Shown one piece after another: positions 1-36,608 of a stretch of 36,608 nucleotides of DNA. How positions within the stretch are numbered: the stretch's first letter is position 1; the number at the start of each line of letters is the position of its first letter. Both the position numbers and the translations under genes were made by a program. The notes beneath the pieces were generated by a model. That model did no database searches. It was given only the letters and a program-made list of their open reading frames with translations, and was not told the DNA's origin. The DNA is from Candidatus Staskawiczbacteria bacterium (lineage in GTDB: Bacteria; Patescibacteriota; Minisyncoccia; Minisyncoccales; Staskawiczbacteraceae). The stretch spans positions 1-36,608 of the forward strand of contig CAISIO010000023.1 of the NCBI GenBank assembly GCA_903885445.1. The letters are read 5' to 3'.

Positions 1-21
1 ATCTGACAGAAAAAAGTTGAA

Positions 22-579
22 ATGTATTTCTTGCCTGATATTTATGTTGAGTGCGAAGAATGCAGGGGGAAAAGATACAGCAAAGAAGTTTTGGAAATTA
101 CTTATAAAGATAAAAACATTGCCGAGGTTTTGGAAATGACAGTTGAAGAAGCAATGGAGTTTTTCAAAAATATTCCGGGATTGTACGAGAAATTAAAAAC
201 TTTAAAAGAAGTCGGGCTTTCGTATGTGGCGCTTGGGCAGGCGGCAACCTCGCTTTCGGGCGGAGAGGCGCAAAGGATAAAATTAGCGACAGAACTTTCC
301 AGAAAAGGAACCGGCAGGACGTTGTATATATTAGACGAGCCGACGACCGGTTTGCATTTTGAAGATATTAAAAAACTTATTGCTGTTTTGGGAGGATTGG
401 TTGAAAAAGGCAATACAGTTTTGGTTATTGAGCACAATATAGATTTAATTAAAAACGCCGATTGGCTGATTGATTTGGGACCGGAAGGCGGAGACGGCGG
501 GGGTGCTATTGTGGGCGAAGGGACGCCTGCAGACATCGCCAAAATAAAAAACAGCTACACCGGAAAATATCTAAAATAA
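22..579 (+). CDS. uvrA: UvrA excinuclease subunit A, C-terminal part
   Basis: ATPase subunit of the UvrABC nucleotide excision repair complex, which scans DNA for bulky lesions and loads UvrB. The visible part is the second ABC ATPase half: the end of the zinc-binding segment (CEEC followed by RGKRY), the ABC signature [12 protein letters not shown], Walker [13 protein letters not shown], the H-loop VIEHN and the UvrA C-terminal signature [11 protein letters not shown]. The homologous frame continues upstream of Met22 (KKVEM matches the family), but an in-frame TGA lies at 4-6, aligned with a conserved glycine. The N-terminal two thirds of the protein should lie before the window. The ATG at 22 is the first start codon after the TGA, but it lies in the middle of a conserved block and is not a credible native start. 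Confidence 0.93.
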
Positions 580-583
580 AATG

Positions 584-612
584 TTGACAAGCGTCGTTTA
601 ATCCGTTAAATT
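584..612 (+). promoter_or_regulatory. Sigma70-type promoter of groES
   Basis: A perfect -35 TTGACA (584-589) is followed after 17 bases by TAAATT (607-612), a moderate -10. It starts 5 bases after the uvrA stop and leaves a leader of about 25 A-rich bases before the groES ATG. No CIRCE inverted repeat is visible, so HrcA control is not supported. Confidence 0.6.
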
Positions 613-643
613 ACATTATAGAAAATTAATAAAAAGAAAAACT

Positions 644-934
644 ATGATAATAAAACCATTGGGAGACCATATTTTAATTGAACCGGTGAAGGAAGAGGAA
701 AAAACAAAAGCAGGAATATTTTTGCCTGATACTGCTTCAAAGGAAAAGTCAGAGGAGGGAAAAGTTATAGCAGTCGGCCCTGGCAAAAAGACTGAAGATG
801 GAAAAATAATGATGATGTCGGTAAAGCCGGGCGATAAAGTTTTATTTACAAAATACGGACCGAATGAAATAAAAGTTGATGGAAAAGAGTATTTAATCGC
901 TTCTGAAAGCGACATCTTAGCAATAATAGAATAA
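644..934 (+). CDS. groES: Co-chaperonin GroES
   Basis: Ten-kDa co-chaperonin (96 aa) that forms the heptameric lid of the GroEL folding chamber in the cytoplasm. The N-terminal KPLGDHILIEPVKEE strand, the mobile loop around TKAGIFLPD and the VKPGDKVLF motif are in the usual order, and the length is normal. The ATG follows an A-rich leader with no Shine-Dalgarno sequence, as for most host genes here. groEL follows, but a terminator and a hairpin lie between them, so the pair is not a simple uninterrupted bicistron. Confidence 0.96.
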   Translation: MIIKPLGDHILIEPVKEEEKTKAGIFLPDTASKEKSEEGKVIAVGPGKKTEDGKIMMMSVKPGDKVLFTKYGPNEIKVDGKEYLIASESDILAIIE

Positions 935-936
935 TC

Positions 937-956
937 GCTTGGCAACAAGCTTTTTT
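937..956 (+). terminator. Intrinsic terminator after groES
   Basis: GCTTG (937-941), GNRA-type loop GCAA and CAAGC (946-950) form a perfect 5-bp stem followed by six T. It starts three bases after the groES stop. Its strength is probably moderate, so partial read-through into groEL is possible. Confidence 0.65.
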
Positions 957-963
957 CCGGCTG

Positions 964-2677
<1,714 letters not shown>

Positions 2678-2689
2678 AAAGTAATTTTA

Positions 2690-2724
2690 AAAACAGCCTC
2701 GACCGAAAGGGCGGGCTGTTTTTG
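2690..2724 (+). terminator. Terminator after groEL
   Basis: AAACAGCC (2691-2698) pairs with GGCTGTTT (2714-2721) and is followed by more T, 13 bases after the groEL stop. A TTGACA at 2726-2731 follows at once and could be a -35 box for the next cassette, but no -10 box at good spacing is visible. Confidence 0.75.
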
Positions 2725-2760
2725 TTTGACAAAAGAAATTATATTGATAAGCTGTAATAA

Positions 2761-2777
2761 TGCGGCTCGGTGCCGCA
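2761..2777 (+). other. Leader hairpin of the pgpA cassette
   Basis: TGCGGC, loop TCGGT and GCCGCA form a perfect 6-bp stem near the presumed 5' end of the pgpA mRNA, 37 bases before the ATG. It may stabilise the transcript end. It marks the left boundary of GC-rich sequence. Confidence 0.5.
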
Positions 2778-2813
2778 AGTCCGCTCGTTGAGAAGAAAAT
2801 AGGAGACATCTTT

Positions 2814-3380
2814 ATGATGTGTGCCCACATGGTCTCTATACGATTTTGGATTGCAACGTGGTTTAACACAGGCCTGCTCAAGGGCCGCTTCCATATTGGC
2901 GGAGGAACCTGGGGGAGCATTTTCGCGCTACCGCTGTGTTGCCTTTTTGTTTGGCTGGATAACCGTTTCCAGACGAACCTAGTTAGGACTGTTGTCTGGA
3001 TATTTGCGCTTGGCGCGGTGTTGGTGATAGGTGCGTTCTCTGTACCTGTGGCCGAAACCTTGCTGGGCCCGGTGAAGAATTGGCAGGGAAAAATAGTCCG
3101 GCACGACCAGAATGAAATCGTCATTGACGAAGTTCTGGGTATGCTGGTCACTGTAATGCCTGCGTTATACTTCAATATACCTGTCTGGCTTTGGCCCTTT
3201 TTGGGGCTGGCCTTCTTTCGCTTCTTCGATGTGGTGAAGGTCTGGCCAACCAAGCGTTTTGATCGTTGGCAGAGCCCGTGGGGCGTAATGTTAGACGACG
3301 TGGTCGCTGGCATCTACGCGGCAATCTTTTTGGCCGCGTTTAGCTGGCCTTTTGGTTGGAGGTTACCGTGGAAACAGTGA
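2814..3380 (+). CDS. pgpA: Phosphatidylglycerophosphatase A (PgpA)
   Basis: Membrane phosphatase that removes phosphate from phosphatidylglycerol phosphate to give phosphatidylglycerol. The 188-aa protein has the PgpA signatures in order: GTWGS (about 31-35), DEVLGM (105-110), FRFFDVVKVWPTKRFDR (about 135-151) and GVMLDDVVAGIYA (about 157-169), within a multi-pass membrane protein. The ATG at 2814 is set by AGGAGA seven bases upstream. The frame upstream to 2760 runs through a leader hairpin and is not coding. Base composition is clearly GC-richer than groEL, and an SD is used, unlike the neighbours, which suggests transfer. The stop is TGA and overlaps the next gene. Confidence 0.88.
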   Translation: MMCAHMVSIRFWIATWFNTGLLKGRFHIGGGTWGSIFALPLCCLFVWLDNRFQTNLVRTVVWIFALGAVLVIGAFSVPVAETLLGPVKNWQGKIVRHDQNEIVIDEVLGMLVTVMPALYFNIPVWLWPFLGLAFFRFFDVVKVWPTKRFDRWQSPWGVMLDDVVAGIYAAIFLAAFSWPFGWRLPWKQ

Positions 3381-3667
3381 AGAAGGAAGTAGTGAGGCCT
3401 CTTCCAGTAAGAAAGCCGTTGCCACCACCTCCGAAAGGTCTGGACGTTAGATGCCCGGACTGCGGCAATGCTCTCCACTTCAGTTTCGGTAAGGGCACTG
3501 CGTTTGACCTGGAGAAGAACGGCTGGGAATGGCGTTTTCTATGGAATTTCTTTACGTTCCAGCGGGTTTGCTGCCGATGTGCCAGGTCAACAAGTCGATA
3601 CGGCCTGAATTGCCGTATCGACAAAGCCATCAAATGGTTCCTTAAGACCTTCTTAGGGCATCTTTAG
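3368..3667 (+). CDS. Zinc-ribbon small protein of unknown function
   Basis: A 99-aa protein with no recognised family. After a Lys/Pro-rich N-terminus (LPVRKPLPPPPKG) come CPDC (about 35-38) and CCRC (about 68-71), spaced like a four-cysteine zinc ribbon, then a basic C-terminus. The start is GTG 3368 because GGAGG lies five bases upstream. It overlaps the end of pgpA by 13 bases, so the two are translationally coupled. A longer frame from TTG 3356 would place the SD inside the coding region and is less likely. The coding region contains a perfect 11-bp inverted repeat (3594-3622). It shares the GC-rich composition of pgpA. Confidence 0.7.
   Translation: METVKKEVVRPLPVRKPLPPPPKGLDVRCPDCGNALHFSFGKGTAFDLEKNGWEWRFLWNFFTFQRVCCRCARSTSRYGLNCRIDKAIKWFLKTFLGHL
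3594..3622. repeat. Perfect 11-bp inverted repeat inside a gene
   Basis: GTCGATACGGC (3594-3604) and GCCGTATCGAC (3612-3622) are exact reverse complements around a 7-base loop. The repeat lies near the 3' end of the zinc-ribbon gene. No second copy was noticed in the window. Confidence 0.8.
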
Positions 3668-3678
3668 AAGGAACGTCC

Positions 3679-3710
3679 GCCTTAACGACTCGCGTCGGTA
3701 GGGCTTTTTT
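3679..3710 (+). terminator. Terminator of the pgpA cassette
   Basis: GCCTTA (3679-3684) pairs with TAGGGC (3699-3704, one G-T pair); inside it CGAC pairs with GTCG around TCGC. Six T follow. It is strong and compact and marks the right boundary of the GC-rich segment. Confidence 0.8.
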
Positions 3711-3732
3711 GTTGCAATTAGGTCGATTTTTG

Positions 3733-3749
3733 TATAATATATAGATATG
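3733..3749 (+). promoter_or_regulatory. -10 box giving a leaderless mRNA
   Basis: A consensus TATAAT (3733-3738) ends eight bases before the ATG at 3747. Transcription would therefore start at or within about two bases of the start codon. TTGTTG lies 18 bases upstream as a possible -35. There is no room for an SD sequence. Confidence 0.65.
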
Positions 3750-4277
3750 GAGTGTCCAAATGACAGTGAATATTTAGAAAGGGTTTTGTTCCATAATGTG
3801 GAGGTGGATTACTGCCCGAAATGTTTGGGTGTTTGGTTTGACAAAGATGAGCTACGTTTGGCAAAAGATGAGAAAGATAAGCAACTAAATTGGGTTGATG
3901 TGGATTTGTGGCGAGATAAGTTAAAATTCCGCGTTTCGCGCGGAGACAAACATTGCCCCGTCGATAGGTCCGGCCTGGTGGAAATCAAATATGACGAGTC
4001 CAAAACAAAAGTTGATTTCTGCAAAATGTGTCAGGGTATTTGGTTGGATAGGGGAGAATTTAAGCAGATAATTAATTACTTAAAAAATAAATCTGATTAC
4101 GAAATTTTGCATCATTATGCTAAAAGCATAATATCAGAATTGTGGGAAGTTTTTTCCGGACCGGAGTCTTTTCGCTCGGAGCTGGAAGATTTTTTCACGC
4201 TTCTAAAACTTTTCGCTTACAAATTTGAAGCGCAACATCCCCATTTAAATAATTTAATTGATGATTTACCAAAATAG
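3747..4277 (+). CDS. TFIIB-type zinc-ribbon protein (two ribbons)
   Basis: A 176-aa cytoplasmic protein with two zf-TFIIB-like modules. Each has a CP-x-D half (ECPND at 2-6, HCPVD at about 69-73) and a C-x2-C half followed by GVWFD or GIWLD (YCPKC at about 22, FCKMC at about 94). This family occurs in many bacteria and its role is unclear; nucleic-acid or protein binding is a guess. The C-terminal third is helical and unrecognised. The gene has its own -10 box eight bases before the ATG, hence a leaderless transcript. Confidence 0.75.
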   Translation: MECPNDSEYLERVLFHNVEVDYCPKCLGVWFDKDELRLAKDEKDKQLNWVDVDLWRDKLKFRVSRGDKHCPVDRSGLVEIKYDESKTKVDFCKMCQGIWLDRGEFKQIINYLKNKSDYEILHHYAKSIISELWEVFSGPESFRSELEDFFTLLKLFAYKFEAQHPHLNNLIDDLPK

Positions 4278-4319
4278 AAATCACTATAACTATAAAAAAA
4301 TATTATTAAATAAAAAAAT

Positions 4320-4877
4320 ATGGCAATAGTATCGTGGGTAATTTTAGCCGTAGTAGTAGTTGCAGTCCTATGGATAATAGGAGCGTTTAATGGCTTGGTA
4401 ACCCTGAAAAATAGGGCAAAAGAAGCGTGGGCAGACATCGATGTCCAGCTTAAAAGGAGATATGATTTAATACCCAATTTGGTCGAGACAGTTAAAGGAT
4501 ACGCAACCCACGAAAAACAATTATTTGAAAAGGTCACTCAAGCAAGAGCTAATGCAATGAATGCTCAAGGGACAGGAGCTAAGGCTGAAGCAGAAAATGC
4601 GCTTTCTGGAACTTTAAAAAGTTTGTTTGCGGTTTCAGAAAATTATCCGGACTTAAAAGCGTCTGTAAATTTTTTGGAATTGCAAAAGGAACTAACTGAT
4701 ACGGAAGACAAAATCCAGGCCTCGCGCAGGTTCTATAACACAAACGTTAGAGATTTGAGTATAAAGATCGAAAGTTTTCCGGATAACGTAATAGCCAATG
4801 TTTTCGGATTCAAGCAAATGGAGTTGTTTCAAACAGCCGGTGAAGCGGAAAGAGAGCCGGTAGGAGTAAAGTTTTAG
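4320..4877 (+). CDS. lemA: LemA family protein
   Basis: Membrane-anchored helical protein (185 aa) of the LemA family. One N-terminal transmembrane helix (about residues 3-22) is followed by the family motifs NGLVTLKNRAKEAWADIDVQLKRR in overlapping form, YDLIPNLVETVKGYA and the C-terminal helix bundle ending in NVFGFKQMELF. The biochemical role of LemA is not settled. It is often next to HtpX, as here, and together they are thought to act in envelope quality control. The ATG follows an A-rich stretch with no SD. Confidence 0.92.
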   Translation: MAIVSWVILAVVVVAVLWIIGAFNGLVTLKNRAKEAWADIDVQLKRRYDLIPNLVETVKGYATHEKQLFEKVTQARANAMNAQGTGAKAEAENALSGTLKSLFAVSENYPDLKASVNFLELQKELTDTEDKIQASRRFYNTNVRDLSIKIESFPDNVIANVFGFKQMELFQTAGEAEREPVGVKF

Positions 4878-4901
4878 TTTTGACACTCGGCAATTAAATT
4901 T

Positions 4902-5810
4902 ATGGCGTCGATATACACACAGGCAGATTCTAATACCCGAAAAACCTGGTTTTTATTAACTGGGTTTTTGGTCTTTATCATAGCTTTGGGGTGGCTTTTC
5001 TCGTATATAGAAAATAGTAGCGCGATTTTGTATTTTGCGGTAATCTTAAGCGTATGTATGTCGTTTGGAAGTTATTGGTATTCTGATAAAATTGTTTTGG
5101 GAATGTACCATGCCGTTCCGGTGGAGCACAACCAAAACCCCGAGCTTTATCATGTTGTCGAAAATCTTTGCATAACCGCCGGTTTGCCTTTGCCAAGAAT
5201 TTATATTATTCCCGAAATGCAACCTAATGCGTTTGCAACGGGACGCGACGCAAAACATGCGGTAGTGGCGGTGACGCAAGGGCTTTTGAATCGTTTAGAT
5301 AAAACAGAATTACAGGGGGTTTTGGCGCACGAACTTTCACATATTGGTAATAAAGATATGCTATTGTCTACAATAGTGGCGGTTTTGGCGGGAACTGTGG
5401 CCATGCTGGCAAATGTATTCTTAAGAGTCAGTTTTTGGGGTGGGAATAGGCGCAGGTCAGACAACGAAAACGGAAACCTAGGCGCAATTATGGCTGTTGT
5501 CGGGATTATCGCTGCTATTTTGGCACCAATTGCCGCGGCCTTGGTTCAGTTGGCAATTTCAAGGAAAAGAGAATTTTTGGCAGATGCCGACGGCGCACTG
5601 TTGACCCGCTATCCAGAAGGTTTAGCCAGCGCTTTAGAAAAAATTTCATCAGACCCAACCCCAATGCGTATTACCAATGACGCTTCTAGTTCATTGTTTA
5701 TTGACTCGCCGTATAAGGGGCAACAAAAAACCCATTGGTTCGCAAAATTATTTTCCACTCATCCACCCATCGAAGAAAGAATAAAAATATTAAGAGACAT
5801 GGAAGTTTAA
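4902..5810 (+). CDS. htpX: HtpX-like membrane zinc metalloprotease (M48)
   Basis: Membrane-bound zinc endopeptidase (302 aa) of the M48B/HtpX group, which degrades misfolded membrane proteins. Two N-terminal helices (about 15-35 and 40-58) are followed by the HELSH zinc motif (residues 143-147), two further hydrophobic segments, and the downstream REFLADADGA segment that supplies the third zinc ligand glutamate. It lies 24 bases after lemA in the usual gene order. The stop is six bases before tRNA-Ser. Confidence 0.94.
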   Translation: MASIYTQADSNTRKTWFLLTGFLVFIIALGWLFSYIENSSAILYFAVILSVCMSFGSYWYSDKIVLGMYHAVPVEHNQNPELYHVVENLCITAGLPLPRIYIIPEMQPNAFATGRDAKHAVVAVTQGLLNRLDKTELQGVLAHELSHIGNKDMLLSTIVAVLAGTVAMLANVFLRVSFWGGNRRRSDNENGNLGAIMAVVGIIAAILAPIAAALVQLAISRKREFLADADGALLTRYPEGLASALEKISSDPTPMRITNDASSSLFIDSPYKGQQKTHWFAKLFSTHPPIEERIKILRDMEV

Positions 5811-5816
5811 GAATTT

Positions 5817-5900
5817 GGAGGAGTCGCATAGCGGCCATTGCAACAGCTTGGAAAGCTGTGACCCGAAAGGGTCTCGTGGGTTCGAGTCCCACCTCCTCCG
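5817..5900 (+). tRNA. tRNA-Ser(GGA)
   Basis: The acceptor stem GGAGGAG (5817-5823) pairs with CTCCTCC (5893-5899), with discriminator G5900 as expected for serine. The anticodon stem ACAGC/GCTGT encloses TTGGAAA with anticodon GGA (5850-5852), reading UCC and UCU. A long variable arm GACCC-GAAA-GGGTC and the T loop TTCGAGT are present. CCA is not encoded: the bases after the discriminator are CAG. The gene sits between htpX and the SIMPL gene on the same strand. Confidence 0.96.
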
Positions 5901-5927
5901 CAGTAAATATAATTAAAATAAAAAAAC

Positions 5928-6737
5928 ATGGAAGAACAAACAAGAAAGTTATTAGATAAAACGTTTATGTTAGCGGCAATTCTGGTAGTTGGCGTGTTAG
6001 TGTTTTTTGTCGGGCAAATTATTTTGCAAAATAAGTCTATCAGTTTGCAAAATCAAAACCAGATTACGGTTTCGGGAGTTGGAAAAATTTATGCTAAACC
6101 CGATGTAGCCATTACAAGTTTAGGAGTTACAACGACAGCAGCCACTGTCGCCGATGTTACGAAAACGAACACAGACAAAATGAACGCTGTAATCAGCGCC
6201 TTGAAGGCATTAAAGATTGATGAAAAAGATATTCAGACAACCAATTATAATTTGACGCCGGTTTACGAAAATTATTCTGTTCCTGTTGTTCCTGTGCCGA
6301 TGATGTATCCAACTGCAAGCGGCTCAATGGTAAGAACTGGCACAACTGTCACGGGCTATAGATTAGAGCAGGACGTTCAAGTTAAAATAAGAGATTTTAC
6401 TAAAGTTGGAGATGTAATTTCCCAAGCAACAGCGAAGGGCGCTAATGTTGTGAGTGATCTGCAATTTACGATTGATAATCCTGAACAGTTTAAAGAGCAG
6501 GCAAGGACCCAGGCAATCGCTCAGGCAAAATCTAACGCACAAAAATTGTCCAAAGATTCTGGCGTTAATTTGGGCAAGATAATAAACGTTTACGAGAATT
6601 ATGTTTATCCAATGGCATACTCAAGTAATGCTAAATTATCAATGAGTGCAGCTCCTGAAGCAGCGCCAGTACCGACAATCCAGCCCGGCCAGCAGGAAAT
6701 TGATGTCACAATTAACCTAACATACCAGGTCAGATAG
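5928..6737 (+). CDS. SIMPL domain (DUF541) protein, membrane-anchored
   Basis: A 269-aa protein with one N-terminal transmembrane helix (about 15-35) and an extracytoplasmic SIMPL/DUF541 domain: ITVSGVGKIYAKPDVA at the start, DIQTTNYNLTPVYEN in the middle, and NAQKLSKDSGVNLGKI plus a terminal VTINLTYQV strand. SIMPL proteins are outer-envelope or periplasmic proteins with no established enzymatic role. It follows tRNA-Ser and ends one base before the HIT gene. Confidence 0.88.
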   Translation: MEEQTRKLLDKTFMLAAILVVGVLVFFVGQIILQNKSISLQNQNQITVSGVGKIYAKPDVAITSLGVTTTAATVADVTKTNTDKMNAVISALKALKIDEKDIQTTNYNLTPVYENYSVPVVPVPMMYPTASGSMVRTGTTVTGYRLEQDVQVKIRDFTKVGDVISQATAKGANVVSDLQFTIDNPEQFKEQARTQAIAQAKSNAQKLSKDSGVNLGKIINVYENYVYPMAYSSNAKLSMSAAPEAAPVPTIQPGQQEIDVTINLTYQVR

Positions 6738-6738
6738 A

Positions 6739-7101
6739 ATGGAGGATTGCATATTCTGTAAAATAGTAAAAGGAGAAATTCCAAGCTATAAAGTCTACGA
6801 AGACGCCAAATTTTTGGCGTTTTTGGATATTAATCCGCTTTCTCCCGGGCATACGCAAGTGATACCTAAAACACACTATCATTTTGTTTGGGACGTGCCA
6901 AATGCGGGAGAATATTTTGAGGTGGTCAAAAAAGTGGCACTGGCTCAAAGGAAGGCCTTTAATCAAGAAGTTGTTTGGAGCAGAATCACAGGAGAAGAAG
7001 TTCCGCATGCTCATATATGGATTTTTACAGATCCAAAATCATCCGGCAACAAAAATGATTTTAAAGCGAATGCCGAAAAAATACGGAAAGAACTAAATTG
7101 A
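6739..7101 (+). CDS. HIT family nucleotide-binding protein
   Basis: A 120-aa histidine triad protein, a family of nucleotidyl hydrolases and transferases acting on AMP-lysine- or dinucleoside-type substrates. The zinc-type N-terminus CIFCKI (C4, C7), the LAFLDINPLSPGH strand and the active-site segment PHAHIWIF are visible. The triad reads H90-x-H92-x-W94: the middle catalytic His is kept, but the third His is Trp. The ATG is one base after the SIMPL stop. The stop is TGA, followed closely by the dnaG promoter. Confidence 0.88.
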   Translation: MEDCIFCKIVKGEIPSYKVYEDAKFLAFLDINPLSPGHTQVIPKTHYHFVWDVPNAGEYFEVVKKVALAQRKAFNQEVVWSRITGEEVPHAHIWIFTDPKSSGNKNDFKANAEKIRKELN

Positions 7102-7122
7102 TTTCTCTGCTATTCGTGGTAG

Positions 7123-7137
7123 TATAAAATCGCAATG
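7123..7137 (+). promoter_or_regulatory. -10 box of dnaG-rpoD, leaderless start
   Basis: TATAAAAT (7123-7130) ends four to six bases before the dnaG ATG at 7135, so the transcript should begin at the start codon. A possible -35, TTGATT, overlaps the HIT stop at about 7099. Confidence 0.5.
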
Positions 7138-8874
7138 GATTCTCAGATAGAAGAGATAAAAAATAAGCTAAATGTGCTTGACGTTGTTGGAAGTTATGTA
7201 AAACTTTCAAAGACCGGGGTTAACTACCGCGGGCTTTGCCCTTTTCATTCTGAAAAAGGGCCGTCGTTTTTTGTCTCGCCAGGCAGGCAAATGTGGAAAT
7301 GTTTTGGGTGCGGGAAAGGCGGAGATATTTTTGAATTTATAAAAGAAATAGAAGGCGTTGAATTTGGAGATGCTTTGCGTCTTTTGGCGAATAAAGCCGG
7401 AGTTGAATTAAAAAGGGAAAATCCTCAGGCAACCAGCGAAAGGAAAAAATTATACGAAATTTGCGATTTAGCTTGCTCGTTTTTTGAAAAACAATTGGGA
7501 AATAGCGCCTGTGGAAAAGAGGCAAAAGAATATTTATTGAAACGAGGAATTACAGAAGAGAGTATTCTAAAATGGAGGCTTGGTTATTCGCCCGACACTT
7601 GGCAGGGTTTGTCTGATTTCTTGGTGGGTAGAGGATATAACAGAGAAGAGATTGTAAGAGCGGGATTGGCGGTGCAATCTGAAAAAGGGAATAACCCCTA
7701 CGACAGATTCCGCGGCAGGATTATTTTTCCAATTCTTGATTCCAACTCACAAGTGATTGGTTTTGGAGCCAGAATTTTTAAAGATGCTGACAAAAAAGAG
7801 ACGGCAAAATATATAAATACTCCCCAGACTTTACTTTACGACAAAAGCAATGTTCTTTACGGTATAAACTATGCGAAGCTGGCTGTAAGGAAAAACAACC
7901 AGTGTGTGTTGACGGAAGGCTACACAGACGCTATAATGTGCCATCAGGCAGGATTTGAGAACACTGTGGCTGTTTCGGGCACCGCCCTCACTCCGCGCCA
8001 TCTAAACACCCTAAAAAGATATACCGACAATCTGCTTTTGTCTTTTGACATGGATGTCGCCGGAGATAACGCTACTAAAAGGGGTATCAATTTGGCCGAG
8101 TCGCAGGGTTTTAATATCAAAGTTATAGACACTTATTCTGGCGCAAAAGATCCGGCTGAGATAATTTTAGAAAGTCCTGAAAACTGGAAAGCATCGGTGG
8201 AAAAGGCCAGGACGATAATGGACTATTATTTTGACTCTGCTTTTACAAAATTCGATAAAACTACGCCTGATGGGAAAAATAGTATAGGGAATATAATTTT
8301 ATCTGCGGTGGGCAGGATTCCAGACCAAATAAAACGTTCTTATTGGATACAAAAATTATCTTCTAAGATTGGGGTAGACGAGAAGGATCTATTTGAACAA
8401 TTAAGAAAAAAAACAGCGAATGATTCTTTTGGCCGCGATGTTGTGGGAAGCGTTATAAATAAAGAAAATAAAAAAATCGGAGGAGCCGAAGGAAGAAAAA
8501 GAATGATCGAAGATAAAATTATTTCACTTGTGTTGAAGAATCCGGAAAATTTGGGCTTGATTGAAGAATCGCATCACTGCCTTTTTTGCGCGGAAACCAG
8601 AGGTTTGATTGAAAATATAAAAAAAGGCGGAGATTTTTGCAAAGATGACCATAAAGAATTATTTAATGCGATGTCCTTGAAGGCTGAAGTAGAATACGAA
8701 GAAGACGGGTCTGACGAGATACAGCTTTGCCTTTCGCAGCTAAAAGATATAGAATTGAGAAACAAGTTAAACAATCTTTCTGGGGCGGTAAAGTCCGAAA
8801 ATGATGAGGGAAAAAAGGAAGAGTTGATTAAAGAGTTTACGCGAAACGCTAAAGAATTGCATCAAAAAATATAA
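7135..8874 (+). CDS. dnaG: DNA primase DnaG
   Basis: RNA polymerase that makes primers for DNA replication (579 aa). The N-terminal CHC2 zinc-binding domain has CPFH (C35, H38) and CFGC (C56, C59). It is followed by the catalytic core with the TOPRIM segment [11 protein letters not shown] and the acidic pair in [17 protein letters not shown]. The C-terminal DnaB-interacting part is poorly conserved. It lies four bases before rpoD, matching the bacterial macromolecular synthesis operon but without rpsU. Confidence 0.95.
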
Positions 8875-8878
8875 AACC

Positions 8879-10045
8879 ATGGCAAACAAAAAAAGCAGGC
8901 AAACAAAAAAAGCGCCCAAGGCAAAAAAGGTTGCAAAGATAAAGGCGCGTCATAAGATAGAGAGAGTCAACAAGAGAACCGTTATAGATCCAGTTCAGTT
9001 GGAAACTCTTATGAAAAAAGCGGAGGAACGTGGCTTCGTCACAACCTCGGAAATTTTGTATGCTTTTCCCAAGATAGAGTTTGATATCGAAGGGTTGGAA
9101 AAGGTTTTCGACGACTTCAGGGAAAGGGGCGTACAGATAAAAGAAGTCCAGGAATTTTTGGAAACAAAAACAAAAAAGGAGAAAAAAGGCAAAAAACCGC
9201 TTGTCGGAAAAATTGATCCGATACAGATGTATTTAAAAGAAATAGGCAAGTCCAGTTTTTTGTCGGCGAAAGAAGAAAAAGAGTTGGCGAAAAAAATAGA
9301 ATTGGGAGACGAAGACGCGAAAAATAGATTAGCTTTGGCGAACTTGAGATTGGTTGTTTCTATCGCCAAGAAATATGTCGGCAGGTCGCCTAATTTAACC
9401 TTGCTTGATTTAATTCAGGAAGGAAATCTTGGGCTATTTAAAGCGGTTAAGAAATTTGACTGGCGAAAAGGCTATAAGTTTTCAACATATGCAACCTGGT
9501 GGATTAGGCAATCTATTACCAGAGCTCTAGCTGACCAGGCAAGAACCATCAGAATTCCGGTGCATATGATAGAAACGATTTCAAAATATACAAAAGTTAG
9601 GAAGAACCTTTTGCAGGAATTGGGTCGCGAGCCATTGGCCGAAGAAATTGCCGCCGAAATGGGCTTGGAAGTTGATAAAGTCCATCATATAAGGAAAATA
9701 GCTCAAAAGGCAGTTTCCTTGGAAACGCCGGTGGGAGAAGACAAAGATAAGCAAGACAGCGTTTTGGCGGAGTTTATTAAAGACGACAAAACAATCGCGC
9801 CCAACACAGAAGCGGCAAGAAAACTTTTGAAAGAGCGCTTAAAAGAGATTTCCAGTGAATTGACGCCAAGAGAATTAAAGATTCTGGGAATGAGATTCGG
9901 TTTAGACGACGGCGTCATGCATACGCTTGAAGAAACTGGAGAAGAATTTGGCGTGACCCGCGAAAGAATAAGGCAAATCCAGGCAAAGGCGCTGGAAAAG
10001 TTGCGAAAGCATAAAGAGCTCAAAAAAGTCAGAGATTACTATTAA
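8879..10045 (+). CDS. rpoD: RNA polymerase sigma factor RpoD (sigma70)
   Basis: Primary sigma factor (388 aa). A Lys-rich N-terminus is followed by a region 1.1-like segment (about 38-65), region 1.2 ([12 protein letters not shown]), region 2 with [30 protein letters not shown] and the -10-binding [19 protein letters not shown], region 3 ([14 protein letters not shown]) and the -35-binding helix-turn-helix of region 4.2 ([20 protein letters not shown]). It is short for the family because the non-conserved insert is missing. It recognises promoters such as the TTGACA/TATAAT boxes found here. Confidence 0.97.
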
Positions 10046-10075
10046 AACAAAAGCCCCTTACGGGGCTTTTGTTTT
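10044..10075. terminator. Bidirectional terminator between rpoD and a minus-strand gene
   Basis: ACAAAAGCCCC and GGGGCTTTTGT pair around TTAC, with A on one side and T on the other. It serves rpoD on the plus strand and the membrane-protein gene ending at 10085 on the minus strand. Confidence 0.88.
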
Positions 10076-10084
10076 AATAGCTGA

Positions 10085-10462
10085 TTATGCGGTGAACCCG
10101 AAGTAAGTAATCACAAGACCGACAATAACCGCTATTACTAACGCGAACGGTAAAAATGAAGCGTTTTCTATTTTTTTTGCCCATTTTTTCATACATTCCG
10201 GACAGAAAAGAAGCGCTAATCCTTTTAATATGGCTAGCCAGCCAAAAATTGTGATGATGACCTGCCAATTTTTTACCCAGATGTTATGAGACAAAACCAT
10301 GGCAACACCAATCACGAAACTGATAAATCCCCAGCAGAAAAAGCTTTCCCCTGTTTCCATTTCCGAGAAAAGCTTTTTTAAATGCTTTTCTTTTATTAGA
10401 AGGGCGAGGGCAACTGCGACAATGGAGATTCCCCAAATTTCTGCTAAATAATTTGACAACAT
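10085..10462 (-). CDS. Multi-pass membrane protein of unknown function
   Basis: A 125-aa protein with four hydrophobic segments (about 8-24, 42-58, 67-85, 103-122). A cytoplasmic-looking loop carries CPECMKKWAKK, which could bind a metal or be a redox pair. I do not recognise the family. GATAAT lies five bases before the ATG, so the mRNA is probably leaderless. The gene is downstream of the hydrogenase-like gene, separated by a long hairpin. Confidence 0.65.
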   Translation of the reverse strand: MLSNYLAEIWGISIVAVALALLIKEKHLKKLFSEMETGESFFCWGFISFVIGVAMVLSHNIWVKNWQVIITIFGWLAILKGLALLFCPECMKKWAKKIENASFLPFALVIAVIVGLVITYFGFTA

Positions 10463-10477
10463 GTTTGATTATCGCTC

Positions 10478-10546
10478 GCCAATTAATTTTTTCTGCGGGG
10501 AGAGCCTCTCTAACGGGGCACCCTCTCCTCGAAAAAATTATTTGGC
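10478..10546. repeat. Long imperfect hairpin element
   Basis: The 16-base arms 10478-10493 and 10531-10546 are reverse complements with one mismatch (arm core AATTTTTTC/GAAAAAATT). Inside them GGAGAG (10499-10504) pairs with CTCTCC (10523-10528). The whole fills the gap between two minus-strand genes. The inner part is GC-rich and the arms are A/T-rich, unlike a normal terminator. It could be an RNA element or a small mobile-element remnant. Confidence 0.65.
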
Positions 10547-10572
10547 TCGCTTCGGTAAAAATTCGACCTTTT

Positions 10573-11427
10573 TTAAAATTTTGCGCTTAAATCTATATCT
10601 TTCGCGTCTTTCACTTTTCCTTCGTGCTCACCCATGGTTGCCTCTGACGAGCGATGAGTGTATTCGAAAATTATTTCTTTTTTCTTTTCTGTAGGCAGGT
10701 CTTTATTATTTATTGCAGGCCCCCCGATGCATCCGCCATCGCAATTTAATAGGTCCATAAATTTATATTTTGATTTTCCGGCCTTAAAATCATCGAATGC
10801 CTTTTTTATGTTTTCAACGCCGTCGGTTATTAAAATTTCGCCTTCTTGAAATAATTTTTGTATGTGAGAAGTTGATGCCAGCCCGCCCGATACAGGATAA
10901 ATTTTTGTATATTCCCTGACAAAAGAGTCAAAATAGTAATTTTCTATGAAATTTTCTTCTTTAATGTCCTCTTGTTCGAAAATTTGTTTTAAATCTTTCA
11001 AAGTTATTACAGCATCGATTTCTTTGTATTTTGGTGCTTCAACGTTTTCTTTTGCCCAGCACGGAGAGATAAAAATAACTTTGCAATTTGGGTTGAATTT
11101 TTTATGGACTTTTGCCATGGCCTCCATGGGGGAGACAACCGGAACTAAAAATTTTATAAGTTCCGGGTATTGGTGTTGAACCATAGCAACAACAGTTGGG
11201 CAGGGCGAAGCGATAAATAATTCTTGTTCAGGATGCTCTTTTATATAATTGGCGTAAGCCCAATTGACCATTCTGGCTCCGAAAGTCAGTTCGGTCACTT
11301 CTTTAAAGCCCAGCTTGCGGAGCATGCCGATAATATTCGGGTATTTAAAATCAATAGCAAAAGTCGGAGCCAGCATTGCCACCGCCTCGTTTTTTTTTAT
11401 AAGATTAATTTTTTCTTTTAGGTCCAT
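10573..11427 (-). CDS. [FeFe]-hydrogenase large-subunit-like protein
   Basis: A 284-aa protein resembling the H-cluster domain of iron-only hydrogenases. The three H-cluster motifs are recognisable: SPCPTVV (C76) for TSCCPAW, SPCWAKENVEA (C123) for MPCxxKxxE, and NCDGGCIGGP (C229, C233) for MACxGGC. All four cubane-cluster cysteines are kept, but the cysteine that relays protons in true hydrogenases is replaced by Pro75. N-terminal ferredoxin domains are absent. It may be a sensory or non-hydrogen-producing Fe-S protein rather than a working hydrogenase. It is the last gene of the operon containing FTR and thioredoxin. Confidence 0.75.
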   Translation of the reverse strand: MDLKEKINLIKKNEAVAMLAPTFAIDFKYPNIIGMLRKLGFKEVTELTFGARMVNWAYANYIKEHPEQELFIASPCPTVVAMVQHQYPELIKFLVPVVSPMEAMAKVHKKFNPNCKVIFISPCWAKENVEAPKYKEIDAVITLKDLKQIFEQEDIKEENFIENYYFDSFVREYTKIYPVSGGLASTSHIQKLFQEGEILITDGVENIKKAFDDFKAGKSKYKFMDLLNCDGGCIGGPAINNKDLPTEKKKEIIFEYTHRSSEATMGEHEGKVKDAKDIDLSAKF

Positions 11428-11428
11428 T

Positions 11429-11560
11429 TTAAAAGCCCCACGATTTTACCATAGAATAAGCGATAAGCAAAAGTAAAATTACATAAAGCACAACCAAGTG
11501 CCACGCTGGAAATGTTAAAAAGCCGACTACCGCTAAAATTGCGCCTCCAAAAGTTGCCAT
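11429..11560 (-). CDS. Small hydrophobic membrane protein (43 aa)
   Basis: An open frame from the ATG at 11560 encodes MATFGGAILAVVGFLTFP, then a second hydrophobic stretch LVVLYVILLLLIAYS, and ends KSWGF. It fits between its neighbours with one base to the upstream stop and one to the downstream start, which supports translation. It probably forms two membrane helices. Function is unknown. Confidence 0.6.
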   Translation of the reverse strand: MATFGGAILAVVGFLTFPAWHLVVLYVILLLLIAYSMVKSWGF

Positions 11561-11561
11561 T

Positions 11562-11873
11562 TTAATTATTTAAAGACTTAGGAAAGTTACCCCAAAGATA
11601 AAAAAGGAAAGTTTTTGCCTTTTCTATATAATAACCTGCCGGCCCCAAAATCCATCCGAAACTGGAATTAAATTTATTTAAATCCAAATTAATGCCAAGC
11701 GGGCTTAATATTCTGTTTAAATCAAAGCCAAAATAGCGTTGCAGCAAATAAATTATGATCAAGATGAATATTATGCCGAGCACAGCCTTAATGACCGGGC
11801 TAACGACGAACCTTATTAGAAAATACGCTACGACGACCGCTACGATGATTGTTATAAGCGTTGTTGTATCCAT
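11562..11873 (-). CDS. Small membrane protein of unknown function
   Basis: A 103-aa protein with two long N-terminal hydrophobic segments (about 5-22 and 28-47), then a polar region with FGFDLNRILSPLGI and a C-terminal amphipathic segment. No family is recognised. It lies nine bases after obgE. An ATTATA at 11882-11887 (TATAAT on this strand) ends eight bases before its ATG, so it can also be transcribed from its own leaderless promoter at the end of obgE. Confidence 0.65.
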   Translation of the reverse strand: MDTTTLITIIVAVVVAYFLIRFVVSPVIKAVLGIIFILIIIYLLQRYFGFDLNRILSPLGINLDLNKFNSSFGWILGPAGYYIEKAKTFLFYLWGNFPKSLNN

Positions 11874-11881
11874 GTTAATAT

Positions 11882-11887
11882 ATTATA
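11882..11887 (-). promoter_or_regulatory. Internal -10 box inside the end of obgE
   Basis: TATAAT on the minus strand, eight bases before the ATG of the 103-aa gene, with TTGCAT 18 bases further upstream. The spacing matches the leaderless promoters at 3733 and 13763. It would uncouple the last three genes from obgE. Confidence 0.5.
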
Positions 11888-12857
11888 CAATAGATTTTTT
11901 ATCTAATGCAATGCGGTTTAGTATTTTTTTAACAGCTTCCATGCTTTCTGGATCAACTATCGAAACCGCCACAATTTCCTTTCCGATTATTTTAAAGTCG
12001 TCTTTTATTTTTGAAATAACATCCGCAGAAACAGTATCGCTTTTGGTTACAAAAACGTATTCCTGTTTTCCTAAAAGCATATCTCCATATGTCTCTAATT
12101 CTTTTCTCACTGTTTTGTAATCAGATAGGGGATTAGAAGACTCGGCTGAAACAAAATGGAATAAAACCCTTGTTCGTTCAATGTGACGTAAAAACTTTAT
12201 TCCCAATCCTTTGCCCGTGGAAGCCCCTTCAATAAGTCCGGGAATATCAGCCAGCACCAAATCATAATATACGCCCAAGTTTGGCTCTAATGTTGTGAAA
12301 GGATAATTGGCAACTTTTATGTTTGCGTTTGTCAGTTCGTTAAGCAAGCTTGATTTTCCCACGTTTGGCAACCCGATAAAACCGACATCGGCAATCATTT
12401 TTAATTCCAGCCGGAATTCGAAGTTGTCGCCCAACTTTCCCTCCTGAAACTGCGTCGGGCTGGTGTTGATGGACGATCTGAAATACCAATTTCCTTTTCC
12501 CCCGCGTCCGCCTTTGGCAACCAATTCTCGCTGGCCGATTTTGGTAATCTCAATATCTGTTTTGATTGTTAAATTATGGCAAACAGTTCCAACCGGCACA
12601 AATAACGTTAAGTCGTCGGCATTTGCTCCATCGCGAAGAGCTGCCGTGCCTTGTCCTCCTTTTTTTGCGCTATAATTTTTTTTAAAACGGAATTGCCTTA
12701 GCGCTCCCAAGTCGGCTACTCCTTCAAAAAAAATGTTTCCGCCGTTTCCGCCGTTTCCGCCAGTCGGACCTTTGACAAATTTTACTCTGCTGAAAGCCGC
12801 CAGGCCATTTCCGCCCCTTCCCGCTGTTGCCGTTATTTTTATATCATCAACAATCAT
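11883..12857 (-). CDS. obgE: GTPase ObgE/CgtA
   Basis: Ribosome-associated GTPase needed for large-subunit assembly (324 aa). The Gly-rich Obg fold is at the N-terminus (AGRGGNGLAAFSR, GGNGGNGGNIFFEG, GGRGGKGNW). The G domain has G1 GLPNVGKSSLLN, G2 in NYPFTT, G3 DIPGLIEGA, and TKSD as G4. The protein ends right after the G domain, so the variable C-terminal OCT domain is missing. It sits five bases after the FTR gene in a compact operon. Confidence 0.96.
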   Translation of the reverse strand: MIVDDIKITATAGRGGNGLAAFSRVKFVKGPTGGNGGNGGNIFFEGVADLGALRQFRFKKNYSAKKGGQGTAALRDGANADDLTLFVPVGTVCHNLTIKTDIEITKIGQRELVAKGGRGGKGNWYFRSSINTSPTQFQEGKLGDNFEFRLELKMIADVGFIGLPNVGKSSLLNELTNANIKVANYPFTTLEPNLGVYYDLVLADIPGLIEGASTGKGLGIKFLRHIERTRVLFHFVSAESSNPLSDYKTVRKELETYGDMLLGKQEYVFVTKSDTVSADVISKIKDDFKIIGKEIVAVSIVDPESMEAVKKILNRIALDKKSIV

Positions 12858-12862
12858 AATTT

Positions 12863-13126
12863 CTATTTTACGTATAAATTACAAAAACAATGGCCGTCTT
12901 TTTTGATTTCATCTTTGTGCCAAAAACAAGCGCATATTTTTTTTTCATCTTCAATCGTATCTCCAGAAACTCTTCTGCAAGGGCAATATTTTTTACCGTA
13001 CTTTTCTTCGTTTTTTAACAAACCATTAATTATCCTTTCAACTGTTTTATTGTCGGGATTTAAATGGAATCCGTTGCTCTCGGCGTATTCTTTATATTGT
13101 TTTTTTAAATCTTCTATATTTTCCAT
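12863..13126 (-). CDS. Ferredoxin:thioredoxin reductase, catalytic chain
   Basis: Fe-S disulfide reductase (87 aa) that passes electrons from ferredoxin to thioredoxin through a [4Fe-4S] cluster and an adjacent active-site disulfide. The cysteines follow the FTR catalytic-chain pattern: CPCRR (C48, C50), CAC (C65, C67) and CFC (C80, C82), with a histidine (H70) between. The length matches the catalytic chain alone. No variable chain and no ferredoxin are visible here. The adjacent upstream thioredoxin is the obvious partner. Confidence 0.9.
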   Translation of the reverse strand: MENIEDLKKQYKEYAESNGFHLNPDNKTVERIINGLLKNEEKYGKKYCPCRRVSGDTIEDEKKICACFWHKDEIKKDGHCFCNLYVK

Positions 13127-13132
13127 AATTTG

Positions 13133-13450
13133 TTAAGATTTTGTGGCATTATCTAGCCAATTTCTAATTGACTGCTCTGAAGACAGGCCCACGAACCCGC
13201 TGATTGGTTTGCCATTTTTAAATAAAACAACTGTTGGGATTTTTTCAACGTTGAACTTTTGGGCGGCCGAGGGAGTTTCATCTAAATTGGCTTTCATTAA
13301 AATAATTTTATCTTTAAACCCCTCGGCAACTTTTTCTAAAATAGGCGCCAGCATTGAGCATGGCTCGCACCAAGTCGCAAAAAAATCAACCAAAACGAGT
13401 TTATCTTGAGCGTTGACTTCTTTATCAAAATTTTCATCTGTAAGATTCAT
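13133..13450 (-). CDS. trxA: Thioredoxin
   Basis: A 105-aa thioredoxin, a dithiol reductant of cytoplasmic proteins. The fold is complete: VLVDFFATWCEPCSMLAP with redox pair C-E-P-C, the cis-proline loop KIPTVVLFKNGKP and the final helix. The second active-site residue is Glu instead of the common Gly (WCEPC for WCGPC), which may shift the redox potential. It lies six bases before the FTR catalytic chain, so the two probably work together. Confidence 0.94.
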   Translation of the reverse strand: MNLTDENFDKEVNAQDKLVLVDFFATWCEPCSMLAPILEKVAEGFKDKIILMKANLDETPSAAQKFNVEKIPTVVLFKNGKPISGFVGLSSEQSIRNWLDNATKS

Positions 13451-13451
13451 A

Positions 13452-13754
13452 TTAGTCTATGTGCCAAAAATGCCTTTGGCTTTTAATTTTATTGTCCGAA
13501 CCTATAATTTTTAAATCCAGAAAATCTTTTAAGTCGCTGATAAAAAGTCCTTCGCCAAAAGAAATCAGCCATAAACTGATATTGTTCCCAAAAAAGTAAC
13601 TGCCGATTCCAATTAGTATTAATCCGTAAATCCAGTGGTGGGGAGCCCAGCTTGGGTCTTTCATCCAAAAATTAAGATAATAATCGCCAAAACGTCCGGC
13701 AAGGTAGCCTAAAAAAGCAATTACCAGAAACAATACGATATTCGTTATTACCAT
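13452..13754 (-). CDS. Small membrane protein, first gene of the redox operon
   Basis: A 100-aa protein with an N-terminal helix (VITNIVLFLVIAFLGYLAG), a central segment with the aromatic motif WMKDPSWAPHHWIYGLILIGIG and a C-terminal soluble part. No family is recognised. It lies one base before thioredoxin. The -10 box GATAAT (13763-13768, minus strand) ends eight bases before the ATG, giving a leaderless transcript for the whole operon. Confidence 0.6.
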   Translation of the reverse strand: MVITNIVLFLVIAFLGYLAGRFGDYYLNFWMKDPSWAPHHWIYGLILIGIGSYFFGNNISLWLISFGEGLFISDLKDFLDLKIIGSDNKIKSQRHFWHID

Positions 13755-13762
13755 AAGTTGAT

Positions 13763-13768
13763 ATTATC
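13763..13768 (-). promoter_or_regulatory. -10 box of the redox/obgE operon
   Basis: GATAAT on the minus strand, eight bases before the first ATG of the operon. No clear -35 was found. The spacing to the start codon equals that of two other promoters in the window. Confidence 0.5.
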
Positions 13769-13800
13769 AGAAAATTGCGTAGTTTGAAAGGCATTTTGCA

Positions 13801-13860
13801 AAAAAAAAGACGCAGTCGGATCCCTCCTGTGCGCCCTTGGGAACTTGGAGCAGTGCGTGG
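13801..13860 (-). terminator. Terminator of the tiny-gene operon
   Basis: On the minus strand ACGCA pairs with TGCGT across a loop that contains further pairing (TTCCC with GGGA), followed by eight T. It starts one base after the last stop of the operon and marks the edge of the GC-rich segment. Confidence 0.65.
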
Positions 13861-13861
13861 C

Positions 13862-14032
13862 TTATGCCGCGCGTTTTCGCCGTTGGAGCGGGGGAATCAA
13901 CGCCATTAGGCAATCGGTCTCCCTTTCAACGTTGATTGGCCACTGGTCGAAGTTGGGGGCTTCTAACTTTGCCCTCATTTCTTCGACCTTCAAACGGCTT
14001 TCCTCTGGGTCTCTAACCCTTCGCTTTTTCAC
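13862..14032 (-). CDS. Tiny gene C of the GC-rich operon (56 aa)
   Basis: A highly charged 56-aa protein beginning MKKRRVRDPEESRLKVEEM, with a helical N-terminal half and a basic tail LQRRKRAA. It starts at GTG 14032 with GGAGG six bases upstream, the same arrangement as the gene before it. No family is recognised. A small nucleic-acid-binding protein is possible but not shown. It is the last gene before the terminator. Confidence 0.55.
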   Translation of the reverse strand: MKKRRVRDPEESRLKVEEMRAKLEAPNFDQWPINVERETDCLMALIPPLQRRKRAA

Positions 14033-14051
14033 TTCTTTCCTCCGTTAGGGT

Positions 14052-14132
14052 TCAGCACATGGCCGCAAAGCTCACGAAGATGAAAAGTGCCATCTTCCAC
14101 TTCCGTCGAAGCGTCTTCAAGAATGCGTTCAC
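14052..14132 (-). CDS. Tiny gene B of the GC-rich operon (26 aa, membrane)
   Basis: An SD-led frame of 26 aa. It starts at GTG 14132, overlapping the TGA of the upstream gene (GTGA), with GGAGG six bases before. The product has a basic N-terminus (LKTLRRKWK) and a short hydrophobic segment ALFIFVSFAAMC, so it is likely a membrane-inserted peptide. The stop is followed by the SD of the next gene. Too short to assign a family. Confidence 0.5.
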   Translation of the reverse strand: MNAFLKTLRRKWKMALFIFVSFAAMC

Positions 14133-14326
14133 TTCTCGCCTCCTTCTTCCTCTCTTGGTCGCCTTTGGCCTTCGAAAAGCACCCACCCTTGTTTCACCAG
14201 CCTTATGTATCTTTCTACTGCCTCATCATGTTGCTCCTGAGTCTGTTCTTCTTTGGCGGATGGCTCGTTACTGAACCATCTTGGTCTGAAAGCCCGGACT
14301 CTCCGTGTCTGTAAGCTTCTCTCCAT
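14129..14326 (-). CDS. Tiny gene A of the GC-rich operon (65 aa)
   Basis: A 65-aa basic/acidic protein (MERSLQTRRVRAFRPRW, then an acidic helical stretch with EEQTQEQHDEAVERYIRLVK and a basic end). No family is recognised. AGGAG lies about ten bases before the ATG. It is first in an operon with a consensus promoter and two downstream SD-led genes. Composition is GC-rich (31 of 60 bases G or C at 14041-14100). Confidence 0.55.
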   Translation of the reverse strand: MERSLQTRRVRAFRPRWFSNEPSAKEEQTQEQHDEAVERYIRLVKQGWVLFEGQRRPREEEGGEK

Positions 14327-14381
14327 ATGCTTATTGCTCCTAATTGGGAACGAACGTATTTACTTATCCCAAACTAATAAT

Positions 14382-14410
14382 ATTATAGTACATAAAAAAC
14401 GCCTTGTCAA
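14382..14410 (-). promoter_or_regulatory. Perfect consensus sigma70 promoter
   Basis: On the minus strand TTGACA (14405-14410), a 17-base spacer and TATAAT (14382-14387) match the sigma70 consensus exactly. It drives the three-gene GC-rich operon with a leader of about 50 bases, in contrast to the leaderless host promoters. Confidence 0.85.
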
Positions 14411-14430
14411 TGGCAATGCTGGAGGGCGGA

Positions 14431-15240
14431 TTAGCGCCAGAGAAAATATGCAATAATAATTATTCCTAAAACAATTCTATACCAGCCGAAGATTTTGAAG
14501 TTATTTTTTTGAACGTAATTTATAAGGAATTTTATAACTGCCAGCGCAACAATAAACGAAACAATAAAGCCTGTTGACAGGACAAAAATTTGGTTGAGGC
14601 TAAGAGCCGAGTGGTATTTTAATAAGCTATAAGCCGAAGCTGCTATCATGGTTGGGATTGCCAGAAAGAAAGAAAACTCCGTTGCAACAACACGGGAAGC
14701 GCCAAGAATCATGGCTCCAATAATTGTTGCAGCCGACCTTGAAGTTCCCGGGATCATAGATAGGCATTGGACTAATCCTATTAAAAAAGCTGTTTTAAAA
14801 CTTAGATTATTTATGGAAAGTATTCTGGGCGACTTTTTTCTTTTTTCAACAATTAAAATAATTACTCCGCCGATAAGCAGAGCGATAGCCACTGTCCACG
14901 GATTGAATAGTCTTTCTTCTATTTTATTGGCGAATAGGGCGCCGATAACTATTGCGGGCAAAACGCCAATAATTGTTTTATACCAAATATTTAAAATTTC
15001 TTTGTTCTTGATTTTATCGCTGGTGAAAGGCCAGAGTTTTTTCCAGAAATAAACCAAAACTGCCAGGATAGCTCCAAGCTGTATGACGATGTCGAAAAGG
15101 GTTGTAAACGCTTTGTCAAAAGTTACAAATTGGTTTACCAAAATTAAATGCCCGGTTGAAGAAATCGGCAAGAACTCCGTAAATCCCTCTACAATTCCCA
15201 GTATTATTGCTTTTATCGCCTCTGAAAAAATTGAAATCAT
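14431..15240 (-). CDS. uppP: Undecaprenyl-diphosphatase UppP/BacA
   Basis: Integral membrane phosphatase (269 aa) that recycles undecaprenyl pyrophosphate to the monophosphate carrier used for peptidoglycan and other surface polymers. The two family motifs are clear: EGFTEFLPISSTGHL (about 19-33) and IPGTSRSAAT (about 163-172). About eight membrane helices are visible and the length is normal. The ATG overlaps the TGA of the upstream Cys-rich gene (ATGA), which implies coupled translation. Confidence 0.96.
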   Translation of the reverse strand: MISIFSEAIKAIILGIVEGFTEFLPISSTGHLILVNQFVTFDKAFTTLFDIVIQLGAILAVLVYFWKKLWPFTSDKIKNKEILNIWYKTIIGVLPAIVIGALFANKIEERLFNPWTVAIALLIGGVIILIVEKRKKSPRILSINNLSFKTAFLIGLVQCLSMIPGTSRSAATIIGAMILGASRVVATEFSFFLAIPTMIAASAYSLLKYHSALSLNQIFVLSTGFIVSFIVALAVIKFLINYVQKNNFKIFGWYRIVLGIIIIAYFLWR

Positions 15241-16076
15241 TGCGGCAATTGAAAGCTGTTTCTTTTTTTAATAATAATAAAAATGATAATTCCCAAAATA
15301 ATAACCAATACCAGCGCGGCGGCGGCGGCAAACAGAAGCATGCTGTTTGCATTATATTTTTTGTTTGTTTCCGGATTTTTTAGCGCGGCGGGGGGTACGG
15401 GTTTAGGCGAGCAATCCTCCGGGCAGGAATATTTATCTTCATATTGAGAACATATTTTATCTCCGCATTTTACACAAACAAACGAGCCATCCAAAGCGCC
15501 TTTGTTTTGTGTTGCCGGGATGAAGCCTATGCAACAACTGTCTGCTTTATAATTTCCCTTTTCGTTTTCTATTTTGCAGGTTCTCTCGCACTTTATTAAA
15601 GACGGATTTATTTTTAGATCAGTTTCTACTCCATTATTGCTTATGGCAATTTTTTTTATTCCCGAGCCATAGGGGATGGCGGCATTAATTATTGCCTCTT
15701 TCAAAAGCTCTCCGCTTCCTGAAAAATCTGAAATAATAAGAGAGGTAGGAACAGAATATTTTTTGATTATATTATTTTGGCCATCGTAAACATTGAGGAT
15801 ATAATTTCCGGCGGATTGGTCAGCGTTATATTCGTCCAAAGGATACTCTTTTCCATAATAATTTTCCTGGCTGATTAAGGAAAAGGCAACATCCATTTTG
15901 GTCTCGGGAGCTTTAATAACTTGGTCGTAATTTTTTAAGGTTTCTTTTATCTGGAGTTTTAAAAAACAAAGGTTCTGGTCGGTGTTGTTCTGCGCAGATG
16001 AAAAAGAAAAGCAAGAAAATAACAAAAGAAGAAATAAAACCCCAAATGTAATTTTTTTCTGGATATTATTTATCAT
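15237..16076 (-). CDS. Secreted, membrane-anchored Cys-rich protein
   Basis: A 279-aa protein with an N-terminal signal peptide (hydrophobic to about residue 28, FSSAQ cleavage region), an extracytoplasmic domain, a Cys-rich motif CGDKICSQYEDKYSCPEDC (about 213-231) and a C-terminal transmembrane helix followed by IIKKR. The motif belongs to the C-G-D-x-x-C...C-P-x-D-C type that I associate with CPR surface proteins. Function is unknown. It lies nine bases after the peptidase gene and overlaps uppP. Confidence 0.7.
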   Translation of the reverse strand: MINNIQKKITFGVLFLLLLFSCFSFSSAQNNTDQNLCFLKLQIKETLKNYDQVIKAPETKMDVAFSLISQENYYGKEYPLDEYNADQSAGNYILNVYDGQNNIIKKYSVPTSLIISDFSGSGELLKEAIINAAIPYGSGIKKIAISNNGVETDLKINPSLIKCERTCKIENEKGNYKADSCCIGFIPATQNKGALDGSFVCVKCGDKICSQYEDKYSCPEDCSPKPVPPAALKNPETNKKYNANSMLLFAAAAALVLVIILGIIIFIIIKKRNSFQLPQ

Positions 16077-16085
16077 ATTTTTTTA

Positions 16086-17522
16086 TTATGGTTTCGGGCA
16101 AGCAACTGCGCAAGATCCGGGCGATTCCCACTGCCCATTATTATCTTGCACGCATGTTCCTTTAGCTGCGTCACAAGAGTATTTTTGCGGGGGCTTTGGA
16201 CAGCCGGGTTTGCACGAGTTCACGCTGCTAAAGATTCCGTTGACGTCTTCCACGCATTCGCCCGTGGACTTAACGCAAGAGTATTTTATTTGCAAGCACC
16301 TACCCTCTGTACTAGCCTCTTTCGAGCCGCATTTGCCATCTGCGCCATTCGCTATAGTGCCGTTGCTGTTTTTTACTATAAACGTGCAGGATTGCCCAGC
16401 CGCACTGACGCATTTATTTGCCACGCAATAATCTATGCAACCAGGATCCCATTTTATATCTTTTTTATTTTCGCAATCTGCATTGTTAGAGCACTCTAAT
16501 GTAGAAGCATTTGGTTTCCCGTCTATATTAACAACATCAAAACTGTTATTTCTGCAATACTGTGCATTCTCTTTTAGGGTTCCTTTTGAGTCTATCTTTG
16601 ACAAGCAAACGCCACAGTCCCACAGGTTGAATTTTTCGGGCCGCAATGCGATGTTGTCCCTTATAGTTTTACTTTCGTCGCCGCAGCCCATTATACTGCA
16701 ATAACTGGTTCTATACCTGTTTGAGCTTTCGCATATAAGATATGGACTTCCATAATCGCCGAATCCGTTAGATATGCCCGTTGAAGAAAAACAATTCGGA
16801 TAACCGGACGCACGGTTATAATCAAATTTATATTCGTCTTCGAGTCCGCAGAAAGCATGGCCGCTTTCATGAACCGGCAATGAAGGGGCTATTAGTGTGC
16901 CCAAGACAACATTTTTACTATTCATAATTGTGGCGCCATTGTTTATATTCATGACATCGTAAATATTATAAATTCGGCTGTTCCCACAGGACGAAAGCTT
17001 TTGCATATCTAAAGACGCGTAATTGTTGGTTGGCCAGTTCGCCTCGCCGATTTTTTTTAGATCAACATCAAAATAAAATCTATTAATATATGTCTTGAAC
17101 GGGTCTATTTGTTTGTATCCTTGCTCCTTGATGGCGATTCCTTTTTTTATTACATCCGATACGGAAAAATTAACGCTTTTTGTCCTTATTGTTGTTATAC
17201 CAAAATTACTGCCGTTTTTTTCTCCGGCCAATCTAACACACAAATTTAAAAGCTTTTGATTCGATACTGTTGTTCCGTCTGGAAAAGTTGCTTGGTAGGT
17301 GATGGTTCCGTCCGCAACTAATTTTTCTAAAATATCTTCTTCGCCTTCGCCGGCCCAGCTGTCAGACCATCCTTTTATTTTCCATTGGAAATAATCGTAT
17401 TTTTCATCAGAGCCAGAATTTTTTGAATCGTATGTTAGCAAGTCGCCGGTTATAATAGTTTCACCTCCATCACCGTCGTTGGCAACCAGTTTGCCGTAAA
17501 TAGTGTCTGTATGGGGAAGCAT
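16086..17522 (-). pseudogene. C-terminal half of a split M64-like metallopeptidase gene
   Basis: Open from ATG 17522 for 478 codons. It holds a zinc-peptidase motif HESGHAFCGLEDEY (H218, E219, H222, with G226 and D229 after), which resembles the M64 IgA-peptidase family. Two Cys-rich modules close the protein. The reading frame is the same as that of the upstream ORF ending at 17610, and the 29 codons between TAA and ATG 17522 read as normal protein (NDRGFRPTEPISPFDD and on). There is no ATG, GTG or TTG in those codons. So this looks like the rest of one gene cut by a nonsense codon, or a gene read through the stop. Confidence 0.7.
16089..16286 (-). repeat. Two tandem Cys-rich modules (peptidase C-terminus)
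   Basis: Two consecutive modules of about 32 residues with pattern K-Y-x-C-x5-G-x-C-V-x-D-x2-G, then x4-5 to C-x3-C-P-K-P: KYSCVKSTGECVED and KYSCDAAKGTCVQD. A third copy lies in the upstream half (17646-17741). Probably small disulfide-bonded extracellular domains. Confidence 0.8.
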
Positions 17523-17609
17523 ATTTTTGGCAACCTTTATTTCAAAAATAACGTCGTCGAATGGGCTAATCGGTTCTGTCGGTCTGAAGCCTCTGTCGTT
17601 TTTTGTTTT

Positions 17610-18641
17610 TTAAATATATCCAGGGTCTAAATATAATCTTGTTTCCGGCGCGGGACAGGCATCGTCGCAGGTTTTTTCGTCGTTAAATTTTCCATCAGTA
17701 TCTTCAACACATTTACCGGTTGAGGCAGTGCAAGCATATTTTTGGGTTTCGGGTTTGTCGGGCTTATTAGACCCTTCGTCAATTGAAACGGTGAATTCGC
17801 CGCCGTAGCCGCCGCAGTAATCAAGCGCAGGAGCATTTTGTCCGGTTTCTTCATTATATTTGGAAACCATACCCGCGGACATCGGGAAAAAAGACGAACC
17901 CGTGCCGGCATGCCAGCCTAAACCACAAAATTGAGAACTACAATAATCATGCTCATTTTCGTTGCCGATTGCAGTTGTCCCGTTAAAAATCCCCTCAAGG
18001 TCGCGGCTTGCTCCCCAAAAATAACTGGTATATCCTATTATTTTTGCGTTTTGTTTTACCAGGTCGTAATTAGCCATTTCTGTTTTTGAACCGGGCCGGT
18101 AGCTTCTATATGTTCCCTGGGGGTTTTCTACCATAAATTGTTTTATTATGGATGTTTCGGTTTTGGAACTTATGCTTAGTAAGAGAAAAGAGCTAGACGT
18201 AATGTCGTCTAAGCACTCCAAGTCAATGGTAATATCTCTATATGGGCCTGCTCCCTGGGCCTCCCATGCCAAAGATGCTGAAGAAACGGTATCCTGTGGG
18301 GGCGATTTTGGATCCGGCCATGGCTTATCCATTGCTAAAGTCGTCGGCCATCCGGCAATCGACGGATTTAAATCTAAAACAATCTCTCCAGGATTGGAAA
18401 AGAAATTTTTCCATTGTTTTTGTACAACAGAGTCGGGGTCGCAGACTGTTGGCGTGATTCGATCCCATTTTATTCTCACTTGTTTTATACCTTTATAACT
18501 GTCGCAAAGTTTTGAAGTGGTGCTGGCTAAAACCGTGAGATTATTATCTGGGCTTTTGTAACTAAAAATTATTGGCCGTATAAAATATGCAAAGCCGGCA
18601 ACAATTACCAGGATACAAATTATAAATAATTTGCGTGACAT
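17610..18641 (-). pseudogene. N-terminal half of the split surface metallopeptidase gene
   Basis: A 343-codon frame starting with a membrane anchor or signal (LFIICILVIVAGFAYF), then an extracytoplasmic domain rich in aromatic and Gly residues and one Cys-rich module KYACTASTGKCVEDTDGKF (about 301-332). It ends LYLDPGYI followed by TAA at 17610-17612. The frame stays open after the TAA straight into the peptidase half, with the same type of Cys module on both sides, so the two probably formed one protein of about 850 residues. A -10 box TATAAT (18648-18653) ends six bases before the ATG. Confidence 0.68.
17646..17741 (-). repeat. Cys-rich module, upstream copy
   Basis: A 32-residue module KYACTASTGKCVED...CDDACPAP, matching the two modules at the end of the downstream half. 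It links the two halves as parts of one domain architecture. Confidence 0.78.
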
Positions 18642-18647
18642 TTAATT

Positions 18648-18653
18648 ATTATA
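18648..18653 (-). promoter_or_regulatory. -10 box of the peptidase operon
   Basis: TATAAT on the minus strand, six bases before the ATG at 18641, so the mRNA is predicted to be leaderless. It comes just after the terminator of the upstream gene. Confidence 0.55.
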
Positions 18654-18661
18654 TCACAAAT

Positions 18662-18691
18662 AAAAAACCCGAGATATCCACTCGGGTTTTT
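18662..18691. terminator. Terminator between two minus-strand genes
   Basis: AAAAACCCGAG and CTCGGGTTTTT form an 11-bp stem around ATATCCA. On the minus strand it ends the 87-aa gene. Confidence 0.88.
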
Positions 18692-18704
18692 CAATATTTT
18701 ATTT

Positions 18705-18968
18705 TTATGCTTCGTAGTGCGTTTCTGGATAGTTCTTATATTTTTCTTTTTTGGTTGATATTCTGCCGGATTTTTTTTCTTTTTCAGATAAAGTTGTCAG
18801 CCAGGAAATAAAGGGGATTCGGAGTTTATCTAAACACCATCCATCATCTTTCAGAAGAGGTTTTTTTTCTTCTTTAAATCGATCGAGCAGAGTTAAAGTA
18901 GCTTGCAGATTAGAAGGCGATAACTTATTATGCTCTTCTAAAAATTGTTCTTTGCTGATCAATATCAT
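18705..18968 (-). CDS. Small charged protein of unknown function
   Basis: An 87-aa soluble, Lys/Glu-rich protein (ISKEQFLEEHNKLSPSNLQA, DDGWCLDKLRIPFISWLTTL). No family is recognised. TATTAA lies four bases before the ATG, so translation is probably leaderless. It has its own terminator downstream and sits between the typA terminator and the peptidase operon. Confidence 0.6.
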   Translation of the reverse strand: MILISKEQFLEEHNKLSPSNLQATLTLLDRFKEEKKPLLKDDGWCLDKLRIPFISWLTTLSEKEKKSGRISTKKEKYKNYPETHYEA

Positions 18969-18993
18969 GGATTAATACTACCATGTTTTACCC

Positions 18994-19028
18994 AAAAAAA
19001 CAAGGGCATCTCGTTGCCCCTGTTTTTT
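18994..19028 (-). terminator. Terminator of typA
   Basis: AACA-GGGGC and GCCC-TTG-TTTT arms pair across ATCTCGTT (18999-19026, one bulge), with a T run in the minus direction just after the typA stop. Confidence 0.7.
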
Positions 19029-19033
19029 AGATA

Positions 19034-20863
19034 TTAGTAGTCGAATTTGACACCTTCGGCGGCGCGCTCGGCCCTTTTTTGATCAACTTCTTTTAAATGC
19101 ATTTTTCTTATGCGGATAGTTTTTGGAGTTACTTCCACATATTCATCGTCGCCGATATATTCAAGCGCGTCGTCAAGCGCCATTGTTTTTGGAGTTCTAA
19201 AATAATCCAAGCTGGCGTCTCCAATAGACCTGCAGTTTGACAGCTGTTTTTCTTTGCAAACGTTAATCCTCACGTCTTGCGATCTGGCATTTTGTCCCAC
19301 AACCTGGCCCTCATAAATTTCCACTGCCGGGCCAAAAAATAAAGTTCCTCTGCTTTGCAAGTTTGTAAGCCCGTAGATATTAGTCTTGCCGTTGTCGGTG
19401 GAAACCAAAGAACCGTGGTCTCTTTCTTTCCAGTTTCCCGGATCGGGCATATATTGGAAAAATACGGTATTCATTATCCCAAGCCCTTTTGTGTCTGTCA
19501 AAAATTCATTTCTATATCCAAATAAGCCTCTGGTAGGAATAATAAATTCCATCAACATTATTGTGCCATTATTTTTCATATCTTTCATCTCCGCTTTTCT
19601 GCTTCCCATTTTTTCCATTACAACGCCCTGATATTTTTCCGGGACTTCAATAAATATTTTTTCGTATGGAGTCATCATTTTCCCATCAACCTCGCGGTTG
19701 ATAACCTGCGGCCTGGAAACCTGGAATTCAAAACCTTCTCTTCGAAGCCTTTCAATTAAAATTGCCAAATGCAATTCGCCCCTGCCTGAAACAACCCAGT
19801 TATTTTTATCATCTTCAACAACTCTCAAGGAAACATCGGTTTCCAATTCTTTAAATAATCTTTTCCTAATTTGCATTGTTGTGGAAAATTCTCCTTCTCT
19901 GCCTGCAAACGGGGAAGTGTTGACCATAAAAGTCATTTTGACAGTCGGCTCGTCTATATTTATCAACGGCAAAGCTATTGGATTTTCCGCGTCGGCAATT
20001 GTTTCACCAATTGTGACATCAGGAATTCCTGCAACCGCCACAATATCTCCGGCTCTTGATTCGGTTGTTTCAACTCTGCCCAATCCAAAAAAAGTCATTA
20101 GAGAAGTTATTCTGTATTTTTTTTGTTCGCCTTTTCTATTTATATGAGTTATTTCCTGCCCGGCTTTTATAATTCCATTGTAAATTCTGCCAATCGCAAT
20201 TCTGCCCTTAAAATCATCGGGGGCAATTGTGGTAACCAACATCTGCAAAGGCTTATCAACTTCTGCGATAGGGGATGGGATGTGTTTTACAATTGCGTCA
20301 AAAAGCGGATTGATATCTGTCATTTTAGACAAATCCGGGTCTAACCCCGCTTTTCCATCTCTGCCTGAAGCGTAAATTACAGGAAAATCCAGCGAGTGGT
20401 CGCCGGCTCCCAATTCCAAAAATAATTCGTAAGTTGCTTCCAAAGCAAATGCGCACCTTGCTCCGGGTTTATCTATTTTGTTTATAACCACAATAATTTT
20501 GTGGCCCATTTCCAAAGCCTTTTTTAAAACAAATCTGGTTTGTGGCATAGGGCCTTCTTTCGCATCAATCAAAAGCAAGCATCCGTCTGCCATATTTAAA
20601 ACCCTTTCAACTTCTCCGCCAAAATCTGCGTGGCCGGGCGTATCTATAATATTTATTTTTGTCTCGCCATATTGCACAGAAGCATTTTTAGAAAAAATGG
20701 TAATGCCTCTTTCCCTTTCCAATTCGTTTGAGTCCATTATCGCCTCCTGGCCAACAGTTTCTTTGCTTAGTTTTGTATGCGACTGCCTCAAAAGCGCGTC
20801 CACCAAAGTGGTTTTTCCATGGTCAACGTGAGCAATAATAGCAATGTTTCTGATGTTTTCCAT
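19034..20863 (-). CDS. typA: Translational GTPase TypA/BipA
   Basis: Ribosome-binding GTPase (609 aa) of the EF-G class involved in 50S assembly and stress or cold adaptation. G motifs: AHVDHGKTTLVDALL (10-24), RERGITIF, DTPGHADFGGEVERVL and NKIDKPGAR. Domains II, III and V follow, then the TypA-specific C-terminal domain (GPAVEIYEGQVVGQNAR, TPKTIRIRKMHL). Length is normal. TATAAT lies 22 bases upstream of the ATG on this strand, so here a short leader exists. Confidence 0.97.
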   Translation of the reverse strand: MENIRNIAIIAHVDHGKTTLVDALLRQSHTKLSKETVGQEAIMDSNELERERGITIFSKNASVQYGETKINIIDTPGHADFGGEVERVLNMADGCLLLIDAKEGPMPQTRFVLKKALEMGHKIIVVINKIDKPGARCAFALEATYELFLELGAGDHSLDFPVIYASGRDGKAGLDPDLSKMTDINPLFDAIVKHIPSPIAEVDKPLQMLVTTIAPDDFKGRIAIGRIYNGIIKAGQEITHINRKGEQKKYRITSLMTFFGLGRVETTESRAGDIVAVAGIPDVTIGETIADAENPIALPLINIDEPTVKMTFMVNTSPFAGREGEFSTTMQIRKRLFKELETDVSLRVVEDDKNNWVVSGRGELHLAILIERLRREGFEFQVSRPQVINREVDGKMMTPYEKIFIEVPEKYQGVVMEKMGSRKAEMKDMKNNGTIMLMEFIIPTRGLFGYRNEFLTDTKGLGIMNTVFFQYMPDPGNWKERDHGSLVSTDNGKTNIYGLTNLQSRGTLFFGPAVEIYEGQVVGQNARSQDVRINVCKEKQLSNCRSIGDASLDYFRTPKTMALDDALEYIGDDEYVEVTPKTIRIRKMHLKEVDQKRAERAAEGVKFDY

Positions 20864-20924
20864 TTGTTGTTCTATATAAAAGATAATTATACACTAAAAA
20901 ATGCCTAATGTAAAGGTTATGATC

Positions 20925-20961
20925 TAAAACAAAAAACTACCTCGCTTTCACGAAGTAGTTT
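20925..20961 (-). terminator. Terminator of the RRM gene
   Basis: On the minus strand AACTAC (20955-20960) pairs with GTAGTT (20935-20940), with inner CG-rich pairing, followed by TTTTGTTTT. It lies 17 bases after the RRM stop. Confidence 0.75.
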
Positions 20962-20977
20962 CTCTGTAATTAACGAA

Positions 20978-21304
20978 TTACCAGCGGTTGCCTCCTCCGA
21001 AGCCTCCTCTGTTTCCACCTCCGAATCCGCCTCCTCCTGTTCTAGGGGCTCTTGGTTCCATTGGTTTGGCTTCGTTTACTGTAAGAGTTCTTCCGTCTAA
21101 TTCTGTTCCATTGATTGTTTCAATGGCTTTCTTTGCCTCTTCTTCAGTTGCCATTTCCACAAATCCGAAACCTTTTGACCTGTTGGTCATTTTGTCTATG
21201 ATGATTGTGGCTGTTTCAACTGTTCCCGCGGCTGCGAAAGTGTCTCTTAAAGTGGCTTCTGTTGTGTTGTAGGATAATCCTCCAACGTATAATTTTTTTG
21301 CCAT
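20978..21304 (-). CDS. RRM-type RNA-binding protein with Gly-rich tail
   Basis: A 108-aa protein with one RNA recognition motif: RNP2 KLYVGGL (3-10) and RNP1 SKGFGFVEM (43-51). The tail is rich in Gly, Phe, Asn and Arg (GGGGFGGGNRGGFGGGNRW). The shape is that of bacterial and cyanobacterial Rbp-type, cold-inducible RNA-binding proteins. It probably binds single-stranded RNA. The leader holds an 8-bp hairpin (21330-21361) that could be an autoregulatory or thermosensing site. Confidence 0.93.
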   Translation of the reverse strand: MAKKLYVGGLSYNTTEATLRDTFAAAGTVETATIIIDKMTNRSKGFGFVEMATEEEAKKAIETINGTELDGRTLTVNEAKPMEPRAPRTGGGGFGGGNRGGFGGGNRW

Positions 21305-21329
21305 AGTATTTTTTCTTGATTAATAATAT

Positions 21330-21361
21330 GTAAGCCGACCTACGCTTCTTCTCCGGCTTAC
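21330..21361 (-). promoter_or_regulatory. Hairpin in the RRM gene leader
   Basis: GTAAGCCG (21330-21337) and CGGCTTAC (21354-21361) are exact complements around a 16-base loop. It stands alone in an A/U-rich leader of about 95 bases, 25 bases before the start codon. No T run follows on the minus strand, so it is not a terminator. Confidence 0.6.
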
Positions 21362-21404
21362 TTATTAGTAGAGACCAAGAAAGAAACTTAAAACTTACAA
21401 CTTC

Positions 21405-21432
21405 AGTATAGCACTATATTGCAGAAATGCAA
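21405..21432 (-). promoter_or_regulatory. Promoter of the RRM gene (extended -10)
   Basis: On the minus strand TTGCAT (21427-21432), a 16-base spacer and TATACT (21405-21410), preceded by TG one base upstream, form an extended -10. It gives a leader of about 95 bases. Confidence 0.55.
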
Positions 21433-21500
21433 CTGTTAATAAGCTTTTAATCAAATATTATATATAATTCAAACACCAACCCAAAACGTGCCTTGGAAAT

Positions 21501-22139
21501 ATGAACAGCCACGAAAAAAGTTTATTAAACGAGTTCGAAAAAAAATATCATCTCTACGAAGAATTCTGCGCGGCAATATATAAATTGCTGGGCAATTTGT
21601 TAAAGCAGAAAAACTACAAGCACCAGATATTTTACAGGGTGAAAAGCATGGCTAGATTGAAAGAAAAAATAATCCGTAAAGAAAAGGAAGGCAAGATTTA
21701 TAAGAAATTATCCAACATTGAAGATTTAGCGGGAATCAGGGTAATTTTTCCTTTGGAAAGCGATAAAAAGCGTTTTGTGAAAGATATTAAAAAGGAAATA
21801 AAAAGTCCCATTAGGCTTGAAAAGCATGAAAAATTGGTGGGATACCGGGCCGAGCATTTAATAGCCAAATTGGATGCGGAAAGATTAAAATTAAGCGAAT
21901 ATAAAAAGTTTAAAAATTTAAAGTGCGAAATACAGCTGACTTCTGTTCTTAACCACGCATGGGCTGAAATTGAGCACGACTGGCTATATAAAGATATTTA
22001 CGGGCTCAAAAGCAGGAAGCCGGAAAAATATGACATTATAAAGAGAAAAATGGAATATATTTTTACCAATTATGTAAAAGAAACCGGGATGGCGTTTGAG
22101 CAAATAGCAAAGCAAATTCGGCAATATATGGTTTCGTGA
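21501..22139 (+). CDS. Small alarmone synthetase (RelA/SpoT synthetase domain)
   Basis: A 212-aa protein made of the (p)ppGpp synthetase domain only, which transfers pyrophosphate from ATP to GDP or GTP. Motifs: YRVKSMARLKEKIIRK, IEDLAGIRVIFPLE, GYRAEHLIAKL and the catalytic EIQLTSVLNHAWAEIEHD. There is no hydrolase, TGS or ACT domain, so it resembles RelP/RelQ-type enzymes. TATAAT lies about 40 bases upstream of the ATG and gives a leadered mRNA. No hydrolase partner is seen in the window. Confidence 0.9.
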   Translation: MNSHEKSLLNEFEKKYHLYEEFCAAIYKLLGNLLKQKNYKHQIFYRVKSMARLKEKIIRKEKEGKIYKKLSNIEDLAGIRVIFPLESDKKRFVKDIKKEIKSPIRLEKHEKLVGYRAEHLIAKLDAERLKLSEYKKFKNLKCEIQLTSVLNHAWAEIEHDWLYKDIYGLKSRKPEKYDIIKRKMEYIFTNYVKETGMAFEQIAKQIRQYMVS

Positions 22140-22162
22140 TGTGCTTTTTCCCGGTATACGCT

Positions 22163-22188
22163 AAAAGCCCCTTTGCGGGGCTTTTTGT
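22163..22188. terminator. Bidirectional terminator between convergent genes
   Basis: AAAAGCCCC and GGGGCTTTT pair around TTTGC, with T runs usable in both directions. It serves the alarmone synthetase and the OmpR-type regulator. Confidence 0.88.
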
Positions 22189-22199
22189 TTTTGTAATTA

Positions 22200-22877
22200 T
22201 TAGACGTTGGCTACTTTGTATCCTATGCCGCGAACGGTTTTTATCAATTTTTTAGGATGTCCTTTGTCCACTTTTTCCCTGATTTTATTTATGAAAACGT
22301 CCAGAACGTTGCTCATAGAATCAAAATCAAAATCCCATAAGTTGCACACGATATCTTCTCTGCTTACCGCCTCGTCATTGTGGCGCATAAGATATTCCAA
22401 GACGCGGAATTCTTTAAGGGTTAATTCAATTTCTTTTTCTCCCCTGGTGACCCTTCTTGTCACCGGGTCCAATGTTAAGTCGGCAATAGACAACTCTCCG
22501 GGAAGATTTTTTTTGGGCCTTCTTGTTATGGCTCTGATACGGGCCAACAGTTCCTTGAATTCGAAAGGCTTTGTTAAATAATCATCGGCTCCGGCGTCCA
22601 ATAAAGAAACCTTGCTTTCGTTCCCGTCTCTGGCGGTGAGAATTAAAATCGGGGTTGATATCTTCATCTGCCTTATATTTTGGCAAATTTCAAGTCCGCC
22701 CTTTTTAGGCAATACGAGGTCTAATATTATCAAATCATAATCTTCATTATGTAAGATCGCCCTTCTTTCTCCAGCCTCGCCGTCAGTCAGATAATCGGCC
22801 GCATATCCTTCCTGCTTTAGCCCTTTTTTAATTAGTTTCGCCAAATCTTCTTGGTCTTCTATTATTAGTATTTTCAT
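22200..22877 (-). CDS. OmpR/PhoB-family response regulator
   Basis: Transcription regulator of a two-component system (225 aa). The receiver domain (KILIIEDQ at the start, acidic pocket, phospho-Asp in LIILDLVLP, TAR and the conserved Lys in YLTKPFEF) is followed by a winged-helix DNA-binding domain (ELTLKEFRVLEYLMRH, VRGIGYKV). The start is ATG 22877 (MKILIIEDQ). The frame is open further upstream to 22985, but that part runs through a terminator and is not conserved. TATAAT boxes end 3 and 15 bases before the ATG. No kinase is adjacent. Confidence 0.94.
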   Translation of the reverse strand: MKILIIEDQEDLAKLIKKGLKQEGYAADYLTDGEAGERRAILHNEDYDLIILDLVLPKKGGLEICQNIRQMKISTPILILTARDGNESKVSLLDAGADDYLTKPFEFKELLARIRAITRRPKKNLPGELSIADLTLDPVTRRVTRGEKEIELTLKEFRVLEYLMRHNDEAVSREDIVCNLWDFDFDSMSNVLDVFINKIREKVDKGHPKKLIKTVRGIGYKVANV

Positions 22878-22913
22878 AAAATTATACTTAGAATTATAAC
22901 ACAACGTCCGAGA

Positions 22914-22946
22914 AAAGACGAGCCGGGCTTTCCCCGGCTCGTCTTT
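22914..22946. terminator. Strong terminator after the cohesin operon
   Basis: A perfect 14-bp stem, AAAGACGAGCCGGG with CCCGGCTCGTCTTT, around CTTTC. On the minus strand it ends the cohesin gene at 22954. Confidence 0.9.
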
Positions 22947-22953
22947 GGCGGTC

Positions 22954-23739
22954 TTAGGCCTGCTTTTTTTGGCCCTTTGTGACAAATACTATTGCGTATC
23001 CTAATATTACTAACAAGAGAATCAAAACTATAGCTCCAATCCAGAATTGCTCGGTTCCAAGCGTCAGCAAACTACCGAATGCTGATAATAAAGAAGCGGG
23101 CTGTTGAGGTATTGTTGCTTGCTCGACTGGTTGTGTTTCAACAACGGGCTGGCTGGCTTCTGGTTGAGGAGTAACAACTGGTTGAGGAGTAACAACTGGT
23201 TGAGGCACTACAGCCGGTTTAACCGGCGGTTTTACTGCGACAACCGGCTTTGGGGCTGGCGCGGAAACCGACAAGCTCATTTGAGCGGCGCCGGTAAGAA
23301 CGTTTTGGCTGTTGGCGTCATAGATTAACGAGCTGTTTCCGAAATTTATAACTCCATTGCCGGAAGCATTGGCAGAGAAAACAATTGTGCCAAGTACTAC
23401 TGGGCTCGATATTCCTCCTGGGTAGCCGGCGGATCTAATCAAAATTCCGTTGGCGTTGTCGGTTAAATCGTATCCGCTTTGAGTCAGGCCCATCCAGTTG
23501 CTTCCCAAAGTGAAAGATTTTACGGTTAACAGGTTTTTTGGAAAATCAACTTCAGCTTTAGCTGAGTATATATTAGATCCTTGGGGATCCAATATTATTG
23601 TTGCTGTCATATCTGTGCCCCTGATTACATTTATTGCAGTAGGGGAGAGAGATAATTTTGCAGCCGAGGCCGAAGTCGCAAGCAGCACAATTGCTGCTAA
23701 GGCAAATACGGTTGATAATAGATATTTTTTTGTGTTCAT
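22954..23739 (-). CDS. Membrane-anchored cohesin-domain protein
   Basis: A 261-aa surface protein. A signal peptide (1-26, ending ATSASA) is followed by a cohesin-like beta domain (about 28-160; LSLSPTAINVIRG at the start, SAKAEVDFPKNLLTVKS, LGTIVFSANASGNGVINF), a Pro/Val-rich linker with a repeated VVTPQP unit (about 165-220) and a C-terminal transmembrane helix (about 233-254) ending GQKKQA. Cohesins bind dockerins on other proteins; a dockerin protein is encoded 19 bases upstream in the same operon. This would be the cell-surface receptor of the pair. The cohesin call rests on fold pattern only and needs a profile search. Confidence 0.78.
   Translation of the reverse strand: MNTKKYLLSTVFALAAIVLLATSASAAKLSLSPTAINVIRGTDMTATIILDPQGSNIYSAKAEVDFPKNLLTVKSFTLGSNWMGLTQSGYDLTDNANGILIRSAGYPGGISSPVVLGTIVFSANASGNGVINFGNSSLIYDANSQNVLTGAAQMSLSVSAPAPKPVVAVKPPVKPAVVPQPVVTPQPVVTPQPEASQPVVETQPVEQATIPQQPASLLSAFGSLLTLGTEQFWIGAIVLILLLVILGYAIVFVTKGQKKQA
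23161..23205 (-). repeat. 18-bp tandem repeat in the cohesin linker
   Basis: TGGTTGAGGAGTAACAAC occurs twice in tandem (23161-23178, 23179-23196) plus a partial third copy. It encodes the VTPQPV-type linker repeat. Such exact repeats can change copy number by slippage and so vary linker length. Confidence 0.85.
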
Positions 23740-23758
23740 AATATTTTTGATGGGATTT

Positions 23759-24136
23759 TTATTTTCCCCAGTTAACCATTAATACATTGAAGTCTGCTAA
23801 ATCGACCTTTCCATCACTGTTTAAATCACCCGTGATATTGGAGCCAGTTTTGCCCCAATTAATCATGACGCTATTAAAGTCTTTGATGTCGATTTTTCCG
23901 TCGCCATCAGCGTCGCCGGTTTTATGAGTTGGGGGAGGAGTATAACTGCCTCCGCCATAACTGTTTCCGCCGCCTCCGCCACCAGTTGAAGGCACAACGA
24001 CAGTTCCGCTGATTGCATTGCCGATGTTGGTATTTAAGGTTCCGGTTACTTCCGAAGCCAATACCAAGCTGCCAAAGGCAAATGACGACAACACAATAGC
24101 TGAAAAGATTAATGCTTTTAATTTATTATTTTCCAT
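23759..24136 (-). CDS. Secreted dockerin-domain protein
   Basis: A 125-aa secreted protein. A signal peptide (1-28) is followed by a short domain, a Gly/Ser/Tyr and Pro-rich linker (GGGGGGNSYGGGSYTPPP) and a C-terminal type I dockerin made of two calcium-binding loops with F-hand spacing: DADGDGKIDIKDF and DLNSDGKVDLADF, each followed by an x-W-G-K end. The two repeats are well conserved. The first domain is too short to be an enzyme, so it may act as an adaptor. It sits between the Ig-repeat and cohesin genes. Confidence 0.9.
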   Translation of the reverse strand: MENNKLKALIFSAIVLSSFAFGSLVLASEVTGTLNTNIGNAISGTVVVPSTGGGGGGNSYGGGSYTPPPTHKTGDADGDGKIDIKDFNSVMINWGKTGSNITGDLNSDGKVDLADFNVLMVNWGK

Positions 24137-24158
24137 AGTTTTTTTCCTATTAATCTTA

Positions 24159-25805
24159 TTATTGTGCTGCTGGGGCTACCGTGTTAATGCCGTAGCTTGT
24201 CGAATAAGATCCGGCTGCGGAGCCTGTCGGGATTTTTACTTCGACCGTTAGTTGGATTTGTCTGCCTGCTGTTATCGCGTCAAGATCGCTGTCGGCATTG
24301 ATGCTCATTACTGCGCTGTATGTGTTGGCGGCAGTAATTGAAATTGCATGAGCTTGGTCTGCAGCGTTTGTTGACTGCGCAGAAAAGAACTGCATATTGC
24401 TTGCGGCAGGAATTGTATTCGAACCGTTCAGCCAATCTGCAAACTTCATAGTTAAGTTTGTTTCGCTGGTTGGAACGGTAACATCAAATATCCACTGCCA
24501 TCCGTTTGCATATGTTCCATCGGCTGAGGCAGATATTTTAACCGGGTTGATTTTAGTTACAAGCAATGCCGGAGTTACGGTTACCAAAGTTGTTCCTGTA
24601 ACTGTTCCGCTTGTGGCTGTGATTGTTGTTGTGCCAGAAGTTAATGCTGTGAACATTCCGGTTGCGTTGATTGTTCCTACTGCTGTGTCGGAACTTGCCC
24701 AAGTAACTGTGGCTGTGAATGGTAATCCGCTCTGATCAAGAGTGGCTGCTGTAAACTGTTGTGTAACTCCCATATGTATTGATGGGGTTGCTGGAGTGAC
24801 GTTTATTGTAGTCAAAGTTGGAGCTGCGGGGACAACTGTTACTGCCGAGGTTCCGGTTATTGCGCCGGTTGTATCAGCGGCCGTGATAGTTGTTGTTCCC
24901 AACGCTACTGCTGTGAATATTCCTGTGGCAGGATCAATTGTTCCTGTCGCGGGAGTTGAGCTTGTCCAAGTAATCGCTGGCTGAGTTGCCAATGCTACTG
25001 GAGGAACGTTTTGATCAAAACCTGTAGCTGAAAATGTAAACTGCTGTCCCATTATAACTGATTTAGTGGCTGGAGTGACAACGATTGTTGTTAAAACAGG
25101 CACTGGTACTACATTGATTGTGACTGGCGTAGAAACAGAAACCGGAGTTGCAGATGAATCGTCAACAATAATATTGAAGACGTTTGCTCCCAACGTTGCG
25201 CCTGTTGTCCATGTGAATACTCCTGTGTCTGGGGTAATCGCCGCATCACCTTGAATTGTGGCGGGGTCTAATGAGAAAGTTAAAGGAGCAAATCCGCCGG
25301 TTGTAGCTACTGTAAATGTGGCTACGTTTCCAGTTATAACTGTTTGCGCAGGGACTGCGGTTACGGCCAATGGCGCTGGAGCGGCGACATTAATGGTAAC
25401 AGAAAGAATTCCTGTTATTGGATTTCCGGCGGCATCGACTGCGACGCCGTCATCGGCGAGAACATCAAATGTCTCTGTCCCAATAGTTGTTGGTGTCCAG
25501 ATAAAAACCCCCGTCAAAGAATCCATAACTGCGTTAGTTGTGAAATCGACAGAAGCGTTTGGGGACGGATTAATAGAGTAGCTTATATTGCCGGTGGCGT
25601 TAGGATCTGTTGCCGTGGCTGTAAAAGTGACCGCTGAGCCAGCTGGAACGTTAAAAGGTCCCGCTGGAGTGATTGTTATTACAGGTACTGGCATTGGCGC
25701 TACTTGGGCGCTTGCTATTGGCGCCATTGGTGAAACGATTGAAGCAACAAGAGCCAAAACGGCTAATGCTGAAACGAATTTTTTCTTTAAAATTTTTGTT
25801 TGCAT
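24159..25805 (-). CDS. Large secreted Ig-like repeat surface protein
   Basis: A 548-aa secreted protein. The signal peptide (about 1-34) is followed by putative-Ig/cadherin-like repeats (GTETFDVLADDGVAVDAAG, GVFTWTTGATLGANVFNI), then two BIg2-type domains (VTPATKSVIMGQQFTFSATG and VTPATPSIHMGVTQQFTAAT, each ending in a GTTTITA strand) and a C-terminal beta domain of about 130 residues (FADWLNGSNTIPAASNMQFF). The residues are mostly Thr, Ala, Val and Ile. It is the first gene of the operon with dockerin and cohesin genes, which suggests a surface layer or adhesion assembly. It has no transmembrane anchor at the end and no dockerin or cohesin motif of its own that I can see. Confidence 0.82.
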   Translation of the reverse strand: MQTKILKKKFVSALAVLALVASIVSPMAPIASAQVAPMPVPVITITPAGPFNVPAGSAVTFTATATDPNATGNISYSINPSPNASVDFTTNAVMDSLTGVFIWTPTTIGTETFDVLADDGVAVDAAGNPITGILSVTINVAAPAPLAVTAVPAQTVITGNVATFTVATTGGFAPLTFSLDPATIQGDAAITPDTGVFTWTTGATLGANVFNIIVDDSSATPVSVSTPVTINVVPVPVLTTIVVTPATKSVIMGQQFTFSATGFDQNVPPVALATQPAITWTSSTPATGTIDPATGIFTAVALGTTTITAADTTGAITGTSAVTVVPAAPTLTTINVTPATPSIHMGVTQQFTAATLDQSGLPFTATVTWASSDTAVGTINATGMFTALTSGTTTITATSGTVTGTTLVTVTPALLVTKINPVKISASADGTYANGWQWIFDVTVPTSETNLTMKFADWLNGSNTIPAASNMQFFSAQSTNAADQAHAISITAANTYSAVMSINADSDLDAITAGRQIQLTVEVKIPTGSAAGSYSTSYGINTVAPAAQ

Positions 25806-25858
25806 GTTTTTATTAATTAATATTTGTTAATTGTTTTTATTTTTTATTTTACTTTTTT

Positions 25859-25926
25859 AAGATTCTTTAATCTTAGTCGCCAAAAATAACCGCAAGGGTT
25901 ACTTCATTTCGGATTTCAAGAATCTT
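25859..25926 (-). promoter_or_regulatory. Structured 5' leader of the Ig-repeat operon
   Basis: Arms AAGATTCTT (25859-25867) and AAGAATCTT (25918-25926) are exact complements enclosing about 50 bases, in which TAACC (25887-25891) pairs with GGTTA (25897-25901) around GCAAG. On the minus strand it lies in a leader of more than 100 bases, about 55 bases before the start codon. No known riboswitch motif is recognised. Its size and nesting suggest a regulatory RNA, or possibly a protein-binding site. Confidence 0.5.
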
Positions 25927-25975
25927 TTATCTGGTGTGAGTATAAACTATGTCAGATTAAGGAATTATTAAGATT

Positions 25976-26194
25976 TTAATAATTGCCTTTTATTATAATG
26001 TGGGTTGTGGTTCCCTTTGGGCGTTTTGTTTTTAGCTTTAAACTTTTTAAAATCCTGCTTATTAGGTCATTGCCCATTTTTGCCCGGAATATACTTTTAG
26101 CGAGCATTTTTTTATGGCGATTATCACAAAACAGGAAATCTTCGTCAGAAACCATAAAGTCGTTTAAATTGGTTTTGATAAATAGTTCAGCCAT
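25976..26194 (-). CDS. Small protein of unknown function (72 aa)
   Basis: A 72-aa basic protein (MAELFIKTNLNDFMVSDEDF to a tail THIIIKGNY) with a Cys and several Lys. The start at ATG 26194 was chosen because the longer upstream frame is hydrophobic read-through of an A/T-rich spacer and overlaps the promoter and start of the divergent kinase gene. No family is recognised. Confidence 0.5.
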   Translation of the reverse strand: MAELFIKTNLNDFMVSDEDFLFCDNRHKKMLAKSIFRAKMGNDLISRILKSLKLKTKRPKGTTTHIIIKGNY

Positions 26195-26254
26195 GTTTTT
26201 TCTTCGCGACTTTAAAATAGCATTATTAGTTAAAAGGATTATTAAAAATAGCCA

Positions 26255-26282
26255 TTGACAATTAAGAAAAAAAAGGTAGAAT
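26255..26282 (+). promoter_or_regulatory. Promoter of the PAS histidine kinase gene
   Basis: TTGACA (26255-26260), a 16-base spacer and TAGAAT (26277-26282). The -10 ends ten bases before the ATG at 26293, so the leader is only a few bases. Confidence 0.75.
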
Positions 26283-26292
26283 AAGTATTGCA

Positions 26293-27471
26293 ATGGCTTT
26301 AAACAAACAGAAAATAGAAACCGCGCTAAAAGAGCGTATTGTTGACAGCGCTCCAATGAGCATAATGACCATTGAAAAGAATGGCGTTATTACCTTTGTA
26401 AACAAATACTTTAGAAAATTTGCGAGCGCAAAACAGGGCGTGGGATCGAATATATTTCATAAGCCTTTTTTTATTAGGGAAAAATTGGTGCCTGAATACC
26501 AAAGGCTATTCGCAGAAGGGAAGCCCTTTATTAAGAGGAGTTGTAAAACTAGAACTCCGGCGGGCGAAATAAGATATCTCAAAATTTTAGCAGTGCCTCT
26601 TAAAAACGAAAAAGGCCAGGTTGAAGCGGCTCTCTCCATGGCGGTTGATGTGACCCAAACTGTCATGGCAAAGATTAAATTAAGAGAACTTAATGACAAC
26701 CTTGCGATTGAGGTTGCCAGAAAAACAGAAAAGTTAACCGAGCTAAACAAAAAATTAGAAAAATCTTTGGAGTTGAAAACGCAGTTTATCGCCGACGCGA
26801 CTCACGAATTGAGGACTCCTTTGGCGATTGCAAAGCTTAATCTGGAACTTTTCAAAAAAGAAATACCGGCGGATAAAAAAGAGTGTGCCAAGGATTTAGG
26901 CGCCATTGAAAACGAAATGAATAAAATCAGGGATATTCTGGCGGATTTGTCGGTTTTGACCGGAATTGATGAAGAAGCAGCAGGGAAAATAGTAAAGGGT
27001 AAAGTAGATTTAAGCAGGCTGGTTGAAAATGTTATTAAGCGGTTGAAAACCTTCGCCGATAAAAAAAATATTGGAATTACCTGGCAGAAAAATATAGAGG
27101 GTTTGATAATAGAAGGCGACGAAGGCCGGTTGGAAACAGTGCTTTCCAATATCATAAGAAACGCTTTAAAATACAGTGGGGAAAATGGGTGGGTGAAGGT
27201 TTGGCTTGAACCGGATCCCATAAAAAAAACAGTGAAAATAAACGTGGAAGACAACGGAATTGGAATACCAAAAAAAGATTTGCCATTTATCTTTGACCGT
27301 TTTTTCAGGACTGAATTATCCAGAAAAAGTGGTGAAGGAGGATTTGGTTTGGGATTGTCAATTTGCAAATGGATAATGGAACAGCATAACGGATTTATAG
27401 AAGTTAAAAGCACAGTGGGAAAGGGCTCGCTTTTTGCCATTAATTTACCAACGGAGCAGAGTCGCTCGTAG
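26293..27471 (+). CDS. PAS-domain sensor histidine kinase (soluble)
   Basis: Cytoplasmic sensor kinase (392 aa). A PAS domain at about 15-125 is followed by a coiled coil (about 130-165), the dimerisation and phosphoacceptor motif ATHELRTPLAI (His171) and an ATPase domain with the N-box (NIIRNALKYSG), VEDNGIGIP and GFGLGLSICKWIMEQ. No transmembrane segments are predicted, so it senses an internal signal. It lies just before the receiver-RlmN cassette. No response regulator of host composition is adjacent. Confidence 0.93.
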   Translation: MALNKQKIETALKERIVDSAPMSIMTIEKNGVITFVNKYFRKFASAKQGVGSNIFHKPFFIREKLVPEYQRLFAEGKPFIKRSCKTRTPAGEIRYLKILAVPLKNEKGQVEAALSMAVDVTQTVMAKIKLRELNDNLAIEVARKTEKLTELNKKLEKSLELKTQFIADATHELRTPLAIAKLNLELFKKEIPADKKECAKDLGAIENEMNKIRDILADLSVLTGIDEEAAGKIVKGKVDLSRLVENVIKRLKTFADKKNIGITWQKNIEGLIIEGDEGRLETVLSNIIRNALKYSGENGWVKVWLEPDPIKKTVKINVEDNGIGIPKKDLPFIFDRFFRTELSRKSGEGGFGLGLSICKWIMEQHNGFIEVKSTVGKGSLFAINLPTEQSRS

Positions 27472-27487
27472 AAGCGGCTTTTGTTTG
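27460..27487 (+). terminator. Terminator overlapping the end of the kinase gene
   Basis: AGTCGCT and AGCGGCT (27473-27479) pair around the loop that contains the stop codon, followed by TTTGTTT. One G-T pair; moderate strength. Confidence 0.6.
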
Positions 27488-27514
27488 AAAACTGCTCTTT
27501 GAAAAACGTACAGT
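27485..27514 (+). promoter_or_regulatory. Weak candidate promoter of the receiver-RlmN gene
   Basis: TTGAAA (27485-27490), an 18-base spacer and TACAGT (27509-27514). Both boxes are partial matches. It would give a leader of about 20-25 bases containing the SD AGGAG eight bases before the ATG. Confidence 0.35.
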
Positions 27515-27540
27515 CCCAGCCAGGGATAGGAGTTTGCGTC

Positions 27541-28902
27541 ATGGATACTCAGAAGAAGATCCGAGTTTTGGTTGTCGACGATCATCCGTCTGTTAGAGCT
27601 GGCGCTAAGTCTGCTATGGAGCTAGAGCCCGATTTCGAAGTCTCAACGGCAGGAAATTCGGTAGAAGCGCGTCGGCTTATGGCCGATCCGCTGGCTGAGC
27701 CGTTCGATTGCCTGGTGTCTGACGTGGACCTGAAAGAAGGCATTGTGACCGGTTTTGAGATTGCCAGATGGTTTGCGGAGTTTTTCCCTGCGACAGCGAG
27801 AGTGATATTCAGCGCTAACATTGCAGGGCAGTCGCCTCGAGACTTGGGATTCACGCCCGATGGCGTAGTCGATAAGTCAGTCGGCACGGGGGCACTGGTT
27901 CAGATCATACGCAATGCTGTTTGGCGTAAGAAAATGCCCCCGAAAGTCCGCAGGAAGCGGTTCGCAGCCATGCAATCGCTTCTGGAGTACAGCCCGCTCG
28001 TTGAGGTTATTGGCAGAACAGGCGACAATCAGGCGGAGAGAGTCGACGTTAGACTGGCAACCGATGGTTCGGCGACCGCCTTCGTCGTCTACTCCATACC
28101 CGAAAGCACTGAGGACAGAATTGTAGTCGCTCTTCCTCCGTGCGTCGGTTGCGTTGGCGGATGCGCTATGTGCAAGTCCGGATGCCACCATTTCGTACGG
28201 AATCTTACTCGCGAGGAAATGGCAGCCCTTGCATTATTGGGGCTGGAAACCCATCTCGCCCGCGAACTGTTTGAGCCGGGCGGCCAACGGAAAAAGGTCC
28301 GGTTCAGTTGGACCACTGAAGGCGACTCAGGCTGGTCTAACCTGAAGGCGGTCTGCCAGACCATCCAACTTCTCATGGAGCTGGAGGCAGCCGGTATCTC
28401 GTTGTCGGAATTTGTCATAACAACGATAGGCAACATAGAGCGCCTGCGTTGGTTCCTCAACAGCGAGTTTATCGACCTGCCCATCCGGATTTACTGGTCG
28501 TTGAATTCCATGGTGCAGGAAATCCGGGCCGGAATAATGCCGGTAGCCGGCACTCAGCCCATACCTGAAACGTGGGATGTGCTTCGGCAAATTGCTGTGA
28601 AAACTGGCCGTGAAGTCACAGCAAGCTACGTTCTCATAGACGGCCTTCCCCGTGGGAACAATTACCGCGACGAAGATGTGAGAATGTTGGGGAATCTCTT
28701 CGCTGGCCAGCCCGTACGCATCGGGCTCAAGCTTTTGGAAGAAGACTCTCCGGGCGGTTTCCACCGCCCCACTGACGAAGCCGCGGATGAGTTTGAGCGC
28801 AAACTGGTAGAGGTTGCCGGCTTGCGCGTGAAAAGGCAGTCGATAGTGGGGGGAGCTGTTAACGCCGGATGCGGCACAACAGCCTCTCGGCTGGATCTGT
28901 AG
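27541..28902 (+). CDS. Receiver domain fused to an RlmN-like radical SAM enzyme
   Basis: A 453-aa fusion. Residues 1-130 form a complete two-component receiver domain: acidic pair D13-D14, phosphoacceptor D61 in SDVDL, S91 and K112. Residues 145-453 resemble RlmN/Cfr rRNA methyltransferases: the iron-sulfur motif C204-x3-C208-x2-C211, then FVRNLTREEM (RNLT is an RlmN signature), TTEGDSGWSNLKAV for the GEP region, ITTIGNIERL, WSLNSMVQEIRAGIMPV, and the C-terminal NAGCGTTAS with C444 at the place of the methyl-carrier cysteine. The second catalytic Cys (C118 of E. coli RlmN) is not at its expected place (Ala197); C201 is close. AGGAG lies eight bases before ATG 27541. The gene is GC-rich (34 of 60 bases at 28441-28500) and lies between host genes. 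Confidence 0.82.
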   Translation: MDTQKKIRVLVVDDHPSVRAGAKSAMELEPDFEVSTAGNSVEARRLMADPLAEPFDCLVSDVDLKEGIVTGFEIARWFAEFFPATARVIFSANIAGQSPRDLGFTPDGVVDKSVGTGALVQIIRNAVWRKKMPPKVRRKRFAAMQSLLEYSPLVEVIGRTGDNQAERVDVRLATDGSATAFVVYSIPESTEDRIVVALPPCVGCVGGCAMCKSGCHHFVRNLTREEMAALALLGLETHLARELFEPGGQRKKVRFSWTTEGDSGWSNLKAVCQTIQLLMELEAAGISLSEFVITTIGNIERLRWFLNSEFIDLPIRIYWSLNSMVQEIRAGIMPVAGTQPIPETWDVLRQIAVKTGREVTASYVLIDGLPRGNNYRDEDVRMLGNLFAGQPVRIGLKLLEEDSPGGFHRPTDEAADEFERKLVEVAGLRVKRQSIVGGAVNAGCGTTASRLDL

Positions 28903-28912
28903 CCCAGTACAA

Positions 28913-28960
28913 GCGAGATAGCATTTTGCCCAAGGCGAATGTTATCTCGCGTTTTTTTTG
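28913..28960 (+). terminator. Strong terminator of the receiver-RlmN gene
   Basis: GCGAGATAGCATT (28913-28925) and AATGTTATCTCGC (28938-28950) pair with one G-T pair, with an inner GCC/GGC pairing; eight T follow a G. It closes the GC-rich segment 11 bases after the stop. Confidence 0.93.
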
Positions 28961-29012
28961 TAAATTTTCGCTGACTAGTTATGCACATGCCTGCTTATTG
29001 CGGGATTTTTTT

Positions 29013-29018
29013 TATGTT
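29013..29018 (+). promoter_or_regulatory. -10 box of the signalling operon
   Basis: TATAAT at about 29013-29018, with TTATTG 17 bases upstream as a partial -35. It leaves an A-rich leader of about 58 bases before the ATG at 29077. Confidence 0.5.
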
Positions 29019-29076
29019 ATAATTAATAAATAAAAATAAAGTCGAATAACAAAAAATATAATTAAAAATAATAAAA

Positions 29077-29346
29077 ATGGATCAAGCACTTCAATATGCA
29101 GCAATAATATCTGAGATTATTGCCAAACAAGCGATAATTTTGGGGCCGGACATCGCAATCTTAAAAGCTCGCAATGTTTCTGGCTTGGTTGTAGACGACC
29201 AGGGCAAGGTTACGGAAATTAAGGGCGAACCTGCAATGGCGCTTCAAAAATTAATCAACGAATATGTGGAATTGTCAGGAATGATTGTCAAAAATACATT
29301 AGGTTCTATTTTTGACAAATATCCGGATATTAAAAAAGTAGATTAA
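29077..29346 (+). CDS. Small soluble protein of unknown function in a signalling operon
   Basis: An 89-aa protein (MDQALQYAAIISEIIAKQAI at the start, then VVDDQGKVTEIKG and a helix ALQKLINEYVELSGMIVKNT). It looks like a short alpha/beta domain. No family is recognised. It is four bases before a membrane protein and in the same operon as a GAF/PAS kinase and a receiver protein, so a regulatory or small sensor role is plausible but not shown. Confidence 0.62.
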   Translation: MDQALQYAAIISEIIAKQAIILGPDIAILKARNVSGLVVDDQGKVTEIKGEPAMALQKLINEYVELSGMIVKNTLGSIFDKYPDIKKVD

Positions 29347-29350
29347 AAAT

Positions 29351-29680
29351 ATGGCTTACTTAATTATGATTCGAAATTTAATTTTAGGCATCGGCTGGCC
29401 GGTGTTAATCGCGGGCAGTATTATTCTTTTTATCAAAGGCAGAAGCGTTTACAGCATGGTGAAAACGGCCCTGGTTGGAAAAATCACCAAGACTCTGGTT
29501 TTCACTATGTTGATAGAAATGTACAGCTTGGGAATTGTTTGCACCGCTTATATGTTAGCAGACCCCAACAGCACATATTTGGTATTTTTTGTTTTCTTAA
29601 CTTGGTTTGTGGTTTTCGTATCTTCGCTGAGGGTTTTGATGAAAGCAGAGGCTGAAGTAAGAAAAATGATGCAAAAGTAA
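29351..29680 (+). CDS. Small membrane protein in the signalling operon
   Basis: A 109-aa protein with three or four hydrophobic segments (about 5-27, 48-66, 75-95) and a charged C-terminus (LMKAEAEVRKMMQK). Family unknown. It lies five bases before the kinase gene and may supply a membrane-sensing part. The call rests on hydrophobicity and operon position. Confidence 0.62.
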   Translation: MAYLIMIRNLILGIGWPVLIAGSIILFIKGRSVYSMVKTALVGKITKTLVFTMLIEMYSLGIVCTAYMLADPNSTYLVFFVFLTWFVVFVSSLRVLMKAEAEVRKMMQK

Positions 29681-29685
29681 AATAG

Positions 29686-31425
29686 ATGCCTGACATTTTT
29701 GTCACGTTGGCTGCAGTTATCGCGTCTATTACAATAGTCGGGTGTTTTTGCTATTGGAAAACCAGCAATTTGAAAAAAGACGTGCAGAAGAACGAGGAAA
29801 AAATGAAACGCTCCATGTATGAGTTGGCAATTTTAAAAGAGTTGGGCGAAAGAACGGGATATTCTTTAAATGTGCAAAATATCATAGACATCATAACCGG
29901 GTCTCTGCGCCAGTTTATTGATTACAGTGTTACCTCGTATATGTTCATTGAACCTGAAAAGATTATTTTTAAGATTCACGTGGAAAAATCGGTATCGCGG
30001 GAGTTTATCAATGATATTAAAAATCGGATGATGAATTCCTTGTCCGCGCTTTTAAACAAAGATTTTAGTGTGACTCATATAGAAGAAATTTTATCAGGCG
30101 CGCTTTTGGTGGAAGACATTAAAGAGCCGGTGAGGTCATTTTTTAACATTCCTTTGGTTATTTCGGGAAGAGTTGTGGGAGTTTTGACAATTGCAGATAC
30201 CAAAGTCGGGCTTTACCGCGAAGAGGAAATGTCCATTCTGTATAAAATAACAAAGCAGGCATCAAGCGCGGTCAGCTCATTGCAGGAAGTCGTCAGCACA
30301 GAACAACGCAAACTGAACGCAATGATGGAATCAATAAGCGAAGGAGTTGTGATGACCGACAAGGATTATAAAATTATGGTGGCAAATCCGGCGGCCAAAA
30401 ACGCTGTTGGCATAGAATCAAAAGACGATATATCTATTTTTGATTTCGTGGAGAAACTTGGAGGAAAATTTGATATCAAAGGAAAACTTGAAGAAAGCGT
30501 TAAATTGGACAAGTCTTTAAGCGTTGATGACGTTGTAATTAACGAACGCTTTTTTCAAATTGTTGTTTCTCCGGTGAAATCCAGTTTTGGAATCACAAAA
30601 AATGAAATATTGGGCGCGGTTGTTATTTTCCACGACATCACTCCAATGAAAGAAGTGGAAACAATGCGCCAGGACTTTACGTCAATGATGGTGCACGAAT
30701 TGCGTTCGCCTTTGGATAATATTAAAAAAATATCGGAAGTGCTTTTAAAAAAGAAAGCCTCAAAATCAGATTCTGAATATTTGGGTTTTGTTTTTCAGGA
30801 TTCTTCACAAATGCTTGAGCTGGTAAACGACTTGCTGGACGTTGCTAAATTAGAAGCAGGAAAATTTGAAGTTTATAAGCAGCCGTCGGATGTCGCGCAA
30901 ATCATAAAAGAAAGGGCTAATTTTTTCAAAACATCGGCTAAGTTTGCAAAAGTAAAAATTGAAACCGTTTTTGACAAAAATATTCCGGAAAAAACAAATT
31001 TTGACCCAAATAGAATTGTGCAGGTTTTAAACAACCTTATTTCCAACGCCATAAAATTTACCCATAAAGAGGGAACTGTGACAATCCAAGCATTGCTTCA
31101 CAAAGCCGGCCAGGATATAAATAAAGAAGCCGAAGTAGCCGGAATAAAATGGTTTTTAAATAAAAATTCGCAAAGCTTTGGCGTTCTCGGCGATTCTTTG
31201 GTTGTGGCGGTGACAGACACCGGCATCGGGCTTTCTGAAGATAAAATCAGCCAGCTTTTCAGCAAATTCAAACAATTTAGGGCGGCAATGAGCGAGGGCG
31301 AAAAGAAGGGAACCGGTTTGGGGCTGGTTGTTGTAAAAGGAATTGTTGACGCTCACAAGGGGATGGTCGGGGTTGCCTCGGAGGAAAATACCGGAAGCAG
31401 TTTTTATTTTGCCTTGCCTATTTAA
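29686..31425 (+). CDS. GAF/PAS sensor histidine kinase, membrane-anchored
   Basis: A 579-aa sensor kinase. One N-terminal membrane helix (about 5-25) is followed by a coiled coil, a GAF domain (about 45-200), a PAS domain (about 205-325), the phosphoacceptor MMVHELRSPLDN (His337) and an ATPase domain (NLISNAIKFTH, VTDTGIGLS, GTGLGLVVVKGI). It can phosphorylate the receiver encoded 37 bases downstream. It may sense a small molecule or redox state through GAF; the signal cannot be told from the sequence. Confidence 0.94.
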   Translation: MPDIFVTLAAVIASITIVGCFCYWKTSNLKKDVQKNEEKMKRSMYELAILKELGERTGYSLNVQNIIDIITGSLRQFIDYSVTSYMFIEPEKIIFKIHVEKSVSREFINDIKNRMMNSLSALLNKDFSVTHIEEILSGALLVEDIKEPVRSFFNIPLVISGRVVGVLTIADTKVGLYREEEMSILYKITKQASSAVSSLQEVVSTEQRKLNAMMESISEGVVMTDKDYKIMVANPAAKNAVGIESKDDISIFDFVEKLGGKFDIKGKLEESVKLDKSLSVDDVVINERFFQIVVSPVKSSFGITKNEILGAVVIFHDITPMKEVETMRQDFTSMMVHELRSPLDNIKKISEVLLKKKASKSDSEYLGFVFQDSSQMLELVNDLLDVAKLEAGKFEVYKQPSDVAQIIKERANFFKTSAKFAKVKIETVFDKNIPEKTNFDPNRIVQVLNNLISNAIKFTHKEGTVTIQALLHKAGQDINKEAEVAGIKWFLNKNSQSFGVLGDSLVVAVTDTGIGLSEDKISQLFSKFKQFRAAMSEGEKKGTGLGLVVVKGIVDAHKGMVGVASEENTGSSFYFALPI

Positions 31426-31462
31426 TTATAAGTGCGATAATAAGTAAATAATAAACAAATCT

Positions 31463-31831
31463 ATGCAAAAAAAAGTATTAGTCGTTGAGGACGATTCAAA
31501 AATGAGGCGGGTCTTGGTTGACGAGCTCAAAAAAAATAATTTTGTGGTCATTGAGGCGGAGAACGGCCAGGAGGGGCTGGAAACTGCTTTAAAAGATCAA
31601 CCGGATTTAATTTTGTTGGACATTACAATGCCCGTTATGGACGGTTTGACCATGTTGAATAAGTTAAGAGAGGAAGAGGGCGGCAAAAAAGTGCAGGTTA
31701 TTGTTTTGACTAATTCTGGCGACCTGGGAAAAATAGCCGAAGCAGTTGAGAGGGGAATTTGCAGCTATTTGGTAAAGTCTGATATCACGACAGAAGACTT
31801 GGTGGGAAGAGTCAAAAAGTTTTTAGAATAA
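31463..31831 (+). CDS. CheY-like single-domain response regulator
   Basis: A 122-aa receiver domain without an output domain. Acidic pocket VVEDDSKMRR, phospho-Asp in LILLDITMPVMDG, LTNS and the conserved Lys in SYLVKSDI are all present. As the last gene after the GAF/PAS kinase it is the likely phosphate acceptor. Having no DNA-binding part, it must act by protein contact or as a phosphorelay. Confidence 0.92.
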   Translation: MQKKVLVVEDDSKMRRVLVDELKKNNFVVIEAENGQEGLETALKDQPDLILLDITMPVMDGLTMLNKLREEEGGKKVQVIVLTNSGDLGKIAEAVERGICSYLVKSDITTEDLVGRVKKFLE

Positions 31832-31847
31832 ATTTAATTTATCAAAA

Positions 31848-31880
31848 AAACCGCCCCTTGATAAGCTCGGGGCGGTTTTC
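31848..31880. terminator. Bidirectional terminator between convergent genes
   Basis: AAAACCGCCCC and GGGGCGGTTTT, an 11-bp perfect stem, serve the receiver gene (plus) and the His-rich gene (minus). Confidence 0.9.
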
Positions 31881-31884
31881 ATTT

Positions 31885-32508
31885 TTAGTATCCGGCCGGG
31901 AACGTGTAAGAATTAGGAGCGGGGAACGGCAACTGTTTTATGGTCCCGTAAGTAACAGCAATTTCTTGGTGCGCCTGAAGTTCTATTAACCTTGGATCTC
32001 CGGCAAATAAAGTTCCATTAACAAAAACTTTTAAAACTTGGTCGTTATTATTACAGTAGCCACCAACGCACTCTGAAGTTAAGCGAAGTCCCCAGATGTC
32101 AAAAAATTGTCCCAGATAAAATTTTTGCGCTACAGGAGACTCAACGTGAATTATTCCGGTTTCTTCGTGCGTATGGATTGGCGATATAAATCCCTTGGCG
32201 TCATCTATGCCCGTGTTTGCGGGAATCGCTATCTGCTGTCCGTTTATAAAAATATCCAAATGCTGGTGGGTATGCAGAGCAGTTCCTTCCTGTGATAAAG
32301 CCGGCAGCCCGATTTTTTGCAATCTTGTTTTCAGATTATTTATTTCCGGAAGCCATGGATAATTTCCGGTTTGGATTCCCGCTAAAGTATTCGGGTCGAT
32401 ATTTATATTTGGAGCTTGAACAGCGGATTTGCTGTGGCCAAACGCAAAATAGATTGCCCCCGCGATAATTAAAATTCCCAAAATATAATATATGATTTTT
32501 TTTGCCAT
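31885..32508 (-). CDS. Membrane-anchored His-rich conserved protein
   Basis: A 207-aa protein. An N-terminal membrane helix (about 5-22) is followed by an extracytoplasmic domain with conserved His clusters: LHTHQHLDIFINGQ (about 82-95), SPIHTHEETGIIHVESP (about 111-127) and AHQEIAVTYG near the end. The His-x-His pairs suggest metal binding. I recognise the pattern from unnamed conserved proteins of bacteria and archaea, but no function is known to me. It is three bases after the WG-like repeat gene. Confidence 0.7.
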   Translation of the reverse strand: MAKKIIYYILGILIIAGAIYFAFGHSKSAVQAPNINIDPNTLAGIQTGNYPWLPEINNLKTRLQKIGLPALSQEGTALHTHQHLDIFINGQQIAIPANTGIDDAKGFISPIHTHEETGIIHVESPVAQKFYLGQFFDIWGLRLTSECVGGYCNNNDQVLKVFVNGTLFAGDPRLIELQAHQEIAVTYGTIKQLPFPAPNSYTFPAGY

Positions 32509-32511
32509 ATT

Positions 32512-32955
32512 TTAATTTATTATTGTTCCATCCGGGCGGATATGAAACTCTTTTCCGTCTTTCATTGCCCAAGCAACTCCATCGGAAAAAAGTTCCGTAG
32601 CATCAAACCTTTCCTTATAAGCTGGTTTTCCATCGTGCCGTATATGAAATTCTTTGCCGTTTTTTTTCACCCTTGAGGTTCCTTCCTGGAAAGAATCAAC
32701 CTGATTATACCTTTCTTTATATGCAGGGCTTCCATCAGGGTAAACATGAAACCATTTAGAGCCGTTACAAACCCAGGCAACTCCTTCAAAAAATGGCCCC
32801 ACGTCATCAAATTTTTCTTTATAAGCCGGACTTCCGTCAGGGTAAATATGAAAACTTTTTCCGCCTTGGTACACAAGAGCCATCCCCTCGGAAAAATCTC
32901 CGACCTGGTCATATATTTTTAATAACTCTTTTCTCGATTTTATATTTTTTTCCAT
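32512..32955 (-). CDS. WG-like repeat protein (four repeats)
   Basis: A 147-aa protein made of about four tandem 30-36-residue repeats with unit FHIYPDGSPAYKEKF followed by an F-x-EG-x-A segment. The DNA copies differ clearly. The pattern resembles WG/KWG repeats that build beta-propeller or beta-solenoid surfaces. No signal peptide is present, so it is cytoplasmic. The -10 box TAATAT ends seven bases before the ATG. It may be a protein-binding scaffold; function unknown. Confidence 0.7.
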   Translation of the reverse strand: MEKNIKSRKELLKIYDQVGDFSEGMALVYQGGKSFHIYPDGSPAYKEKFDDVGPFFEGVAWVCNGSKWFHVYPDGSPAYKERYNQVDSFQEGTSRVKKNGKEFHIRHDGKPAYKERFDATELFSDGVAWAMKDGKEFHIRPDGTIIN

Positions 32956-33009
32956 ATATTTGATATTAGCAAAAAAATAGATTTTTCCATAATTTAATAT
33001 GAACTTAAC

Positions 33010-33030
33010 TATGAGTCTAATATACTCATA
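33010..33030. promoter_or_regulatory. Palindromic operator candidate before a small-membrane-protein operon
   Basis: TATGAGT (33010-33016) and ACTCATA (33024-33030) are exact complements around CTAATAT. The palindrome overlaps likely -10 boxes (TATACT 33021-33026 or CATAAT 33027-33032), as expected for a repressor operator. It could also be a hairpin at the mRNA 5' end. Confidence 0.5.
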
Positions 33031-33069
33031 ATAGAAGGATTTAGTAAAGATAGAATTAAATAAAAAAAC

Positions 33070-33240
33070 ATGTTTTTCTTCGCTATCGTTTGCATTCTTT
33101 TAATTTTATGGCTGTTGGGTGTTTTTACGTCCTATACATTTGGGGGACTTATACACGTATTACTCGTGTTAGCAGTTGTCATAATGTTAGTGAGGATTAT
33201 TAAGATTTATTCGAAGCGAAAACCGGTTAAGCAGGAATAA
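33070..33240 (+). CDS. Lmo0937/DUF5670-like small membrane protein
   Basis: A 56-aa protein: MFFFAIVCILLILWLLGVFT, then TFGGLIHVLLVLAVVIMLVRI and a basic tail. The LWLLGVFTSYTFGGLIHVLL core is typical of the lmo0937 family (DUF5670), short two-helix membrane proteins common in bacteria and often linked to stress. It is the first gene of an operon with three further small membrane proteins; eight bases before the next start. Confidence 0.82.
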   Translation: MFFFAIVCILLILWLLGVFTSYTFGGLIHVLLVLAVVIMLVRIIKIYSKRKPVKQE

Positions 33241-33247
33241 CCCATAT

Positions 33248-33556
33248 ATGATATCAATTATAAACAATTTGATTTTTTTCCCCTTAACCACCATGCATTT
33301 AGTTTTGGGCAGTTCAATGCTTCTTATGGGCTATGTTTTAGACGATTTGATTATTCTGCTGACAACGCCGGTGGGCATTGTTGCCGCCTTCTTGATAGTA
33401 ATATTTTTTGAGCAATCAACTGCCAAAAGCATTGTAAAAGATTGGGACACAGCAAATATAAAAAACGTAATTATTCATCAATCGGCCAAGCTGTCCTATG
33501 TTAAGTGCAAAATTGAAAAGTTTATAGGGCTGGGCAGGGCTAAAAAATATTGCTAA
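33248..33556 (+). CDS. Small membrane protein of unknown function
   Basis: A 102-aa protein with a hydrophobic N-terminal part (LIFFPLTTMHLVLGSSMLLM and LIILLTTPVGIVAAFLIVIF) and a polar C-terminal tail. Family unknown. It follows the DUF5670-like gene by eight bases and precedes the YtxH-like pair. Confidence 0.6.
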   Translation: MISIINNLIFFPLTTMHLVLGSSMLLMGYVLDDLIILLTTPVGIVAAFLIVIFFEQSTAKSIVKDWDTANIKNVIIHQSAKLSYVKCKIEKFIGLGRAKKYC

Positions 33557-33567
33557 CATTTCAAAAT

Positions 33568-33846
33568 ATGGACACAACAATTTCTACAAATATTTTATTC
33601 ATAATCTTAAGTATTTTTCTGGTAATTATTACGTTGGGCGCTGCTTTTGTGGCGGTATATGCTGTTATATTTTTCAAAAATATAAATAAATTTCTTAATA
33701 TGATAAACCAGGAAACGGGAAAAATTATAGGTGATATTGATGGCGTGCGGGAAAAGGTAAAAAACGGGGGAGTTATATTTTTCGCCTTTGTTGAGAGAAT
33801 ACTTTCGTTTTTTAAAAAAGGTCGCAAAAAAAATAATAGTAATTAA
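33568..33846 (+). CDS. Small membrane protein with coiled-coil tail
   Basis: A 92-aa protein with one N-terminal membrane helix (about 8-32), then a soluble segment with KNINKFLNMINQETGKIIGD and a basic C-terminus FKKGRKK. The start at ATG 33568 was chosen because the six codons upstream overlap the previous gene. It resembles the short DUF948-like or YtxH-associated proteins, which is only a loose similarity. Confidence 0.6.
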   Translation: MDTTISTNILFIILSIFLVIITLGAAFVAVYAVIFFKNINKFLNMINQETGKIIGDIDGVREKVKNGGVIFFAFVERILSFFKKGRKKNNSN

Positions 33847-33855
33847 AAAAATAAA

Positions 33856-34203
33856 ATGGCAAATAATACAATTATAAAGGGGGTAGTGATAGGCGCGGGA
33901 ATCGCATCAGTGGCAGCGGCAATTGCGGGAACATACTTTCTTTACGGCGCAAAAGACGCCGCCAAGAACCGCAGAAAAGTAAAAGCGTGGATGTTTAAGG
34001 CAAAAGGGGAAATACTGGAACAAATTGAAAATCTTTCCGAGGTAAACGAAGAAATTTATAACAAAATAGTCAAAGAAGTATCGGAGAAATACCAGGCGAT
34101 AAAAAACATAGACAAAAAAGATGTCACAGATTTTATGGACGAATTAAAAGGCCACTGGAAAAACATCGCCAAAGAAATCGGAATTTCCGGTAAAAAACGG
34201 TAA
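33856..34203 (+). CDS. YtxH-like small membrane protein
   Basis: A 115-aa protein with a Gly/Ala-rich N-terminal membrane helix (GVVIGAGIASVAAAIAGTYFLYG) followed by the basic segment DAAKNRRKVKAWMFKAKGEI and amphipathic helices. This fits the YtxH/general stress protein shape. It is last in the operon and nine bases after the previous gene. Confidence 0.68.
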   Translation: MANNTIIKGVVIGAGIASVAAAIAGTYFLYGAKDAAKNRRKVKAWMFKAKGEILEQIENLSEVNEEIYNKIVKEVSEKYQAIKNIDKKDVTDFMDELKGHWKNIAKEIGISGKKR

Positions 34204-34230
34204 AAAGTAAATAAACAACCCCGATTATTT

Positions 34231-34258
34231 AAAAAGACACCATTGTGGGTGTCTTTTT
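34231..34258 (+). terminator. Terminator of the small membrane-protein operon
   Basis: AAAAAGACACC and GGTGTCTTTTT form a perfect 11-bp stem around ATTGTG. It lies 28 bases after the last stop and just before a GC-rich cassette on the other strand. Confidence 0.9.
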
Positions 34259-34264
34259 ATTAGT

Positions 34265-34402
34265 TTATAAATTTTGCAAAAAAAAGACGTCCCTCAGCAA
34301 CCCGAGAGCCGTCACAATGTCAATTTTGGCATCCTTGAATAGTGACCATAAGAGGAACGCGATAACCACGAAAGACAGCAGAACCATCTTTGCCTCTCTC
34401 AT
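34265..34402 (-). CDS. Tiny membrane protein E (45 aa), GC-rich cassette
   Basis: An SD-poor but codon-coherent frame from ATG 34402: MREAKMVLLSFVVIAFLLWS, then LFKDAKIDIVTALGLLRDVF and end LQNL. It forms one membrane helix. Third codon positions are mostly G or C, like the neighbouring cassettes and unlike the host. The stop (34265-34267) lies beyond the T run of the terminator (T run ends near 34277), so a terminated mRNA would lack a stop. Family unknown. Confidence 0.5.
   Translation of the reverse strand: MREAKMVLLSFVVIAFLLWSLFKDAKIDIVTALGLLRDVFFLQNL
34277..34313 (-). terminator. Terminator of the two-peptide cassette, inside gene E
   Basis: On the minus strand GACGGCTCTC pairs with GAGGGACGTC (one mismatch, one wobble) around GGGTTGCT, followed by eight T. 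It lies before the stop codon of gene E. Confidence 0.7.
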
Positions 34403-34427
34403 GTCGTGACCCCATTCTAGCCATTGG

Positions 34428-34502
34428 CTATTTCGAAAGGCGGGCGGCGATAATGATGGCTGTAGTAACAGCGCAGACGATCCACAAGACTGTCCTTGTC
34501 AT
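34428..34502 (-). CDS. Tiny membrane peptide D (24 aa), GC-rich cassette
   Basis: A 24-aa frame MTRTVLWIVCAVTTAIIIAA plus RLSK, one hydrophobic helix. AAGGAG lies seven bases before ATG 34502. It is first in a two-gene cassette ending at a terminator. The minus strand upstream has a TATAAT box (plus-strand ATTATA near 34532). Too short for family assignment; the SD and GC-rich codons support translation. Confidence 0.5.
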   Translation of the reverse strand: MTRTVLWIVCAVTTAIIIAARLSK

Positions 34503-34570
34503 GGTTCTTCTCCTTGTCAAAGACCCCCCCATATTATATTTACGATATTCTTTTAATATTATTTGTCAAT

Positions 34571-34594
34571 AAAAAAGCCCATGAGCTATCATGG
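34571..34594 (-). terminator. Short terminator, minus strand
   Basis: CCATGA and TCATGG pair around a 4-base loop, with GC and six T after them on the minus strand. It lies between the secreted repeat gene and the tiny-peptide cassette. Confidence 0.6.
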
Positions 34595-34610
34595 AACCAT
34601 TGTCTTTCTC

Positions 34611-34648
34611 ATTAAAACATCGTCTTTCAAAAAGTGCGATGTTTTAAT
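34611..34648. terminator. Hairpin after the secreted repeat gene
   Basis: ATTAAAACATCG (34611-34622) and CGATGTTTTAAT (34637-34648) are exact complements over 12 bp. On the minus strand it is the first hairpin after the gene ending at 34667. A/T-rich; the T run is short, so termination may rely on the next hairpin too. Confidence 0.6.
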
Positions 34649-34666
34649 TTAACTAATTGGACCTAC

Positions 34667-35068
34667 CTATTTTCTGCTGCCGTCACTATTCCACCCGCTC
34701 TCTCTGTTGTATCCGCCAATTCTTTGACTTTCAATGCCTAATCCTCTGAAACCATTTTCCGGTACCTGAAAGTTATTGTAGTTATTCGGTACAAAATATT
34801 GGTTGGGCGTGAAAAATCTATTTTGTGTCGAAAAGCTGTTATAGCCATTTGGTACAAAATATTGGTTACCATTTAGCATTGGTACTGTCCCGAAACTTCT
34901 GTTATCATTTCTTACAAGGGGTGATGTAAATCCGTATGTTGGATAGAATGCTTGGTATGCCGGATACGTGTATGTCGCTGCGCTGGCAGAAGCTGCCAAG
35001 AGCAACGCTCCTGTTACAAATCCGGTCGTGACCAATCCTGTTGCTAACTTTTGTAATTGTGTGATCAT
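34667..35068 (-). CDS. Secreted Asn/Tyr/Phe-rich repeat protein
   Basis: A 133-aa protein with a signal peptide (about 1-31, LLLAASASA) and a low-complexity mature part rich in Asn, Tyr, Phe and Gly. The motif NQYFVPN-x-YN-x-F occurs twice (about 68-79 and 89-100). It looks like a structural surface protein. No family is recognised, and it has no membrane anchor. An A/T-rich leader precedes the ATG. Confidence 0.65.
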   Translation of the reverse strand: MITQLQKLATGLVTTGFVTGALLLAASASAATYTYPAYQAFYPTYGFTSPLVRNDNRSFGTVPMLNGNQYFVPNGYNSFSTQNRFFTPNQYFVPNNYNNFQVPENGFRGLGIESQRIGGYNRESGWNSDGSRK

Positions 35069-35172
35069 ATTATTTTGTTTAATTTATTTATACTGTTTTT
35101 TCTGTTTCGACCTTTAGATAGCTAATACGCCGGGCAATAAAAATCGGTGCAGCTTTTGGCGTTTGTTTTTTA

Positions 35173-35200
35173 TTTACAATACATAATTTAGTGGTAATAT
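35173..35200 (+). promoter_or_regulatory. Promoter of the lipoprotein cassette
   Basis: TTTACA (35173-35178), a 16-base spacer and TAATAT (35195-35200). The predicted leader is about 45 bases, starting near ACAGCC. Confidence 0.55.
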
Positions 35201-35250
35201 ACAGCCAAACAAAGGATTTCACCTACAACCGGACAGGAAGGATTTGGAGG

Positions 35251-35454
35251 ATGATGTTAAGGAAATTTCTCGGGTTTGGGTTCTTGTTGTTGGTTCTTTT
35301 CATCGGCACCGGGTGTTCGTGCCACTGCGACAAGATATGCAGGGACGACGCCGATTTTCGGGAAACTATGAGCCACTACACTCCCGAGGAGGTAAGCATG
35401 GTATTGGAGTTTGGCGGATCGCTTAAGGGATACAAATCCCCGCACTACCCCTAG
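35251..35454 (+). CDS. Small lipoprotein (67 aa), GC-rich cassette
   Basis: A 67-aa protein with a basic start (MMLRKF), a hydrophobic signal and a lipobox-like FIGTGC, then CHCDKICRDD. The sequence around the Cys fits signal peptidase II cleavage, although Gly at -3 is unusual. AGGAAGG lies nine bases before ATG 35251; a second GGAGG touches the ATG. The mature part is acidic (SHYTPEEVSMVLEF). The terminator begins inside the coding region. No family is recognised. Confidence 0.6.
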   Translation: MMLRKFLGFGFLLLVLFIGTGCSCHCDKICRDDADFRETMSHYTPEEVSMVLEFGGSLKGYKSPHYP

Positions 35455-35491
35455 TAGCTTTTAGACAGGAAGCTGCTTGGGGATTTTTTTT
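35434..35491 (+). terminator. Terminator overlapping the lipoprotein stop
   Basis: AAATCCCC (35434-35441) pairs with GGGGATTT (35479-35486); inside it AGTAGCTT (35453-35460) pairs with AAGCTGCT (35470-35477). A run of seven to eight T follows. The left arm is coding sequence, so translation of the last codons could modulate folding. Confidence 0.8.
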
Positions 35492-35495
35492 GCAA

Positions 35496-36608
35496 TTAAC
35501 TGCCGAGATACTTTAAAAATAACTTTTGGCGTTTGGTGGAGGCGGAAGCGCCGGTTTTTTTGAGTTCGGCGCTGGCTACTTTGGATAATTTTTTAAAATC
35601 TTTGTCTATTGCAATTGCCCGCGGATTTACGCAAAAAGCCAGGTTGTTTATTCCCATCAAGCGCAAACCCTTAAGCGATTTCAACCGCGAGAGCGCCACA
35701 TATCCCATTCCCTCCAAAAAGCATTTTGACAAGTCCATTTCAGCAGAGTCCAAATTCATTCCCTGGGATTTGTGCACTGTAATTGCCCAAGCCAATCTCA
35801 AGGGCACCTGCGAAATTCCAGCCAAAATAAATTTATCCTCTTCAATAGACCAGTCGGCGTATTTTACAGTTATTCTTTTGCCGTCTTGTGTTTGCACAAC
35901 CGGCAAATCGGCGGCAACAAAATCAACCACCTTTCCCTGCGTGCCGTTAACATATCCTGCCTCAAAATTATTTTTTATAAACATCACCTCGGCCCCCTTT
36001 TTCAAAACCAGTTTTTCGGGAGCCAAACAGCTTTTCTTTAAAATATCAGCAACAACCGGATTTCCGCGCGACGACATCTGGTAGTAATATTCTTTGCCTT
36101 TTATTTTATCTAATTCAGAATAATTTATGCTGTCTACATCTATATTATGCGTGTATAATTTGGTGAAAACTTTTTTCAAATCTTTCGCATTCTTAACAAC
36201 ATCATACAACAGCGCTTTGGATTTTTCAGCTTCGTTGTCTCTAATATGATTTAAAATTTTGTGCAGTTTTTTATCTTTTGTCCTGTGCTGTTCGTCTAAG
36301 TAGCAAATTTTCATTTCCAAACTTTTCCAAGCCGCAGAATCAGTGACAAATTTTTGCTTTTCCTGTTCCTGGCTGAAAAGTTTGCCCTGAGATTCGTCAG
36401 CCGGCTTTTCATTTTTGAAAACCGGCGGCAGCTGGAAAAAATCGCCCGAGCACACAACCTGAAGGCCGCCAAAAGGTCGCGCCACCCGTTTTATATACTG
36501 GCAAATTTTATTTACCGTCTCAAACTGCGACGCCTTAATCATAGAGATTTCGTCAATAATCAAAACCCCGGTATTTTTGATGCGTTTTCGCAAATACCCC
36601 CTGTCGCA
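35496..36608 (-). CDS. PIF1-like / RecD-like DNA helicase, C-terminal part
   Basis: Superfamily 1 5'-3' helicase cut by the window edge (the frame is open past base 36608). Visible motifs are Walker B LIIDEISMI, the motif III region VCSGDFFQLPPVF, LDEQHRT, and near the end VHKSQGMNLD with YVALSRLKS (motifs V and VI). The arrangement is that of PIF1 helicases, which unwind DNA and remove obstacles. The N-terminal Walker A segment lies outside the window. The C-terminus is basic (KKTGASASTKRQKLFLKYLGS in part). Confidence 0.93.
   Translation of the reverse strand, partial: CDRGYLRKRIKNTGVLIIDEISMIKASQFETVNKICQYIKRVARPFGGLQVVCSGDFFQLPPVFKNEKPADESQGKLFSQEQEKQKFVTDSAAWKSLEMKICYLDEQHRTKDKKLHKILNHIRDNEAEKSKALLYDVVKNAKDLKKVFTKLYTHNIDVDSINYSELDKIKGKEYYYQMSSRGNPVVADILKKSCLAPEKLVLKKGAEVMFIKNNFEAGYVNGTQGKVVDFVAADLPVVQTQDGKRITVKYADWSIEEDKFILAGISQVPLRLAWAITVHKSQGMNLDSAEMDLSKCFLEGMGYVALSRLKSLKGLRLMGINNLAFCVNPRAIAIDKDFKKLSKVASAELKKTGASASTKRQKLFLKYLGS

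Follow-up and report, generated by a model that had tools for sequence, protein, structure and literature searches.

The usual targets of two-component control are transcription and second messengers. Response regulators that have an enzyme as their output are nevertheless established, among them the CheB methylesterase and c-di-GMP enzymes and, like the locus described here, they combine a receiver with an enzyme and have a kinase next door. A possible RNA-directed output under two-component control is also what likens this locus to the ANTAR response regulators (AmiR, NasR, EutV and PdtaR), and PdtaS, like the kinase at this locus, is a cytosolic kinase (PMC12471899). The ANTAR output is, however, a small helical domain that binds RNA and has neither a cluster nor catalytic activity. 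The closest described enzymes are RlmN, the dual-specificity 23S rRNA/tRNA m2A methyltransferase (TIGR00048; E. coli rlmN b2517; PDB 3rf9, 5hr6 and 6fz6), and Cfr, the 23S rRNA A2503 C8 methyltransferase (TIGR04432; PDB 9p0p).

We analyzed a 36,608-nucleotide stretch of a Candidatus Staskawiczbacteria bacterium genome (hereafter the window), which encodes a response regulator with an RlmN-like radical-SAM output. The protein shares with RlmN a radical-SAM core of ~255 residues, the cluster cysteines, the framework residues G179, G214, S233, R242 and N286, and the C-terminal methyl-carrier cysteine. It differs in carrying a receiver instead of the N-terminal helical domain, in several catalytic positions, and in scoring far below the family cut-off. 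Cfr has the same superfamily core and cluster motif, but the match to it is weaker than to RlmN, and the receiver domain and the same catalytic losses again distinguish the window protein. A full-text search of the open-access literature returned no report in which a receiver is fused to RlmN or to a radical-SAM enzyme acting on RNA, and neither of the two surveys of two-component systems consulted mentions a radical-SAM or RlmN-like output. The combination is thus apparently undescribed in the open-access literature, although it may be listed in a protein-architecture database.

The regulator gene (27541..28902, + strand) is an unbroken open reading frame that begins with ATG and encodes 453 amino acids; an alternative in-frame TTG at 27481 would lengthen the product by 20 residues. 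From the N-terminus, the protein consists of a receiver, a short linker, the beta-strands found ahead of the barrel in RlmN, the barrel itself and the C-terminal cysteine. A Shine-Dalgarno-like GGATAGGAG lies ahead of the ATG (27524..27532, +), and the gene is followed by an intrinsic terminator (28912..28958, +), a long hairpin and then T8, with a folding energy of -24.2 kcal/mol (z = -6.4). The GC content of the gene is 56% (GC3 61%), whereas the surrounding region and neighbors are at ~39-40%. The description in an earlier note of a GC-rich gene with its own Shine-Dalgarno sequence and terminator is therefore accurate. We searched the rest of the genome for the leader and terminator DNA as a cassette signature and found no convincing second copy. 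In all five genomes measured (window, L022, L060, L080 and L081) the regulator has a higher GC content than its own kinase, with regulator/kinase pairs of 0.56/0.39, 0.45/0.33, 0.43/0.35, 0.47/0.38 and 0.47/0.42. In one relative, G293, two neighboring genes close to this locus (L059:3717-5326, -) are also unusually GC-rich, at 0.52 and 0.46, and one of them has a GC3 of 0.61; our guess from their sequences is that they encode pyrimidine-synthesis enzymes.

Whole-genome searches of about 1,030 different genomes retrieved six further full-length homologues, and identity among all seven is 20-42%. One is in the same genus (G293), two are in the same order (G905 and G821) and three are in another order of the class (G504, G963 and G968). 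Both orders were searched whole, and the regulator occurs in 4 of the 247 genomes of the window's order and in 3 of the 131 genomes of the other. No further homologue was found in a sample of 380 genomes from the phylum. The window genome is 0.80 Mb and its relatives are 0.4-1.6 Mb. The other matches listed cover mainly the C-terminal part and nearly all are frames of ~290-400 amino acids, like ordinary RlmN. Plasmids and phages likewise yielded only ordinary RlmN/Cfr matches over the C-terminal part, and viral contigs gave no match to the protein or to a two-row alignment. A contig scan with peptide patterns and leader DNA, which sees only near-identical peptides, also gave no match.

The earlier note had proposed that a receiver and an RlmN-like radical-SAM core are joined in one protein. 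This is borne out by matches to Pfam, NCBIfam and solved structures and by the seven homologues, whose common architecture indicates that the fusion did not arise by chance. The GC content of the gene (56% in a genome of ~40%) and its fast divergence would fit a recently acquired, decaying or chimeric gene without function. We consider this exceedingly improbable, because the frame is open in seven genomes with a shared architecture, a conserved cluster and a conserved kinase partner, and because the gene has its own Shine-Dalgarno sequence and terminator.

The receiver domain occupies residues 9-123 (27565..27909, +) and matches Pfam Response_reg (PF00072) with an E-value of 8e-10, exceeding the gathering score. 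The receiver is complete, as the earlier note had stated: the acidic pair D13/D14, D61, S91 and K112 are all present. Among the homologues, the phospho-acceptor aspartate (D61) is found in six of seven, the lysine (K112) in all seven and the full acidic pocket in five, including the window protein. The receiver of G504 lacks both the acidic pair and the phospho-acceptor aspartate, and that of G968 lacks the acidic pair. For the window protein, phosphorylation of the fused receiver is thus plausible, but it is not universal across the family, since the degenerate receivers in two of the seven homologues indicate that it is not obligatory for every member. Both loci with a degenerate fused receiver have another receiver close by. 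In G504 this is an OmpR-type regulator beside the kinase (L064:688-1353, +), and in G968 the orthologous kinase has an additional N-terminal receiver (L117:333-1940, +).

We assigned the C-terminal part of the protein by comparing sequences, profiles and structures. Profile comparison with RlmN places the radical-SAM core at about residues 175-446 (28063..28878, +). Residues ~190-450 match the NCBIfam models PRK14470 (3e-20) and TIGR00048 (5e-18), and the Cfr models follow at ~1e-11. Although RlmN-type models rank best, the scores are 65-73 bits against equivalog cut-offs of 290-441 bits; for TIGR00048, the core scores 65 bits and misses the curated cut-off of 290 bits. The core also matches solved RlmN/Cfr chains (6fz6, 1e-16). 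An hhalign comparison of the first five homologues with twelve canonical RlmNs gave a probability of 99.9 over 254 columns. In a profile search against solved structures, RlmN and Cfr ranked first (1.9e-28 to 7.5e-25); the remainder of the 60 best matches, none of them another radical-SAM chain, fell on the receiver part. Only the G504 homologue has a Pfam Radical_SAM match, and a single-sequence AlphaFold model of the window protein was unusable (mean pLDDT 40). The profile alignment begins at about E. coli residue 100, so that the N-terminal helical domain of RlmN is absent and the receiver stands in its place. We checked whether the C-terminal part belongs to another radical-SAM family and found RlmN/Cfr to be the best match throughout; the hhalign result and the structure profile search argue that the core descends from the RlmN/Cfr group and not from another radical-SAM family. 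In a tree, the seven homologues form one clade apart from 50 canonical RlmN rows. The clade is well marked (SH-aLRT 100), but branches are very long and the tree gives no root within the superfamily. The window genome also encodes a canonical RlmN, a protein of ~340 amino acids that retains C118, E105 and C355. We ruled out that the regulator substitutes for a missing rlmN in the window genome, G293, G504 and G968, all of which have a canonical copy; in G905, G821 and G963 there was no second RlmN copy above the search threshold.

We next compared the catalytic residues in a core alignment of the seven homologues and 50 rows of canonical RlmN. These rows come from E. coli, whose sequence appears twice, and from the genomes studied here (RlmN positions are given in E. 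coli numbering). All seven homologues keep the cluster cysteines C125, C129 and C132, as well as G124, E147, G179, G214, S233, R242, N286, L334 and G356. The methyl-carrier C355 is present in six of the seven and missing in G821. In the window protein the [4Fe-4S] motif is C204-x3-C208-x2-C211 (28150-28173, +) and the equivalent of C355 is C444 (28870-28872, +); the cluster motif and C-terminal cysteine reported previously are thus real. The RNLT signature reported with them is present in the window protein but is not conserved among the homologues. The retention of the cluster cysteines in all seven proteins, of C355 in six, and of the core residues G124, E147, G179, G214, S233, R242 and N286 in all argues for a working radical-SAM site.

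Other positions have changed. E105, M176, G177, M178 and E278, all invariant in the canonical set, are found in none of the seven homologues. E105 and M176, kept in 50 out of 50 canonical rows, are replaced in the window protein by A180 and T258, and the GMGEP motif of RlmN is replaced by TEGD. S211 is a threonine in six of the seven. C118 is lost in five homologues, being alanine in the window protein (A197), glycine in three and tyrosine in one. The earlier note had suggested that this cysteine was either shifted to C201 or lost. Loss is correct, and the shift can be discarded because C201 aligns with Q122, a column in which no other homologue has a cysteine. The two homologues that keep C118, G293 and G821, are precisely those in which the cluster motif is shorter, with CX2CX2C in place of CX3CX2C. 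This shortened motif, together with the missing C355 in G821, indicates that the chemistry may not be uniform across the family.

The roles of these residues are documented for RlmN. E105 deprotonates C355, M176 stabilizes the radical, and C118 resolves the protein-RNA adduct or serves as a base; a C118A variant traps a covalent RNA adduct (PMC9692996). In E. coli RlmN, C118A abolishes m2A formation (PMC5130265). Given these roles and the C118A result, the loss of E105, M176 and C118 makes standard RlmN chemistry unlikely. The absence of E105, M176, G177 and M178 from all seven proteins and the presence of C118 in only two argue for a changed chemistry, in agreement with the earlier suggestion that the chemistry may differ. 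The stronger claim, that the protein is an RlmN-type methyltransferase of rRNA or tRNA, was not supported. RlmN is the closest family and the equivalent of C355 is in place, which would fit a true RlmN (or Cfr) in which the receiver turns m2A (or m8A) methylation of rRNA or tRNA on and off. We nonetheless regard this as very unlikely: none of the seven homologues has E105 or M176, five of them, the window protein among these, lack C118, the scores are far under the equivalog cut-offs, the N-terminal domain is absent and the genome carries a canonical rlmN as well.

The same losses could instead reflect an output that is catalytically silent or sensory, with the core as a binding site for RNA, SAM or an iron-sulfur cluster and an RNA-binding or redox-reading function like that of ANTAR regulators. 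RNA-binding outputs are known among response regulators (PMC12471899), and several RlmN catalytic residues are gone, with C118 absent from five of the seven homologues and C355 from one. We judge such an output unlikely, because the cluster cysteines persist in all seven proteins at 20-42% identity and C355 in six, although they would be needless for pure RNA binding. An RlmN-derived site that is still active but carries out a changed reaction is the reading we carry forward.

The probable partner of the regulator is encoded directly upstream on the same strand, with a gap of 69 bases. This gene (26293..27471, +) encodes a soluble histidine kinase of 392 amino acids with PAS, HisKA and HATPase domains (Pfam PAS_4, HisKA and HATPase_c), which keeps the HELRTPL phosphohistidine box and the ATPase domain and is presumably the cognate sensor. 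A consensus scan identified a promoter-like site ahead of the kinase (TTGACA-16-TAGAAT, 11/12; 26255..26282, +). The end of the kinase gene is overlapped by a weak hairpin that carries a short U tract (27460..27483, +), and a similar one lies at the equivalent place in G293. This hairpin could act as a terminator between kinase and regulator; its folding energy is unexceptional (z about -1.1 and -1.7 in the two genomes, not significant), and we therefore did not count it as evidence that the two genes are transcribed separately.

An orthologous PAS kinase is directly upstream of the regulator in six of the seven loci. The window kinase has 54% identity with that of G293, and the same-strand upstream kinases of the window, G293, G905, G821 and G504 share 39-53% identity over the alignment. 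At these five loci the regulators share 24-41% identity and are thus less conserved than the kinases, the opposite of what would be expected. Taken over all seven loci, conservation is highest in the PAS domain. Among the 247 genomes of the window's order, the kinase was detected at E ≤ 1e-85 in five, namely the four that have the regulator and G291. The probability of this overlap under random placement is ~3e-8, a value that serves only as a guide because the genomes are related. In G291, the slot behind the orthologous kinase is occupied by an unrelated gene for a protein of 177 amino acids (L058:4505-5038, -) without a Pfam match, whose start, IYLVTHGKD, recalls histidine phosphatases, to which it may be related. 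The exception among the seven loci is G963, where the neighbor (L102:3315-4268, +) is transcribed away from the regulator and joins the same PAS domain, at 40-54% identity to the others, to a GGDEF domain and not to a kinase. By its sequence, G963 appears to have kept the sensor and exchanged the sensor's own output.

Two-component control of the fusion is plausible, and the conserved kinase partner strengthens the case for it. An alternative is that the receiver needs no phosphorylation and serves as a docking site for the PAS partner or some other regulator, and that the enzyme is controlled by binding. Consistent with this, the gene pair persists in G504 and G968 although phosphorylation residues are lost and another receiver is close by in both, and the PAS partner in G963 is a GGDEF protein and not a kinase. 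Docking of this kind nevertheless seems quite improbable to us, because the full pocket is kept in five of the seven receivers and the aspartate in six, and the paired kinases keep their HisKA and ATPase domains.

The window contains a second two-component set directly after the regulator gene (29077-31831), comprising two small uncharacterized proteins, a GAF/PAS kinase (29686-31425) and a single-domain receiver (31463-31831). Translation and stringent-response genes are also found near the regulator locus (19034-22139), namely one for a TypA/BipA GTPase and, on the opposite strand, one for a small RelA/SpoT-domain protein (21501-22139).

On balance we lean towards a dedicated two-component system in which the PAS kinase phosphorylates D61 and a radical-SAM core derived from RlmN, with a changed reaction, is gated by the receiver. 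The soluble kinase would sense a cytoplasmic signal and pass a phosphoryl group to the receiver. The receiver, in the place of the N-terminal helical domain of RlmN, would then open or close the radical-SAM site. The core has most likely retained the binding of a [4Fe-4S] cluster and SAM and the use of C444, and without E105, M176 and C118 it would most likely carry out a changed radical reaction and not standard m2A synthesis. Because the proton-transfer residues differ, the product is probably not m2A. RNA is favored as the substrate by descent only, and it could be something else. The sequences themselves show the architecture, the intact cluster motif, the linkage to the kinase, the single clade and the altered active site; the phosphotransfer, the gating, the radical chemistry and the substrate are inferred. 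More tentatively, and on balance doubtfully, the output could be a radical modification of RNA that is under control of the signal and is made by a diverged RlmN core without the resolving cysteine. The product might then be a new modification or, as in the C118A variant of RlmN, a long-lived covalent protein-RNA adduct that would switch translation in these tiny-genome bacteria.

The conserved pairing of a kinase with an altered-RlmN regulator suggests an undescribed coupling of a signal to radical chemistry. If this is true, an RlmN-derived enzyme would directly link sensing with RNA modification or with some other radical reaction. Because its members keep the cluster and the methyl-carrier cysteine but have lost E105, M176 and mostly C118, the family would also offer a natural experiment on which residues RlmN can do without.
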